Assembly (NCBI RefSeq): GCF_003991135.1
Contig: NZ_CP016379.1
Location: forward strand, 1,116,001 to 1,180,000
Reading direction: 5' to 3'
Length of the DNA stretch: 64,000 bases
DNA from: Anoxybacter fermentans
GTDB lineage: Bacteria > Bacillota > Halanaerobiia > DY22613
Shown: piece by piece, positions 1-64,000 of the stretch
Layout of the letters: each line of letters begins with the position of its first letter
How positions within the stretch are numbered: position 1 is the first letter of the stretch
Made by a program: the position numbers and the translations under genes
The notes under the pieces: model-generated
What the model was told of the DNA's origin: nothing
The model's input: the letters and a program-made list of their open reading frames with translations, nothing else
The model's database searches: none

Positions 1-1
1 A

Positions 2-748
2 AAAAACGTAGGAATGAAATATTTAACCAGAGAAGGAGAGACAGAAGCAATTAGAGATCTTAATCTAACCATTAAAGAAAATGAATTCATCAGCATAGTG
101 GGACCAAGCGGTTGTGGTAAAAGTACGATCCTTTCTTTAATTTCAGGCTTGATTAAAGCAACATCAGGAGAAATTTATATTGATGGTGAATTGGTCTCAG
201 GTATAAATAGCAAAGTAGGCTATATGCTTCAGGAAGATTATCTATATGAATGGAGGACCATTTATAAAAATGCTATTCTGGGTTTGGAAGTACAGAATAA
301 ACTGACTCCTGAAAACTGTGCAAAGACCAGAGAATTGTTGCAAAAATACGGACTTAAAGGATTTGAAGATTATTATCCAAATCAACTTTCAGGAGGAATG
401 CGCCAAAGAGCAGCACTAATTCGTACTCTGGCTATTGATCCTGAAATCCTCCTTTTAGATGAACCATTTTCAGCTCTTGACTATCAAACCAAATTAAGTA
501 TGGAAGATGAGATGTATCTGATTTTAAGGGAACAAAAGAAAACAGTTATTCTGGTAACACATGATATTGCAGAAGCAATAAGTGTTTCCAATAGAGTAGT
601 TATTCTGACTAAACGCCCAGCATCTATAAAGAGAATTGTAGAGATAGATTTTGAAGATCCAGACCTGACCCCAATTAAAAAACGGGAGATACCCAGATTC
701 CAGAGATATTTCAATATTATCTGGGAGGAGCTGGATATCCATGTCTAA
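2..748 (+). CDS. ABC transporter ATP-binding protein (nitrate/sulfonate/taurine-type), 5' end outside window
   Basis: This is the energy-coupling ATPase of an ABC importer of the SsuB/TauB/ThiZ type, acting on the inner membrane face. Numbered from the Met at base 14: Walker A GPSGCGKST at 30-38, Q-loop Gln73, signature LSGGMRQ at 125-131, Walker B LLLDE at 146-150 and switch His183. The frame is open to the window edge and the family normally has a short strand before this Met (the preceding codons read KNVG), so I treat the gene as cut off at the 5' end. It overlaps the permease gene by 8 bases. The substrate cannot be read from these two genes; the binding protein is probably upstream. Confidence 0.9.
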   Translation, partial: KNVGMKYLTREGETEAIRDLNLTIKENEFISIVGPSGCGKSTILSLISGLIKATSGEIYIDGELVSGINSKVGYMLQEDYLYEWRTIYKNAILGLEVQNKLTPENCAKTRELLQKYGLKGFEDYYPNQLSGGMRQRAALIRTLAIDPEILLLDEPFSALDYQTKLSMEDEMYLILREQKKTVILVTHDIAEAISVSNRVVILTKRPASIKRIVEIDFEDPDLTPIKKREIPRFQRYFNIIWEELDIHV

Positions 749-1595
749 GCTCAAAAATTGGATTACGGCTTGGCTGAAAAAGGGAGCAGTAACTGAAGAA
801 CATGCACAATATTTGAAAAAACAGAGGCTGCGTGATTTAAGTATTCTTATACTTCAAATTTTTATCCTGATTGCATTTTTTTTCTTATGGGAATTAGCTG
901 CCAGATATAAACTAATCAATTCCTTTATAACCAGCCAACCAACCAGAATATGGGTCACATTAGCCAAAATGGTTATTAAAGGCGATTTGTGGACACATAT
1001 CTGGGTCACCGTATCTGAAACAGTTATAGGATTTCTATCAGGAACACTAATAGGTGCGATTGTTGCTATAGCACTCTGGTGGTCTGATTATCTCTCTCAA
1101 CTTCTTGAACCTTATATTGTGGTTTTAAATGCTATTCCCAAAGTTGCATTGGGTCCTATATTTATCATCTGGTTATCTAATGATACTCCTGCTATAATTG
1201 CAATGGCTCTTGCCATATCAGTTATTGTTACAATCATGACTTTACATAATGGATTTATGGAAGTTGAGGAAAACAAGATCAAATTACTTCTAACTTTTGG
1301 TGCAACCAAATTTCAGATTCTTAAAAAAGTTATTCTACCAGCCAGTTTACCTACTTTTTTCTCTGCTTTAAAAATCAATGTTGGCTTATCTCTGGTTGGA
1401 ACTATCGTTGGAGAGTTTCTGGTTTCTAAAGCTGGTCTCGGATATCTTATTATCTATGGGGGACAGGTATTTAACTTAAGCCTGGTTATGTCCAGTGTAT
1501 TAATTCTTTGCATTGTAGCATTTTTGATGTACTATATTATTGCTTTATTAGAAAAATGGGTCGTTAAATGGAATACCAATAGTAAAACAGAATAA
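741..1595 (+). CDS. ABC transporter permease, SsuC/TauC-type
   Basis: Inner-membrane permease of 284 residues forming the pore for the ATPase encoded just upstream. A basic N-terminal stretch is followed by the first membrane helix around residues 33-54, then further hydrophobic segments. The cytoplasmic coupling loop (EAA-type, containing FGATKFQILKKVILPASLP) lies around residues 183-205. The start ATG sits inside the end of the ATPase gene, indicating translational coupling. The gene ends just before a strong terminator. Family membership is clear; the ligand (sulfonate, nitrate, thiamine precursor or riboflavin-like) is not determined. Confidence 0.88.
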   Translation: MSKLKNWITAWLKKGAVTEEHAQYLKKQRLRDLSILILQIFILIAFFFLWELAARYKLINSFITSQPTRIWVTLAKMVIKGDLWTHIWVTVSETVIGFLSGTLIGAIVAIALWWSDYLSQLLEPYIVVLNAIPKVALGPIFIIWLSNDTPAIIAMALAISVIVTIMTLHNGFMEVEENKIKLLLTFGATKFQILKKVILPASLPTFFSALKINVGLSLVGTIVGEFLVSKAGLGYLIIYGGQVFNLSLVMSSVLILCIVAFLMYYIIALLEKWVVKWNTNSKTE

Positions 1596-1597
1596 AT

Positions 1598-1640
1598 AAA
1601 TGCCTAATGGAGTTAATTCCCATTAGGCATTTATTTTTAT
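1598..1640 (+). terminator. Intrinsic terminator of the ABC operon
   Basis: A perfect 13-bp stem (AAATGCCTAATGG with its complement, bases 1598-1610 and 1620-1632) is followed by a T-rich run. It closes the ABC transporter operon. Confidence 0.85.
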
Positions 1641-1713
1641 TTAAAAAATCACCGTTTTTTATAGGAATATTAAATTAGTATTTTGGAAAGGTATGAATTA
1701 GGAGGCATTAAAA

Positions 1714-1842
1714 ATGAAAACTATAGAACTTTATAAAGAAATTGAAAATCTGCACACATAAATGGTTCAGTCTTATATGATAAACGAGTTTGAAAATACA
1801 ATTAAATTAAGTAAAAAATTAAATCTTAACATTTATAAATGA
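1714..1842 (+). pseudogene. Spo0E-like regulator interrupted by an in-frame stop
   Basis: An AGGAGG site 7 bases upstream introduces an ATG frame reading MKTIELYKEIENLHT, then TAA at 1759, then in the same frame MVQSYMINEFENTIKLSKKLNLNIYK and a stop. The layout (short helix, gap, second helix with an LSKKLN core) resembles the Spo0E family of small Spo0A-phosphate phosphatases, whose signature is SQxLD; the Asp is Asn here. I infer a decayed gene. The ATG directly after the TAA could allow a short second product. Its end abuts the hairpin repeat at 1841: the base before the repeat belongs to the target duplication, so the insertion landed exactly at the end of this frame. Confidence 0.5.
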
Positions 1843-2002
1843 TTAAATTCAAAAAACTAATTTTGAGTGCCATAGAAATTTTTCGTTAAACTATCTTAGT
1901 AAGATTTCAATCGAAATAAAACCTCATCACAGAATGTAATGAGCTAATCAAGTCATTGAAATCGAATTATGAAGCGAAAAATTAGCTTTTTACAGTAAAA
2001 TC
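1841..2002 (+). repeat. Hairpin repeat family, copy A
   Basis: A 162-bp copy of the dispersed family. The left end is degenerate (GATTAAATTCAAAAAACTAA) and the right end is typical (TTAGCTTTTTACAGTAAAATC type). It is flanked by an exact 6-bp direct repeat, ATAAAT, at 1835-1840 and 2003-2008. It keeps the central CCTCATCACA...AATGAGCTAATCAAG module but lacks most of the second half of the long stem. It lies between the Spo0E-like remnant and the 3' end of lexA. Confidence 0.85.
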
Positions 2003-2021
2003 ATAAATAATACCTATTCTA

Positions 2022-2657
2022 TCAAACAAGATTCCGATAAACGCCAATAACTTTTCCTAAAATCTGTACATCCCTCACCAGAATTGGTTTTAGAGTAGAA
2101 TTTTCTGGCTGCAGACGGATGTAATCTTTTTCTTTGAAAAACCGTTTCACGGTCGCCTCATCTTCTAAAAGAGCTACTACAATATCGCCATTATCCGCAT
2201 GAGATTGCTTTCGTACTATAACATAATCCCCATCCAGAATCCCTGCATCAACCATACTATTACCTTTAATCTGTAACATAAAGAGTTCCTGATTTTTACC
2301 ACCGCGAATATAATCGAGGGGCAGAGGGAAGAAATCTTCAATATTCTCTACAGCAAGAATAGGTTGTCCTGCTGTAACTTTACCAACTATAGGAATATGA
2401 ACCATCTCTTTTTGGGGACGGTTTGAAGAAAAGTCTCCAACTAATACTTCAATTGTCCGTGGTTTAGTTGGGTCTTTACGAATATATCCCAATTCTTCAA
2501 GAGTATTTAAATGACTGTGAACGGTCGAAGGGGAGCGAAGGTCAACGGCTTTGGCAATCTCCCGAACAGATGGTGGATAACCTTTTTTTTCAATTTCACT
2601 CATTATAAATTCCAAAATTTTTCTTTGACGTGGAGAAAGATCTTCCAAAATCTTCAC
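2022..2657 (-). CDS. lexA: LexA repressor, SOS response
   Basis: Transcriptional repressor of the DNA-damage response; it self-cleaves when RecA filaments form. The 211 residues are the normal length. The N-terminal winged helix-turn-helix (about 1-70) includes the recognition region [12 protein letters not shown]. The Ala96-Gly97 cleavage bond sits in KVTAGQP. The S24 peptidase domain has the nucleophile Ser134 (KGNSM) and general base Lys171 (ATVKRF). The start is preceded by GGGAGGTGAAG. It is divergent from the yneA-like gene, as in Bacillus, and LexA-box-like sequences cover its own promoter, so autoregulation is expected. Confidence 0.97.
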
Positions 2658-2687
2658 CTCCCGAATTCACTAAAAGTTTCTAATCTT

Positions 2688-2725
2688 ATTATAACATATG
2701 TTAGAAAAAAAAACAAACAACTGTT
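2688..2725 (-). promoter_or_regulatory. lexA promoter with overlapping LexA-type operators
   Basis: Read on the minus strand: -35 TTGTTT (2711-2716), 17-base spacer, -10 TATAAT (2688-2693). The spacer begins with the palindrome AACATATGTT (2694-2703), and GAACAGTTGTTT (2714-2725) overlaps the -35. Both resemble degenerate halves of the Gram-positive LexA box GAAC-N4-GTTC. Confidence 0.7.
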
Positions 2726-2745
2726 CGAAAAAATTAAAATTTCTA

Positions 2746-2812
2746 TTGACTGAGAACAGACGTTCTGTTATAATAAAAAATAACAGAACATATGTACGTG
2801 TAACATCTGTTC
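2746..2812 (+). promoter_or_regulatory. SOS promoter of the yneA-like gene with three LexA boxes
   Basis: -35 TTGACT (2746-2751), 17-base spacer, -10 TATAAT (2769-2774). A perfect LexA box GAACAGACGTTC (2754-2765) lies entirely inside the spacer. Two further imperfect boxes follow in the leader: GAACATATGTAC (2786-2797) and TAACATCTGTTC (2801-2812). Repression by LexA is expected from established Bacillus SOS-box rules. Confidence 0.88.
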
Positions 2813-2825
2813 GGGGGTGTTATTA

Positions 2826-3137
2826 ATGAAAGACTATAAAAAGAGAGTTAATATTAAACGAAAATCTCATAAGTGGAGAAGATTTCTATTCGTGGTTTTT
2901 GGTATTATAATGATTGCTATAATTATCATTGGAACCAGGTCTGTTAATAGTAATGGACAGCTTAAATTGATAGAAGTTACCGTTTCAGAAGGAGATACTC
3001 TCTGGGCCATAGCCAGATCTCATTATCATTCTGAAGGTGATATTCGCAAGTTTATTTTTCGCATACGACAGATTAATAACTTAAAAACTGCTCAAATTTA
3101 TCCTGGACAGGTTTTATTAATACCTATAGTTGATTGA
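2826..3137 (+). CDS. yneA: YneA-like SOS-induced LysM membrane protein (division inhibitor)
   Basis: A 103-residue protein with a very basic N-terminus, one membrane helix (about 20-38) and an extracellular LysM domain (about 54-101, VSEGDTLWAIARSHY ... IYPGQVLLIPI). YneA in Bacillus has this same build, is divergent from lexA, and delays septation during DNA damage; position, regulation and architecture all match. An in-frame GTG lies 9 bases upstream, but the ATG at 2826 is better placed behind CGGGGGTG. A hairpin terminator follows directly. Function is inferred from context and architecture. Confidence 0.85.
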   Translation: MKDYKKRVNIKRKSHKWRRFLFVVFGIIMIAIIIIGTRSVNSNGQLKLIEVTVSEGDTLWAIARSHYHSEGDIRKFIFRIRQINNLKTAQIYPGQVLLIPIVD

Positions 3138-3139
3138 TA

Positions 3140-3167
3140 CACCCATACTTTGGGTGATTTTTTTTCG
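3140..3167 (+). terminator. Terminator of the yneA-like gene
   Basis: Stem CACCCA/TGGGTG (3140-3145, 3151-3156) followed by ATTTTTTTTC, starting 3 bases after the stop codon. Confidence 0.85.
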
Positions 3168-3179
3168 TAAAAATAAGTT

Positions 3180-3313
3180 AATTAAACTGCAAAAAGTAAA
3201 CATCTTAGTGAGATTGAAGGAGGTAATGAGCTAATCAAGATTACTGAAATTGAACTTTAAATGGTTTGAAAAATTTCTTTTGAAGCAAAAAATTAGCTTT
3301 TCGCAGTAAAAAC
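3180..3313 (+). repeat. Hairpin repeat family, copy B (one-armed)
   Basis: A 134-bp copy beginning ATTAAACTGCAAAAAGTAAA, in which the inner left arm is deleted so the left terminus runs straight into CATCTTAGTGAGATTGAA. The core GGAGGTAATGAGCTAATCAAG and the right arm remain. I see no convincing 6-bp duplication at its edges, which fits an older or rearranged copy. The region 3314-3360 has no other feature. Confidence 0.75.
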
Positions 3314-3360
3314 ATTTTGTTGACAAACCTTTCTTTTTTAGAGACTTGCCCGTGCACTGC

Positions 3361-3497
3361 CAGAAAAACTAAATATAATTTCTTAAACGTATAAGTCAAG
3401 GCTTAAAGCTAAGAGGGCGGAAGCCTTGACTTATAAGAACGCGCAGCCAGGATGGCGAAGCATCCGGTAGCGGAAAAAATTATATTTAGTTTTTCTG
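3361..3497. repeat. Second, unrelated long palindromic element (possible structured RNA)
   Basis: An outer perfect 21-bp stem pairs 3361-3381 with 3477-3497 (CAGAAAAACTAAATATAATT and complement). An inner perfect 15-bp stem pairs 3390-3404 with 3421-3435 (TATAAGTCAAGGCTT). A third small hairpin, GGATG/CATCC, lies around 3450-3466. The flanks also share short similarity (ACTTGC on both sides, inverted). The GC-rich interior is unlike the AT-rich surroundings. No open frame explains it. I do not recognise a known RNA family; it could be a non-coding RNA or a different miniature element. Confidence 0.6.
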
Positions 3498-3589
3498 TTC
3501 CCCTGTGGGAGCAAGTTATGTGTACCTCTCCTTTTTCAACAGCCTGAAGGATAATATATCCCTAAATTTTAGTTCACTTATCAGATTTT

Positions 3590-4117
3590 TCAGTATTGTT
3601 CAAATAGTTCAATGACTCCCGAACGATAGCATTCACATATTAAGTTAAGCACCTTTGCAATTTCGGGTCTTACAAAAGGAATCAATGCTTCTAATAGTTG
3701 GATCTCTTTATCATAGTTATTGGTTTTATATTTAGAGAGAAGTTCTTCTTTAATTCGATTTAATTCTTTTTGTAACAAAGTCAATGGCTCTGTAACGGAT
3801 TCATTTATCTTTTTCTTTACCGGAACATTTACATCCAGTAGATGTTGGAGTTGCTGTTTTAGATTCTTTTTTTCTTTTGCATTAAGAAGAGTTATGAGCT
3901 GATTAGTAAGCTCAGAATTTTCGAGTTTGTTAAGAAGATCTTTGTTTTGCATCAGAGCATTCAAGGATTTATAAGGTTCTTCTAAAAGATCGCTAACATT
4001 ACCATTGGAATTAAATTGAGAAAAAAGCTGATCTTTTAAGTCTTCAATATCTTTTTCTTGCAATGATGCTTTGACTTCATCAATTACCTTTTTTAAATCT
4101 GTCTCCTCTTTTGACAT
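3590..4117 (-). CDS. Hypothetical helical/coiled-coil protein
   Basis: A 175-residue protein, not recognised. It is almost wholly charged and helical (Lys/Glu/Leu-rich), with a predicted coiled-coil character across residues 1-60 and 80-145 (KEKKNLKQQLQHLLD, LTLLQKELNRIKEEL). The C-terminal 30 residues are more hydrophobic with a single Cys pair region (LICECYRSG). No signal peptide or membrane helix is visible. The start is supported by GAAGGTGAG 6 bases upstream. It stands alone on the minus strand between yneA-like and yneB-like genes, an insertion relative to the Bacillus order, so it may have arrived with the flanking repeats. Confidence 0.7.
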   Translation of the reverse strand: MSKEETDLKKVIDEVKASLQEKDIEDLKDQLFSQFNSNGNVSDLLEEPYKSLNALMQNKDLLNKLENSELTNQLITLLNAKEKKNLKQQLQHLLDVNVPVKKKINESVTEPLTLLQKELNRIKEELLSKYKTNNYDKEIQLLEALIPFVRPEIAKVLNLICECYRSGVIELFEQY

Positions 4118-4232
4118 AATCTCACCTTCTTTTTTGTAAAAACATTTTAATACCCTTTATAACAAGATCAAAAATTCACCTCATATCCCTGTTTATTATA
4201 TAGTATTCCAGAAAAATTTATTTTGTGATAAT

Positions 4233-4383
4233 GATTAAACTGCAAAAAGCAAACATCTTAGTGAAATTGAAAAGAATGGCCTTATATAAGGAGGTGATGA
4301 GCTAATCAAGTTACTGAAATCGAACTTTAGATGGTTCGAAAAATTTCTTTATAAAGTAGAAATTAGCTTTTTATAGTAAAATT
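4233..4383 (+). repeat. Hairpin repeat family, copy C (one-armed)
   Basis: A 151-bp copy starting GATTAAACTGCAAAAAGCAA. Like copy B it has lost the inner left arm and keeps the core (GGAGGTGATGAGCTAATCAAG) and right arm. It ends 41 bases before the -35 of the yneB-like promoter. No exact flanking duplication is visible. Confidence 0.78.
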
Positions 4384-4424
4384 ATTTAAATTTTAATTTA
4401 ATTATAAATTTTTTTATAAATATA

Positions 4425-4476
4425 TTGACACAGAACATCTGTTCGTATTATACTTAAAGTAATAGAACATTTGTTC
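4425..4476 (+). promoter_or_regulatory. SOS promoter of the yneB-like gene with two perfect LexA boxes
   Basis: -35 TTGACA (4425-4430) and -10 TATACT (4449-4454). LexA box GAACATCTGTTC (4433-4444) occupies the spacer. A second box, GAACATTTGTTC (4465-4476), sits just downstream of the -10. Both match GAAC-N4-GTTC exactly, so this gene belongs to the LexA regulon. Confidence 0.9.
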
Positions 4477-4579
4477 TATAATATTGAGAGATCTGTTTTA
4501 TTCAGGTTACTTTGACTCCAATTAGTTTAGGTCAATCTGACCGGTTTATTACAAAAATCAAATGCAAAGGAGGATAAAG

Positions 4580-5232
<653 letters not shown>

Positions 5233-5300
5233 AATTTATTCTCATTCGATATAATGTTAATAGAAATAAATATTACTTAACAGAGAAGGTGATTTCACCA

Positions 5301-5477
5301 ATGAAACGCAACCGCTGTGTATTGGAAGATAAAGATTGCATCGATTGTGGTGAGTGCAATTTTTGTGATCTAAACCCGATTAAAATCTGTGATGATTGTA
5401 TGGAGTGTCTTGATTTTGAGATGAGTGATTATAAAGGAATCATTATTGATGAGATTAAATTTAAGAAAGATGGCTAG
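5301..5477 (+). CDS. Small Cys-rich protein, possible metal-binding
   Basis: A 58-residue protein with ten residues of spacing-conserved look: CxxCGxCxxC (residues 13-22 region) followed by CDDCMEC, giving eight cysteines that could bind two zinc ions or an iron-sulfur cluster. The rest is acidic. AGAAGGTGA precedes the ATG at 5301; the open frame extends further upstream but without a ribosome site. It follows the yneB-like gene by 68 bases on the same strand before a terminator, so it may be co-transcribed and SOS-induced. Function unknown. Confidence 0.75.
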   Translation: MKRNRCVLEDKDCIDCGECNFCDLNPIKICDDCMECLDFEMSDYKGIIIDEIKFKKDG

Positions 5478-5491
5478 AAATTGTTTTAGTT

Positions 5492-5516
5492 AGCCCGGGT
5501 GCTGGCCCGGGTTTTA
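5492..5516 (+). terminator. Terminator after the small Cys-rich gene
   Basis: GC-rich stem (CCCGGGTGCTGGCCCGGG core) followed by TTTTAGTTT. Confidence 0.8.
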
Positions 5517-5532
5517 GTTTAAAAAATTTTTT

Positions 5533-5627
<95 letters not shown>

Positions 5628-5628
5628 T

Positions 5629-5684
5629 AACTCGATACATAATCCGCATTATGTATTGAGTTTTCGCGTAAAAAATAGTATAAT
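5629..5684 (+). promoter_or_regulatory. Promoter of the tyrosine recombinase with a 15-bp inverted repeat over the -35
   Basis: An inverted repeat (arms AACTCGATACATAAT and ATTATGTATTGAGTT, one mismatch, 4-base centre CCGC) spans 5629-5662. The -35 TTGAGT (5656-5661) is inside its right arm; a 17-base spacer leads to TATAAT (5679-5684). A protein binding the repeat would block the promoter. It could be an operator or a recombinase binding site. Bases 5517-5628 hold nothing else I can name. Confidence 0.65.
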
Positions 5685-5729
5685 TAAACTGGATTAAAAA
5701 CAAAATCAACACTTAAGGAGGAAAATATT

Positions 5730-6545
5730 ATGGATCTACTTGAAGAATTTATTATTTACATGAAGGAATTGGAAAAATCATCCAAAACAATAGATGCTTA
5801 TATCAGGGATATTCGACAATTTTTGGAAATCATAAAAAAACCTATCGAGGATATAAAAAAGTCTGATATAATTTATTATAAGGAAGAATTGACAAAACGC
5901 AGACTCAAACCTACTTCAATTAATCGGAAGTTGATTTCAATTAGACAATTCTTGAAATTTCTCGAAAAAGATATTAATTTCAGGAATGTAAAAATTCAAA
6001 AAAAGAACTATATAGATGATGAAAAGATGCTTACTTTAGAAGATGTCGAAAAATTAGCTGAAGTAGCGAGACAAAATCATGATAGAAGGACATTGGCAAT
6101 AATTTATACCCTATTATACACTGGAATGAGAATAAGTGAATTATTATCTTTGAGAGTTGAAGATATTTACAATGATACTATATTAGTTAAAGGAAAAGGC
6201 AAAAAATATCGAGATGTCTTTATTCCTGAGAAATTAAGACCTTATTTAGAAAGTTATCTAAGGGTTAGAAAAAATACCGGTGATAAACTTTTTACCGGCC
6301 AGAGAGGAAATCTTACAAGAGCTACAGTAAACAACATACTTAAAAAATATGCAAAAAAAGCTGGAATTAATCCGAAAAAGGTTCACCCCCACAATTTTAG
6401 ACATTTATATTGTTTAACTCTTGTTGATAAAGGACTTCCTTTAGACGTGATTGCAGACCTTGCAGGTCATGCAGATATTAATACCACCCGGATATATACA
6501 AGAAGAACGAAAAGACAATTACTTGAAACAATTAATAGCATTTAA
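5730..6545 (+). CDS. Tyrosine recombinase/integrase, XerC/XerD-like
   Basis: Site-specific DNA recombinase of 271 residues, slightly shorter than XerC/XerD (about 295). An N-terminal SAM-like core-binding domain (about 1-85) precedes the catalytic domain. Visible catalytic residues: Arg134 (TGMRISELLSL), a Lys around 156-158 (VKGKGKKYR), His221 and Arg224 (HPHNFRH), His247 (AGHADINTT) and nucleophile Tyr256 (RIYTR). GGAGG precedes the ATG by 8 bases. It stands alone between a palindromic promoter and a terminator. It could be a housekeeping Xer variant or a leftover of an integrative element; no other phage or plasmid genes are near. Confidence 0.9.
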   Translation: MDLLEEFIIYMKELEKSSKTIDAYIRDIRQFLEIIKKPIEDIKKSDIIYYKEELTKRRLKPTSINRKLISIRQFLKFLEKDINFRNVKIQKKNYIDDEKMLTLEDVEKLAEVARQNHDRRTLAIIYTLLYTGMRISELLSLRVEDIYNDTILVKGKGKKYRDVFIPEKLRPYLESYLRVRKNTGDKLFTGQRGNLTRATVNNILKKYAKKAGINPKKVHPHNFRHLYCLTLVDKGLPLDVIADLAGHADINTTRIYTRRTKRQLLETINSI

Positions 6546-6547
6546 GA

Positions 6548-6577
6548 AGGAGAGTGGTCCCCCACTCTCCTTTTTTT
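6548..6577 (+). terminator. Terminator of the tyrosine recombinase
   Basis: Stem GGAGAGTGG/CCACTCTCC with a 4-base loop region and TTTTTTT. The convergent gdh gene ends at its right edge, so it may serve both strands. Confidence 0.88.
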
Positions 6578-7823
6578 AAACCCATCCCCGGGTTTTCATA
6601 GCTGTTTCAATCCGCTTCAGTGCAACAATATATGCAGCAATTCTCATATTTACATTATACTTTTCATAAGTCTTCCATACCCTATCAAAAGCATTAACCA
6701 TAACATGTTCTAATTTAGTATCTACTTCCTCTTCTGTCCAATAATAATTTGTTCGATTCTGTACCCATTCAAAATAAGAAACAGTTACACCACCAGCATT
6801 TGCCAGAATATCTGGAATAACTATAACCCCTTTTTCATATAAAATCTCATCAGCGCCAGGAGTAGTTGGACCATTGGCTGCTTCAGCAATTAGCTTGGCC
6901 TTAATATTATGTGCATTTTCTTTAATAATCTGATTTTCTAAGGCTGCCGGGATCAGAATATCACATTTTAATGCTAAAAGGCCTTCGTTATCTATCTTTG
7001 TACTACCCGGAAAACCACTAACAGACCCGGTCTTTTCTTTATATTTCATAAGTTCATCAGGATCCATACCATTAGGATTATAAGCTCCGCCTCTAGAATC
7101 GTTAACTGCGATGATTTTACATCCCAGTTCATGGAGAAATCTGGCAGAATAACTACCTGCATTTCCAAACCCTTGAATCACTACTGTGGCTCCATTCAAA
7201 TTCAATCCAATTTTTTTAGCAGCTTCCCTGGTTGTAAACATAACTCCGCGGGCAGTTGCTGAACTTCTTCCCAAAGAACCACCGTTTACAAGAGGTTTTC
7301 CTGTAACTACTCCAGGGGCATGATAACCACTAAATTTGCTAAATTCGTCCATAAACCAGGCCATAATTTGCGGATTAGTATAAACATCAGGAGCAGGAAT
7401 ATCACGATCAGGACCGATATAAGGAGCAATAGCCTGAATAAATCCGCGGCTGAGCCGTTCTAATTCAGTAGGTGATAACTCTTTTGGATTACATATTACT
7501 CCACCTTTGCCTCCACCATAAGGCAGACCTACCAGAGCACATTTATAAGTCATCCAGGCAGCCAGAGCTTTAACCTCATCCATATTAACCTGTGGGTGAA
7601 AGCGACAACCACCTTTAGTTGGCCCTAAAACGTCATTATGTTGGCAACGGAATCCAACAAATACCCTCACCGAACCATCATCCATTTTGACCGGAAAAGA
7701 TACAGTAAATAATCGCATCGGTTCTTTTAAAATTTCTCTTACCCCCAAATCCAGGTCTATTACATCCGCTGCCTGATTCATCTGGTGTAAAACGATCTGA
7801 TAGACATTTAAATCTTCGGTCAT
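6576..7823 (-). CDS. gdh: Glutamate dehydrogenase (paralogue 1)
   Basis: Oxidative deamination of glutamate to 2-oxoglutarate in the cytoplasm, hexameric family II type. The 415 residues match the RocG/GudB class. Substrate-binding Lys94 (MTYKCALVGLPYGGGKGG) and catalytic Lys106 are present, followed by the Rossmann domain with GFGNAG at 218-223. The acidic residue Asp242 after the second strand favours NAD+, by general rule. AGGGAGGT lies upstream of the ATG. A second gdh gene lies 2.7 kb away, next to the operon that consumes 2-oxoglutarate, so a catabolic role is likely. Single-gene unit. Confidence 0.95.
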   Translation of the reverse strand: MTEDLNVYQIVLHQMNQAADVIDLDLGVREILKEPMRLFTVSFPVKMDDGSVRVFVGFRCQHNDVLGPTKGGCRFHPQVNMDEVKALAAWMTYKCALVGLPYGGGKGGVICNPKELSPTELERLSRGFIQAIAPYIGPDRDIPAPDVYTNPQIMAWFMDEFSKFSGYHAPGVVTGKPLVNGGSLGRSSATARGVMFTTREAAKKIGLNLNGATVVIQGFGNAGSYSARFLHELGCKIIAVNDSRGGAYNPNGMDPDELMKYKEKTGSVSGFPGSTKIDNEGLLALKCDILIPAALENQIIKENAHNIKAKLIAEAANGPTTPGADEILYEKGVIVIPDILANAGGVTVSYFEWVQNRTNYYWTEEEVDTKLEHVMVNAFDRVWKTYEKYNVNMRIAAYIVALKRIETAMKTRGWV

Positions 7824-7964
7824 CTTTATAGTACCTCCCTGAAAAAGAATTTTTTACTTGGAACTTAAGTAGTTTCTTTTCCCTCCTTTCTTAAAAATTT
7901 GACCTACCCCTTAATTTTTTACTTGATACATAGTTATTAAATGCAGTTTTCAATTATGTCATTT

Positions 7965-8771
7965 CTAGCAAATTCCGTCCAAAAGATCATTTTCCATCAC
8001 TTCATATGCATACCCAGGAATATTACAATGAGCTAAAATATAATATTCGTGATCATCTAATTCATCCATTCCGCCGGCAAATTTAAAAACTCGTTGAATA
8101 TTAAAACATTGGGTTTGATGACACCTTATTGCTTTTTTCTTCTCTTCCAGATAATCTGTTACATTAATAATTGTGGTAATTTTATTATCTATATACCTTT
8201 TTTGCTCTTTAGAATTAGTGATTGAGATTAAATGATGGGAGGGTACAGTCAAATAATATAATTTTACCGGTGTGTAAATTTCTTGTCGTTCAGTCTTATA
8301 AAATGGGTTATTACATAAATAGTAGGCATGGGTTACCCATTTATGCACGGTTATATGGTCTTTATGATTAGAGATTCCGGTGGGATCAAAAGTAATTATT
8401 ATATCTGGTTTTTCCCGCCTTAAGAAAGTAACCAGACGGTAAATTGGTTCAGATGGATTCAACTCATTAAGATGACCATCAGGATAATCCAATACATATA
8501 GATCATTAATGCCAAGGATCTTACAGGCTCTCTCTAATTCGTTAATCCGTATTATTTTAAGTTCATCTGGTGGAATCTGACCTTTTATGTTTCCATCATG
8601 TCCCTTCTCTCCCCGAGTAGCGCAAATGTAAATTACCTTAATGCCTTGATGGGAGTATTTAGCAATAGTCCCAGATGGAATAAAAGATTCATCATCAGGA
8701 TGAGCCAGAATAAAGGCAATACAGGGCTGTTGTTCTATTTTAATTTTTTTAAAAGATATAGCTTCATTCAC
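7965..8771 (-). CDS. LmbE/PIG-L family N-acetyl sugar deacetylase (BshB-like)
   Basis: Zinc-dependent deacetylase of the PIG-L fold, 268 residues. The zinc motif HPDDE is at 24-28 after an 18-residue N-terminal extension, and the second cluster GISNHKDHITVH lies in the middle of the chain. The family includes BshB (GlcNAc-malate deacetylase of bacillithiol synthesis) and many antibiotic or glycan deacetylases. The start is a GTG with GGAGGAGAGG upstream. A related gene lies at 36711-37454; it lacks the extension. No bshA or bshC is in the window, so substrate is not settled. Confidence 0.85.
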   Translation of the reverse strand: MNEAISFKKIKIEQQPCIAFILAHPDDESFIPSGTIAKYSHQGIKVIYICATRGEKGHDGNIKGQIPPDELKIIRINELERACKILGINDLYVLDYPDGHLNELNPSEPIYRLVTFLRREKPDIIITFDPTGISNHKDHITVHKWVTHAYYLCNNPFYKTERQEIYTPVKLYYLTVPSHHLISITNSKEQKRYIDNKITTIINVTDYLEEKKKAIRCHQTQCFNIQRVFKFAGGMDELDDHEYYILAHCNIPGYAYEVMENDLLDGIC

Positions 8772-8947
8772 TATCTTTCCTCTCCTCCCCTTCTTCCTTC
8801 ACTAATATTTTCACCAGAGAAAGAAAATATCATGACAAATCTTTTCTACTTTATTGGTTATAATAAAATAGTCTTTCCAACATCTTTTCCCTTAGAGATA
8901 ACTATTACTTTAATATCATTTTTCTTTCATCCCATTATCCTTTATAT

Positions 8948-9168
8948 GGTTAAACTGCAAAAAGCTAATTTTTCGCTTCTTGAGAAATTTTTCGAATCAT
9001 CTAAAGCTCGATTTCCGCCGAAATAAGGTTTCCTAATCAAAGGGCCCTTCTGGCCCTTGATTAGCTCATCACCTCCTGTGATGAGGCCTTATTTCGTCGG
9101 AAATCGAGCTAAGATGATTTGGCGAAAAATTTCTATGTCGCTCAAAATTAGCTTTTTGCAGTATAATC
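8948..9168 (-). repeat. Hairpin repeat family, copy D (full-length)
   Basis: A 221-bp full-length copy, reversed relative to copies A, C, E and F. It folds nearly end to end: the outer arms GCAAAAAGCTAATTTT, the middle arms around CGAAATAAGG, and a nested CATCACCTCCTGTGATG hairpin. It is flanked by an exact TTATAT on both sides (8942-8947, 9169-9174). It differs from copy K, 47 kb away, at only 8 positions by my count. Bases 8772-8947 hold only the upstream region of the LmbE-like gene; the 90 bases between D and E contain one tiny ribosome-site-plus-frame remnant. Confidence 0.92.
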
Positions 9169-9257
9169 TTATATGAGATTATAAAAATTCAATAGGTTAA
9201 GGGAGGATTTAGCTGGTGAAAAGTATAATATTAAAAAAATAAAGCTATATATTTAAT

Positions 9258-9467
9258 GATTAAACTGCAAAAAGCTAATTTTGAGTTGCTTAACCATCTT
9301 AAGGAGACTGAAAGAAAAATAAGGCCTCATATAAGGAAGTAATGAGCTAGTGAGCTAATCAGGTCAGGAGATCCATTGATTAGTATGCCTTATTTTGACT
9401 GAAATCGAACTTTAGATGGTTCTAAAAAATTTTTTGAAGCGATAAATTAGCTTTTTACAGTAAAATC
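9258..9467 (+). repeat. Hairpin repeat family, copy E
   Basis: A 210-bp copy starting GATTAAACTGCAAAAAGCTA and ending TTTTTACAGTAAAATC, flanked by exact TTTAAT (9252-9257, 9468-9473). The core is partly duplicated (GAGCTAGTGAGCTAATC). It ends only about 20 bases before the ribosome site of the aldo/keto reductase gene, so it forms the immediate upstream region of that gene. Confidence 0.9.
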
Positions 9468-9499
9468 TTTAATTTTTATTATAAAGGAGGAAACTTTAG

Positions 9500-10531
9500 A
9501 TGCTAACTGCAAAATTAGGTAGAACAGAATTAGAAATAAACCCACTTGGATTTGGCGGTATTCCCATTCAAAGAATAAGTTTTGAAGCTGCCACCGAATT
9601 ATTAGAATATGCAATTAATAAAGGCATTAACTTTATCGATACTGCTCGTCTTTATGGGGATAGTGAAGCAAAAATCGGACAGGTTATACCCAAATATCGT
9701 GATCAAGTAGTCATTGCTACCAAAGCTATGTCCAGAGATAAAGCTGGAATGGCCGCTGAAATTGAGGAAAGTCTTAAGAATTTAAAAGTAAATTGTATTG
9801 ATATCTATCAATGTCATAATGTCCGTTCTATAGAGCAATTAGATCAGATTTTAAGTGATGATGGAGCTTATGCCGCTCTATTAGAGGCAAAAGCTCAAGG
9901 TAAAATTAAATTTATTGGAATTACTAGCCATAAAACCCCTATTCTTATAGAAGCTATCCGTCGAGATAAGTTTGATACTGTACAGGTACCTTTTAATATT
10001 ATCGAACAAGAACCTGCAAAAGAACTCTTTCACCTCTGCAAAGAAAAAAATATTGGTGTAATTATCATGAAACCTCTAGCAGGAGGCGCATTAAAAGATA
10101 ATGCTCCTGCTTCCCTTAAATATATCTTAAATCATCCTGTTAGTGTAGTTATTCCCGGGATGGAAAGTAAATCTCAGGTAGATGAAAATTTGAGTGCTGT
10201 TCTTAATCCTACTTTGACAGATGAAGAAGCCAGGGCTTTACAGGCTGAAGCTGAGTCTCTTGGCAACCGTTTTTGTCGTAAATGCGATTACTGTGCTCCG
10301 TGTCCTAATGGAGTGGATATTTCCTTTATGTTTATTTTGGATGCTTACTACACCCGTTATAATATGCCGGAATGGGCTACAAACCGCTATAGATCATTAA
10401 AAATAGATGCAAGTAATTGTGTTGAATGCGGTCAATGTGAAGCAAAATGTCCCTATGAGTTACCAATTATAGAAATGCTAAAAGAAGTTCATAAACATAT
10501 GGGAAAAGAAGTTCATGAACACATTAAATAA
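9500..10531 (+). CDS. Aldo/keto reductase with C-terminal 2x[4Fe-4S] ferredoxin domain
   Basis: Oxidoreductase of 343 residues fusing an aldo/keto reductase barrel (about 1-250) to a bacterial ferredoxin-like tail. The barrel has the catalytic tetrad Asp47, Tyr52, Lys75 and His106. The tail has CRKCDYCAPCP (about 261-271) and CVECGQCEAKCP (about 311-322), each able to hold a [4Fe-4S] cluster. The fusion suggests electron exchange with ferredoxin rather than simple NADPH use, but the substrate is unknown. AAGGAGGAAAC precedes the ATG. It lies between the two gdh genes but on the opposite strand, with its own terminator. Confidence 0.9.
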   Translation: MLTAKLGRTELEINPLGFGGIPIQRISFEAATELLEYAINKGINFIDTARLYGDSEAKIGQVIPKYRDQVVIATKAMSRDKAGMAAEIEESLKNLKVNCIDIYQCHNVRSIEQLDQILSDDGAYAALLEAKAQGKIKFIGITSHKTPILIEAIRRDKFDTVQVPFNIIEQEPAKELFHLCKEKNIGVIIMKPLAGGALKDNAPASLKYILNHPVSVVIPGMESKSQVDENLSAVLNPTLTDEEARALQAEAESLGNRFCRKCDYCAPCPNGVDISFMFILDAYYTRYNMPEWATNRYRSLKIDASNCVECGQCEAKCPYELPIIEMLKEVHKHMGKEVHEHIK

Positions 10532-10535
10532 AATA

Positions 10536-10565
10536 GACTCCTCTCTGCAGAGAGGAGTCCGTTTT
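10536..10565. terminator. Terminator between the aldo/keto reductase and gdh-2
   Basis: A 12-bp self-complementary stem (GACTCCTCTCTG and complement, 10536-10559) followed by CGTTTTT. It is placed between convergent genes. Confidence 0.88.
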
Positions 10566-10577
10566 TATAACCTAACT

Positions 10578-11834
10578 TTAACACCAGCCGCGAACACGCA
10601 TTGCTTCTGCCAGGCGTTTAATGGCCACCATATATGCAGCTGTTCTCATATTTATATTTTCATATTCAGTATAAACTTTATAAACATTTTCAAAAGCTTT
10701 TATCATCAACTCATTAAGACGGTTTATAACTTCTTCTTCACTCCAGTAGAAGTTCATTAGGTTCTGTACCCATTCAAAATAAGATACCGTTACACCACCA
10801 GCATTAGCCAGAATATCAGGGATGACGAGAATACCTTTTTCCGATAAAATCCTATCTGCTCCAGGTGTGGTTGGGCCATTAGCACCTTCACTGATAATTT
10901 TTGCAGTAACTTTATGAGCATTTTCTTCTGTAATCTGATTTTCTAAAGCTGCCGGAACTAGAATATCACATTCAATATCGAGCCATGCCTCAGGTTCTAA
11001 CTCCTTTGTCGCACCTGGAAAGCCTTTTACCAACTTATCGTGAGATGCTGTATAATTCATAAGTTCTTCAATATTTAGACCATTTTCATTATAAACTAAT
11101 GCAGAAATATCAGAAGCAGCAATAACTTTTGCCCCAAATTCTGCAAGATATTTAGCAGCATAACTACCTACATTACCAAACCCCTGGACAACAACCCGGG
11201 CACCATTTAAGTCCAGACCAATCTTTTCAGCAGCTAGTTTGGCAGCAAGCGCAGTACCATAACCAGTGGCCTCGGTTCTACCTAAAGAACCGCCAAAGTT
11301 TATAGGCTTACCAGTTAGCACACCCGGTTCATTATAACCACGTATTTTTGCGAATTCATCAACCATCCAGGCAATAATTTGTGGGTTAGTATTGACATCT
11401 GGAGCCGGAATATCTTTATGATCACCAATGATTGGAGCAATTGCTCTGATATAACCACGTGCCAATCTTTCCAATTCGGCTTGTGATAATTCACGTGGAT
11501 CAACCTCTACTCCACCTTTACCTCCCCCATATGGCAGACCCAGCAGAGAACATTTATAAGTCATCCAGGCAGCTAATGCTTTAACTTCATCCATATCAAC
11601 CTGTGGATGAAACCGAATGCCACCTTTGGTTGGTCCTAAAACATCATTGTGCTGACAACGGAATCCGTTAAAAACACGGATACTTCCATCATCCATCTTT
11701 ACTGGAAAAGAAACAATCAAAGTTCGCATCGGTTCTTTCAAAAGTTCACAAACAGCTTCATCAACTTCAAGTACCTCGCAAGCAGTCTTCACCTGTTCCA
11801 ATACGATTTGATACAGACTTTGTTTTTTTGTCAT
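10578..11834 (-). CDS. gdh: Glutamate dehydrogenase (paralogue 2)
   Basis: Second glutamate dehydrogenase, 418 residues, collinear with and clearly similar to the gene at 6576-7823 through the whole length (same MTYKC, GLPYGGGKGG and NAGGVTVSYFEW segments). The Rossmann motif is GFGNVG. It lies directly downstream of the Na+-pumping decarboxylase operon on the same strand, separated from mmdB by 42 bases and with its own AGGGGGC site; gdh is therefore the 3' neighbour of the operon, and read-through is possible. Together with that operon it supplies 2-oxoglutarate. Confidence 0.95.
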   Translation of the reverse strand: MTKKQSLYQIVLEQVKTACEVLEVDEAVCELLKEPMRTLIVSFPVKMDDGSIRVFNGFRCQHNDVLGPTKGGIRFHPQVDMDEVKALAAWMTYKCSLLGLPYGGGKGGVEVDPRELSQAELERLARGYIRAIAPIIGDHKDIPAPDVNTNPQIIAWMVDEFAKIRGYNEPGVLTGKPINFGGSLGRTEATGYGTALAAKLAAEKIGLDLNGARVVVQGFGNVGSYAAKYLAEFGAKVIAASDISALVYNENGLNIEELMNYTASHDKLVKGFPGATKELEPEAWLDIECDILVPAALENQITEENAHKVTAKIISEGANGPTTPGADRILSEKGILVIPDILANAGGVTVSYFEWVQNLMNFYWSEEEVINRLNELMIKAFENVYKVYTEYENINMRTAAYMVAIKRLAEAMRVRGWC

Positions 11835-11876
11835 GTTTCAGCCCCCTCTTTTTTAATATTTTTTTATTTTTAAATT

Positions 11877-13007
11877 TTAAGAAAGAACTGACAATAATAC
11901 ACCGGCAGCAATAGCTGAACCTAAAACTCCTGCAAAATTTGGCCCCATTGCGTGCATAAGTAAATGATTGCGCGGATTAGCCTCTAACCCAACCACTTGG
12001 GAAACCCGGGCTGCCATCGGGACAGCAGAGACTCCCGCAGACCCGATCAATGGATTTATTTTCCCGCCTGTTAACTTGCACATCAATTTACCCAATAAAA
12101 CACCTGTTGCAGTACCAATTGAAAAAGCAACCAGACCTAAAAGGATAATTCCAATGGTATCGAGTCTGAGGAAAGCCTCAGCTTTCGCGGTGGCTCCAAC
12201 AGTTAGCCCTAAAAAGATAATTATCGTGTTCATCAATCCATGTTGGGCAGTTTTCACTAGGCGGTCGACAACACCACTTTCTCGCAATAAATTACCGAAC
12301 ATCAAACAACCCAACAGAGGTATAGCTGACGGAACTAAAAGTCCGCACAATAGTGTAACAACAATAGGAAACAAAATTTTCTCCAATTTGGTAACAGGGC
12401 GGAGCTGTTCCATAACAATTTCCCGTTCCTCTTTAGTTGTTAAAGCTTTCATAATAGGAGGCTGAATAAGGGGAACTAATGCCATGTACGAATAAGCTGC
12501 AACAGCAATCGGTCCTAATAATTCGGGAGCCAATTTGCTGGCAGTAAAAATTGCTGTAGGCCCATCTGCCCCACCAATAATTCCTATAGCTCCAGCCTGC
12601 TTAGGGTTAAAACCCATCGCAAGAGCACCCATTACAGTACCAAAAATTCCAAACTGAGCAGCTGCCCCTAAAAGTAAAGTACTGGGTTGGGCAATCAGGG
12701 GCCCGAAATCAGTACAGGCCCCTACCCCCAGAAAGATCAGAGGTGGATAAATCCCCAATTTTACACCCTGATATAAGTAATATAGCAGACCTCCAATTTG
12801 ACCATTCTGGGGAGGTGCCATTAACCCTCCCAACGGAAGATTTGTCAATAACATGCCAAAACTAATGGGTAAAAGCAATAATGGCTCATATTTCTTTTTA
12901 ATCGCCAGGTAGATCAGAAATCCAGCAATAACAAACATAATTAATTGCCGCCAGCTTAGATTAACATACCCGGTACTTTGAATAAAAGTTATCATTCGTT
13001 GTAACAT
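11877..13007 (-). CDS. mmdB: Methylmalonyl-CoA decarboxylase, beta subunit (Na+ pump)
   Basis: Membrane subunit of the biotin-dependent Na+-translocating decarboxylase family (OadB/MmdB/GcdB). The 376 residues are highly hydrophobic, with roughly nine membrane segments and the conserved polar region [21 protein letters not shown] (Asp near position 150) known in the family to line the Na+ path. It decarboxylates the carboxybiotin formed by MmdA and exports Na+. The start ATG follows AGGAGGGGG; the biotin carrier gene ends 12 bases upstream. Substrate assignment to methylmalonyl-CoA rests on the mutase and epimerase in the same operon. Confidence 0.93.
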
Positions 13008-13019
13008 GACGCCCCCTCC

Positions 13020-13394
13020 TTATTCGATCTCAACTAAAAGGTCATCTGAATTTACAGAGGCTCCTACGGTTGTATGGATTGCTTTTACTGTACCTGAGAC
13101 AGGGGCTGTCAGATTGTTCTCTAATTTCATGGCTTCCAGAACGACCACTGTATCTCCTGCATTTACTTTATCTCCTTCTTTAACATTAATAGCAAGAATT
13201 GTACCAGGCATCGGAGCAATTACATTTTTTTCATTAACATTAACCTTTGATTTATTTGTTTTAAGTTCAACTCCAGCCGGAATTGGAACCGGAGTTTTGG
13301 GCTTAACCATCGGTGCTGGCCTACTGCCACTTGTAATCTCTTCAACCTCCACCTCAAACTCCTCACCATTCACTCTAACCAAAAATCGTCTCAT
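13020..13394 (-). CDS. mmdC: Biotin carrier subunit of the decarboxylase
   Basis: A 124-residue biotinyl carrier protein. A variable N-terminal half (about 1-55, with a Pro/Ala-rich linker) leads to a biotinyl-lipoyl domain with the canonical EAMKLEN motif, Lys90 being the biotinylation site. It shuttles carboxybiotin between the carboxyltransferase (MmdA) and the membrane subunit (MmdB). It is located between mmdD and mmdB in the operon, with 2-base spacing to mmdD. The order A-D-C-B matches other Na+ methylmalonyl-CoA decarboxylases such as that of Veillonella. Confidence 0.93.
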
Positions 13395-13396
13395 AA

Positions 13397-13738
13397 TTAA
13401 GTCCCCTTTCTCCTACCATAATTAAACTCCTGTCCAATAAGATTAATGGCCTGTTTCCAGGTCGAAGACCCTTTCTTTTTAATAGAAATAACCCGGTAGC
13501 TGGTATCTCCCATAACAACCTGAATTGCTGCCATAACAGCGGCAATTTTGGCGTTTTTATTAATATCTATCTGGCTAGTATCATTCTGGACAGGGATTTT
13601 TTCTTTCTTTTTCAAAGGCTTATATCTAAGATAATTGCCCATGTATTTTAAGATAACTGATAAAAAATATAGTACCAAAAAAACTGTACCCATTCCCAAA
13701 ACCAAAAGTTGCCAGCCAATGCTAAAATTCTCTACCAT
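13397..13738 (-). CDS. mmdD: Decarboxylase small membrane subunit (OadG/MmdD-type)
   Basis: A 113-residue protein with one N-terminal membrane helix (about 10-30, [20 protein letters not shown]), a charged linker, and a short conserved segment ([15 protein letters not shown]) typical of the OadG gamma / MmdD delta family. The family assembles the soluble carboxyltransferase with the membrane subunit. It lies 11 bases downstream of mmdA and overlaps nothing. Confidence 0.88.
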
Positions 13739-13749
13739 ATTAACCCTCC

Positions 13750-15321
13750 TTATAGCGGAATATTACCATGTTTTTTGGGCGGACGATATTCGCGTTTATT
13801 CTGGCACATCTCCAGAGCATTGATTAAAGCAATTCGAGTTTCAGCAATATTGATTACATCATCAATCATACCACGTTTAGCTGCAACATAAGGATTGGCA
13901 AAATGATCTCGATATTCTTTAATCTTTGCTTGTCTCACCTCTTCGGGATTTTCAGCATTGGCAATTTCTTTACGGTAAATAATATTAGTTGCACCTTCAG
14001 GTCCCATAACTGCAATTTCAGCAATTGGCCAGGCATATACGATATCAGCGCCCAATGATTGACTACACATACCCAGATATGCTCCACCATAAGCTTTTCT
14101 GACAATTAAAGTTATCTTGGGTACAGTAGCTTCTGAATAAGCATAAAGGAGTTTAGCTCCGTGGCGAATGATTCCACCATATTCCTGATTAGTACCAGGC
14201 ATATAACCAGGAGTATCAACCAGGGTAATTAATGGGATGTTAAAGCAATCACAAAAACGGATAAATCTAGCTGCTTTATCTGAAGCATCAATATCCAGAC
14301 ATCCGCCAATATTATTTGGGTTGTTGGCAATAACTCCAACAGTTCGACCGTTTAAACGTCCAAAACCAACGATGATATTTTCTGCAAAATGGGAATGTAC
14401 TTCCATAAAACTATCTTTGTCAAGAATGATATTTATTACATTTCTCATATCATAGCATTTTTTCGGATTTGCCGGAACGATATCAATCAATTCTGGTGTT
14501 TCCCGGTCTGGTGGGTCAGTTGGAGTATAGTATGGCGGATCTTCCTGGTTATTGGATGGTATATAGCTTAATAAAGCTCGAATCATTTCAAAACACTCAT
14601 CTTCACTTTGTGCCATAAAATGTGCGTTTCCGCTGATTTTGTTGTGAATAGCTGCGCCACCCAAAGCTTCTGGTGAAATCTCTTCTCCAGTTACTTTCTT
14701 AATTACATCAGGCCCTGTAATGAACATTTTACTGATTTGATCAACCATAAAGATAAAGTCAGTGATAGCTGGAGAATAAACTGCTCCGCCAGCACATGGT
14801 CCTAAAATAACAGATATTTGCGGAATAACACCTGAAGAGATAGTATTTCTAAAAAAGATATTACCATATCCGTTAAGGGCATCTACACCTTCTTGAATTC
14901 TGGCTCCACCTGAATCATTTAATCCTATTAGTGGAGCTCCATTTTTTAAGGCCAGATCCATGACCTTAACAATCTTTTGAGCATGTGCTTCACCTAAAGA
15001 GCCACCCATAACAGTAAAATCCTGAGCAAAAACATATACTAATCGATTATCAATGGTACCATAACCAACTACAACACCTTCGCCAGGTACTTCCCTATCA
15101 GCCATACCCAGATCAGTACAACGATGAGATACAAACATAGATAACTCCTGAAAACTACCTGGATCTAATAACTTCTCAATTCTTTCCCGGGCTGTATATT
15201 TTCCCTTCTTATGCTGTTTTTCTATTGCTTTTTCTCCACCACCTAATCGTATCTTTTCCTTTAATTCTTTAAGTTCTTTAATCTTTTCTTCTGTGTTGAA
15301 CTGTTCTTCTTTGTTTACCAC
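13750..15321 (-). CDS. mmdA: Methylmalonyl-CoA decarboxylase carboxyltransferase, alpha subunit
   Basis: Acyl-CoA carboxyltransferase of 523 residues (crotonase-superfamily tandem fold). It moves the carboxyl group of methylmalonyl-CoA to biotin, giving propionyl-CoA. Typical segments are GGGEKAIEKQHKKGKYTARER at the N-terminus, oxyanion-hole glycines LNDSGGARIQEG and GPCAGGAVYSPA in the first half, and VDTPGYMPGTNQEYGGIIRHG plus RKAYGGAYLGM in the second. The start is GTG behind AAAGGAGGG. Propionyl-CoA carboxylase beta subunits share this fold, but no biotin carboxylase gene is nearby while the Na+ pump subunits follow, so decarboxylation is the better reading. Confidence 0.93.
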   Translation of the reverse strand: MVNKEEQFNTEEKIKELKELKEKIRLGGGEKAIEKQHKKGKYTARERIEKLLDPGSFQELSMFVSHRCTDLGMADREVPGEGVVVGYGTIDNRLVYVFAQDFTVMGGSLGEAHAQKIVKVMDLALKNGAPLIGLNDSGGARIQEGVDALNGYGNIFFRNTISSGVIPQISVILGPCAGGAVYSPAITDFIFMVDQISKMFITGPDVIKKVTGEEISPEALGGAAIHNKISGNAHFMAQSEDECFEMIRALLSYIPSNNQEDPPYYTPTDPPDRETPELIDIVPANPKKCYDMRNVINIILDKDSFMEVHSHFAENIIVGFGRLNGRTVGVIANNPNNIGGCLDIDASDKAARFIRFCDCFNIPLITLVDTPGYMPGTNQEYGGIIRHGAKLLYAYSEATVPKITLIVRKAYGGAYLGMCSQSLGADIVYAWPIAEIAVMGPEGATNIIYRKEIANAENPEEVRQAKIKEYRDHFANPYVAAKRGMIDDVINIAETRIALINALEMCQNKREYRPPKKHGNIPL

Positions 15322-15337
15322 TTAATATCCCTCCTTT

Positions 15338-15736
15338 CTATTCCGGCCTTTCACATAGTTCTAAGAGTACACCATTAGTGCTTTTGGGATGAATAAAGAT
15401 AATTTTAGCTCCACCAGCACCAGGTGTTGGTTTGTCACCAATAAATTGAACACCAGCTTTTTTCAATCGTTCAATCTCGGCTTCAATATCCTTAACCCTA
15501 AGAGCTATATGTTGAATACCCTGGCCCCTTTTTTCGATATGTTTGGCAATAGGACTTTCAGAATCTGTTGGCTCAAGAAGTTCAAATTTGCTATCACCAA
15601 TGGGTAAGAAAGCAACACGGACCTTTTGTTCCTTAACTTCCTCAATTCCTTTTAAATGTAAACCCAATATCTTATGATAAAATTTTAATGATTCATCCAG
15701 ATTTTTTACGGCAATACCCAAATGGTCAATCTTCAT
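15338..15736 (-). CDS. mce: Methylmalonyl-CoA epimerase
   Basis: Glyoxalase/VOC-fold epimerase of 132 residues, the typical length. It interconverts (R)- and (S)-methylmalonyl-CoA, linking the B12 mutase to the decarboxylase. Metal ligands expected from the family are visible: His4 (MKIDHLGIAV region), a central His (GIQHIALRV) and a C-terminal Glu (VLLELCE). It is the fifth gene from the decarboxylase end of the operon, 16 bases from mmdA and 15 from meaB. Confidence 0.93.
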   Translation of the reverse strand: MKIDHLGIAVKNLDESLKFYHKILGLHLKGIEEVKEQKVRVAFLPIGDSKFELLEPTDSESPIAKHIEKRGQGIQHIALRVKDIEAEIERLKKAGVQFIGDKPTPGAGGAKIIFIHPKSTNGVLLELCERPE

Positions 15737-15751
15737 TTTTACAATCCTCCT

Positions 15752-16714
15752 TCACTCATTACTTTCATATAACCAGGGGCAATATTTTTGTACCAACCGG
15801 TCTATTTCAGTGAATGGATCTGATTCCCTTTTAAGAATTTGAGTTAAAACCTGATCAAACTCAGAACTTGTAAAGATTTTGGAAATAATATTTTGTTGAA
15901 AGAGATTATGAAGCCGCTGGCTTATTTTTTTTATTAAGGCTTTTTTTCGATCCTGAGCCAGTCTGGCACTTATCGCGAGATATTGATGATGCCTTTCAAT
16001 CTGGTCCACAATTTCTTCAATTCCTTCACCCTTATCTGCAATACTTACTAGAACCGGCGGCCGCCACTCTAACTGAACAAGATCTAGCATATTCTCAATC
16101 AATAATTTCATTTTGGCTGTACCGGGCCGATCTCCTTTATTGACGACAAACAGATCACCAATTTCCATAATCCCAGCTTTAAATGTCTGGATATCATCTC
16201 CTGCTTCGGGAACTGTTACTACAACTGTAGTATCAGCCAATTCCACAATTTCTACTTCTGTTTGTCCAACACCGACAGTTTCGATAATAATATATTCAAA
16301 ACCAGCAGCATCAAGAATCAATGCAGTATCATAAACAGCTGGACTCAAACCACCAAGTGAACCCCGGGAAGCCAGGCTTCTTATAAAAACACCGGGGTCG
16401 GTATTTAAATCATTCATCCGTATCCGGTCTCCTAAAATTGCACCACCACTAAAGGGGCTTGTGGGGTCAACGGCAATAACCCCTACCTTTTTACCCTGTT
16501 TTCGCCATACTTTAACAATTTGGTTTGTTAGAGTACTTTTTCCAGCTCCAGGAGGGCCAGTGATCCCCACCAGATAAGCTTTACCTGTATGCGGAAACAA
16601 TTCTCTTAAAAGATCACTGGCTCTGATAGATTCTCTTTCAATCAGGGAGATGGCTTTGGCAATTGCCCGAGTTTGTCCTTTAATGACTCCCTGAACCATA
16701 TTTTGCAAATTCAC
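15752..16714 (-). CDS. meaB: MeaB/ArgK G-protein chaperone of methylmalonyl-CoA mutase
   Basis: A 320-residue GTPase of the SIMIBI class that protects and reactivates methylmalonyl-CoA mutase and gates cofactor loading. Walker A GPPGAGKST is at 53-61, the switch region includes DPTSPFSGGAILGDRIRM, and the base-recognition motif NKGD appears in VVNKGDRPG. It is placed immediately downstream of the two mutase genes, the usual arrangement for this chaperone. Confidence 0.94.
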   Translation of the reverse strand: MNLQNMVQGVIKGQTRAIAKAISLIERESIRASDLLRELFPHTGKAYLVGITGPPGAGKSTLTNQIVKVWRKQGKKVGVIAVDPTSPFSGGAILGDRIRMNDLNTDPGVFIRSLASRGSLGGLSPAVYDTALILDAAGFEYIIIETVGVGQTEVEIVELADTTVVVTVPEAGDDIQTFKAGIMEIGDLFVVNKGDRPGTAKMKLLIENMLDLVQLEWRPPVLVSIADKGEGIEEIVDQIERHHQYLAISARLAQDRKKALIKKISQRLHNLFQQNIISKIFTSSEFDQVLTQILKRESDPFTEIDRLVQKYCPWLYESNE

Positions 16715-16733
16715 TTGTATTCACTCCCATAAA

Positions 16734-17129
16734 TTAAGTTTTAACATTTTCTTTAATGAATTGAATAATATCCTGTGTTGAGGTTCCTGGAGTGAATATT
16801 TTTGCAATACCAATCTCTTTCAAACCAGGGTGATCATCTGGAGGTATAATTCCGCCAGCAATTACCATTATATCATCAGCATTTTTCTCTTTCAATAATT
16901 TCATTATCTTTGGAAAAAGAGTATTATGGGCTCCGGAAAGACAGCTCAATCCAATGACATCCACATCTTCTTGAATAGCGGCATTGACAATCTGTTCAGG
17001 AGTCTGGCGGAGACCGGTATAAACCACTTCCATTCCAGCATCCCGTAATGCACGGGCAACAACTTTAGCACCACGATCATGTCCATCCAATCCGGGTTTA
17101 GCAACCAATACCTTGATTTTTCTTCCCAT
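16734..17129 (-). CDS. mcmA2: Methylmalonyl-CoA mutase, B12-binding small subunit
   Basis: Cobalamin-binding subunit of about 131 residues. The base-off motif DxHxxG is present as DGHDRG with the cobalt-ligating His17; a conserved Ser/Leu region (GLSCLSGAH) and GG loop ([10 protein letters not shown]) follow. I place the start at 17129, where GAGGGGGTGG precedes an ATG; a longer open frame upstream runs into the preceding gene and adds non-conserved residues. Archaeal and some bacterial mutases are split in this way, with the catalytic barrel encoded by the adjacent upstream gene. Confidence 0.93.
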
Positions 17130-17149
17130 TTCTTTTCCACCCCCTCTTC

Positions 17150-18826
17150 TTAAATCAAAGCTGCCTGATATTCCCCAAATACTTCCCTTAACACACCACA
17201 AATCTCACCCAAAGTTGCATAAACTTTAACCGCTTCATAAATTGGCGGTATCAGATTATCCGTACCCTGTGCAGCTTCACGAACGGCTTTTAATGCAGCA
17301 TCAACTTTTGCCTGATCACGATTATTTTTAAGCTCTTTTAATTTCTGTATCTGACGAACTTCCAATTCTGGATCGACTTTAAGAATTTCAATCTCTTCTT
17401 CAGAATCAACAATAAATTGATTAACACCAACAATGATCTCTTTTTGAGCTTCAACAGCACGCTGATATTTATAAGCACTTTCCTGAATTTCATTTTGAAC
17501 AAATCCGGCTTCAATGGCTTTTGCCATACCACCCATTTCTTCGATCTTCTTTAAGTATTTCATAACCTCTTCTTCTATTTGATTTGTCAAAGCTTCTACA
17601 TAGTAAGAACCACCCAATGGGTCAATAGTGTCAATAACACCACTTTCATGAGCAATAATCTGTTGAGTTCTAAGAGCAATTCGAACGGATTCTTCAGTCG
17701 GCAGACCCAGTGCTTCATCAAAGGAGTTGGTATGCAAGGATTGGGTACCACCTAATACTGCTGCTAATGCCTGAAGTGTAACACGAATTATGTTATTCAT
17801 TGGCTGCTGAGCAGTTAATGCAGAACCTGCAGTTTGAGTATGGAATCTAAGCATCATTGATTTCGGATTCTTTGCTCCAAAACGTTCTTTCATCAATTTA
17901 GCCCAAATTCGACGGGCAGCTCTAAATTTAGCTACTTCTTCTAAAAGATTCATTTGCGCATTAAAGAAAAATGACAATCTAGGAGCAAAGTCATCTACAT
18001 CCAACCCGGCTTTGATCGCTCGCTCAACATATTCGATACCATTACCCAAAGTAAAAGCCACTTCCTGTACTGCTGTCGCACCTGCTTCCCGGATATGGTA
18101 TCCACTGATACTGATGGTATTCCAACGCGGCAGGTTTTTAGAACAGAATTCAAAAATATCAGTAATAATCCTTAGAGAAGGAGTAGGTGGAAATATATAT
18201 GTCCCGCGGGCAATGTATTCCTTTAAAATATCATTTTGAATTGTACCGGAGAGTTTATCAAAACTGACTCCCTGTTTTTCAGCTACTGCCATATACATAC
18301 ATAAGAGAATAGCAGCAGGAGCATTAATTGTCATTGAAGTACTTACTTTATCTAATGGAATCCCATCAAAGAGAACTTCCATATCAGCTAAAGAGTCAAT
18401 AGCTACTCCTACCTTACCAACTTCACCCTGAGCTAAATCATGGTCGGAATCATAACCGATCTGGGTTGGTAGGTCAAAAGCAACACTTAAACCTGTCTGG
18501 CCCTGCTCTAATAGGTATTTATAACGTTTGTTGGATTCTTCTGCAGTACCAAAACCGGCATACTGGCGCATAGTCCATGTTCTACCCCGGTGCATGGTCG
18601 GATAAACACCACGGGTAAATGGGAACTCTCCAGGAAATCCTAGATCCTTAAGATAATTCATATCAGCAATCTCTGCCGGAGTATATAAGTTTTTAACCTC
18701 TATATCAGAAGAAGTTGTGAATTTTTCCTTTCGCTCACCAAAGCGTTCCACAACTTTTTTTACTTTAGTTTGATTCCATTCTTCTTTTTTCTCAGATATT
18801 TTTTTCACTTGGTCAAGGTCAAACAA
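17150..18826 (-). CDS. mcmA1: Methylmalonyl-CoA mutase, catalytic large subunit
   Basis: Radical B12 isomerase barrel of 558 residues, converting succinyl-CoA to (R)-methylmalonyl-CoA. Family hallmarks include [20 protein letters not shown] near residue 85-105 with the active-site Tyr, [16 protein letters not shown], the catalytic His in [15 protein letters not shown], and [17 protein letters not shown]. The start is TTG preceded by GAGGAGGAATTAAA. It lacks the B12 domain, which is supplied by the next gene. Isobutyryl-CoA mutases are similar; the epimerase and decarboxylase in the operon favour methylmalonyl-CoA. Confidence 0.95.
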
Positions 18827-18844
18827 TTTAATTCCTCCTCTCTC

Positions 18845-19390
18845 CTACTTTTTAGCTTCTTTTTGCATTCTTAATCCCAATTCAAAGGCTTTAGTATTTA
18901 ACTCTTCAGTTCCTTTAGGTACCCGGGCCAGCACAGCCTCTTTTAACTTCTCAGAACTAATAAAATCAAGACAACCACAAATGACACCTAAAGAGATAAT
19001 ATTTGCTACCAGAGATTTCCCAAGTTCTTCTCTTGCGGTCCGTAAAATCGGTAACCTATAAACTTCTATGGTAGATGGAAGATCCTCAGTATCAATCTCT
19101 TCATCTGCGATAAGAATACCGTTTGGCTTTAAATCCTTAACATATTTATCATAAGCCTTCTGGGTTAAAGTTAAAAGCAGATCAGGATTAGTCACCTTTG
19201 GAAAATAAATAATTGATGGTGAAATGACAACCTCTGCTTTACTGGCACCACCCCTAGCCTCAGGACCATAAGATTGAGTCTGAACCACATTATAACCACC
19301 TTCTAAAATAACCCCTTCAGCCAGGATGATTCCTGCCAGAATCAATCCCTGACCGCCTGCACCACTTAGTCGTATTTCATAACGATTCAT
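18845..19390 (-). CDS. korC: 2-oxoacid:ferredoxin oxidoreductase, gamma subunit
   Basis: A 181-residue gamma subunit (RLSGAGGQGLILAGIILAEG at the N-terminus, then SYGPEARGGASKAEVVIS), the usual third polypeptide of KorABCD-type enzymes. Its ATG overlaps the korB stop codon (TAATG). Together the subunits oxidise 2-oxoglutarate to succinyl-CoA and reduce ferredoxin. It is located directly upstream of the mutase genes, 18 bases away, so the product is passed to the next enzyme in the operon. Confidence 0.92.
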   Translation of the reverse strand: MNRYEIRLSGAGGQGLILAGIILAEGVILEGGYNVVQTQSYGPEARGGASKAEVVISPSIIYFPKVTNPDLLLTLTQKAYDKYVKDLKPNGILIADEEIDTEDLPSTIEVYRLPILRTAREELGKSLVANIISLGVICGCLDFISSEKLKEAVLARVPKGTEELNTKAFELGLRMQKEAKK

Positions 19391-20217
19391 TATTTTTGCC
19401 CTCCCTTCCGGGCAAGTTCAATAACCTTTTCATATGCCTTTGTATATTCAATCTTAGTATCATCATGATATAAAATTCCGGTAACAATTTTCCCCGCTTT
19501 CTCTTCTTCTGAAAGTTTATCATATACCTCTTTAGAAACTGTAACTTCTTTTTGCCACATAAGCATTTCTACAGGATCAGCAAATTTATTTCTTCTACCA
19601 TAATTGATTGGGCACTGAGTTAATGTTTCAATAAAAGCAAAACCGTCGTGGGTTAATCCTCTGGCTATTATATCAATTAATTGTTTTACATGATATGCTG
19701 TACCCCGGGCTATAAAAGTAGCACCTGCACCTTTTACAACATTACAGATATCAAATTCCGGGTCGATATTACCATAAGGAGCAGTTGTTGCCTTTTTACC
19801 TACAGGAGTCAATGGAGAATACTGTCCACTGGTCATACCATAGATATTGTTATTAAACATAATCACAGTCAAACCGATATTGCGCCGACAAGCGTGAATA
19901 AGATGATTTCCTCCAATAGCGGCACCATCACCATCACCTGTGACCACAATAACATTTAATTCAGGTTTAGCCATCTTGATACCGGTAGCAAATGCGATAG
20001 CACGACCGTGAGTTGTATGTAGTGTATCAAAATTCATATAACCAGGAGCCCTTGAAGAACAACCAATACCGGATACTATCACTGTCTTATCCTGTTCTAG
20101 ACCAACTTTATCTATAGCTCTAACCAATGCCCCCATAATTATACCATGTCCGCACCCCGGACACCAGATATGGGGCAGTTTATCTTGACGAAAATATTTC
20201 AACAAATTGGCATTCAT
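19390..20217 (-). CDS. korB: 2-oxoacid:ferredoxin oxidoreductase, beta subunit (TPP-binding)
   Basis: A 275-residue thiamine pyrophosphate subunit. The motif region GDGDGAAIGGNHLIHACRRNIGLTVIMFNNNIYGMTSGQ contains the GDG...NN signature of TPP enzymes; an N-terminal CPGCGHG is conserved in the family. It begins directly after the korA stop. The 2-oxoglutarate assignment is from pathway context; branched-chain or pyruvate specificity cannot be excluded from sequence alone. Confidence 0.93.
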   Translation of the reverse strand: MNANLLKYFRQDKLPHIWCPGCGHGIIMGALVRAIDKVGLEQDKTVIVSGIGCSSRAPGYMNFDTLHTTHGRAIAFATGIKMAKPELNVIVVTGDGDGAAIGGNHLIHACRRNIGLTVIMFNNNIYGMTSGQYSPLTPVGKKATTAPYGNIDPEFDICNVVKGAGATFIARGTAYHVKQLIDIIARGLTHDGFAFIETLTQCPINYGRRNKFADPVEMLMWQKEVTVSKEVYDKLSEEEKAGKIVTGILYHDDTKIEYTKAYEKVIELARKGGQK

Positions 20218-21354
20218 TTAGAGCACCTCCCGGATCTTATCTAAAATCTCTTCTGGACGAATGATATCCCCATCAACCCGATGCAAACCGATAATTTCTG
20301 CTTTTCCAAGAGTAGCCCTTTGAACTTCCCTCTGAATCTGACCCAGGTTCAGTTCAGGAATGATAAAAGCCTTGACTTTTTTGGCAACCTCCAATAAATA
20401 CTGATCCGGGAAAGGCCAGATAGTTATCAATTTAATCCATCCCACTTTCTTGCCTTCTTTACGTGCACTCTCTACAGCAGAGATAGCTGAACCCATAATG
20501 CCTCCATAACTTAAAACGACAATCTCTGCATCATCTAAATATTTACTTTCAATCAGTGTCACTTCATCCTGATATTTTAAAATTTTATCATGGAGCCTGA
20601 GTAATAGATCAGAAATCATAGGGGATTGGCCTTTTGGAAAACCAGTCTTATCATGATATAAACCTGTTATGTGGAAGCGATAACCTGTACCGTAATCAGC
20701 AATAGGCGGAATCAGATCTTCATCAGGCTGATAAGGGAAATATTCTTCTGGTTTACATGTAGGCCGCTTTCGATTTATTATCTCTATCTCATCTGCTCCG
20801 GGCAATTTTACATTTTCCCGCATATGTCCTACTATTTCATCTAATAGCAAAATAACCGGACTCCGAAATCTTTCTGCAAAATTAAAGGCTTTGATGGTAA
20901 GATCAAATGCTTCTTTTACGTTACTGGGTGTCAGAGCAATAATGGAACTATCACCGTGAGTACCAAATCTTGCCTGAATCATATCACCCTGGCCCGGAGA
21001 AGTTGGCAAACCTGTACTCGGGCCCATCCTCTGCACATTGACGATTACACAGGGAATCTCAGTCATGACAGCAAACCCAATGTTTTCCTGCTTTAGTGAA
21101 AATCCAGGGCCACTGGTTGCAGTCATGGATTTTAAGCCAGCTAAAGAAGCACCAATAGTAGCTGCCATCCCACCTATCTCATCTTCCATTTGAATAAACT
21201 TTCCACCTACCTGTGGAAGCCGCCGGGCCATTCCCTCTGCAATCTCAGATGATGGGGTAATGGGATAACCGGCATAAAACCTACAACCTGCAGCAATAGC
21301 TCCTTCGACAACAGCTTCATTGCCCTGGAGCAGTATTTGTTTTTCAGCCATCAT
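20218..21354 (-). CDS. korA: 2-oxoacid:ferredoxin oxidoreductase, alpha subunit
   Basis: A 378-residue alpha subunit with the conserved start GNEAVVEGAIAAGCRFYAGYPITPSSEIAE and TSGPGFSLKQENIGFA, both typical of KorA/VorB. The first two codons are both Met; the gene overlaps korD by 11 bases, so translation is coupled. It forms the catalytic heterotetramer with the neighbouring subunits in the cytoplasm. Confidence 0.93.
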   Translation of the reverse strand: MMAEKQILLQGNEAVVEGAIAAGCRFYAGYPITPSSEIAEGMARRLPQVGGKFIQMEDEIGGMAATIGASLAGLKSMTATSGPGFSLKQENIGFAVMTEIPCVIVNVQRMGPSTGLPTSPGQGDMIQARFGTHGDSSIIALTPSNVKEAFDLTIKAFNFAERFRSPVILLLDEIVGHMRENVKLPGADEIEIINRKRPTCKPEEYFPYQPDEDLIPPIADYGTGYRFHITGLYHDKTGFPKGQSPMISDLLLRLHDKILKYQDEVTLIESKYLDDAEIVVLSYGGIMGSAISAVESARKEGKKVGWIKLITIWPFPDQYLLEVAKKVKAFIIPELNLGQIQREVQRATLGKAEIIGLHRVDGDIIRPEEILDKIREVL

Positions 21355-21556
21355 TCTTCACCACCTCAACAGAAATTGCATAATCAGGACAGCGCAGTTC
21401 ACATAACATACATCCAACACATTTTTCAGGAGCTACTAAAACTGCAACATTTTTCTCTAATGCCAATACTCCGGTTGGACAGAAAGAGACACATATATTG
21501 CATCCTTTACACCATTCTGATCTAATAGAAACCTTGCCTTTCCGCCTGGCCATCAT
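21344..21556 (-). CDS. korD: 2-oxoacid:ferredoxin oxidoreductase, delta subunit (2x[4Fe-4S])
   Basis: A 70-residue ferredoxin-type subunit with two clusters: CKGCNICVSFCPTGV and CVGCMLCELRCPDYA. It carries electrons from the TPP site to external ferredoxin. It is the first gene of the 12-gene minus-strand operon, starting behind AAGGAGGATTT; a second in-frame Met follows at once. Confidence 0.93.
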   Translation of the reverse strand: MMARRKGKVSIRSEWCKGCNICVSFCPTGVLALEKNVAVLVAPEKCVGCMLCELRCPDYAISVEVVKNDG

Positions 21557-22153
21557 AAATCCTCCTTCTTCCTTTTACTGGGCATAAGAAAAACTGAGCC
21601 AGAGTTTACCACTACTTTAACATGGTAAAACACTGCCACAGTAATCGTGTAAAAGATCTAATTTAAGTGAGAGGTAATTATTATTTTCATGATAAAAATT
21701 ATAAGGATGTATCATCAAGTAAAGTATGGTGGCCATTAATTTCATTACATTATTCACCTCATTTAAGATTGGTGCCAGCCAAATCAAATGCAGAAATACT
21801 ACTCTATACTCACTACACATCCTTAAACCTTTAAAAAAATTTTTAACTTCTACCTTCTACCTCTCATTTTAAATTAAATAATGATTAAATAATGAAAGAT
21901 AAAATCTATAAATCACTCCTTTCGGCTCACTAATAAACAGATCCTAATCTACCGAAATGCTCCTATTAACTTAAGTATTCTGAACTGTTTTAAGAATTCC
22001 TGCAATTATCAGAAAAATAACTAAGAAATATTTTTAACCTTTTCTAAGAAGGATTTTGCTAAAACAAATTTAATAATATTTAGATGTGGATTAACCGAAA
22101 ATATTTTTACCACTTTGGACTTTATAATACTATTTATAGTATATTATACTCGT
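21557..22153. other. Intergenic region between divergent kor operon and nrdD
   Basis: AT-rich and without a supportable gene. It contains an inverted repeat TTTACCA...TGGTAAA (21606-21630) about 50 bases upstream of korD, possibly an operator, and a palindrome AGTATATTATACT (22138-22150) near the nrdD promoter. A short open frame on the minus strand around 21617-21820 has no ribosome site and an atypical composition, and I do not accept it. Confidence 0.5.
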
Positions 22154-22209
22154 AAAAACCACAATATGTTGTGGTTTTTCTTGACTTTTGAAACAAATTT
22201 GGTTACAAT
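22154..22209 (+). promoter_or_regulatory. nrdD promoter with an adjacent palindrome (NrdR-box candidate)
   Basis: -35 TTGACT (22181-22186), 17-base spacer, -10 TACAAT (22204-22209). Just upstream, 22154-22179 is a palindrome with perfect 11-bp arms (AAAAACCACAA / TTGTGGTTTTT). Its core CCACAATATGTTGTGG resembles NrdR operators, which control ribonucleotide reductases in many bacteria. The palindrome could also act as a terminator hairpin. Confidence 0.6.
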
Positions 22210-22244
22210 AATGAATACGTAAAGCTAAATTAGGAGGTTCTAAA

Positions 22245-24281
22245 ATGAAAACAACAATTCAGTATATTATTAAAAGAGATGGTCGGAAGGTCAAATTTGA
22301 TCAAAATAAGATTACCACTGCTATTGGTAAAGCTTTTAAAGCTGCAGGGACATATAGTGCTGAAGAAGTACAACGATTATCAGATAAAGTGGTTTCTTAT
22401 TTAGAACTTTTCTATAAACAAGGCGGCTACCCTCAGGTAGAGATGATACAGGATCTGGTAGAGAAGATTTTAATGGACGAAGGTTATACTAGAATTGCCA
22501 GAGCCTATATTCTTTATCGGGAACAGCATGCTAAAATAAGAAAAACCAAAGCTCTTCTTTCAAATGCAATCCAGATGGTCAATGATTATTTAAACCAGGC
22601 GGATTGGCGGGTTAGTGAAAATAGTAATATGACTTATTCATTACAAGGGCTACATAATCATATCTCTTCAAATATAAGTGCCCATTACTGGCTTCACGAA
22701 ATATATCCCACCGAGATCCGGGATGCCCACTTACAAGGCGATTTTCATATCCATGACTTGAGCCATCTTTCGGTTTACTGCTGCGGCTGGGATTTAAAAC
22801 TACTACTTCAGAAAGGTTTCGGAGGAGTCAGCAGCAAAATTGAGAGTGCTCCTCCAAAGCATTTCCGTACCGCTCTGGGCCAGATCGTCAACTTTTTTTA
22901 TACCCTTCAGGGTGAGGCTGCCGGTGCCCAGGCTTTTTCTAATTTCGATACTTACCTGGCTCCATATGTCTATTATGATGGCTTGAATTATAAAGAAGTG
23001 AAACAGGCAATTCAAGAATTCGTCTTTAATATGAATGTACCTACCCGGGTTGGCTTTCAGACTCCTTTTACTAATATTACTTTCGACTTAAAACCTTCGG
23101 GAATGATAAAAAATGAACCTGTTATTATTGCAGGACAGGTGATGGACAAAACCTATGGTGAATTCCAGAAAGAGATGGACATGATTAACCGGGCTTTTGC
23201 TGAGGTAATGCTTGAAGGAGATGCTAAAGGCCGTGTCTTCTCTTTCCCTATTCCTACTTATAATATTACGGCTGATTTTGATTGGGCTAATCCGGTTCTC
23301 GATCCAATCTGGGAGATGACTGCAAAATATGGTATCCCTTACTTCAGTAATTTTATCAACTCAGATATGAGCCCGGACGATGCCCGGAGTATGTGTTGCC
23401 GGCTTCGATTGGATAACCGTGAACTCAGAAAACGTGGTGGCGGATTATTCGGAGCCAATCCAATGACCGGTTCCATTGGAGTTGTAACCATTAATATGCC
23501 CCGTCTTGGTTATCTTACCCGTGGTAATCGAAAAGCGTTCTTTGATCGTCTTGAAGAACTGATGGATCTGGCAAAAGAAAGTTTAGAAATCAAGCGTAAA
23601 GTTTTGGAAAAATTTACCGAAGCCGGTTTATACCCATACTCACGTTATTTTCTAAAAGATGTGAAAGCACGCTTTGGTCAGTATTGGAAAAATCATTTCA
23701 ATACCATTGGTTTAAACGGAATGAATGAATGTCTCTTAAACTTCATGGGTAAAAATATAGCAAGCCACGAAGGACGTAGATTTGCTATTGAAGTTCTAGA
23801 CTTTATGCGAGCAAAGATGCTGGAATATCAAGAGGAGACAGATAACTTATATAACTTAGAGGCAACCCCTGCTGAAGGTACCGCCTATCGGTTTGCCAGG
23901 TTAGATAAGGAACTTTATCCAAATATCATCTGTGCCAATGAAGAAGCTTACAGGAATGGGGCTGCACCTTACTATACCAACTCAACTCATTTACCTGTTG
24001 GCTATACTGATGATATCTTCGATGCCCTGGATTTACAGGATGAACTTCAGACTCGATATACCGGAGGTACTGTTTTCCATGGTTTTCTCGGAGAGCGGTT
24101 ACCGGATGGAGAGAGCTGTAAACTTTTAGTGAAACGGATTGCTGAAAATTATCGTCTTCCCTATTTTACTATTACACCAACCTTTTCTATATGTCCGGTA
24201 CATGGATATTTACCAGGTGCTCATGAGTTCTGTCCAAAATGTGATGCTGAACTTGAATTAGAAGAGAAAAACCAGGAATAA
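22245..24281 (+). CDS. nrdD: Anaerobic ribonucleoside-triphosphate reductase (class III), lacking its glycyl-radical tail
   Basis: Makes deoxynucleotides without oxygen. The 678 residues comprise an N-terminal ATP-cone (about 5-95), the ten-stranded barrel with an active-site region around SMCCRLRLDNRELRKRGGG, and a C-terminal zinc ribbon (CPVHGY ... FCPKC, about 646-663). The chain ends 15 residues after the zinc ribbon, before the glycyl-radical motif that normally closes this protein. That motif is encoded by the next gene in another frame. AGGAGG precedes the ATG. The activase nrdG follows downstream. Confidence 0.95.
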   Translation: MKTTIQYIIKRDGRKVKFDQNKITTAIGKAFKAAGTYSAEEVQRLSDKVVSYLELFYKQGGYPQVEMIQDLVEKILMDEGYTRIARAYILYREQHAKIRKTKALLSNAIQMVNDYLNQADWRVSENSNMTYSLQGLHNHISSNISAHYWLHEIYPTEIRDAHLQGDFHIHDLSHLSVYCCGWDLKLLLQKGFGGVSSKIESAPPKHFRTALGQIVNFFYTLQGEAAGAQAFSNFDTYLAPYVYYDGLNYKEVKQAIQEFVFNMNVPTRVGFQTPFTNITFDLKPSGMIKNEPVIIAGQVMDKTYGEFQKEMDMINRAFAEVMLEGDAKGRVFSFPIPTYNITADFDWANPVLDPIWEMTAKYGIPYFSNFINSDMSPDDARSMCCRLRLDNRELRKRGGGLFGANPMTGSIGVVTINMPRLGYLTRGNRKAFFDRLEELMDLAKESLEIKRKVLEKFTEAGLYPYSRYFLKDVKARFGQYWKNHFNTIGLNGMNECLLNFMGKNIASHEGRRFAIEVLDFMRAKMLEYQEETDNLYNLEATPAEGTAYRFARLDKELYPNIICANEEAYRNGAAPYYTNSTHLPVGYTDDIFDALDLQDELQTRYTGGTVFHGFLGERLPDGESCKLLVKRIAENYRLPYFTITPTFSICPVHGYLPGAHEFCPKCDAELELEEKNQE

Positions 24282-24300
24282 TTTAAGGAGGCTGTTAATT

Positions 24301-24465
24301 ATGAAAAAAAAGCGTCAAAGATGCGAAGTCTATTCACGGGTAGTTGGATATCTCTCCCCCATATCTCACTGGAATATTGGCAAAAAATCCGAATTTAAAG
24401 ACCGAAAAACCTATAATTTTCCAATGAAAGATGTAAAAGAGGAAAAAACTGAAACCTGTTGTTAA
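24301..24465 (+). CDS. Separate glycyl-radical domain of class III ribonucleotide reductase
   Basis: A 54-residue protein beginning MKKKRQRCEVYSRVVGYLSP and continuing SHWNIGKKSEFKDRKTY. This is the C-terminal glycyl-radical segment of NrdD; Gly16 in RVVGY is the expected radical residue. It has its own AAGGAGG site 9 bases before the ATG, starts 19 bases after the nrdD stop and is in the +1 frame relative to nrdD, so it is translated separately. By analogy with stand-alone glycyl-radical subunits such as YfiD, it would dock on NrdD. It is too short to appear in many gene calls. A Cys-Cys pair ends the protein. Confidence 0.88.
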   Translation: MKKKRQRCEVYSRVVGYLSPISHWNIGKKSEFKDRKTYNFPMKDVKEEKTETCC

Positions 24466-24472
24466 TCATATG

Positions 24473-24506
24473 ATGGGGATGTACCTTCAGTCATCCCCTT
24501 TTTTAT
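24473..24506 (+). terminator. Terminator after the glycyl-radical domain gene
   Basis: Stem GGGGATG/CATCCCC with a 10-base loop, followed by TTTTTTATT. nrdG downstream may depend on partial read-through or on its own promoter. Confidence 0.82.
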
Positions 24507-24568
24507 TAAGTACTATGCTTTAATTCTAAAGTGGTCACCTACTATTTTATTCAGGAGGTGCGGTCTTA

Positions 24569-25276
24569 ATGCTTCCTATAGTCGGATGGCAAAAGACTTC
24601 TCTTATCGATTATCCGAAAAAAATTTCAAGTATTTTTTTTACCCCAGGATGTAATTTCCGCTGTCCCTATTGCCATAATCCTCAATTGGTAACGGATACT
24701 GTCGATCTTGAAACTATACCTGAAGATATCATCTGGGCTCATTTAAAAAAGCGGCGCAAAGTTTTGGATGGAGTGGTCATCACAGGTGGTGAACCTACTT
24801 TACATGGTGAAAAATTAATAGAATTTATTTTTAAGATTAAAAAAATGGGCTATCTGGTTAAACTGGATACCAACGGAAGTCAACCTGAACTTTTAAAAAG
24901 ATTAATAGAAGACAATTTGATAGACTATATCGCAATGGACTTAAAGACTTCTATCCCAGAATATACCATATTTACAAGAACGGATGTTGACCTTAATAAA
25001 ATAAAAGAAAGTATTGAATTTTTAATACAAAGCGCCAATTCAAAACTAGTTGATGTGGAATTTCGTACCACTTTACATCCTCGTCTCCATAACGAAAAGA
25101 TCTTCCACCAAATGGTTGAATTGATAAAAGATGCACCGCGATACGTTCTTCAGACCTTTCGAAGTAATATAACCTTAGATCCAGAATATCTTAGAACCCA
25201 ACCATTTACCGAACATAAGATGATAGAATTCCTGAATATTGCTAAAAAATATGTTAAGGAATGTTTGATTAGATGA
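24569..25276 (+). CDS. nrdG: Anaerobic ribonucleotide reductase activase (radical SAM)
   Basis: Radical SAM activating enzyme of 235 residues. The cluster motif CNFRCPYC places three cysteines at 28, 32 and 35; a glycine-rich SAM site (ITGGEPTLHG) follows. It matches the longer NrdG2-type activases by its opening (VGWQKTSLIDYPKKISSIFFTPG). It installs the glycyl radical, here presumably on the separate 54-residue protein. GGAGGTGCGG precedes the ATG. It is located 100 bases downstream of the split reductase genes. Confidence 0.94.
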   Translation: MLPIVGWQKTSLIDYPKKISSIFFTPGCNFRCPYCHNPQLVTDTVDLETIPEDIIWAHLKKRRKVLDGVVITGGEPTLHGEKLIEFIFKIKKMGYLVKLDTNGSQPELLKRLIEDNLIDYIAMDLKTSIPEYTIFTRTDVDLNKIKESIEFLIQSANSKLVDVEFRTTLHPRLHNEKIFHQMVELIKDAPRYVLQTFRSNITLDPEYLRTQPFTEHKMIEFLNIAKKYVKECLIR

Positions 25277-25396
25277 ATAATAGTAGCCTGTGAGTTGCAA
25301 ACTACAACTGAAGAACAAAAAGCTTTGGGTAATATGGTTTTAAAAATTGTCAAAGAAGTGAAGCCCGGATCAGAAAAAAATATAAAAAAACATTAA
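25277..25396 (+). other. Open coding-like tail in frame after the nrdG stop
   Basis: After the TGA of nrdG the same frame stays open for 39 codons (ACELQTTTEEQKALGNMVLK ...) with protein-like composition and ends at a TAA just before a terminator. No ribosome site or ATG start is present. It may be the remnant of an nrdG C-terminal extension or of a lost small gene. Confidence 0.3.
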
Positions 25397-25420
25397 AGCC
25401 AGTATGGGCACTGGCTTTTT
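25396..25420 (+). terminator. Terminator of the nrd region
   Basis: Stem AAGCCAGT/ACTGGCTT followed by TTTTTC. Bases 25421-25575 hold no accepted gene; a 30-codon minus-strand stretch (LLLIRHSRRKYNNQPIDEE) near 25455-25550 looks like a coding remnant. Confidence 0.85.
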
Positions 25421-25575
25421 TCTTTATTTAAAAGTTATTTAAAAACAATGAATCAAAACTATTGTAGGTTCTTTAAGATCTCTTCATCAATAGGTTGATT
25501 ATTATACTTGCGACGTGAATGTCGAATTAATAGTAATTTTCCTCAACTATCCTTCTACACTTACCAGGAATAAGT

Positions 25576-26205
25576 TTAACCCCAATTTATTCTTACATGC
25601 TGATCTAAAAAGTTTAGTATTGGTATGGCAATAATTAATGCAGTTAAACTTATTAAAGTAAAGGACCATTTATCTTGAAAAAGGGCTGGTATCTTTTTTC
25701 TTAAATTTTTTATCACATAATGTAAACATATCAAAGATACCAAAATCGAAATTAACGACGGTATATATTTCATAATAGTTATGCCAGACATTTCATACCA
25801 TAATAGGCCCATAGATATTTCATCTTCAATTGCTAATCTGCCACTGGTTAACAAAGAAAAATATGAATTAATCATAGGTAATAATCTTAAAAGAGAATTG
25901 GTAAAAGCAAATGACCCAATTATAACAACTGGTAATTTATTATTTACTTTAAATAATGCTATAGTAAATATAATTGCTAAAATCCAGGTAATAATAGGCC
26001 CCAGATCCCAGGAATCTTTAAAATCATGGCTCCTGAAATCTTCATCACCAGGAGACTTATAGATATTACCAACTTTATTAAAACCAGTACTTACAGGAAC
26101 CCCTTTTAAATATGCACTAACACCATGCCCAACTTCATGCAGAAAAGTAGATATTAATATGGTCAACAATAAAATTAGAAACCATTGTATAAATTCTTTT
26201 TTCAT
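25576..26205 (-). CDS. Membrane metalloprotease-like protein (M50-type HExxH)
   Basis: A 209-residue membrane protein. The zinc-binding motif HEVGH (23-27) lies in the first membrane helix, as in M50 site-2-type proteases, and four or five further hydrophobic segments follow. A soluble loop (about 35-70) separates the first two. The family's third metal ligand is not obvious to me. It may be a peptidase of unknown substrate or a catalytically reduced relative. AGGAGG precedes the ATG. Monocistronic on the minus strand beside another small membrane protein gene. Confidence 0.65.
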   Translation of the reverse strand: MKKEFIQWFLILLLTILISTFLHEVGHGVSAYLKGVPVSTGFNKVGNIYKSPGDEDFRSHDFKDSWDLGPIITWILAIIFTIALFKVNNKLPVVIIGSFAFTNSLLRLLPMINSYFSLLTSGRLAIEDEISMGLLWYEMSGITIMKYIPSLISILVSLICLHYVIKNLRKKIPALFQDKWSFTLISLTALIIAIPILNFLDQHVRINWG

Positions 26206-26317
26206 TACAAATTCCTCCTATTGTTTAAGTGAAGCCATATATCTGCTGTTAAGCGACCCGAACAAAGTGAGAGTGAAGAACAAAATAGCTATGATTTATA
26301 ATACTCAACTATAAAAA

Positions 26318-26590
26318 TTATCTTTTCAATAAATGTTTTATTTCATTAAATAACATTTTATAATTTAATAATAAATGAACTATGGTTAGAAAAATCATAA
26401 TAAAACCAGTATAAGTATGTAAGTCTTCCAATAATTCTTTATTAAGCCCCAAAAAACTCCATTCAATTTGTCTTGCTATTCTCCCCGAGGGAGCCAGCCA
26501 TAAACCTATACCTGTCACTGAAATAACGATAAACAAAATTAATAACAATAATGAAATAATACCTCTTACCTTAATTAAATTTACTTTCAT
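26318..26590 (-). CDS. Small membrane protein, DUF4405-like
   Basis: A 90-residue protein with two membrane helices (about 10-30 and 58-80). The pattern of His residues in LHTYTGFIMIF and VHLLLNYKML is typical of DUF4405/cytochrome b-like small membrane proteins, in which paired His could bind haem. GGAGGTGGG lies upstream. No redox partner is adjacent. The function is unknown. Confidence 0.65.
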   Translation of the reverse strand: MKVNLIKVRGIISLLLLILFIVISVTGIGLWLAPSGRIARQIEWSFLGLNKELLEDLHTYTGFIMIFLTIVHLLLNYKMLFNEIKHLLKR

Positions 26591-27258
26591 ATTGTCCCAC
26601 CTCCAATTTATAATAAGTTATAATAATATTTTCAAAAATATTAATGTACTTTTAGCCTTAACCCATTTTTATTCACTTCTAATTTTGGGGTTATAAAAAA
26701 CTTTCTCAATCAAAATTATGCCTATCACTAAAGTTTCTGAAAATTAAATTATACTCAATTTTTAATTGAATACCAGCTCACACATGGAAAACCTTTTAAA
26801 TATGTTTAACGTCTAAAAACATCAAAACATATGTACGCAATACGTTCATTTAAAACCGTTGGTTATTTCGCAAAACTATATTATATGATAACAAAAGATA
26901 AACATAGTGTCAATATTTTTCATTAAATTTTACTGAATTATACTAATTTTATCGCTTTTCTTGTTCTACCTGTTTACTAAACCAAATAAAACGCTCATAT
27001 ACTCCAATAACATTCAATACACTTCCTTTATATTCCACCCCTTTTTTAAAGTCTTTTCCTTAAAGGTTTTTCCTGGCAAATAGTTTAAGATTATACTTAA
27101 TCCTTTAGTTGAAGAACTCAACATTTACGAAGAAAATCCTATAGCGATATTCGCAAATTTCTGTTGCCATTCATTCTTTTACTTTATATTAATTATTACA
27201 TCATCTATCGCTTAATAAATTGATTTAATCCGTTCTGAAAAACTCTCCTGGATTGAAT
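26591..27258. other. Gene-free AT-rich region
   Basis: No complete gene. On the minus strand at about 26945-27055 there is a coding-like remnant (GKDFKKGVEYKGSVLNVIGVY ERFIWFSKQ, split here for length) without a start, with stops upstream, suggesting a decayed gene. The remainder shows only AT-rich short palindromes. Confidence 0.4.
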
Positions 27259-28455
27259 TCATACTCTTCCAGTCACTTTATGCTGTATTCCCAACCGTTT
27301 ATCCATATATTTCATAGTAATATAAGTCATCAGGGCCATTGTTATTGCTAACACCAGATGGGTAGTAAAAATATCAGTAGAATCTTTTAACATACCCATA
27401 AAAGGAGAAACAATTGCAAAAGCAATATTGGTTGCCATGCTCGCAAAGGAAAGTATAGTAGCTCTTTTATCAGATGGTATATGCTTATTCAAATATTTTC
27501 TGGTTACAGGTCTATAAAGCCCTCTGGCCATCTGTTGAAGTAAAATGGCAAATACACCTACCCAGACTTTTATAGTCGCTAATAGAATAAATGATACAAG
27601 TAAAAGGAGAGACATAAAAGTTAAAGTACGCGGTTTTGTAATAGACATTATTTTATCTACACGTTTGGCTGTAAAGGCAGCGGTTATGTTAAATAAAAAG
27701 AATATGATCCCGAAGTATCGCACAGGAATTTTGACACTTTCCATGTAAGGCTGAAAATACCAAAATCCTGTCCGATAAAAGATGAAAAAGATCATAGAAT
27801 AAAATATAATTGCTTTGATTTTCTCATGGCCAAGAATATATCTTCCGCTCTCTTTAATCTGGTCTAAATAATTAATACCGTATTTACCTTTTTTCTCTTC
27901 AATTGGCGGTTCTTTAAAATTAAGTGTTATGAGAATAGTAATTAACATAAATCCAATAGATATAGCCAGAGGTAGGTAAATATTAATTTCATAAATAAAT
28001 CCAGCTATGACAGAACCGATAGCCTGAGCATATAATGCAAAAGATTGGGCATGACCTTCAATTTTCTGAAATTCTTTTACCTTCCCCATTACTTTTAAGG
28101 AATCATAAATCATAGCAGTATCTGCGCCTGATTTTAAAGTTGCACCCAAACTGAAAATGATTTCAGCTAAAATAAAAATAAAAAACCTGGTTCCAATAAT
28201 ATACATAAATAGACTAACTGCCCATAACAAAGCCCCAAGAACCAAACTGACTTTTCTTCCATATTTGTCAGCTACAGCACCTGTCGGTACCTCGAAAATT
28301 ACTATTGAAATTGCAGCAATGGAATTTAAAATCATTATTTGAGTAAAGGATAATCCTTTAGCAATAAAAAATAAAACTATGATCGGACCAAGAATTAGTA
28401 GATTGGCAAAAGTAGAGTATATATAATATGTTTTAATATTTTTGGTAAAATCCAT
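27259..28455 (-). CDS. Major facilitator superfamily transporter
   Basis: An inner-membrane transporter of 398 residues with about 12 hydrophobic segments. The loop 2-3 signature of MFS drug/sugar exporters is visible as GAVADKYGRKVSL (about 58-70), preceded by FEVPTG, a pattern common in drug-efflux-like members. AAGGGGGTG precedes the ATG. Single-gene unit with no regulator beside it. Substrate unknown. Confidence 0.85.
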   Translation of the reverse strand: MDFTKNIKTYYIYSTFANLLILGPIIVLFFIAKGLSFTQIMILNSIAAISIVIFEVPTGAVADKYGRKVSLVLGALLWAVSLFMYIIGTRFFIFILAEIIFSLGATLKSGADTAMIYDSLKVMGKVKEFQKIEGHAQSFALYAQAIGSVIAGFIYEINIYLPLAISIGFMLITILITLNFKEPPIEEKKGKYGINYLDQIKESGRYILGHEKIKAIIFYSMIFFIFYRTGFWYFQPYMESVKIPVRYFGIIFFLFNITAAFTAKRVDKIMSITKPRTLTFMSLLLLVSFILLATIKVWVGVFAILLQQMARGLYRPVTRKYLNKHIPSDKRATILSFASMATNIAFAIVSPFMGMLKDSTDIFTTHLVLAITMALMTYITMKYMDKRLGIQHKVTGRV

Positions 28456-28562
28456 CTTTTACACCCCCTTAAAAATTAAAATAAGGTTTTTCAGTTATAA
28501 TTTTTGAAAATATTTAGTATTCATTCTAGCAAAATCTCTGATTAATGTCAATAACTAAAATA

Positions 28563-28596
28563 AAAAAAAGCGAGTGAGAATACTGTCTCACCCGCT
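28563..28596 (-). terminator. Terminator of nifJ (minus strand)
   Basis: On the minus strand, stem AGCGGGTGAGAC / GTCTCACTCGCT-like arms (one or two mismatches) followed by TTTTTTT, 13 bases after the nifJ stop. Confidence 0.85.
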
Positions 28597-28608
28597 TAAT
28601 ATCTGATA

Positions 28609-32133
<3,525 letters not shown>

Positions 32134-32273
32134 CTAAGATGATATAACATTATATGCAGACTTACCAGAAAAAATTTCCTCTCCGGCAAGTCAAGCAATA
32201 TTACAATTCTAGATTTATTCCAATTTTCCTGCTTGAAAATCAAAAAGTTTGTCGTGAAATTGTAAAAAAATGT

Positions 32274-32291
32274 TTGTGAATTTTCATACAA
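32274..32291 (-). promoter_or_regulatory. Possible Rex-type redox operator upstream of nifJ
   Basis: TTGTGAATTTTCATACAA has the TTGT...ACAA outline of Rex sites, about 155 bases upstream of the nifJ start and near the end of the MATE gene. The inner positions fit poorly. A TATAAT -10 candidate lies nearer to nifJ, within TGCATATAATG. Weak support. Confidence 0.25.
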
Positions 32292-32298
32292 TTTTGTA

Positions 32299-33645
32299 TT
32301 ATAAAGCAATTTTGGCCCATTGCTTCGCTTTAAACCGTCTATGCATTATATAATTAAATACTAAAAATGACGAAAGTTCTGCAAACCACAACCCCGCTAT
32401 TCCAAAATTCAGTTGAATGGTAAAAAGGTAGCATAATGGAATAAACATTAGCCACAATCGTAGACTGGAAATAATCATAACTCCTCTTGTATCACCTGCA
32501 CCCCGGAGTGCACCGGAGATAACAATCCAGAATGCCAATGGTACCTGATTCAATCCCATTACATACATGGTAAAAAGAGATGTGTTGATAATGGTGACAT
32601 CTTTTGTAAAAAATTTAAGTATAAAAACCGGAAATGTAAAGAAGATGATTCCCATTAACACGCCCCAGGTTGCACCTAAAATACTGGCAGTGTAACCTAT
32701 ATGCAAAGATTTCTTAACATCTTTTTCGCCTAGACTCTTACCTACAAGCGAAGCAGCAGCAATTGAGAATCCAATAGCTGGCATAAATGAGATAGATTCA
32801 ATATTTAAAAGAATTCTAAAAGAACCTTCCTGTAATGTATCCAATTGAGATATGAAAATCCCAGAAACAAGAAAAGATAACTGCATTAAAATTTGTTCAA
32901 TAGCCGCTGAACTGCTTAACCGCCACAAAGGTTTAAAAATCTCACGGGTAATCTTTAAATTTAATAGCGTAAGTTGTAATCCACCCTTACCACGTAAAAG
33001 AATTAACAAAAACAGAGCTGCATCAATAAATCTTGCAAAAGTTGTAGAAATCGCAGCTCCATTTAAGCCCAATTCAGGAAAAATCCAAAATCCCGTCATC
33101 AGAACATAATTTCCTATGATATTTATCAAATTAACCAGACTGGTAATTATCATGGGAGTTTTGGTATCACTGGCTCCCCTAAGTGATGCCTTGGCCGCAA
33201 AAGAAATGAACATAAAAATCATCCCAGCGGCAATAATTCTGAAAAATGGTACTGCCAATTGAAATACATCTTCTGAAATATCAAAGATTCTGAGCAGATT
33301 AGGAGAAAAAATAATCGATAAAATGGTGATAACAGTACCAATAATAATATTCAAAAATAAATTTTGTCCCAAAACTTTATTTAATTTTTCCATATTCTTC
33401 TCACCGAAACTGCGCGAAATCATGGCTGTAGCTCCGGCATTGAAAGAAGAAAATATAAAAATAACTGTAAAAATCAACTGATTTGCAAATCCAGCTGCCG
33501 ATAGACCCTCAAGACCAATTATCCGACTGATCATAATGGTATCAACAATTCCAAGGAGAGTATGTAAACTCATTTCTATAATGGCTGGTAATGCCAGAGT
33601 AAAAATAGATAAAATTAGTTTCCTATTTTTGATAATATCTTTCAT
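32299..33645 (-). CDS. MATE family efflux transporter
   Basis: A multidrug/toxin extrusion-type membrane protein of 448 residues with about 12 hydrophobic segments in two homologous halves (repeated patterns SLHTLLGIVDTIMIS near residue 30 and IGFSIAAASLVGKSLGE near 280). It exports organic cations or other compounds in exchange for Na+ or H+. AGAGGAGT lies upstream. It precedes nifJ on the same strand but with a 180-base gap, so it is likely a separate unit. Confidence 0.88.
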   Translation of the reverse strand: MKDIIKNRKLILSIFTLALPAIIEMSLHTLLGIVDTIMISRIIGLEGLSAAGFANQLIFTVIFIFSSFNAGATAMISRSFGEKNMEKLNKVLGQNLFLNIIIGTVITILSIIFSPNLLRIFDISEDVFQLAVPFFRIIAAGMIFMFISFAAKASLRGASDTKTPMIITSLVNLINIIGNYVLMTGFWIFPELGLNGAAISTTFARFIDAALFLLILLRGKGGLQLTLLNLKITREIFKPLWRLSSSAAIEQILMQLSFLVSGIFISQLDTLQEGSFRILLNIESISFMPAIGFSIAAASLVGKSLGEKDVKKSLHIGYTASILGATWGVLMGIIFFTFPVFILKFFTKDVTIINTSLFTMYVMGLNQVPLAFWIVISGALRGAGDTRGVMIISSLRLWLMFIPLCYLFTIQLNFGIAGLWFAELSSFLVFNYIMHRRFKAKQWAKIAL

Positions 33646-33772
33646 CCAAACATCTACTCCTCTTATTTAGAAAATTAAATCCAACTTGACTATTTCACCT
33701 TTTAACTTTAAAAACCTGCAAAACTTAAAAAAATAGATATAAAAAACCGTATAACAAAAATAAGTTCTTAAA

Positions 33773-33802
33773 TAAAAAAAGCTATATCTTTTCAGATATA
33801 GC
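33773..33802 (-). terminator. Terminator of the tRNA operon (minus strand)
   Basis: Stem GCTATATCT/AGATATAGC (33781-33789, 33794-33802) followed on the minus strand by TTTTTTT, 13 bases after the last tRNA. Confidence 0.9.
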
Positions 33803-33814
33803 TTAAATGCAAAT

Positions 33815-33891
<77 letters not shown>

Positions 33892-33959
33892 ACATTTTGA
33901 TATTAGGATTGACAAATCTATATTAAACTATACTTTAGATTTTTTTCAAAAATAAAAAA

Positions 33960-34035
<76 letters not shown>

Positions 34036-34040
34036 ACACA

Positions 34041-34117
<77 letters not shown>

Positions 34118-34125
34118 GCGAAAAA

Positions 34126-34201
34126 TGGTGAGCCATGGAGGAATCGAACCTCCGACACCCTGATTAAAAGTCAGGTGCTCTACCGACTGAGCTAATGGCC
34201 C
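34126..34201 (-). tRNA. tRNA-Lys (TTT)
   Basis: 76 nt with encoded CCA; acceptor GGGCCAT/ATGGCTC, anticodon loop CTTTTAA. Confidence 0.95.
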
Positions 34202-34210
34202 ACGTTTGAA

Positions 34211-34285
34211 TGGCTGGGGTGGCAGGATTCGAACCTGCGCATGACGGAGTCAAAGTCCGGTGCCTTACCACTTGGCGACACCCCA
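34211..34285 (-). tRNA. tRNA-Gln (TTG)
   Basis: 75 nt with encoded CCA; acceptor TGGGGTG/CACCCCA, anticodon loop CTTTGAC. It is the promoter-proximal gene of the tRNA operon. Confidence 0.95.
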
Positions 34286-34288
34286 GCA

Positions 34289-34349
34289 TTACTGTCGTCA
34301 TTTCCCCAACGACAGTAAGAATTGTAGCATGTTTTTTTTTATTTGTCAA
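34289..34349 (-). promoter_or_regulatory. Promoter of the tRNA operon with a palindrome at the start site
   Basis: On the minus strand: TTGACA (34344-34349), 17-base spacer, TACAAT (34321-34326), a near-consensus sigma-A promoter. A perfect 10-bp inverted repeat TTACTGTCGT/ACGACAGTAA (34289-34318) covers the expected start site. The ISL3 element inserted 23 bases upstream of the -35 and left the promoter intact. Confidence 0.82.
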
Positions 34350-34380
34350 GGAATTTACGCAAATTATTTTAAAAATTTTT

Positions 34381-35775
34381 GGCTCTCCGTCAAATGTTGT
34401 GAAAGATAAGTTGGCTCCGTTGAATTGATTGGTAAATTGATTTTGAAATAAACATTTAAATTTAATAACTTAACATTGCATTAAATACTCTTCTCCTTAG
34501 ATTCATAACATTTGGAACACCATATCCAATCCTTTTGATCAATTTAATCTTGTTATTGATACCCTCAGCAAAGCCATTGGTTATCTTAGTCTTAAAATAA
34601 TTTAGTATTTTTTCTTCCCATCTTTGTATTATCTTTTTTACCTGGTAAAAAGGCATCAGCTTGCTTTTTATTACTTCTTTATACCACCTTTTTAGAGCTC
34701 TGGTGGCTTCTTTCACATCATCTAGCTGCAATAGGTCTCTGAATTCCTCTTTTAATTCCCAGGCCTTTTCTAGAGCTGGACTGAGTTCAAATAATTTGAT
34801 GAGCTTTTCATGTTCTTCATCTGTCAATTCTTCAGCTCGTTTTTGGAGTAATAAACGACTTTGAAAAAACTTTCTTCTCTGATGATTATTTACTGTTTGT
34901 TGAACTTGTTTTCTAACTTCATCAAGGGCTCTGTTCATTAAAGTTACAAGATGAAATTTATCTATAACAATTTTTGCATGAGTAAATGCTGCATCTGCTA
35001 CTGCTTTGAACGGCCGCCACATATCCATAGAGATCGATTGAATCTGTCGTCTTTGTTCATCTTCCCAACAATTAAAGTAGTCAATTAAATCATCCTTTTT
35101 GCGAGTAGGTAAAATGTCAATTAACTCCCGATTAATTGGATCTGTAATGCTAACTCCATATTTATGGCGTTTTAAAACTGCAAATTCATCGATACTGATG
35201 GCTTTTAATTGACTAAGTTTTGAAACTTGTTGTTTAATGAGAGGGTCAACTACTTTTTTAACTGCATTATTAACAGCTGTATAACTTAACCCGTTTTCTC
35301 TAGCAACTTTAGAATAATCCTTGCTGACAGTTTCTTTAGCAAGATATTTATCAAAGCGTTTGGTTTTACGGGCATATTTATCAATACTTTCATATTTTTC
35401 AGGGATACCCCTCTTATGACAATAAGGACAACGATATCTTTTCTTTAGAAGTCTAATGATTACTAGTTTACCTCTTATGGGGATGTCTCTAATATTTTGC
35501 CATTTTGTATCATGGATTTTATTAGTGATATTACCACACTGAGGACACACAATGTGATTTTTCTTTGCTTCAGCGATAAAAATATATCTGTCCTCCGTTG
35601 AAATAATTTCAGTTGCAATAATGTCTGGCAAATCAAGAAATTTTATGATATTATTATATTGCATTTGCTGGACTCCTTTCTTTGGTTTTTAGTTCGCAAC
35701 TAATTAATTCAACGGGGCCAGCAAATGCCTTTTTATTTTTTATAATTTTTTCTTCACAACATTAATTATAGACCC
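34381..35775 (-). mobile_element. ISL3-family insertion sequence, intact
   Basis: 1395 bp. Outer terminal inverted repeats are imperfect: GGCTCTCCGTCAAATGTTGT at the left edge against GGGTCTATAATTAATGTTGT at the right edge (read inward). A perfect 8-bp duplication AAATTTTT flanks it (34373-34380, 35776-35783), the size expected for ISL3. A second, inner inverted pair, GGCTCCGTTGAATTGATTGG (34413 on) and its counterpart at 35699-35719, lies just inside the ends. It carries one full transposase gene. Confidence 0.93.
34462..35664 (-). CDS. ISL3-family transposase
   Basis: A DDE transposase of 400 residues, full length for ISL3. An N-terminal zinc finger (CPQCGNI ... RYRCPYCHKRG) is followed by a helix-turn-helix region and the catalytic domain with acidic residues in SIDEFAVLKRHKYG, in VIDKFHLV, and in NGFAEGINNKIKLIKRIGYG. 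No stops or shifts interrupt it, so the enzyme is probably active. The ribosome site AAAGGAG is followed by CCAGCAAATGC, which contains the start codon and is complementary to an upstream leader segment (see findings). Confidence 0.95.
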   Translation of the reverse strand: MQYNNIIKFLDLPDIIATEIISTEDRYIFIAEAKKNHIVCPQCGNITNKIHDTKWQNIRDIPIRGKLVIIRLLKKRYRCPYCHKRGIPEKYESIDKYARKTKRFDKYLAKETVSKDYSKVARENGLSYTAVNNAVKKVVDPLIKQQVSKLSQLKAISIDEFAVLKRHKYGVSITDPINRELIDILPTRKKDDLIDYFNCWEDEQRRQIQSISMDMWRPFKAVADAAFTHAKIVIDKFHLVTLMNRALDEVRKQVQQTVNNHQRRKFFQSRLLLQKRAEELTDEEHEKLIKLFELSPALEKAWELKEEFRDLLQLDDVKEATRALKRWYKEVIKSKLMPFYQVKKIIQRWEEKILNYFKTKITNGFAEGINNKIKLIKRIGYGVPNVMNLRRRVFNAMLSY

Positions 35776-35903
35776 AAATTTTTTAGTTGATTTCTGAGTT
35801 TTAACTGAATGACTATCACCGTAACATTTCCCTGAGCTTTTTAAATCGCCCTTTTCAGGATGAGAATACGTAAAGTTTTAACCGAATTTTGTAGTTCATC
35901 ATA

Positions 35904-36281
35904 TCAAAAGGTAGGAGCTCTTTCAAAATAAGATAACAAAACCGGAAAAACAAAGAATAGGCCAAGGCCCATTAAAATAACTCCTAAAACAATAACCAAT
36001 TTTGAAGTAGTTTTTATTTGCAAAAGTTTTTTACTCTTCTGAACCAGAAGATTGAAAAGGATAAAAGCCAAAAAATATCCCAATTATAGTACTAGCTAAC
36101 AAAATATAAAAATATATACCTCCCCTTTGTTTCCAGAAATGAAGGATAGTACTGCTCACCCCTAACCAGATAACAGAAGTTGCAGGGTTAGTAATTGTAA
36201 TAACAAAACCGGACATAATACATTTAAAAACGGAAGTTGGCTGTTTTTCCTCTGTTTGAGATAGCGATTCGTAGTATAAAT
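35904..36281 (-). pseudogene. LysE/RhtB-type exporter remnant, truncated by hairpin repeat F
   Basis: Minus-strand frame reading LYYESLSQTEEKQ, then SGFVITITNPATSVIWLGVS (typical central LysE motif GFxxxxxNP), then a stop after FQSSGSEE. The homologous tail KLLQIKTTSKLVIVLGVILM continues in another frame to 35904, so there is a frameshift near 36030. The N-terminal part is missing at the edge of repeat F (36282), which seems to have landed in the gene. Bases 35784-35903 hold nothing else. Confidence 0.65.
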
Positions 36282-36485
36282 GATTTTACTGCAAAAAGCT
36301 AATTTTGAGCACCATAAAAATTTTTCGTTAAACCATCTCTTAGTAAGATTTCAGTCGAAATAAGGCCTCATCACAGGATGTGATGAGCTAATCAAGGGTC
36401 AGGATGACCCATTGATTAGTGTACCCTATTTCGACTGAAATCGAATTTTAGATGGCTCGAAAAATTAGCTTTTTGCAGTTTAATC
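36282..36485 (+). repeat. Hairpin repeat family, copy F
   Basis: A 204-bp near full-length copy: starts GATTTTACTGCAAAAAGCTA, contains CCTCATCACAGGATGTGATG, ends TTTTTGCAGTTTAATC. Flanks ATAAAT (36276-36281) and ACAAAT (36486-36491) agree at 5 of 6 bases. Adjoins the LysE-like remnant. The 225 bases to the next gene are AT-rich and empty, apart from a GGAGGAAAAGTG site followed by a very short frame at 36486-36530 on the minus strand. Confidence 0.88.
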
Positions 36486-36710
36486 ACAAATTACTTTTAA
36501 TAAAGCCAATAAAATCATAACACTTTTCCTCCAATAATATCTAAAACCACATCCATCTTTCAGGTTTTATAATTTTACTCAATGGAAATTGACAGATAAT
36601 CAGGGCCATCTCCCAATTTATCACATATCTCTAAAGCAACTGTCTTTTACCCCTCAATCTAAAGCCAAATCAAAATTGCCATCAATAGGCAATCACCTGG
36701 GCCAGTTTTT

Positions 36711-37454
36711 CTAAAGCAATTTTCCTATTGGGGTTTTATTACCAGACTCGATTCCGCAAAAGAGATCATCCTCTATACCATCAATCCGGTAGTCTAATTT
36801 ATGATCAGCAAGAACAAAGTATTCTTTTTCTGGAATGGGCCTTTCTCCTCCGGCAAAATCGAAAATACGTTCAATACTATATCTCTGTGATATATGGCAG
36901 AGAATAGCAGATTTTTTAACATTTTTATACGAACTTACATCAATAACCGTCGTAATCTCTCCATCACCGTCAACTAAATCAGGATGCCGGGCTAAAAGAA
37001 GTTCTTTTGGTAAAGTATAATAATAAAGCTTTTTTGGGTACTCACTCATCCTGAAAACCTGCGTTACCCATTTATGGACAGTAATATGATCAGGATGACG
37101 GGAGATTCCCGTCGGTCCATAAGTAATAAGAATTTGAGGTTTAAACATTTCAATATAATGCAAAATTTTTTCTATTGGTGGATGAGGCTCTAAGTTCTGA
37201 AGAGTTTTATCTTTATACCCCATAAAATCAACTTTCTCCAAACCGAGAATCTTTGCAGCTTTCAAAAGCTCCCTCTCACGAATTTTACCCAATGGCTCAT
37301 CTGTATTACTCAGGGCATTTTTACCCGCTTCCCCTCTTGTAGCAGTAAGAAGCCGAACCCTGACTCCATTTCTAGCATAATGAGCCAATGTACCTGATGG
37401 TCCAAAACTTTCGTCATCTGGATGGGCAAATATGGCTAGAATTTTCCTTTCCAT
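36711..37454 (-). CDS. LmbE/PIG-L family deacetylase (BshB-like), second paralogue
   Basis: A 247-residue zinc deacetylase. HPDDE is at 11-15, directly at the N-terminus as in classical BshB proteins, with GISRHPDHITVHKWV in the centre and FAGGERPIPEKEYF near the end. It is related along its whole length to the gene at 7965-8771. Known family substrates are N-acetylglucosaminyl conjugates (bacillithiol, mycothiol and glycan precursors). GGGAGGAG precedes the ATG. Downstream of the M23 gene on the same strand but separated by a terminator. Confidence 0.87.
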   Translation of the reverse strand: MERKILAIFAHPDDESFGPSGTLAHYARNGVRVRLLTATRGEAGKNALSNTDEPLGKIRERELLKAAKILGLEKVDFMGYKDKTLQNLEPHPPIEKILHYIEMFKPQILITYGPTGISRHPDHITVHKWVTQVFRMSEYPKKLYYYTLPKELLLARHPDLVDGDGEITTVIDVSSYKNVKKSAILCHISQRYSIERIFDFAGGERPIPEKEYFVLADHKLDYRIDGIEDDLFCGIESGNKTPIGKLL

Positions 37455-37502
37455 TTTTGAATTCTCCTCCCTTGATTATAATATACTCTCCCTCACAGTT
37501 AA

Positions 37503-37530
37503 AAGAGGCTGTAGCTTTATGGCTACAGCC
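37503..37530 (-). terminator. Terminator of the LysM/M23 gene (minus strand)
   Basis: Stem GGCTGTAGC/GCTACAGCC with a 6-base loop (37507-37530) followed on the minus strand by TCTTTT. Confidence 0.85.
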
Positions 37531-37538
37531 CATTTAAA

Positions 37539-38573
37539 TCAGGGTAAATAGTGAAGAGGATTAACAGGTTTTTCGTTAAGCATAATCCGGAAATCCAGAT
37601 GCGGTCCTGTACTCTGGCCTGTATTACCCGATTTGGCAATAACCTGACCAACATGAACCATATCCCCAACCCTGACTAGAAGCTGGGAATTATGTGCATA
37701 GAGAGTACTAACACCATTACCATGATCTAATATTATAGTCTTACCAAATCCAGAGATCCAACCGGCTCTGATGACCTTCCCACCGGCTGCTGCCAGAACA
37801 GGTGTCCCTATTTTAACTGCAATATCAATTCCACCATGAAAATGTTTGTTCTTAAAAACAGGATGAACCCGATATCCATATCCCGAACTTATTCGCCCAT
37901 TAACCGGCCAGATAAATGCACCTTTTTCAAGACGAAAATTTTTACTCGGCCCTACCTGTAAATAAGGAATAACCAGACGTTGCCCAATTTGAATTAGATC
38001 ACTTTTTAGATTATTGGCATTTTTAATAGTATCCACAGAGATTCCATATCTTTTAGCTATTTTGATTAGTGCATCACCAGGTTGGACCACATGAATGGTA
38101 TTTTTATAAACCTGTTCCTGAGGCCCATCTCCAATCCCTCTACGAGGAATTATTAAAGTCTGGCCAACATAGATTAAATCATCTTTTATTTGATTGAGAG
38201 CTTTTATATCAGCAATAGTTACATTAAACTCTTCTGCAATCTCTGAGAGGGTATCTCCTGGCTGCACTTCATATTCGATATTCTCACTAACTTCTCTCAA
38301 TTTATCAAAGGTTTCAAGTCCTACCACTCCATCTGCTAATAAACCTTGAGATAATTGAAAATCCTTAACAACTTTTTCAGTTTCTAGACCAAATATGCCA
38401 TCAACAGTAAGATCAAAACCCATTTCAACAAGAATTTGCTGTAACTCTTTTACATCAGGTCCAGACATACCTTTTCGTAAAGGTAAACTAGTTATTGTAG
38501 CATATACAAAACTATTATTAACAAAAATTAACAAAAACATTATCAATAAGATATAGTAAAACTTTTTATTCAT
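37539..38573 (-). CDS. Secreted cell-wall protein: peptidoglycan-binding, two LysM, M23 peptidase
   Basis: A 344-residue exported protein. Signal peptide about 1-26; PG_binding_1 domain about 37-93; LysM repeats about 99-144 (YEVQPGDTLSEIAEEFNVT) and 157-203 (HVVQPGDALIKIAKRYGIS); C-terminal LytM/M23 domain about 240-335 with HGGIDIA (zinc His and Asp). The usual HLHF motif is HLDF (GPHLDFRIM), replacing a zinc-ligand His by Asp. This suggests altered or no peptidase activity, as in some EnvC/NlpD-like activators. Four-domain build points to wall remodelling, possibly in spore or septum peptidoglycan. Confidence 0.9.
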   Translation of the reverse strand: MNKKFYYILLIMFLLIFVNNSFVYATITSLPLRKGMSGPDVKELQQILVEMGFDLTVDGIFGLETEKVVKDFQLSQGLLADGVVGLETFDKLREVSENIEYEVQPGDTLSEIAEEFNVTIADIKALNQIKDDLIYVGQTLIIPRRGIGDGPQEQVYKNTIHVVQPGDALIKIAKRYGISVDTIKNANNLKSDLIQIGQRLVIPYLQVGPSKNFRLEKGAFIWPVNGRISSGYGYRVHPVFKNKHFHGGIDIAVKIGTPVLAAAGGKVIRAGWISGFGKTIILDHGNGVSTLYAHNSQLLVRVGDMVHVGQVIAKSGNTGQSTGPHLDFRIMLNEKPVNPLHYLP

Positions 38574-38819
38574 CAGCTACTACCTCCAAGCTAGATTTTT
38601 AATTTGATGCTTTACCCCCCCTTTAGAATAAATTGGCTCTTGGCCGTAATAGCAAGGATAAGCTGTATAATTTCCCGGGCATAAAAAAATTAGGTAACTG
38701 TCTGGTTTATCAATATGTTAGGCCTTTTATAAAATATTTATTCACCATTTGGCAAACTAAATCCTTCTAAAAAATCTTAGAAAATATTGTTTCGATAAGA
38801 ATAGTACAAAAGTTTCAGT

Positions 38820-38845
38820 AAAAAAGTCAGGCAGTTAGGCCTGAC
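38820..38845 (-). terminator. Terminator (minus strand) after small genes
   Basis: Stem GTCAGGC-type (38826-38845, arms GTCAGGC and GCCTGAC) followed on the minus strand by TTTTTT. Bases 38574-38819 contain the upstream region of the M23 gene and nothing else that I can name. Confidence 0.82.
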
Positions 38846-38859
38846 CTACAATAAAAATA

Positions 38860-39003
38860 CTATTCATCAATTGTTAAATTTCCATTCTTACAAAAAACCT
38901 GATGATCTGTTTCACTATAGATGATACGTTCTTTACAACCCTTATATGCATTTTCACATTTTTTATCAGTCTGGCCCTGACATTTTACTTTAATCATTTT
39001 CAT
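38860..39003 (-). CDS. Small four-Cys protein, unknown
   Basis: A 47-residue product starting MKMIKVKCQGQTDKKCENAY and ending KNGNLTIDE, with four cysteines (two CxxxxxxxC-like pairs), possibly a zinc-binding micro-protein. GGGTGGTGAT lies upstream of the ATG at 39003 and a terminator follows 14 bases after the stop, supporting a real gene. Too short for many callers. Function unknown. Confidence 0.6.
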   Translation of the reverse strand: MKMIKVKCQGQTDKKCENAYKGCKERIIYSETDHQVFCKNGNLTIDE

Positions 39004-39073
39004 CAATATCACCACCCGCTTTTTCTTAATATCATTTTAACAAAAAATTCTTAAAAAAGTCAACTTTACATTA

Positions 39074-39307
39074 TTAAATATCCCCTTTTCCACCTTTGAA
39101 TGGAAAAAAATTGTTCTCATCATCCCGGGTGGAATCCATTTCATTGGCAACCAATTCTCTATATACTTCTCCTTCATAACCTTGCAGATAAAGTAAATCC
39201 TCTGGATTAGGATCACGGGTAGGATATTTTTTTGCAAAATCTTCTTCTAACTTTTTTCGGATAATTTTAGGCTTATCTTTCATCTTTTCATTTTCCCAAT
39301 CGATCAA
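39074..39307 (-). CDS. Hypothetical 77-residue acidic/basic protein
   Basis: Not recognised. Charged, soluble, with no cysteine or membrane helix. The frame begins with TTG at 39307 inside the end of the preceding gene (20-base overlap); an ATG at 39283 may be the true start, placed just after that gene's stop codon, so translation is probably coupled. Probably one unit with the 61-residue gene. Confidence 0.55.
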   Translation of the reverse strand: MIDWENEKMKDKPKIIRKKLEEDFAKKYPTRDPNPEDLLYLQGYEGEVYRELVANEMDSTRDDENNFFPFKGGKGDI

Positions 39308-39473
39308 TTCTGGAATTATTTATTAGATCATCATCCGGGCTATAATCATCCTTTTGTTCTATCATGGTTTGAAAATCCTCTAATTCTCCTACTTCCAGAT
39401 CATCAGGACTTAATTCTTTTGTCATATTTAAGATCTGTTTCATGGGAATTTTTTTACTTTTAATTTTTTTCAT
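39288..39473 (-). CDS. Hypothetical 61-residue protein
   Basis: Not recognised. A basic N-terminus (MKKIKSKKIPMKQILNMTKE) is followed by an acidic C-terminal half (SPDDLEVGELEDF, SPDDDL). A strong ribosome site, AAGGAGG, is 8 bases upstream. It follows the M42 genes on the same strand after 65 bases and overlaps the next small gene. Confidence 0.6.
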   Translation of the reverse strand: MKKIKSKKIPMKQILNMTKELSPDDLEVGELEDFQTMIEQKDDYSPDDDLINNSRIDRLGK

Positions 39474-39537
39474 AAAAGATTCCTCCTTATAAAAGGGTTT
39501 TTATTTTAATTTACCCAGGAGGAATCGATTCTATAAT

Positions 39538-40536
39538 CTAACTGAAAATCTTACTTATATCTTCGTTTAATATACACCTAAGTAGCTTCACACAGGCATC
39601 CACGTCATCTAAATCTATCATCTCAGAAGGAGAGTGGACATAACGACATGGAATTGAAATAGTTCCTGATGGAATCCCCTCTTTTGTCAGATGAATCGCA
39701 CCGGCATCAGTACCACCTGAGGGTAACACTTCCATTTGATATGGAATATCATTCTGTTCAGCAATGTCAATCATAAAATTCTTGATCGCCGGATGTGTTA
39801 TCATAGAGCCATCCTTTACTTTAATTGCAGCACCTCCGCCCAGTTTAACATTTAATTTCTTACCTTCCGGAGTATCACCGGTAGGAGTTACATCAATAGC
39901 AATACCCATATTTGGATTAATTCGATAGGCAGAAGTTTTGGCCCCTCTTAAACCTACTTCTTCCTGTACACTAAAGACATAGTAGACATCATTAGGACTG
40001 GATTTTAGTTCCTGAGCTACTTTGATAAGAACTGCACATCCTATCCTATCATCCATAGAATTTCCAATAACCCGGTTTCCGCTGATAAGGGTCGGATTAT
40101 AGAAACCGCAGACATCACCGATTTTCACCATTTTTTCTGCTTCCTCTTTGTCTTTAGCACCTATGTCAATAAACATTTTATCTAATTTTAAATCATTAGG
40201 ATTATCTACATTATGTGAGTCAATGACTCCAACCACACCATTTTCAAAAATAACCCGAAATCCTTTTAAAGTATAAGGAATATGATACCCAATATTAGTA
40301 AAACGTAAAAATCCTTCTTTTTCTATATGAGTAACCATAAAACCAATCTCATCCATATGGGCTGAAAGTAGAATTTTCTGGCCCGGGCCCTTTTTATGAG
40401 CAATCAAATTCCCCATAGAATCAACAAACATTTCATCTACAAATCCTTCAAGTTCTTTTTTAATCAGTTCAACAACCTTACTCTCCTGACCAGAAGGCCC
40501 AAAAGTTTCTGTTAACTTTTTAATCAGTTCTTTCAC
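39538..40536 (-). CDS. M42 family aminopeptidase (third of three)
   Basis: Glutamyl-aminopeptidase/TET-type metallopeptidase of 332 residues. Metal-site residues are in AHMDEIGF (His, Asp), MDDRIG (Asp), QEEVGLRGA (catalytic Glu and Glu ligand), AIDVTPTGD (Asp) and CRYVHSPSE (His). It would trim N-terminal residues from peptides in the cytoplasm, feeding amino-acid fermentation. Its ATG overlaps the upstream gene by 4 bases. Family members are also annotated as endoglucanase/CelM; peptidase is better supported by structure work. Confidence 0.92.
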   Translation of the reverse strand: MKELIKKLTETFGPSGQESKVVELIKKELEGFVDEMFVDSMGNLIAHKKGPGQKILLSAHMDEIGFMVTHIEKEGFLRFTNIGYHIPYTLKGFRVIFENGVVGVIDSHNVDNPNDLKLDKMFIDIGAKDKEEAEKMVKIGDVCGFYNPTLISGNRVIGNSMDDRIGCAVLIKVAQELKSSPNDVYYVFSVQEEVGLRGAKTSAYRINPNMGIAIDVTPTGDTPEGKKLNVKLGGGAAIKVKDGSMITHPAIKNFMIDIAEQNDIPYQMEVLPSGGTDAGAIHLTKEGIPSGTISIPCRYVHSPSEMIDLDDVDACVKLLRCILNEDISKIFS

Positions 40537-41558
40537 CTATAAAAACCTCCTTTAGCAATTTTATGGAGATATTTATCTACCAATTCAATAAGAGTATTGT
40601 AGTCATTTAGATTCATCAAAGAAACAGGTGAATGGATATAGCGACAAGGTACAGAAATAACAGCAGAAGGAATTCCCTCTTTTGTCAGATGTATTCGACC
40701 AGCATCGGTTCCGCCAAAATTGGTCCGCCGAAATTGATATTTAAGCCCATTCTCCCTCGCAGTCTCCACCAGGCCCTGAACAATACGCCGATCAGCAATA
40801 ACGCTTCGGTCCATAAGGGAAATAGCAGGACCTTCTCCTAAACTTGTGGAATATTGATGTTCTGACATATCAGGTACATCTGAAGCAGTAGTTCCTTCAA
40901 AAACTAAAGCCAGATCAGGATCCAGATCATAAGCAACTACACTGGCTCCCCTTAGTCCAACTTCTTCTTGAACAGTAAAGACAGCATAAATTGATACATC
41001 ATATTTACGTTTCAAAAGTTCGATTAAAATTGAACAGCCAACCCGGTCATCAAAAGCCTTACCTTTAACACATCCTTCCCCAACCTCTGCAAACTTAGTA
41101 TCAAAGACAGCTCCATCTCCTATTTTGACTAACTTTTCGGCCTCTTCTTTATTTTTTGCACCAATATCGATATAAAGTTTATCTAAAGGAATGGCATGTT
41201 TTCTTTCATCATTATTCTGAAGGTGAATCGGTTTGGAACCTATAACTCCAGGTACTTTTTTCGGCCCTATTAAAACTTTCTTAGAAACCAAGACACGTGG
41301 ATCAATACCACCCAGTGGTTTAAAGCGGAGTAATCCATTTTTATTAATATGAGTAATCATTAGACCAATCTCGTCCATATGAGCAGCCAGCATAACTACC
41401 GGACCATCTACTTTACCCTTTTTATAAGTTATTAAATTACCCAAAGCATCTGTTCTCATATCATCTACCAGGTCTTTAACCTCTTCTTTAATTAAGTTGC
41501 GAACTTCATCTTCCATTCCCGGAAGCCCGGCGGCTTCAGTAAGACGTTTTAAAAGCAT
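40533..41558 (-). CDS. M42 family aminopeptidase (second of three)
   Basis: A 341-residue homologue of its neighbours. Motifs: AHMDEIGLMI, FDDRVG, QEEVGLRGA, and CRYIHSPVS. The third metal-site position reads LVFEGTTASD, with Glu where the neighbours have Asp, a substitution that divides M42 subgroups and may shift specificity. The ATG overlaps the upstream gene by 10 bases, so the three form a coupled operon. Confidence 0.92.
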   Translation of the reverse strand: MLLKRLTEAAGLPGMEDEVRNLIKEEVKDLVDDMRTDALGNLITYKKGKVDGPVVMLAAHMDEIGLMITHINKNGLLRFKPLGGIDPRVLVSKKVLIGPKKVPGVIGSKPIHLQNNDERKHAIPLDKLYIDIGAKNKEEAEKLVKIGDGAVFDTKFAEVGEGCVKGKAFDDRVGCSILIELLKRKYDVSIYAVFTVQEEVGLRGASVVAYDLDPDLALVFEGTTASDVPDMSEHQYSTSLGEGPAISLMDRSVIADRRIVQGLVETARENGLKYQFRRTNFGGTDAGRIHLTKEGIPSAVISVPCRYIHSPVSLMNLNDYNTLIELVDKYLHKIAKGGFYR

Positions 41559-42604
41559 TTTAATCCCTCCACAAATTCATGATCAATTCTAGCAATAAAT
41601 TGTGCCAAAAGTCTGGCGGCAGTCCGTATATCCTCTAAATCCAGTGTTTCTACAGATGTATGCATATAACGCAGCGGAATGGAAATAAGTCCTGTGGGCA
41701 CACCGCTTCTGGTAATTTGAATAGCATATGCATCGGTACCGCCAGGATATGGAGAAGGTTCTAACTGGTATGAAATTTTCAGTTCATCAGCCAATTCCTT
41801 TAATTTCTTAAATATTTTCGGGTGAACATGTGGACCAATCCCAATTGCAGCCCCTTTGCCCAAATTAATAGTATCCTCTTTATTTAAAATGCCTGGCATA
41901 TGACCAAATCCAACATCTATAGCAATTCCCAGGTCAGGCATTATACCGTAAGTACTGGTAAAAGCTCCCCGGGTTCCTACTTCTTCTTGAACAGTGGCCA
42001 CACCATAAACATCGACAGTATGTTTTAAATATTGTAACTCTTTGAAAACTTCCAGAATCACAGCCACTCCGGCCCGGTCATCCAAAGCCTTAGCTGCAGC
42101 CCGTTTATTATGTAAAGAAGTATATTCCCGGTTGACGGTAATAGGGTCACCTACCCTAACCAACTCTCTAATCTTTTCTTCAGGCAAACCGCAATCTACA
42201 TAGAGATCTTCCATTTTTACAGCTTTCTTACGTTCATCAGGCTCCTGCAGATGAGGAGGCTTAGCTCCCACGATTCCGTAAAGAGGTTTTTTACCGTGAA
42301 CAGTTACTTCCTGAGCTAAAATAGTCCTTTCGTCTACCCCTCCAATACTGGTGATACGCAAAAAGCCTTTTTCTTCAATCTTTGCCACCATAAGACCAAT
42401 CTCATCCATATGAGCAGCAAGCATAATGGAAGGACAATTTTCCCCTTCTCCCTTCTTTAAAGCTATCAGGTTTTGTAAATTATCTTTTCTAATTTCATCC
42501 ACATATGGAGAGAAAGCCTGCCCAATCAGATCACCCATTCGCCCCTCATAACCACTGACTCCAGGTATTTCTGTCAGTTGGGCTAAAAATTTCTCCAACT
42601 TCAT
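41549..42604 (-). CDS. M42 family aminopeptidase (first of three)
   Basis: A 351-residue homologue. Motifs: AHMDEIGLMV, LDDRAG, QEEVGTRGA, AIDVGFGHMP and LRYMHTSVE. It is the promoter-proximal M42 gene, 26 bases downstream of trmL, with AAGGAGTG before the ATG. Three diverged paralogues in a row, each complete, may assemble into mixed TET complexes as known for related archaeal peptidases (inference). Confidence 0.92.
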   Translation of the reverse strand: MKLEKFLAQLTEIPGVSGYEGRMGDLIGQAFSPYVDEIRKDNLQNLIALKKGEGENCPSIMLAAHMDEIGLMVAKIEEKGFLRITSIGGVDERTILAQEVTVHGKKPLYGIVGAKPPHLQEPDERKKAVKMEDLYVDCGLPEEKIRELVRVGDPITVNREYTSLHNKRAAAKALDDRAGVAVILEVFKELQYLKHTVDVYGVATVQEEVGTRGAFTSTYGIMPDLGIAIDVGFGHMPGILNKEDTINLGKGAAIGIGPHVHPKIFKKLKELADELKISYQLEPSPYPGGTDAYAIQITRSGVPTGLISIPLRYMHTSVETLDLEDIRTAARLLAQFIARIDHEFVEGLKCF

Positions 42605-42630
42605 TTGGTTTCACTCCTTCTAATAAAAAA

Positions 42631-43095
42631 TCACTTTAAATTAGGAAAATTTTGTTGTCGTAAAGCTTCATACAATATAATAGCAACTGAATTGCTCAAA
42701 TTTAGAGATCTAGCTTTTGGATTATTTAACATTGGAATGCGGATAGTAGTATCGGTATAGCGGTCCAGTAATTCCTGGGGAAGCCCCGCTGTTTCTTTAC
42801 CGAAAACAATAAAATCATCCGGGCCATATGTTACATCTGTGTAAAGATATTTACCTTTAGTAGTCGCCATAAAAAATCGGCTATTCGGATATTTTGCCTC
42901 CAGTTCAGAAAAGGAATCATAATAGTGAATATCAAGAAGATGCCAATAATCTAACCCAGCACGTTTCAAATACTTATCATCAGTACTAAAACCCAATTTT
43001 CCTACCAGATGTAAACTTGTATTGGTAACAGCACAGGTACGGGCAATATTGCCTGTGTTGGGAGGAATTTCAGGTTCCACCAATACAATATGCAT
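42631..43095 (-). CDS. trmL: tRNA (cytidine/uridine-34-2'-O)-methyltransferase
   Basis: SPOUT-class methyltransferase of 154 residues (knot fold), modifying the wobble base of tRNA-Leu in characterised homologues. Typical motifs: VEPEIPPNTGNIARTC at the N-terminus, FGKETAGLP and IPMLNNPKARSLNLSNSVAI at the SAM knot. Length is the usual one. AAAGGAAGTG precedes the ATG. It heads the small minus-strand operon with the three M42 genes. Confidence 0.94.
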   Translation of the reverse strand: MHIVLVEPEIPPNTGNIARTCAVTNTSLHLVGKLGFSTDDKYLKRAGLDYWHLLDIHYYDSFSELEAKYPNSRFFMATTKGKYLYTDVTYGPDDFIVFGKETAGLPQELLDRYTDTTIRIPMLNNPKARSLNLSNSVAIILYEALRQQNFPNLK

Positions 43096-43278
43096 TGTCC
43101 TTCACTTCCTTTAATTAATAATTTTATAATTCTCAGATATTATTACAATGAAACCAAATCCTCCTGACCTATCAGTTTCTTCGTACCTTTTAAAATATTT
43201 CGGGAAGAAAAAAATTTTTCCTCCTACAAGTTTGTGAATATCCAGCAAAATCTAAAAAAAATTTCGTTACTTCTAGAT

Positions 43279-43394
43279 AACTAAACTGTAAAAAGCTAAT
43301 TTTAAGTGCCACTGAAATTTTCCGTTTAACCATCCCAGAGAGATTTCAGTCGAACTTTAGATGATTCGAAAAATTAGCCTTTTACAATTTAATC
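43279..43394 (+). repeat. Hairpin repeat family, copy G (short form)
   Basis: A 116-bp arms-only copy: ends ACTAAACTGTAAAAAGCTAA and TTTTACAATTTAATC; the central CATCACAGGAGGTGATG module is absent. No exact flanking duplication is seen. It lies between trmL and the phospholipase-like fusion gene. Confidence 0.82.
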
Positions 43395-43434
43395 ATTACT
43401 ATAAAAAAACGTTTATTCACCAATCTATGTTCTC

Positions 43435-44727
43435 TTATATATTTCTATCTTCTTTTGTTATTTTCACATAATAAGCAAATTTATGTTCTTTAAAAGGATG
43501 TTTCATAGGGACTTCAAAAGTTTCAATTTTGCAGCCATTTATTTTGATATCCGGTGAAAACTCATATTTCTTATAATCCTGAGGATCTATTTCTGCCTCT
43601 ATCCAGAAAGACTTCCCCCAGCGATGCTCCATACTGTAAGAAAAGGTTGTTAAAAACAATAATGCCATACCTCCAGGTTTTAAAACCCTGATAACTTCCT
43701 TAAGAGCTTTTATTTGATCAGCTTCCCATGATATGGCCTGTACACTAATAACCAGGTCAAAAGTTTCATCAGAAAATGGTAGGTTTGAAGCTACAGCTAT
43801 GGTAAAGGGCACAGGAAAGTTTTCAATCTCAGTAATCCCGGTAGCATAGATATCACAACCGTACAGTTCTTTTATCTGGGAAGCAGCAATTCCTTTTCCG
43901 GCTCCAATCTCCAGAACCTTATTTGCCTTAATTAATGCCCTTTCCAGATCAGGAAGTTTCCGCTTATATGATTCTAAATCCCGTTCAAATGGATATTTAT
44001 ATTTTTTCAAATCCTTCTCATTAGAATCCTTTGCAATGTCGGGAAGTTTTTCTATTTCTTTTATTTTTGCTAAAGCCAGAGCTTTAACTTTATCAATCAG
44101 ATTTTCTTTAGATACACAATTAAGAAAGCCTGCTAACTTATCAGCTGCATCTGACATAAAACGATTGTATTTATCGCGTGGAATAACCACCAATTCTGTA
44201 GATACATTTAAAGTTTCCTTTAGCACTTCTACTTGCTGCTGTAACAGGTGCTTGATAGCATCAAAAGAAATAAACTCCAATCCCGGTAAAGATAGAGCAA
44301 TTATTGGCTTTTCTACAATTCCCTCAAGTAGTGAGGAAATATCATTAAAGTCATACCACCTAATATTGATTTTGAATAAATCTTTTAACTTAAGCCTTGC
44401 CATATTACCTAGATTAATAATCTCTAATTTATCAGCGTTCTTACGAACATAGTCATCAAGCCAGAGGTGGGTGTAATACCCGTCAATAAAAGATTTTAAA
44501 TAGCTGTCACTGGTTTTACAATACTCTCCAACTGTCCTTAGAAAAAATTCCAAATCAAACTCCAAATCGTTATTAACAAAGTGATATTTATGAAAAATTT
44601 CGGGATTTTCATATATAAAAGAATCAGGAGCAACAGTCCCTTGAATAAAATAATGCAAATCATAAGGTATTTTAACCTTATCCAGCACCAGACGTGCAAA
44701 ATAAATATGGGTACATATTTCTGGCAT
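43435..44727 (-). CDS. Fusion: zinc-dependent phospholipase C-like domain + SAM methyltransferase
   Basis: About 430 residues. The N-terminal half (about 1-220) is helical with MPEICTHIYFARLVLDK, QGTVAPDSF and a central GYYTHLWLDD, the His/Asp pattern of zinc-dependent phospholipase C-like hydrolases. The C-terminal part (about 275-420) is a class I methyltransferase: VLEIGAGKGIAASQ (SAM site), ASNLPFSDETFDLVIS and LKEVIRVLKPGGMALLF. I use the ATG at 44727, preceded by AGGTGATTGTA. Each domain is plausible, but the joint reaction is unknown. No signal peptide, so cytoplasmic. Confidence 0.75.
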   Translation of the reverse strand: MPEICTHIYFARLVLDKVKIPYDLHYFIQGTVAPDSFIYENPEIFHKYHFVNNDLEFDLEFFLRTVGEYCKTSDSYLKSFIDGYYTHLWLDDYVRKNADKLEIINLGNMARLKLKDLFKINIRWYDFNDISSLLEGIVEKPIIALSLPGLEFISFDAIKHLLQQQVEVLKETLNVSTELVVIPRDKYNRFMSDAADKLAGFLNCVSKENLIDKVKALALAKIKEIEKLPDIAKDSNEKDLKKYKYPFERDLESYKRKLPDLERALIKANKVLEIGAGKGIAASQIKELYGCDIYATGITEIENFPVPFTIAVASNLPFSDETFDLVISVQAISWEADQIKALKEVIRVLKPGGMALLFLTTFSYSMEHRWGKSFWIEAEIDPQDYKKYEFSPDIKINGCKIETFEVPMKHPFKEHKFAYYVKITKEDRNI

Positions 44728-44880
44728 TACAATCACCTCTTAAATTTTTATAGCTAAAAATCAGAAAATTAAAGTATAACTTTTTTTCGATACATAATTT
44801 TATTTCCTCTTTCTACTGGAAAATTTGTTTAAAATGACATTAGCAAAAAAATGATCTCTTTTTAATTCATAATTAAATAA

Positions 44881-44908
44881 CGAAAAATTAGCTTTTTACT
44901 GTTTAATC
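44881..44908 (+). repeat. Hairpin repeat family, copy H (terminal remnant)
   Basis: Only the right terminus remains (CGAAAAATTAGCTTTTTACT followed by GTTTAATC). No left arm is found upstream. A decayed copy in the 290-base gap between divergent genes. Confidence 0.7.
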
Positions 44909-45018
44909 AATTCATCATTTCTTCTAAAAAATCCTTTACATTTAGTGCAAAAGGTATTCTTCTGGCAATGTAGAATTATTTAAATATATAGACCAGGTCT
45001 AACAAGGGGGACTTAAAA

Positions 45019-46131
45019 ATGAAAATATCTTTTATAAATTTACCCAAAAATCACATCGAACTGGTTAAAAAACCGGGCTTAAAATTTAAAATTGGAGAAA
45101 TTTTAGAGGCCAAAGTACTAAAGGTTGGTTCTCACCGGGCTTTAATTGAGATCAAAGGGCAAAAGGTGCTCAGTGATATCAAAAGCAATTTAAAGAGCGG
45201 CGATATTATAAAATTAAGAGTGGCAGGTAAATTTCAAAATAAAATAATACTAAAAGTAATCCCCGAATCCTCTCCTCATAGCAGTCCCCTTAATCTTTTT
45301 TTAGAAAAATCGGGAATCACGGCCGATAAAAATGCCCGGTATGCCCTGACATTTCTCTTAAAAAATGGCCTACCCATAACCCCTGAGACAATAAAAGCAT
45401 TAGTAACTGATAAAAAATATTCTCTCGGTCAACTGCTTTTTAAACTCTTTAACTCAAAAACTTTTCTACAAAGAAATTTAAGTGAAACTATAACCGGGTC
45501 GAATGAAATAATAAATAAGTTGGAACAAATGAAATTGGTCCTCAATCCATCACGCAATCCATCACAACTGATAAGCCAGCTAAAAAGTCTAGTTCAAAAT
45601 CTGGGTCTTATTCAGCAGAAGAAAGATATAAATTCTGTTTTAAATAAAAAACCCCTCTCATCTCTTTTCTCAACTCCTCTGAGTGAAGAACAAAAACAAG
45701 GAATCCAGGAGCTTTTAGAAAAATTAACTGGACTAAAGCTACGCCAAAAAGAAGATGGAATTTTACTTCATTTGGAAATACCACTTTTATTTGATCAACC
45801 TACCACTGCTCTTTTGCAAATCAAAGAAAACAAAGATTATAAAACAAATAAGATAGAAGATAAACCCTTAAGTATCCTATTGGACTTAAATACTAAATCT
45901 CTGGGCCATTTAAAAATTATGGTTATATTACAGGGTAAAGAAATAAATTGTCAGTTTTCCGCAGAGAGAAAAGAAACCCGGACCTTGCTCCGTAAATTTT
46001 TCCCGGAACTTAAAAGACGTTTTGAATCACTAACCTATCAGGTAAATCAGATTAGAATAATACCCCTAACCGAAGAAGATGATGAGAAAGAAATAGAATA
46101 TCTCCCGGGCCAGGTGGATTTCCGTGTATAA
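45019..46131 (+). CDS. FliK-like hook-length control homologue (YlqG-type)
   Basis: A 370-residue cytoplasmic protein. The N-terminal part has a small beta domain (GEILEAKVLKVGSHRALIEI), the middle is polar and helical, and the C-terminal 90 residues (DLNTKSLGHLKIMVILQGKE ... LTYQVNQIRII) resemble the FliK C-terminal domain. The next gene is a small FlhB C-terminal homologue, the same pair as ylqG-ylqH in Bacillus, whose role is not established. AAGGGGGAC precedes the ATG. No flagellar genes are in the window. Confidence 0.7.
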   Translation: MKISFINLPKNHIELVKKPGLKFKIGEILEAKVLKVGSHRALIEIKGQKVLSDIKSNLKSGDIIKLRVAGKFQNKIILKVIPESSPHSSPLNLFLEKSGITADKNARYALTFLLKNGLPITPETIKALVTDKKYSLGQLLFKLFNSKTFLQRNLSETITGSNEIINKLEQMKLVLNPSRNPSQLISQLKSLVQNLGLIQQKKDINSVLNKKPLSSLFSTPLSEEQKQGIQELLEKLTGLKLRQKEDGILLHLEIPLLFDQPTTALLQIKENKDYKTNKIEDKPLSILLDLNTKSLGHLKIMVILQGKEINCQFSAERKETRTLLRKFFPELKRRFESLTYQVNQIRIIPLTEEDDEKEIEYLPGQVDFRV

Positions 46132-46143
46132 GGAGGGAAAACA

Positions 46144-46413
46144 ATGAAAGATTCTAAAAACAAAAAAGCAGCAGCTTTACAATATAATCCAGAAACAGAT
46201 CAAGCCCCACGACTTATTGCCTATGGTGAAGGAGAGATTGCAGAAAAGATAATCCAGATCGCCAGAGAAAATAAAATCCCTTTCTATCAGGATCATACAC
46301 TTATAGAACTTCTTTCTACCATTGAGATAGGAAGTGAAATCCCTGAAGAAGCATATCAAGTGGTAGCAGAGATTCTAGCCTTCATATACCGTCTTTCCCA
46401 AAAAAAAATATAG
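46144..46413 (+). CDS. FlhB-like cytoplasmic-domain protein (YlqH-type)
   Basis: An 89-residue homologue of the cytoplasmic domain of FlhB/YscU (KKAAALQYNPETDQAPRLIA ... KIIQIARENKIPFYQDHTLI). FlhB self-cleaves at NPTH; here the corresponding site reads NPET, so cleavage is not expected. It stands alone without the membrane domain. It begins 12 bases after the FliK-like gene, with AGGAGGG, and is surely co-transcribed. Confidence 0.82.
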   Translation: MKDSKNKKAAALQYNPETDQAPRLIAYGEGEIAEKIIQIARENKIPFYQDHTLIELLSTIEIGSEIPEEAYQVVAEILAFIYRLSQKKI

Positions 46414-46425
46414 CTATAATTACCA

Positions 46426-46454
46426 ATGACATCTTCTAACTCTTCTGTTATAAT
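46426..46454 (+). promoter_or_regulatory. Promoter of the SleB-like hydrolase gene
   Basis: ATGACA (46426-46431), 17-base spacer, TATAAT (46449-46454), 36 bases before the ATG. Confidence 0.65.
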
Positions 46455-46490
46455 ACTTGCAAGAGAACTTTTATAAGGAGTTGAGATGTC

Positions 46491-47276
46491 ATGAGAAAAC
46501 TGACTGGAAAAGTTGTAGTTGGTCTGGTTGTTATTTCTCTACTGATTATCTGTATGGGTAATCTGGTAGAGGCAGCCATCACCACTTACACGGTCCAGCC
46601 AGGAGACTCTTTATGGAAGATTGGGAAAAAGTTTAATACATCAGTAAGTTATCTTAAACAGCTGAATAACTTATGGTCCAACACAATTTATGTCGGTCAA
46701 AAGTTAAAGGTTCCTGCAACTATTGCATCAGTTGGATGGGTATATACTGTTAAATGGGGCGATTCTCTCTGGAAAATCGCTCAAAAGACCGGCACTAGTG
46801 TTGATGCTATCAAAAAGGCCAACAATTTATACTCAAATAATATCTGGGTTGGTCAGAAACTAACTATTCCAACTAATCCAACTAATTCCTCCACAACAAA
46901 TGTAAGTAATATTTCCCAAAGTGACTTAGATCTATTGGCCCGTGTTATCTACGCCGAAGCACAGGGTGAACCTTTCGAAGGCCAGGTTGCTGTGGGGGCA
47001 GTAGTGTTAAACAGAGTTAAAAGCCCATATTTTCCAAATACCATAAAAGGTGTTGTCTTTCAAAAATATGCTTTTGAAAGTGTCTCCAATGGAGAAATCT
47101 GGCGTAATCAACCAAATGCCACTGCTTATCAGGCAGCTAGAGCTGCTTTAAGTGGACAAGATCCAACCGGTGGAGCACTCTACTTCTTTAATCCAGCCAA
47201 GATTAATAATCCTTATAGCTGGATCTGGACAAGAAAGGTTACAAAAATAATTGGTAACCATAGTTTCGCTATTTAA
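46491..47276 (+). CDS. Secreted LysM-SleB cell wall hydrolase
   Basis: A 261-residue exported protein. Signal peptide about 1-29 (hydrophobic VVVGLVVISLLIICMG, cut after EAA). LysM repeats about 31-75 (YTVQPGDSLWKIGKKFNTS) and 83-126. C-terminal Hydrolase_2 domain (about 145-261) with VIYAEAQGEPFEGQVAVGAV, the catalytic Glu of SleB/CwlJ-type lytic enzymes in YAEA, and ALYFFNPAK. SleB-type enzymes open the spore cortex at germination, but many non-spore homologues exist. AAGGAG lies before the ATG; a strong terminator follows. Confidence 0.9.
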   Translation: MRKLTGKVVVGLVVISLLIICMGNLVEAAITTYTVQPGDSLWKIGKKFNTSVSYLKQLNNLWSNTIYVGQKLKVPATIASVGWVYTVKWGDSLWKIAQKTGTSVDAIKKANNLYSNNIWVGQKLTIPTNPTNSSTTNVSNISQSDLDLLARVIYAEAQGEPFEGQVAVGAVVLNRVKSPYFPNTIKGVVFQKYAFESVSNGEIWRNQPNATAYQAARAALSGQDPTGGALYFFNPAKINNPYSWIWTRKVTKIIGNHSFAI

Positions 47277-47278
47277 AA

Positions 47279-47309
47279 AAAGCTGAACCTATAAAGGTTC
47301 AGCTTTTTT
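47279..47309. terminator. Terminator after the SleB-like gene
   Basis: Stem AAGCTGAACCT/AGGTTCAGCTT with TTTT after it and AAAAAA before it, so usable on both strands; rtcB converges on it. Confidence 0.9.
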
Positions 47310-47342
47310 AGTGTTTAGGAAATTATACTTTTTCATAGGTAT

Positions 47343-47477
47343 GAATTAAACTGCAAAAAGCTAATTTTGAGCGATATAGAAATTTTTCGTTAAACCATCT
47401 TATTTCGACTGAGATCGAACTTTAGATGGTTCGAAAAAATTCACTATGAAGCGAAGAATTAGCTTTTTGCAGTGTCC
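47343..47477 (+). repeat. Hairpin repeat family, copy I (short form)
   Basis: About 135 bp: GAATTAAACTGCAAAAAGCT at the left; the right terminus keeps TTAGCTTTTTGCAGT but then diverges (GTCCGAAG). It lacks the central module and a target duplication, so the right edge has probably been altered. It lies 18 bases past the rtcB stop. Confidence 0.8.
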
Positions 47478-47494
47478 GAAGGGCATTTTGTTCT

Positions 47495-48913
47495 TTAATC
47501 CTCACCTTTAATCACCGCCAGAGGTCTGTGACGGGCAACCCGTTTTGCCTTTCCTGTATCCTCCATAGCCATAACTACCTGATCAATATCTTTATAGGCC
47601 TGAGGAGCTTCATCCAGGATCTTTTTAAATTTAGGAGTATTTATCACCACATTACCAATTTTCTTTTTCAAATCATCTGTACTAATTTGTCTCCTGGCCG
47701 CTCGTCTGGATAAAACCCGACCAGCACCGTGATTGATGGATTTGAAAGTCTCTTCTATTCCACAAAGACCGACCATAACATAAGAAGGATTGCCCATACT
47801 ACCTGGAATGATAGCAGGATGTCCCACATCCTGATAACATGATGGATTAGCTGGATCTTTTGCAGGCAATGCTCTTGTAGCTCCTTTCCGGTGAACAAGA
47901 ACTTTTCTGCCAAAATGTGTTTCAAATTTGGCGATATTATGGGCAACATCATAAATCAATGTAAGCGTGTGTTGACCTCCAAAGAAATCAGCAAAAATTT
48001 CCCTAATCAAGTGAGTGATAATTTGCCGATTGGCAAAGGCAAAATTAATTGCAGCAGCCATAGCCTGATAATATCGCTGACCGCATTTCGAGTGAATAGG
48101 AACTGCAGCCAACCCTTTAGATGGTAGACGAATTCCCAATCTTTCTGCCTCTTTAAGCATCTCTTTGCTGTAATCTGTACAGATTTGATGACCAAAGGCA
48201 CGGCTTCCCGTATGGATTAAAACAGTAATATTACCTTTCTTAAGCCCATATCGATCAGCCCGCTTTTGATCATAAATTGTATCAATATAACCAATCTCAA
48301 TGAAATGATTACCGCCTCCTAATGTTCCCAATTGATAAAAACCCCGTTCTCTAGCAGTTTTACTGACTGCATCAGGATTGGCCCCGGCAAAATATCCCCT
48401 CTCTTCTGTATGTTCTAAATCGGTAGCTACCGCCAGTCCTTTTTTGAAAAGGTAATCTATCCCCTGAGTTAAAATAGCGTTAAAATCTTTTGATTTAAAA
48501 CCCAGCTTATTCTTTTGGCCTACTCCCACAGGAACCTGCTCCACAATAGCTTTAACCAGTTTTTCTAAAGTCCTTTTCGAGACTGCGTTTACCGGGATGG
48601 GTGATTGAAGAAGACGAACACCGCAGTTAATATCCATCCCCACTGCTCCGGCAGAAATAACACCAATCTCACCATCTGATGCCATAATCCCTCCGATGGG
48701 TAAGCCAAATCCTTCATGAATATCAGGCATCCCAACTACTTTTTTATAAACCCCCGGAAGAGTAGCTGCATCAATTAACTGTTTTATTGCCCCACTTTCA
48801 ACCTTCTTGCATAACTCTGGGCTAATATATAATTCAACATCTACCAGCATATCGCCGGTACGTTGATACCGAAAACAATTTTTTCCAACTTGGACTAAAT
48901 TATATTTAGACAT
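47495..48913 (-). CDS. rtcB: RNA-splicing ligase RtcB
   Basis: GTP-dependent 3'-phosphate/5'-OH RNA ligase acting in RNA repair, 472 residues, the usual length. Metal and guanylate motifs are visible: VGMDINCGVRLL (Asp/Cys), LGGGNHFIEI, HTGSRAFGHQI, VHRKGATRALPA and the guanylylated His in SINHGAGRVLSRR. AAAGGAGG precedes the ATG. No archease, rtcA or rtcR neighbour is seen, so it is monocistronic. Confidence 0.96.
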   Translation of the reverse strand: MSKYNLVQVGKNCFRYQRTGDMLVDVELYISPELCKKVESGAIKQLIDAATLPGVYKKVVGMPDIHEGFGLPIGGIMASDGEIGVISAGAVGMDINCGVRLLQSPIPVNAVSKRTLEKLVKAIVEQVPVGVGQKNKLGFKSKDFNAILTQGIDYLFKKGLAVATDLEHTEERGYFAGANPDAVSKTARERGFYQLGTLGGGNHFIEIGYIDTIYDQKRADRYGLKKGNITVLIHTGSRAFGHQICTDYSKEMLKEAERLGIRLPSKGLAAVPIHSKCGQRYYQAMAAAINFAFANRQIITHLIREIFADFFGGQHTLTLIYDVAHNIAKFETHFGRKVLVHRKGATRALPAKDPANPSCYQDVGHPAIIPGSMGNPSYVMVGLCGIEETFKSINHGAGRVLSRRAARRQISTDDLKKKIGNVVINTPKFKKILDEAPQAYKDIDQVVMAMEDTGKAKRVARHRPLAVIKGED

Positions 48914-49049
48914 GAAAAATCCTCCTTTCCCTTAGATTATACAGGCCAAAGAAGGATTTTTCAAGATACAGTACTTATGTTCATGATTTCATGGAGTGCT
49001 TTGCTAACAGATCAAATACAAAAAAGAAGATTATGCTTAACTAAATCAT

Positions 49050-49172
49050 GATTATACTGCAAAAAGCTAATTTTGAGCGGCATAGAAATTTTTCACCAAA
49101 TCATCTTGGCGAGATTTAGATGATTCGAAAAATTTCTCAAGAAGCGAAAAATTAGTTTTTTGCAGTTTAACC
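49050..49172 (+). repeat. Hairpin repeat family, copy J (short form)
   Basis: A 123-bp arms-only copy from GATTATACTGCAAAAAGCTA to TTTTTTGCAGTTTAACC, flanked by exact AATCAT (49044-49049, 49173-49178). The intact duplication shows that the short form itself transposed, or lost its centre after insertion. It ends at the stop codon of the Lon-like gene. Confidence 0.9.
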
Positions 49173-49177
49173 AATCA

Positions 49178-51555
49178 TTAATTTTCCTCTTTACTGGCAA
49201 ATTCCTCTAGCCGTTTTTGAACAAGGTAATTCACAGTATTTTTTGGAAAAGTACCATCCCGGCGTTGATGCCCGGCCGGAAGTCCTGTCAATATTTCGAT
49301 TCCTTCATCAATGGTCCGAATAGGATAAATGTGAAATTGACTTTCAGCAATAGCTTCTACCACTTCTTCATCTAACATCAGATTTTTAATATTTTTGTAA
49401 GGGATAATTACCCCCTGATCTCCGGTAAGCCCCCCGCCTTACAGGTTTTGAAAAATCCCTCTACTTTCTGAGTTACTCCCCCTACAGGTTGAATCTCTCC
49501 CTTTTGATTAACTGAACCGGTAATAGCAATATTTTGATAAACCGGAATCTGAGCAATTCCTGAAAGCAGGGCAATTAATTCTGCACAGGAGGCACTGTCT
49601 CCATCAATTCCGCTATATACCTGTTCAAAGGTCAAACTTGCCGAAAGGTTCAATGGGTGCTCTTGAGCATAGCGGGAACCTAAAAAGTTGGTGAGAATCA
49701 TAAGTCCCTTGTCATGTATTGCTCCACTCATTTTGGTCTCACGCTCGATGTGAATGACACCCTTTTGTCCACGATAAACTACCGCCGTTACTTTTGATGG
49801 ATAACCAAAAGTATAATCACCAAAATCAAGTATCACCAGGGCATTCACCTGTCCGATTCTGCAACCATAACACTCTATCATTAATGTACCTTCTTTAATC
49901 ATTTTTAGAATCAACTCTTCGTATCTATTATTACGGTTAACTTTTTCTTTAATAGCCTTTTTTACATGATCTCCTGTAACCAGAACAGCTCCTTCCAATT
50001 TAGCCCAGGTTTCAGCTTCACTAATTACTTCTATCAAAAGATTAAAATAGGTACTGAGTTTCTCCTGATCCCCGGCCAAACGCGAACTATAGTCAACTAC
50101 TTCCGCTACTGCCGAAGAATGGAAAGGTAATAAATTGGCCCGTTCCCCATAAGTACGGATAAAACGTGCCATCTTCATGATATTTTCTTCATTTCTTTCC
50201 ATCGTTCTTTCAAAATCCACTTTAATTTTAAATAATTTTCGAAAATCTTCGTCAAAATTTAATAATAAATAATATAAGTCAGGATTTCCTAACAGAATAA
50301 TTTTTACTCGCAATGGAATGGCAGTTGGACGCAATGAAGCTACTGAAATCACACCATAACCTTCTCCCAGATTTTCTATCTGAATTTCTTTGGTTTTCAA
50401 AGCCCGTTTAAGAGCATGCCAGGATTCGCTATTGAGTAAAAGATCACGTACTGAAAGGATCAAATATCCACCGTTAGCCTGGTGAAGAGCTCCTGGTTTA
50501 ATCTGCATGAAGGAAGTATAAAGTGCTCCCATCCGACTTACATATTCCACCTTTCCCATTAATCGATAATAGGTTGGATTTATCTCATAAATAACAGGTG
50601 CACCTTTAAGATTACTATTGTCAATAAAGAGATTGACCTGATAGCGGAGAAAACTAAAATCTCCATCTTCTTCATTAAAGATAGGCAACTCAACTGTCTC
50701 TTCCTGCGATCTGAACTCATCCAATGATTCAATTACATCATTTTTATATGCATTAAGATAATTAATAACATCTGGATTATTTTTATATAATTTCATAATC
50801 TCTCTGAAGAGTTGATCCACAATAATACTGCCTGTCTCCCGGTCTAAAGCTTCTAATCTATCTTTAAATTTACGTTCCATTTTTCGTCCTCTACGGAAAA
50901 TTTCTTTTGCCTTTTTTTCAATCTCTTCCGAAGCCAGTTTGAGCTTTTCTTTTTCAACTTCACTTAAAGCTTCAAACTCTTCAGTACTAAGAAACCGACC
51001 ATCAATTTCTGGAATTGTAAGGATACTATTTTGTTTCTCCTGGACAATAAATCCTTTCTTTTGTGCAAATTCTTCTAATTCCTTCATTAGTCTTTTTTTG
51101 GCAGTTTGATATTGACTCAGGATTTCATTTTTCTTACATTCATACTCTTCACTTTCAAAAGCCCTGGGAATCTCAATCAATAAATTTTCCAGTAATTTTT
51201 GCATTCTTTTAGCAAAAATCTTTCCTTTCCCGACTGGAAATGATAGAGCTAAAGGTTGATCGGGATAATCAAAATTATAAACATAGCACCAATCATCAGG
51301 AACAGGTTCTGTCTCTGCAACCTGTTTTGCGATCCTTCTGGCATAAGTAGCTTTCCCTGTCCCGGCTGGGCCAACCATAAATATGTTATAACCTTCTTTT
51401 TGAATCTTTAAACCAAATTCCATGGCCCGTACTGCCCGCTCCTGACCAATAATCTCTTCTAAAGGTTTAAGTTCCTCAGTCGTCTCAAAAGGTAAAGCCT
51501 CAATTGGGCAAGTTCTTCTTACCTTTTCTGGTTTTAACTCATAAAAATTTGCCAT
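49178..51555 (-). CDS. Lon-like ATP-dependent protease (LonB/COG1067-type), frameshifted near the 3' end
   Basis: AAA+ serine protease. Walker A GPAGTGK is near residue 52; a long coiled-coil insertion (about 130-290) follows; the C-terminal protease domain has nucleophile Ser in DGDSASCAEL and the Lys in GGVTQKVEGF. The frame stops at TAA 49408 soon after G GGG GGC (49429-49435 minus strand), but a second frame (to 49178, VVEAIAESQFHIYPIRTIDE) continues the family C-terminus without loss if one base is re-read. The joined protein is about 792 residues. ATG at 51555 follows AAGGGGGA. Both catalytic residues are upstream of the shift, so activity could persist. Confidence 0.85.
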
Positions 51556-51639
51556 ATAAAAATCCCCCTTATACACTACTTAAACCTATATGATAATAAT
51601 ATTTTATGCAAAGAAGATTGATACTGATTTTTATTAAAA

Positions 51640-51670
51640 AAAGAAAAGACAACTGCGCTTTGCAGTTGCC
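51640..51670 (-). terminator. Terminator-like hairpin upstream of the Lon-like gene
   Basis: On the minus strand, stem GGCAACTGC / GCAGTTGTC (51648-51670) is followed by TTTTCTTTTTTT. It lies about 90 bases upstream of the Lon-like start, with no minus-strand gene before it; it could be an attenuator in the leader or a stray terminator. Confidence 0.5.
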
Positions 51671-51749
51671 AATTTTAGAATTAAGCAAATAATCGAAAAT
51701 AAGTCATTCAACCCCTATTTCTTGATCTGAATTGTTGCATATTTATGGG

Positions 51750-51778
51750 TTGAGTTTCATAGATATGTACTGTATAAT
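51750..51778 (+). promoter_or_regulatory. Promoter of the TPR gene
   Basis: TTGAGT (51750-51755), 17-base spacer, TATAAT (51773-51778), 60 bases before the ATG. Confidence 0.75.
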
Positions 51779-51837
51779 ATAATTAACAGGTTTTGCATGG
51801 CAAAAAATTAAAATTTTTAGAAAGGAGTATTTAAAAT

Positions 51838-52824
51838 ATGGTTACATTTAACCAGGACATCCTCTTAAAATTATACCATCAACACTTTAAGAAAGGTAAT
51901 GATTTTTTTGCAAATAAAGATTATTTTCAAGCCTTTTTGTTTTTTGCTAAATCTTTGACCATTGGTGAAATTTTAAATGATCCAAAACTCACGGTACAGG
52001 CTAAACTTAAAATTGCTAATGTACAATTTAAAAGTAGAAACTTACGTGAAGCTCGTAATTTATATACTGAATTGCTAGAATATACAGTTGTTTTATCACA
52101 AAAAGAGCTTCTTCAAATAAAAAATAGGTTGGGAATTACCAATATGCTGATGGGCAGATATCAAAAGGCCAGCAAAATTTTTGAAGAACTAGCTAAAAAC
52201 GAAGACCCTGTGGCAAGACGTAAAGCATATAATAATATGGGGGTTTTATATTATTATCTGGATACATTTTTTGATGAAGAATGCATGGATAAAGCTATCC
52301 AGAATTTTGAGCGTGCCTATGACCTCTGTCATGATGATCAATTGATGAAACATAAAATTCTCCGTAATCTCGGTATGGCTTTCTATGAAAAGAAAGACTA
52401 CACCACTGCTCTTCGTAAATTTAAAGAAAGCCTTATTTTAATTGAAGATAAAGTAGAGTTGGCCCATACTCTTAACGAAATGGCAAAAGTATATATCGAA
52501 CTTCATGATTATGAAGAAGCACTTAAAAATCTCCGGGAAGCTGAAAAAATTCTTTTAAATAAAAAATATCGAAACTTAGAAGAATTATCCCGTAACATAT
52601 TCATTCATGGTCTTTTGTCGAAAAAACAGGGTCGGATTGAAAGCGCCTTTACTCAATTTCGAACTGCTCTGCAGGGGTTTATTGAAAAGGAAATTTACGC
52701 TGAAGCTGCATTGGTTTGTCGTGAAATTTATGAAATGTTTAAGGACAGAAATCCAGAACGTGCTAATTTTTACCTTGATCAGTATAAGTTTTATCTAAAT
52801 TACCTTGATCCAATGGAAGTATAA
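51838..52824 (+). CDS. Tetratricopeptide-repeat protein, unknown function
   Basis: A 328-residue all-helical protein with about six to seven TPR units (for example AFLFFAKSLTIGEILNDPKL, ALRKFKESLILIEDKVELAH, ALKNLREAEKILLNKKY). No other domain, signal peptide or membrane helix, so a cytoplasmic scaffold or regulator. Some Firmicute TPR proteins (Rap-like, or those with N-terminal HTH) regulate sporulation or competence; there is no HTH here. AAAGGAG lies before the ATG. Single-gene unit with its own promoter and terminator. Confidence 0.85.
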   Translation: MVTFNQDILLKLYHQHFKKGNDFFANKDYFQAFLFFAKSLTIGEILNDPKLTVQAKLKIANVQFKSRNLREARNLYTELLEYTVVLSQKELLQIKNRLGITNMLMGRYQKASKIFEELAKNEDPVARRKAYNNMGVLYYYLDTFFDEECMDKAIQNFERAYDLCHDDQLMKHKILRNLGMAFYEKKDYTTALRKFKESLILIEDKVELAHTLNEMAKVYIELHDYEEALKNLREAEKILLNKKYRNLEELSRNIFIHGLLSKKQGRIESAFTQFRTALQGFIEKEIYAEAALVCREIYEMFKDRNPERANFYLDQYKFYLNYLDPMEV

Positions 52825-52900
52825 AATATAGGTATAAGGGGGTGTAGAAGGTGAGGAGGATAACTGGCCCAGGTCTTGATGAGGATTAAAAACTAGGGGT

Positions 52901-52947
52901 ATTACAAAAAGGGTTGGAAAACAGTCAATTCCAACCCTTTTTGTAAT
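52901..52947. terminator. Bidirectional terminator between the TPR gene and etfA
   Basis: A perfect 19-bp stem (52901-52919 with 52929-52947; ATTACAAAAAGGGTTGGAA) with a 9-base loop and T-runs in both directions. Confidence 0.92.
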
Positions 52948-52955
52948 AATTACTC

Positions 52956-54173
52956 TTAACTATTTTCTGATGAAGCAGCAGCTTCTGATAAACCTCTAAG
53001 TTTTATCTCTTTAATCATAGCCGGAATAATTTGATTTAAATCCCCGACTAAACCATAAGTAGCAACATTAAAAATAGGAGCATTTGGATCTTTATTAATA
53101 GCTATAATCACATCAGAAGATCTCATTCCCACCAGATGCTGGACAGCACCGGAGATACCACAGGCAATATAAATCTTAGGTGAAACAGTCTTACCGGTCT
53201 GTCCTACCTGATGTGCATAAGGAATCCAACCATTATCAACAGCAGCTCTAGATGCACCGACAGCTCCTCCAAGAACCTCTGCCAATTCTCTGATAAGTTT
53301 AAAGTTTTCTGCTGAACCAACCCCCCGTCCTCCAGAAACAATAATATCTGCTTCTTCAAGTTTGACCATATCAGTTATCTCTTCTACAACCTTTAAAACA
53401 CGAGTCCTGAGATTCAATTTATTATAATCAAAATGGTGCTTAATTACCTGACCATTATAACCGGATTTCCGTTTAGCAGGTTTCATTACCCCCTGACGAA
53501 CAGTTGCCATTTGCGGTCGATGGTTTTTGCAGACAATCGTTGCCATTATATTACCACCAAAAGCAGGTCTGGTCTGCAGCAAAATTCCGCTTTCAGAATC
53601 AATATCTAACCCAGTACAATCAGCTGTAAGTCCTGTCTTTATTCTGGCAGCTACACGAGGCCCTAAAGAACGTCCAATAGCAGTAGCACCTAGAAGGATA
53701 ATTGAAGGTTTATAACAATTAATCAATTCAGTCATAACTGCTGTATAAGCCTCATCATTATAGATAGCAAGACCTTCTTCATCTACCAGATACACCTTGT
53801 CCACTCCGTAATTGATCAAATCCTTTGCCTTGGAAGTTAACTTATTACCAATTAAAGCAACACAGAGATTTTCTCCTAACTTGTTAGCTAATTTTCTTCC
53901 TTCACCTATTAATTCATAAACAACCTGATTTAACTGACCATTTCTCTGTTCGCCAAAGACCCAGACATCCTTATAATCAGTGAAATCTCTTGTACTCTTC
54001 TCTATCCGTTTAATTTCAATTGCCTGAACAGGGCAAACACTTTCACATGAACCACAGAGTGTACATTTATCTAAAATAACAGCTTTCCCATCCCTGATTT
54101 CAATAGCTTCAAAAGGACACTGTTTAACACAAACTTCACATCCAATACATGTATCGGATATATAAATACTCAT
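52956..54173 (-). CDS. etfA: Electron transfer flavoprotein, alpha subunit with N-terminal 2x[4Fe-4S] ferredoxin
   Basis: A 405-residue EtfA with an added ferredoxin domain (about 1-60: CIGCEVCVKQCP and CTLCGSCESVCP). The C-terminal FAD domain shows GRGVGSAENFKLI, GASRAAVDNGWI and GISGAVQHLVGM, standard for EtfA. Ferredoxin-fused EtfA subunits occur in caffeoyl-CoA and lactate systems that use flavin-based electron bifurcation. It is the last gene of an acd-etfB-etfA operon. The context suggests an NADH/ferredoxin-coupled acyl-CoA dehydrogenase; which enoyl-CoA is reduced is not known. Confidence 0.94.
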   Translation of the reverse strand: MSIYISDTCIGCEVCVKQCPFEAIEIRDGKAVILDKCTLCGSCESVCPVQAIEIKRIEKSTRDFTDYKDVWVFGEQRNGQLNQVVYELIGEGRKLANKLGENLCVALIGNKLTSKAKDLINYGVDKVYLVDEEGLAIYNDEAYTAVMTELINCYKPSIILLGATAIGRSLGPRVAARIKTGLTADCTGLDIDSESGILLQTRPAFGGNIMATIVCKNHRPQMATVRQGVMKPAKRKSGYNGQVIKHHFDYNKLNLRTRVLKVVEEITDMVKLEEADIIVSGGRGVGSAENFKLIRELAEVLGGAVGASRAAVDNGWIPYAHQVGQTGKTVSPKIYIACGISGAVQHLVGMRSSDVIIAINKDPNAPIFNVATYGLVGDLNQIIPAMIKEIKLRGLSEAAASSENS

Positions 54174-54187
54174 AATATCACCTCCAC

Positions 54188-54973
54188 TTATAAGATTCTC
54201 TGCTCACGTAATGCATTAAATAAATTTTGCACCTGTTCTTCAACTTTACCTGTAAAAATTTGGGTTTTTGCTTCGAATTTTGGAGTGGTAATAGAAACCA
54301 CCTGGGTTGGCGAACCGTTAAGTCCAATCTTATCTTCATCCACATCTAAATCCTGAGCTGTCCAGATAGGAACTTCCATTTCCCTGGAGCGAAGAATTCC
54401 ACGTATAGAAGGCAGTCGGGGTTCATTTATTTCTTTAACTACAGTCAATAATGCTGGTAGATCCATCTCTATCTCCTCATATCCACCTTCAATCATTCTC
54501 TTAACCCGGATTATTTTATCAGTTACATCAGTAATTTCTTTGACATATGTAACGTGGGGAATATCCAGATGTTCAGCAATTCCTGGGCCAACCTGAGCAG
54601 TATCACCATCAATAGCCTGCTTACCACAGAGGATTAGATCTACACCACCGATCTTTTCAATCCCCTTAGCCAGTGTATAGGAAGTTGCCAGAGTATCTGC
54701 TCCGGCAAAAACCCGATCACTTAAAAGTATAACATCATCTACACCCAGAGAAACTGCTTCCTTTAGTGATTCTGTTACTTGAGGAGGTCCCATACTTATC
54801 ACAGTAACAGTACCACCATATTTCTCTCTCAAACGTAAACCTTCTTCAATGGCATACATATCAAAAGGATTGATTATACTTTTTACCCCTTCCCGGATCA
54901 GGGTATTAGTCTCTTTATTAATCTTTACATCAGTGGTATCAGGAACCTGTTTAATACATACAACAATCTTCAT
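54188..54973 (-). CDS. etfB: Electron transfer flavoprotein, beta subunit
   Basis: A 261-residue EtfB with the family start MKIVVCIKQVPDTTDVKIN and the GKQAIDGDTAQVGPGIAEHL loop, which in bifurcating ETFs contacts the second flavin. It forms a heterodimer with the etfA product. It is located between acd and etfA with short spacing (11 and 14 bases). AGGAGGGGT precedes the ATG. Confidence 0.95.
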   Translation of the reverse strand: MKIVVCIKQVPDTTDVKINKETNTLIREGVKSIINPFDMYAIEEGLRLREKYGGTVTVISMGPPQVTESLKEAVSLGVDDVILLSDRVFAGADTLATSYTLAKGIEKIGGVDLILCGKQAIDGDTAQVGPGIAEHLDIPHVTYVKEITDVTDKIIRVKRMIEGGYEEIEMDLPALLTVVKEINEPRLPSIRGILRSREMEVPIWTAQDLDVDEDKIGLNGSPTQVVSITTPKFEAKTQIFTGKVEEQVQNLFNALREQRIL

Positions 54974-54984
54974 CTTTACCCCTC

Positions 54985-56130
54985 CTATCTATTCTTCTTC
55001 CACAGGGTGGATGCGATAACATTACGTTGGATCTGATTCGTACCTTCATAAATCTGAGTAATCTTGGCATCACGCATCATCTTTTCTACCGGATATTCTT
55101 TCATATAACCGTAACCACCAAAAATCTGTACAGCATCGGTCGTTACCTTCATTGCTACATCAGAAGCAAAGCATTTACACATAGCCGACTCACGGCTAAA
55201 ATCTTTAGCACCGGCATCAATCATTCTGGCAGTTGCATAAACCAGAGCTCTCGCAGCTTCAGTCTGCATAGCCATATCAGCCAACATATGTTGAATTATC
55301 TGAAAATTAGCAATAGGTTGACCAAACTGTTCCCGTTCTTTAGTATATTTCAAACATGCATCAAGTGCTCCCTGAGCAATCCCTACAGCCTGAGCCCCAA
55401 CACCGGGACGACTATGATCTAAAGTCTTTAAAGCTACAATATACCCCATACCGGGTCTAGCTAAAATCTGATCTTTATGAACCCGACAATCTTCAAAGAT
55501 TAATTCTCGAGTAGCCGAAGCCCGGATTCCCATCTTATCTTCTTTTTTACCAAAGCTAAATCCAGGAGTTCCTTTTTCCACAATAAAAGCAGTAGCGCCG
55601 CGGGCTCCCTTTCTTTTATCAGTCATAGCAATGACAGTATAAATATCCGCTTCTCCACCATTCGTAATCCATTGTTTTACACCATTCAAAATATAATAAT
55701 CACCATCTTTTACAGCAGTTGTCTTAATGTTACTGGCATCACTACCGGCTTCTGCTTCTGTTAAAGCAAAGGCTGCAATAGTACCATCAGCAATCCGGGG
55801 TAAATACTTTTCTTTCTGTTTTTTATTACCGAATAATAAAATAGGCATAGTTCCCAATCCGGTAGCAGCATATCCTAATGCAATTCCGGCACAAACTCTA
55901 CTCAGTTCTTCTGTAACCAGAGCCATCTCAAAAATTCCACCGCCCAATCCTCCATATTCTTCGGGAATATATACCCGAAACATATCAGATTTGGCTAAAA
56001 TATCCATAATTTCCCACGGAAACTCGCCGCTCTCATCATACTTCTTTACAACCGGAGCAATCTTTTCTTCAGCAATCCGCCTCGCCAGGTCACGAATAAT
56101 TTGCTGTTTTTCGGTTAAGAAATACTCCAT
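54985..56130 (-). CDS. Acyl-CoA dehydrogenase (short-chain, Bcd-like)
   Basis: Flavoprotein of 381 residues that transfers electrons between acyl-CoA/enoyl-CoA and the ETF. Conserved: FALTEAEAGSDAS, MGIRASATRELIFEDCRV, the Arg/Gln FAD contact QIFGGYGYMKEYPVE, and catalytic Glu region QIYEGTNQIQRN with Glu about 365. It heads the acd-etfB-etfA operon from a TTGAAG-TATAAT promoter. Butyryl-, propionyl- or other short-chain CoA substrates are possible; no thiolase or crotonase is in the window. Confidence 0.93.
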   Translation of the reverse strand: MEYFLTEKQQIIRDLARRIAEEKIAPVVKKYDESGEFPWEIMDILAKSDMFRVYIPEEYGGLGGGIFEMALVTEELSRVCAGIALGYAATGLGTMPILLFGNKKQKEKYLPRIADGTIAAFALTEAEAGSDASNIKTTAVKDGDYYILNGVKQWITNGGEADIYTVIAMTDKRKGARGATAFIVEKGTPGFSFGKKEDKMGIRASATRELIFEDCRVHKDQILARPGMGYIVALKTLDHSRPGVGAQAVGIAQGALDACLKYTKEREQFGQPIANFQIIQHMLADMAMQTEAARALVYATARMIDAGAKDFSRESAMCKCFASDVAMKVTTDAVQIFGGYGYMKEYPVEKMMRDAKITQIYEGTNQIQRNVIASTLWKKNR

Positions 56131-56183
56131 TCGCTTTTCACTCCTTCAGAATTTTTATAATTTTTTGAGAAACAGCTATATCT

Positions 56184-56212
56184 ATTATAGCGTAAAAATG
56201 GTACATCTTCAA
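56184..56212 (-). promoter_or_regulatory. Promoter of the acd-etfBA operon
   Basis: On the minus strand: TTGAAG (56207-56212), 17-base spacer, TATAAT (56184-56189). Confidence 0.72.
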
Positions 56213-56278
56213 TACAAAATTATTACCTGGTACTAATTTTATCATGCCATCTTTACAGTTTGACTACACCTCTAAATG

Positions 56279-56310
56279 AAAGAAAAATTCCCAGGTAGAA
56301 ACTACCTGGG
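56279..56310 (-). terminator. Terminator of the sugar operon (minus strand)
   Basis: Stem CCCAGGTAG/CTACCTGGG (56290-56310) followed on the minus strand by AATTTTTCTTTC. It lies beyond repeat K, which has thus been inserted between the GH65 gene and the operon terminator. Confidence 0.75.
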
Positions 56311-56332
56311 ATATCAATAGCATTATTTATAT

Positions 56333-56553
56333 GGTTAAACTGCAAAAAGCTAATTTTTCGCTTCTTGAGAAATTTTTCGAATCATCCAAAGCTCGATTTC
56401 CGCCGAAATAAGGCTTCCTAATCAAAGGGCCCTCCTGGTCCTTGATTAGCTCATCACCTCCTGTGATGAGGCCTTATTTCGTCGGAAATCTCGCTAAGAT
56501 GATTCGGCGAAAAATTTCTATATCGCTCAAAATTAGCTTTTTGCAGTATAATC
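56333..56553 (-). repeat. Hairpin repeat family, copy K (full-length)
   Basis: 221 bp, same length and orientation as copy D, about 96% identical (8 differences counted), flanked by exact TTATAT (56327-56332, 56554-56559). The nested CATCACCTCCTGTGATG hairpin is intact. It lies in the 3' untranslated part of the sugar operon. Confidence 0.92.
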
Positions 56554-56614
56554 TTATATTATATTAAATTAATAACTGATCTTACTGCAAAATCATTAAG
56601 AAGTTTAGTTGGCT

Positions 56615-58945
56615 TTAACCCTTCACCTTCATTTGTTTTATCTCTCCCGTTTTTAATTTAACTTTTTTCTTGCAGTGATAGAATTCCAGATCATTTCCTT
56701 CAACTAAAGTATAATTAACCTGATCTTTCTTTACATAAACATTTAGTTTTCTACCACGGAAACGAATTGAAAACTGATAACCCGTCCACCCCTCAGGTAA
56801 ATAAGGGTTAAAATATAATTTTCCATCATATACCCTCATACCAGCAAAACCATTAATTACACACATCCATGACCCGGCCATACAGGCAGCATGAATTCCT
56901 TCATGGGTATTATTATTATAATCATCTAGATCAAGACGGGCTGTTTGCATAAAATAGTCATATGCGTCTTTTCTATAACCAATCTCAGATGCAATAATAC
57001 TATAAATACAGGCAGATAAAGAAGAATCATGAGTGGTTCTGGGTTCATAATAATCATAGTTGGCTTTTTTAGTCTTGAGATCAAAGAGATCTCCTAATAG
57101 GAACATCAATAATACTACATCAGCCTGTTTACAGATTTGATAACGCCAGATATTTAAAGGATGCCAATTTCTCACCAAAGGGATATCTTCTTCTGACAAA
57201 GAATCCACATCTAATTCTTCTTTATATAAGAAGGAATCATCTTGCGGATGGATTCCCAAATCTTCGTTAAATGGTAGATACATCTCATCAGCACAACGCT
57301 GCCAGTATTCAATCTCTTCAGATTTTAAACCAATTTTTTCTGCCAGTGCTTTAAATTTATCTGGATATTCTTCTTCCATCATTCTTGCTACCTTAACTCC
57401 CAGCTGTAAATTAAACCTGGCCATATAATTGGTGTAACAATTATTGTTAACACCGGGTTTATATTCATCGGGACCGCAGACTTCATTTATGCAGAATTTA
57501 TTTCCCTTTAGAGGAATAAAGCCTCCTCTATCTGCCCAACAGCGTGAAGTTTCAAAAATAATCTCTGCACCATAATTTAAGAGAAAATCTATATCATCGG
57601 TAGCTTCTACATATTTATGAATTGCATAAACAATAGCAGCATTAATATGATATTGGGTAGTAGAACCTTCAAAAAGTGCTGAAGCTTCATGACCGTTAAT
57701 AGTCCGCCAGGCATATAATGCTCCTCTATGCCCCATCAACTTTGCTTTTGCTCTTGCTTTGTCAAGAATATTGTAACGGTATAGAAGAAGTTTTTTAACA
57801 AATTCAGGTTGACTATATAAAAAGAACGGATTTACATATATTTCTGTATCCCAGAAATAGTGACCCTCATAATGTTCTCCAGTTAACCCTTTAGCTCCAA
57901 TACTTGTTCTTCCATCCCGACCACAGGATTGTAGAAGATGAAAAGCATTAAATCTAACACCTTGCTGTAAAGCCAGGTCTCCTTCTATTTTTACATCAAC
58001 TTCATTCCAATAGTCTTTAAGAAATTGATACTGCTTGTTAAGTAATATCTCAAACCCCTCTTTTTTCGCTTCACTGACTTCTCTTTTGACCACAGTTTCC
58101 AATTCCTCACGGGATACGTCCAGGTCAGTATAGAAACTTATATATTTTTCAAGCTGATAACTCTGGCCCTCTTTACCATACCAGATATATTTAATTGCAA
58201 TCTCGTTTTCTCTAGTTATATTCTCACACTCAAATGAGAAATCTTTAGCAGAGCTCTTAAAACAATGATCAATAGCAAAGGCAATAGCAATTTTAGTGTT
58301 ATTTGTCTCCTGAATAAGTAAACCTTGATCTTCATTTACTTCTGTTTTAACCACTTTTAAGGCCTTTTCACGTAAATGATGATAGTTTTGGACATCACCA
58401 TTCACTTCAGAGGAAAATATAAGCTGACCTGAAAAATTAAGAGGAGTTACAGAAAATTTAATTACTGCCCTATGTTGATCAGTTAAGGAAATACATCTTT
58501 GAATATCTACTGCAATTTTTCTTCCCTTTGGACTTGTCCATACCAACGTTCTTTGAAGAACTCCTCTTTTTAAATCCAGCACCCGCTGATATTCTTCGAG
58601 TTGGCCCTTCAGCATATCAAACCATTCATCTTCCACCTTTAACCGAATAATCTTCCAGTCAGCCAGATTAACCATAGTCTGGCCTACCTCAGGCATTTTG
58701 GGTATAAATTCACCATAGTATATGGGCTCTGATTCATAAACTCCATTAATATAAGTACCGGGAGTGGTAGTCTTAGGATCACCACTATACCCTTCCTCAA
58801 AAGTTCCTCTAAGTCCTATATATCCATTTCCTAAAGCAAAAATAGTTTCATTTCGATGATTATATTCAGGCCGAAATTCATCCTCTACGATCTTCCATTC
58901 ATGATATGGATAAATCGACTCTTTATTCTGATGATATTTCCGCAT
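56615..58945 (-). CDS. Glycoside hydrolase family 65 disaccharide phosphorylase
   Basis: Inverting alpha-glucoside phosphorylase (maltose, trehalose, kojibiose or nigerose type) that releases beta-glucose 1-phosphate. About 776 residues, the normal length. N-terminal beta-sandwich (about 1-265), then the (alpha/alpha)6 barrel with GHYFWDTEIYVNPFF and the catalytic Glu in NEVCGPDEYKPGVNNNCYTN, phosphate-binding region TTHDSSLSA, and a C-terminal beta sheet. ATG at 58945 sits 8 bases behind AGGAGG. The neighbouring beta-phosphoglucomutase converts the product to glucose 6-phosphate. The exact disaccharide is not determinable here. Confidence 0.92.
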   Translation of the reverse strand: MRKYHQNKESIYPYHEWKIVEDEFRPEYNHRNETIFALGNGYIGLRGTFEEGYSGDPKTTTPGTYINGVYESEPIYYGEFIPKMPEVGQTMVNLADWKIIRLKVEDEWFDMLKGQLEEYQRVLDLKRGVLQRTLVWTSPKGRKIAVDIQRCISLTDQHRAVIKFSVTPLNFSGQLIFSSEVNGDVQNYHHLREKALKVVKTEVNEDQGLLIQETNNTKIAIAFAIDHCFKSSAKDFSFECENITRENEIAIKYIWYGKEGQSYQLEKYISFYTDLDVSREELETVVKREVSEAKKEGFEILLNKQYQFLKDYWNEVDVKIEGDLALQQGVRFNAFHLLQSCGRDGRTSIGAKGLTGEHYEGHYFWDTEIYVNPFFLYSQPEFVKKLLLYRYNILDKARAKAKLMGHRGALYAWRTINGHEASALFEGSTTQYHINAAIVYAIHKYVEATDDIDFLLNYGAEIIFETSRCWADRGGFIPLKGNKFCINEVCGPDEYKPGVNNNCYTNYMARFNLQLGVKVARMMEEEYPDKFKALAEKIGLKSEEIEYWQRCADEMYLPFNEDLGIHPQDDSFLYKEELDVDSLSEEDIPLVRNWHPLNIWRYQICKQADVVLLMFLLGDLFDLKTKKANYDYYEPRTTHDSSLSACIYSIIASEIGYRKDAYDYFMQTARLDLDDYNNNTHEGIHAACMAGSWMCVINGFAGMRVYDGKLYFNPYLPEGWTGYQFSIRFRGRKLNVYVKKDQVNYTLVEGNDLEFYHCKKKVKLKTGEIKQMKVKG

Positions 58946-58963
58946 CACTTATTCCTCCTATTC

Positions 58964-59623
58964 CTACCTTTTTACCATCGTTTGGTATTGCTCTATATCA
59001 AAATCTCTTAAATCATTAATCATAACATCTGCACCTTTTAATGTTGAACTACCAACACCAACTGCAAACATTCCAGCTCTTTTAATTGCTTCAATCCCTG
59101 CCTGAGCATCTTCAACTCCAATACAGTATTCTGGAGCCAATCCAAGCCCCTTTGCAGCAGTAAGAAATATTTCCGGGTGAGGTTTACTGTTTTTGATAGT
59201 AGCAGCATCTACAATATAATCAAAATAATGCTCCACTTTGAGCTTCTTAATTACAAAAGAAGCATTTTTACTGGCTGAGGCCAAAGCAAGTTTATATCCA
59301 TGCTTCTTTAAACTTTCAAGTACCTCACCAGCACCCGGTAAAAGATCATCAGGAGTAATTTTCGCTATAAGTTCCTTATAATCAGCATTTTTCTCTTCTG
59401 CCAGTCTTTCTTTCTCTTCTTGCGTATAACTTTTATTAGATCTACTGAGAATAATATTCAATGATTCCATCCGGGAAACTCCCTTTAGTTTTTCATTAAA
59501 TTTACGATCAAAAGGAATTCCAAGTTTTTCAGCAAGACGTTTCCAGGCCTGATAATGATATTCTGCAGTATCGGTAATTACTCCATCCAGATCAAAAATT
59601 ACACCCTTAAAATATCCATCCAT
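58964..59623 (-). CDS. pgmB: Beta-phosphoglucomutase
   Basis: HAD-superfamily phosphomutase of 219 residues converting beta-glucose 1-phosphate to glucose 6-phosphate. HAD motif I FDLDGVITDTAEYH (nucleophile and acid/base Asp), motif II LASAS, Lys in TIKNSKPHPEIFL, and acidic motif GVEDAQAGIEA. The cap sequence KLKGVSRMESL is the specific beta-PGM signature. AGGAGG precedes the ATG. Coupled in function to the GH65 enzyme encoded downstream. Confidence 0.95.
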   Translation of the reverse strand: MDGYFKGVIFDLDGVITDTAEYHYQAWKRLAEKLGIPFDRKFNEKLKGVSRMESLNIILSRSNKSYTQEEKERLAEEKNADYKELIAKITPDDLLPGAGEVLESLKKHGYKLALASASKNASFVIKKLKVEHYFDYIVDAATIKNSKPHPEIFLTAAKGLGLAPEYCIGVEDAQAGIEAIKRAGMFAVGVGSSTLKGADVMINDLRDFDIEQYQTMVKR

Positions 59624-59625
59624 CT

Positions 59626-60606
59626 TTAAATCTCCTCCTTAGCCAGAATTTCTGCAGCCATCTCTGGTAAAACAGTATTAACTATAATTCCTCCACCTAT
59701 TTCAAAACCGGCCATTGTATTGAGTCGAGGGGCAATTTCTAAATGCCAGTGAAAATCAGTATATTCCGTAGAATTTACCGGGCCATTATGGATATAAAGA
59801 TTAAACGGAAAATCTCCCAGAACACGATAGAGTTTATTAAACACTTGCAAAATTACCCCTGCCAATTCTTCCAGATCATTATCAAGAATTTCTTCAAACT
59901 TTGCATTATGTTTCCGGGGCAAAATCCAGGTTTCATATGGAAACCGGGATGCATAAGGAGCTACAACCAGATATGAAGAAGAAAGAAAAATTTGACGATC
60001 CCCATTTATTTCGGTTTCTATTAGATCACAAAAGATACACCTTCCGGTATCCTGCTTATAAGTTTTAAAACCTACTAACTCTCTTTTTATACGTGGCGGT
60101 ATAAAAGGAGAAGCAATAACCTGAGAATGAGGATGATGTAATGACGCTCCACCCTTTTTTTGATAATTTTTGAAGATTAAAACATAAACTATTTTCTGTT
60201 TTTTACTTAACTTTTTATAACATCTCTTATAGGTCAATAAAAGATCAACCATCTCGCTTTGGTTCATCTTAAAAAAATTTATATTATGATCGGGATGCTC
60301 TACTATCACATTGTGATATCCAGATTGGTTTATTCCACAAAATAGCTCATTTTCAATCACACATTTAGTCTTTCCAGGAGCAAGGATAGGGAACTTATTG
60401 GCAAAAGTTCTGGTAACCCATTTACCCTCTCGATAAAGAGCATCAATTTGGGGAGGAGTTTTATCTTCATTACCAGGGCAGAAGGGACAGTTAGTAATAG
60501 AATCTGTTTCTGTCTCTTTTTCACACAAATCGGTTGGTCTTCTACTTCGACCCGCTGCTATAATTACTGATTCGTTTGTAATTGGATCAAACCTCATCTG
60601 AGTCAT
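59626..60606 (-). CDS. galT: Galactose-1-phosphate uridylyltransferase
   Basis: A 326-residue GalT, exchanging UMP between UDP-glucose and a hexose 1-phosphate. The active-site His is in HHPHSQV (HPH motif); zinc-type cysteines CPFCPG and CIFCDL are present. The fold and length match bacterial GalT family I, though such proteins can also act on glucose 1-phosphate with UTP (UDP-glucose formation). Located between the sucrose-phosphate-synthase-like gene (overlap 20 bases) and pgmB, which hints that it supplies UDP-glucose for that synthase. Confidence 0.9.
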   Translation of the reverse strand: MTQMRFDPITNESVIIAAGRSRRPTDLCEKETETDSITNCPFCPGNEDKTPPQIDALYREGKWVTRTFANKFPILAPGKTKCVIENELFCGINQSGYHNVIVEHPDHNINFFKMNQSEMVDLLLTYKRCYKKLSKKQKIVYVLIFKNYQKKGGASLHHPHSQVIASPFIPPRIKRELVGFKTYKQDTGRCIFCDLIETEINGDRQIFLSSSYLVVAPYASRFPYETWILPRKHNAKFEEILDNDLEELAGVILQVFNKLYRVLGDFPFNLYIHNGPVNSTEYTDFHWHLEIAPRLNTMAGFEIGGGIIVNTVLPEMAAEILAKEEI

Positions 60607-62074
60607 TTATTTTCCCCTCCCCAAAATAAAGTTCAGATAATCTTTTTAAACTAATTTCCCATCCGGTAATTTTCCTTTCAACATGCTCTCCGTTTTCTAA
60701 TAGTCTTTCTATAACCTCAAGATATCCGGAAGCAGTTTTATCCCAGGTATAACGGTTCTTTATTCTTTCCAAGCCAGCCTGCCTTATTTTTTGCCACTCC
60801 TTATGATTATCAATTAAACGCAGTAATCCCTCTGCTATCTCTTTTTCTGATTCAGGATTAATTAATACAGCAAATTCCTGCTTTCCATCAGAAAAACTCT
60901 CACTGGGTCCTCCATTTCTGGTAACTACAACCGGCAATCCACAAGCAGCAGCTTCCAAAGGAGCCAGGCCAAAAGGTTCGTAAAGGGCTGTTAAAGCAAA
61001 AATTCCACCTTTTTTGGCAAAATATCGATAACACTCTGCAAGCTCTTTTTGGCTTTCCAGATTTATAAAACATACATTGCCTCTTATTCCTTTTTTCTCA
61101 ATTGTTCTGATAATCTGCGCCAGTACCTGGCCTTCTACCCCTTCAAGTCTGGTATATTCCTGCCACGGATTCTCCATTCCTCTAACAATTATACATAGAT
61201 TTGCTTTTTCTAAAAGCTTTTGATTTCCCGCATAAGCCCTAACAAGACCAATGTGATTTTTCTTGGGATCTAAACGGCTGGAAGCAATAATACATGGAAA
61301 ATCCAAACGTTCCGGATTCAAATCTCGATGAAATGAAGTTTTTATTTTCTTCTCAATGTTCTGTTCACATTTTCCTGCACAGTCCGGATAAAAAATTTTA
61401 GTATTAACTCCCGGTGGAATCACAGCAAAACGCTTATCATCCTCTACATCAATAGCTCCTCTATATACATGGTGTGAATACTGCTTAAAACGTTCCATTC
61501 TGGTACTGACTATATTTACCGCCGAATTCGACATACAGATCCTTTCTGCCGGTATCCGATTGGTAAAATGATATATATCATTGAGTTCTCTGATATTTTC
61601 AGGAGTTGCACCCAATTTATCGAGTTTCTGGGCACCTAAAGAATGAGCAGTGAAGGTAAAAGGTACTCCCAACTTTTCCTTTAATAAAGCTCCGGCAAGA
61701 CCACCATCACCGTAATGAGTAGTTATAAAGTCTGGTTTACAGTTTTTCTCTTGATAATATTTACATATCCCATTCACATACTCATCAATATGTGGCCAGA
61801 GATCTTCTTTACGAAGAAACTTTTCTCCACCAAAGGAAATTCGTATAATCCTCAAGTTCTCGACTCCAGGATAGTAATCAATATGGGATTCAAAGCCAGG
61901 CCAGTCTGGATCAACAATTCTCCGAGTAAAAATATCTACCTTTATCCCCTGTCGTGCCATAGCTTGCGCTACTTCTTTTACATAAACCAACTGTCCACCA
62001 AAATCAGGATGTTCTGTCCAATACCTATCTTCTGGATCGAAATTACCTTGTGGATTAAGAAATGCGATTCTCAT
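60587..62074 (-). CDS. Sucrose-phosphate-synthase-like glycosyltransferase (GT4)
   Basis: Retaining GT-B enzyme of 495 residues. The start NPQGNFDPEDRYWTEHPDFG, then GGQLVYVKEVAQAMA and THYGDGGLAG, are typical of bacterial sucrose-phosphate synthases such as that of Halothermothrix orenii, from memory; the donor site E-x7-E lies in ALYEPFGLAPLEAAACGLPV. It would join UDP-glucose and fructose 6-phosphate (or an analogue such as mannosylfructose). Sucrose is a compatible solute in halophilic relatives. No dedicated phosphatase is in the window; the HAD protein nearby carries the beta-PGM signature instead. Confidence 0.87.
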   Translation of the reverse strand: MRIAFLNPQGNFDPEDRYWTEHPDFGGQLVYVKEVAQAMARQGIKVDIFTRRIVDPDWPGFESHIDYYPGVENLRIIRISFGGEKFLRKEDLWPHIDEYVNGICKYYQEKNCKPDFITTHYGDGGLAGALLKEKLGVPFTFTAHSLGAQKLDKLGATPENIRELNDIYHFTNRIPAERICMSNSAVNIVSTRMERFKQYSHHVYRGAIDVEDDKRFAVIPPGVNTKIFYPDCAGKCEQNIEKKIKTSFHRDLNPERLDFPCIIASSRLDPKKNHIGLVRAYAGNQKLLEKANLCIIVRGMENPWQEYTRLEGVEGQVLAQIIRTIEKKGIRGNVCFINLESQKELAECYRYFAKKGGIFALTALYEPFGLAPLEAAACGLPVVVTRNGGPSESFSDGKQEFAVLINPESEKEIAEGLLRLIDNHKEWQKIRQAGLERIKNRYTWDKTASGYLEVIERLLENGEHVERKITGWEISLKRLSELYFGEGKINDSDEV

Positions 62075-62100
62075 TTTATCACTCCAACTCCCTTTTTATA

Positions 62101-62970
62101 TTAGCCTTTAACAGCACCAGCAGTTAATCCAGCAACAATCCGTTTCTGGAAGATGAGAACCAATACAACCAGAGGAATCGTAACTATTACCGCTGCAGCC
62201 ATAATTTCCCCAAAAGGTATTTGACGTGAAACCTCACCAGTAAAGAGAGCGATAGCAACCGGTACAGTTCGAGCAGTCGGTTCAATTGAAGTAAATGTTA
62301 AAGCAAACAGATACTCATTCCAGGCTGCAATGAAGGATAACAATCCTGTTGTTACCAATGCAGGAGCTGTCAAAGGAAGTAAAATTTTGTAAAAAGTCTG
62401 AAATGGTGTCGCACCATCCACCTGTGCAGATTGTAAAAGCTCATTTGGTAAACTTTTAAAGAAAGAGGTCATAACCCATGTTGTAAATGGCAAGGTAAAA
62501 AGCATATATGATAATATCATACTTGGAATAGCTTTAATTCCTAAATGGTTAATAACTGCATATAAACCTGACAATACTGTTACCTGTGGGAACATTGTCA
62601 TAGCCAATATTAAATAAAGTGAGAGTGTTTTACCCTTAAATCGCAGCTTACCGAGAGCAAATGCAGAAACTGAACCAACAGCTAGTGCCAATAAAGTTGT
62701 TAACATGGAAACAATCGCACTATTGATCAGCCCACGAACAAATTTATCATTACTAAAAACCGCTCTATAATTCTGCAGTGTAGGAGCAAACTTATAAGTC
62801 TCCGGATCTCTAGGAACAAAAGTTGCAGGTGTCATCTGCAACTGAGCTTCTGATTTTAGTGATGAGTTAATTGCCCAATAGAAAGGGAATACCAGATAAA
62901 TGAAAATAATTATTACAAGAAGCCAGAATAATCCTTTCTTTATTACTTCAATTAATCCTTTATTTCTCAT
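62101..62970 (-). CDS. Carbohydrate ABC transporter permease, MalG-type
   Basis: Inner-membrane permease of 289 residues with six membrane helices. The cytoplasmic coupling motif is AQVDGATPFQTFYKILLPLTAP. It pairs with the MalF-type permease, whose gene overlaps it by 4 bases. The C-terminus FQKRIVAGLTAGAVKG is typical of MalG-family proteins. It takes up a sugar or oligosaccharide, presumably the disaccharide for the GH65 enzyme. Confidence 0.93.
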   Translation of the reverse strand: MRNKGLIEVIKKGLFWLLVIIIFIYLVFPFYWAINSSLKSEAQLQMTPATFVPRDPETYKFAPTLQNYRAVFSNDKFVRGLINSAIVSMLTTLLALAVGSVSAFALGKLRFKGKTLSLYLILAMTMFPQVTVLSGLYAVINHLGIKAIPSMILSYMLFTLPFTTWVMTSFFKSLPNELLQSAQVDGATPFQTFYKILLPLTAPALVTTGLLSFIAAWNEYLFALTFTSIEPTARTVPVAIALFTGEVSRQIPFGEIMAAAVIVTIPLVVLVLIFQKRIVAGLTAGAVKG

Positions 62971-64000
62971 TCTGTATCAACTCCCAGTAATTTCATATAA
63001 AGAACAGCAAAACCAAATATAATGATAAAGATGATTACACCAATTGCAGAAGCTAATCCCATAGCCCGATTACCAATCAATTGATAGTAATTATAGCTGG
63101 CCATTGAATAGGTTTTCTGGGCCAAAAGAACCTGGAAAATATCGAATACCCGCAAAGCATCCAGAGTACGAAAAACCAAAGCAACAGCTAATGATGGTTT
63201 TAATAGAGGCAATGTAATACTGAAGAATTGACGTATTGGACTTGCTCCATCAACTTTTGCTGCTTCATAAATACTTTTTGGTATAAGTTGTAAACCTGCC
63301 AGAATTAATAAAGCCATAAAGGGAGTTGTTTTCCATACATCTACGATAATCAAAGTCGGTAAAGCTATAGATTTATTACTCAAAAAAACCATATTTCCAT
63401 CACCAATACCCAGCTTTTCAAAGATCATATTAAAAAAACCAATCCGACTGGGTGCCAGCATAAACTCCCATATTCGGGCTGAAACTACTGTTATTACTGC
63501 CCATGGAACCAACATGGTTGCACGCATTATTCCGCGTCCTTTAAAATTACTGTTCATTACTAATGCGATTCCCAAACCAAGAATTGTCTCCGCTAAAACA
63601 GAAATTACCGTAAAACTAATTGTATTCCATATTGCTTGGATAAAATCCCTATCCGTTGCACCAATCACATATCGTTTACCAAATAAACTAAATTGAGTTA
63701 ATTCACGGTATCTTATTGGCTTACGGGGCAGTACCCTGATTGCACGTTCATAAAGTTTTTCACCAGTTCTTGGATCAATTTTCTGTTTACCCGTCTTTTC
63801 ATCAATAATAGGTGGTAATTCTTTAATCGTTATACTTAGCAATCTTTTATAATTATCAAAACCAATAAAATGAGTTTTTTCTCCACTAGCAAAAGTTTTA
63901 TCCGTAAAACTGGTATAAAAAACCTGTCCTAAGGGATAAAATGCGATAAGTGCTAAAATTATAAAAGTAGGTAAAAGTAAAGTATATGCCAGGCGTTGTT
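62967..64000 (-). CDS. Carbohydrate ABC transporter permease, MalF-type, 5' end outside window
   Basis: Permease of the MalF type. A Met at 63842 could open the frame, but the coding frame continues upstream to the window edge and adds the expected first membrane helix (LAYTLLLPTFIILALIAFYP) and a periplasmic segment (FYTSFTDKTFASGEKTHFIG), so the gene is longer than the ATG suggests and begins beyond 64000. The coupling loop AAKVDGASPIRQFFSITLPL lies in the C-terminal half. The loop from about residue 65 (numbered from the window edge) is long, as in MalF. Confidence 0.92.
   Translation of the reverse strand, partial: QRLAYTLLLPTFIILALIAFYPLGQVFYTSFTDKTFASGEKTHFIGFDNYKRLLSITIKELPPIIDEKTGKQKIDPRTGEKLYERAIRVLPRKPIRYRELTQFSLFGKRYVIGATDRDFIQAIWNTISFTVISVLAETILGLGIALVMNSNFKGRGIMRATMLVPWAVITVVSARIWEFMLAPSRIGFFNMIFEKLGIGDGNMVFLSNKSIALPTLIIVDVWKTTPFMALLILAGLQLIPKSIYEAAKVDGASPIRQFFSITLPLLKPSLAVALVFRTLDALRVFDIFQVLLAQKTYSMASYNYYQLIGNRAMGLASAIGVIIFIIIFGFAVLYMKLLGVDTE

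Follow-up and report, generated by a model that had tools for sequence, protein, structure and literature searches.

Among the mobile elements described so far, IS1272 and TnSha1 are closest to the element reported here. Both have short terminal repeats and enter hairpins or terminators of 21-38 bp (10 copies) that share no sequence consensus. IS1272 replaces its target hairpin (PMC5678879) and the target hairpin of TnSha1 is deleted (PMC4923244), so that, in the portions of these reports that were available, IS1182-type elements are described as aiming at DNA hairpins, with loss of the hairpin and no duplication as the reported outcome. The whole stem-loop would be duplicated if the element were joined at the hairpin's 5' foot, which was sketched as the hypothetical pathway b (PMC5678879, same portion); beyond this pathway, no whole-hairpin duplication by an IS1182 element was found in the accessible parts of the open-access literature. 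The element of Anoxybacter fermentans likewise has short terminal repeats and hairpin or terminator targets without sequence consensus (17-37 bp here), but it carries no gene and the whole hairpin is duplicated. Being small, mostly intergenic, palindromic, multi-copy and non-coding, it also resembles the SPRITE, BOX, QMITE and Chunjie MITEs (PMC10969869), whose account in the available part of that review does not include whole-hairpin duplication; the main text of the review does not use the term IS1182.

For the window, i.e. the whole stretch of 64,000 nucleotides of A. fermentans DNA that was analysed, the original prediction had reported a two-stem palindrome with a GC-rich interior in AT-rich surroundings. 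This observation was confirmed. Both the outer 21-bp stem and the inner 15-bp stem are perfect, the 137 nt fold with -60 kcal/mol compared to -25.7 ± 3.2 kcal/mol for 200 shuffles (z -10.9), and 11 perfect inverted repeats (arms of at least 15, within 200 bp) were detected in the window versus none in each of 20 mononucleotide shuffles. The GC content is 50% in the interior, 12% in the outer arms and 29-32% in the flanks, compared to 36% for the window. The interpretation of the palindrome was partly supported. A proposed third hairpin does fold in the window copy, but this form is due to mutations of that copy, the family consensus being a hairpin with an AGGAU loop. The limits had been drawn around existing palindromes, but the full unit is longer and extends approximately from 3313 to 3546. 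The palindrome is indeed a single copy in the window, but not in the genome.

A BLAST search of the genome (3.56 Mb, one contig) gave 68 matches, with several stretches for one copy, and 38 core-bearing places on the sense strand were located with a covariance model of the core (54 matches, 16 of them antisense on the same places). Alignment of 35 copies revealed a common unit of approximately 234 bp, GAGCTTGTTGACAAA...TTTTTCAACAGCCTG, with conservation ending sharply on both sides and with imperfect terminal inverted repeats of 15 bp (GAGCTTGTTGACAAA and CAGGCTGTTGAAAAA). No ORF of at least 60 aa overlaps the window copy. From the 38 places, the common ends and the target duplications described below, 'another miniature element', one of the candidates offered at first, proved to be correct. 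The strong fold of the window copy taken alone would also suit a fixed, immobile single-copy RNA gene or protein-binding palindrome, a reading that is refuted by these copies, ends and many target duplications and to which we assign practically no probability. Two of the checks that had been proposed, a genome search for copies and a covariance search in related genomes, were positive, and the absence of a second copy and of conservation, named beforehand as the refuting outcome, fails because of the 38 places and of two homologues that show paired changes in their stems and belong to another family of the class. A DNA search of 61 genomes matched A. fermentans only. A 23-base pattern from the core arm had no exact match in genome_contigs or viral_contigs, and there was no match in the plasmids collection, A. 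fermentans itself being possibly absent from these collections.

Further fragments of the element include an internally deleted derivative (L069) and a solo right end (L034); the latter was considered as a clue to the parent, but turned out to be a fragment beside an ISL3 gene. About 38 nt with one GGA loop are missing in six copies (L037, L038, L039, L040, L041 and L042), as expected from recombination between the two similar loop regions. In L029 and L033, a second repeat family of the window is inserted at the identical position of the element, and 14 bp of the element (AACTAAATATAATT) were matched on both sides.

Table 1. Positions of the element, its parts and neighbouring repeats in the window, and of the core homologues.
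Feature	Position	Strand	Basis
Whole element, 234-bp MITE copy	3313..3546	+	alignment of 35 genome copies, end finding
Left terminal inverted repeat, degenerate CATTTTGTTGACAAA, family GAGCTTGTTGACAAA	3313..3327	+	alignment
Right terminal inverted repeat, inward CAGGCTGTTGAAAAA	3532..3546	-	14/15 to IS repeat CAGGCTGTTGACAAA
Outer 21-bp stem, 5' arm	3361..3381	+	exact complementarity with 3' arm
Outer 21-bp stem, 3' arm	3477..3497	+	exact complementarity with 5' arm
Hairpin 1 (15-bp stem, 3390-3404/3421-3435)	3390..3435	+	fold, family alignment
Hairpin 2 (family GGACGC GCA GCC-AGGAU-GGC GGA GCGUCC)	3437..3465	+	fold, family alignment
Small palindrome AAGGATAATATATCCC, right flank	3547..3562	.	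window sequence
Degenerate copy of other repeat family, abutting left end	3173..3316 (approximate)	.	similarity
Other repeat family, matched parts	3217-3317, 4288-4387, 8946-9015, 9398-9465, 36278-36466, 47408-47473, 49048-49166, 56331-56400	.	window matches
Core homologue, no visible MITE ends	L169:1501-1636 (G026)		R1 match
Core homologue, no visible MITE ends, TATAAT just upstream	L171:1501-1637 (G026)		R1 match

Both ends were found by script in 30 of the 35 copies, the other five being dropped from the comparison of flanks; four interrupted or fragmentary loci (L029, L033, L043, L044) lie outside the alignment. A flank score of at least 7 was reached by 17 of the 30 copies compared to 1 of 870 mismatched flank pairs, and a score of at least 10 by 14 copies compared to none of the 870. 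We accepted 15 duplications of at least 10 bp, 11 with a length of 17-34 bp and four of 10-13 bp. All 11 longer duplications form a hairpin on each side (p ≤0.057 in mononucleotide shuffles, 0.000 for most), with ACTATATCTTTTTAAAAGATATAGT on both sides of one copy (L024, 25/25), a further 25/25 duplication whose hairpin resembles hairpin 1 of the other repeat family (L010) and a 22/23 duplication (L009). The four short ones do not fold, that of L022 representing half of a palindrome. At the end of the right hairpin, 9 of the 11 hairpin duplications have at least 7 T in 12 nt, as in intrinsic terminators. Of the 35 copies, only 4 are located in gaps between divergent ORFs (simple ORF calls). 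The window copy shows no recognisable target duplicate and stays below a score of 10, as do 16 of the 30 copies in all. The small palindrome in its right flank is possibly the remnant of a target hairpin, the left duplicate of which was not found; the copy of the other repeat family abutting the left end may have removed it.

An element with similar ends is present in A. fermentans itself as a decayed insertion sequence (IS), with the ends CAGGTTGTTGACAAA...TTTGTCAACAGCCTG and transposase fragments (L089, 1649-3176); a second right part of it was detected in L090. Its 152-aa fragment gave no Pfam match at E≤0.001, but DNA-level searches did match. Relatives were sought with a stop-free fragment of this IS and with the protein of L135, the latter matching 8 of 59 genomes, and the loci examined comprised seven in a genome of the same class (G033) as well as L139, L143, L134, L135, L136 and L137. 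L135 from Paludifilum halophilum encodes DUF772 and DDE_Tnp_1_6 on two overlapping frames, has the ends GAGACTGCTGACAAA...TTTGTCACTAACCTC and shows a whole-hairpin duplication (23/23). In G033, all six copies for which the retrieved DNA included both ends are flanked by exact duplications (19, 26, 34, 24, 27 and 37 bp), each of which contains a complete hairpin, and the seventh copy (L160), represented by its right flank only, shows a hairpin there. Unbroken frames of 541-550 aa were found in three of the six copies with duplications (L138, L146, L151), and the DDE_Tnp_1_6 domain was detected in L134, L137 and L138. With the 19/20 duplication of L139 (G054, 502-aa frame), whole hairpins are duplicated in all 8 related IS copies that could be read at both ends. 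Hairpins also form the right flanks of L134 and L137 (Marinithermofilum abyssi); in L136 and L143 no clear pair of ends was seen.

Compared to the terminal repeat CAGGCTGTTGACAAA of the G033 copies, the right end of the MITE agrees in 14 of 15 positions and the left end in 12 of 15. As the interior of the MITE was not seen in any IS, the link between them rests on terminal repeats and target behaviour. No intact IS with MITE-type ends was found in A. fermentans among about half of the 31 PF13751 places, for which the ends were checked. The 521-aa PF13751 IS was rejected as parent, the copies examined (L079-L088) ending in GGGGCTGTCCC, and so were the 551-aa copies L173 and L174; at two other PF13751 places (L095, L097), neither end type occurs within 3 mismatches. 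The pair of DUF772 and DDE_Tnp_1_6 is one that we take to point to IS1182, and from domains, end type and target behaviour the responsible transposase is probably of the IS1182 type.

Therefore, from the copies, the ends and the whole-hairpin duplications in MITE and related IS, the element is very probably a non-autonomous MITE mobilised in trans by a hairpin-duplicating, IS1182-type transposase (DUF772 + DDE_Tnp_1_6). This enzyme would recognise the ends of about 15 bp and select a DNA hairpin by its shape, often a terminator-like one and presumably extruded as a cruciform. The element would be joined at the hairpin's 5' foot on both strands, so that subsequent repair would leave a complete hairpin on each side. 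A hairpin-sized duplication fits such a reaction at both 5' feet of a hairpin that is extruded, and the elements look like the outcome of pathway b (PMC5678879, available portion). In place of the deletion typical for IS1272, a hairpin was found on both sides of MITE and IS copies. Here, a group of related IS and a MITE following this group duplicate the entire hairpin, with a duplication length set by hairpin size. Duplicating and deleting elements represent a matched pair for asking what decides the outcome, and an element of the duplicating kind can enter terminators without destroying them.

The preference for such sites might also be read as a terminator or attenuator cassette kept for the benefit of the host. 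At least one ORF ends towards the element in 31 of 35 copies, and many copies have terminator-like flanks. Since the related IS show the same flanks, these are explained by target choice, and the copies decay mainly by GC-to-AT change, both of which make a cassette very unlikely.

The interior of the MITE has features of a structured RNA. The family consensus folds into an outer 22-bp stem and two hairpins with the apical loops AGGAG and AGGAU. Both AGGA loops are kept in 19 of 35 copies; the window copy keeps the second only (AGGAT at 3449-3453) and has AAGAG for AGGAG at 3411-3415. Among 23 perfect hairpins in the window (stem of at least 8), GGA touches the loop in one on the + strand and in six on the - strand, and three of these seven represent the same hairpin of the other repeat family. 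The core resembles the TwoAYGGAY RNA (RF01731), which was proposed as CsrA-binding (PMC4333381, available part). Both have an outer stem around two GGA-loop hairpins and a CGGU-GCG-like stretch after hairpin 2, but the loop of hairpin 1 in the core is AGGAG and not AYGGAY, and the core sits within a MITE. Full-length alignment to RF01731 gave 23.9 bits for the window copy and 26.9 and 26.1 bits in 2 of 12 loci, and only 2 of the 12 reach even E≤10; because these scores are below the gathering threshold of 43 bits, the element is not filed under this family. Neither the window copy of the element nor any of 20 loci matched Rfam at gathering, and weak matches to snoRNA and sRNA families were taken as chance.

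In a search of 59 genomes of the class with a covariance model made from 22 copies (R1), using filters by which weak matches may be lost, the only matches outside A. fermentans were two full-length places in G026, a member of another family of the class (63.3 and 57.6 bits; antisense matches in A. fermentans itself do not exceed 50 bits). Their loops are AUGGAC and AGGAC, the GGAAG joiner is kept, and both sides are changed in 19 of 48 pairs, which none of 500 shuffles reached. These paired changes are supportive of an RNA, but not conclusive, because they come mostly from two related rows and from an alignment fitted to the model; 'structured RNA', another of the initial candidates, may hold for the core in this sense. 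The own copies decay mainly by GC-to-AT change. Slow stems in a rate table of all 35 copies were discarded, as truncated copies had inflated the ends, and rates were determined relative to a base-corrected mean from 19 copies that remained of 26 after removal of 7 truncated or rearranged rows. Stems change at 0.78 of this mean (bootstrap 0.69-0.87), compared to 1.16 (1.04-1.25) for the ends. The higher value of the ends results from the right (1.39) and left spacer (1.15), whereas the terminal repeats have values of 0.91 and 0.75. The claim that perfect stems indicate constraint is thus weakly supported, most changes being GC-to-AT decay. Neither G-U-keeping changes (100 C>T versus 79 G>A, no clear preference) nor compensatory changes within copies (14 double A-T versus about 11 expected, no clear excess) stand out. 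This pattern fits mostly neutral copies from a source that may have been constrained.

A function could be added to the MITE, without replacing that reading, if the core is a CsrA-binding RNA sponge turned mobile, in which the two A-GGA hairpins would bind a CsrA dimer and transposition would multiply the sites. The consensus loops CAGGAGG and CAGGAUG are comparable to the CsrB repeats, CAGGA(U/A/C)G, and to the ANGGAN loops of RsmE sites (PMC7652899, available part). The decoy RNAs CsrB, CsrC and RsmZ have hairpin loops of the same CAGGA(U)G type, but many sites compared to two candidate sites in the core. The layout is that of RF01731 with 24-27 bits over the full model, the GGA loops are kept in the G026 homologues despite the paired stem changes, and the GGA of hairpin 2 shows 0 changes versus 3.9 expected in 19 copies. 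A. fermentans has one CsrA place (80.5 bits), which adjoins a flagellin gene and FliW; a fliW gene beside csrA is typical for CsrA control of the B. subtilis type. However, CsrA of B. subtilis is known to be antagonised by FliW, and CsrA SELEX rarely gave very stable hairpins (PMC7652899, available part). The low RF01731 scores also argue against the sponge, as does the lack of any RF01731 match at E≤1 for the G026 homologues. The GGA of hairpin 1 shows no special conservation (3 changes versus 3.9 expected in 19 copies), the two loops survive together in little more than half of the copies, G-U pairs are not clearly favoured, and a consensus scan finds no promoter on the GGA strand of the core. 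Binding of CsrA by the core is therefore, in our opinion, somewhat improbable, and the mobile sponge as a whole is doubtful. The TwoAYGGAY-like core would connect a mobile repeat with CsrA in a way that experiments can address.

The most surprising aspect is the occurrence of two sequence-unrelated repeat families with a two-GGA layout in one genome. The other family has at least 40 scored genome copies, and its 82-row consensus shows a long outer stem and two hairpins with the loops GGA (CACAGGATGTG) and AGGAG. The palindrome had been described as having no similarity to this family, which is true at the sequence level (R1 gave one partial match of 18 bits in 18 loci and none further) but not for the layout, an outer stem with two GGA-loop hairpins being common to both. 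One copy of the other family (G000, 3463418-3463572) passes TwoAYGGAY with 51.7 bits. As no other RF01731 place at E≤0.001 was found in A. fermentans or elsewhere among 59 genomes of the class, TwoAYGGAY is failed by most members of the other family too. That both families carry a two-site CsrA-binding RNA, with transposition setting the dose of a global regulator, seems unlikely to us; if true, the present family, by duplicating the hairpins and terminators that it enters, would place the RNA between two terminators, where read-through would express it.

Several observations concern other elements of the genome. About 20 places carry the PF13751 IS of 521-551 aa with the ends GGGGCTGTCCCAAAA (L079-L088, L173, L174); in several copies, an A-run precedes the left end and a T-run follows the right end, which would suit an IS1272-like replacement of a terminator hairpin, whereas L173 is flanked on either side by TTTTTAACAGAGTTAAAGAA, a duplication that includes a small palindrome. 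Short palindromes of two facing IS-type ends, which look terminator-like and resemble the left IS end of G033 and L089, were detected in L071 (reverse strand, CAGGCTGTTGACAAAGTTAGAAGGTCAACAGCCTTTTT), L073 and L098. In the window, two neighbouring ORFs at 4562-5232 resemble, from the ORF list, the halves of one split serine recombinase.
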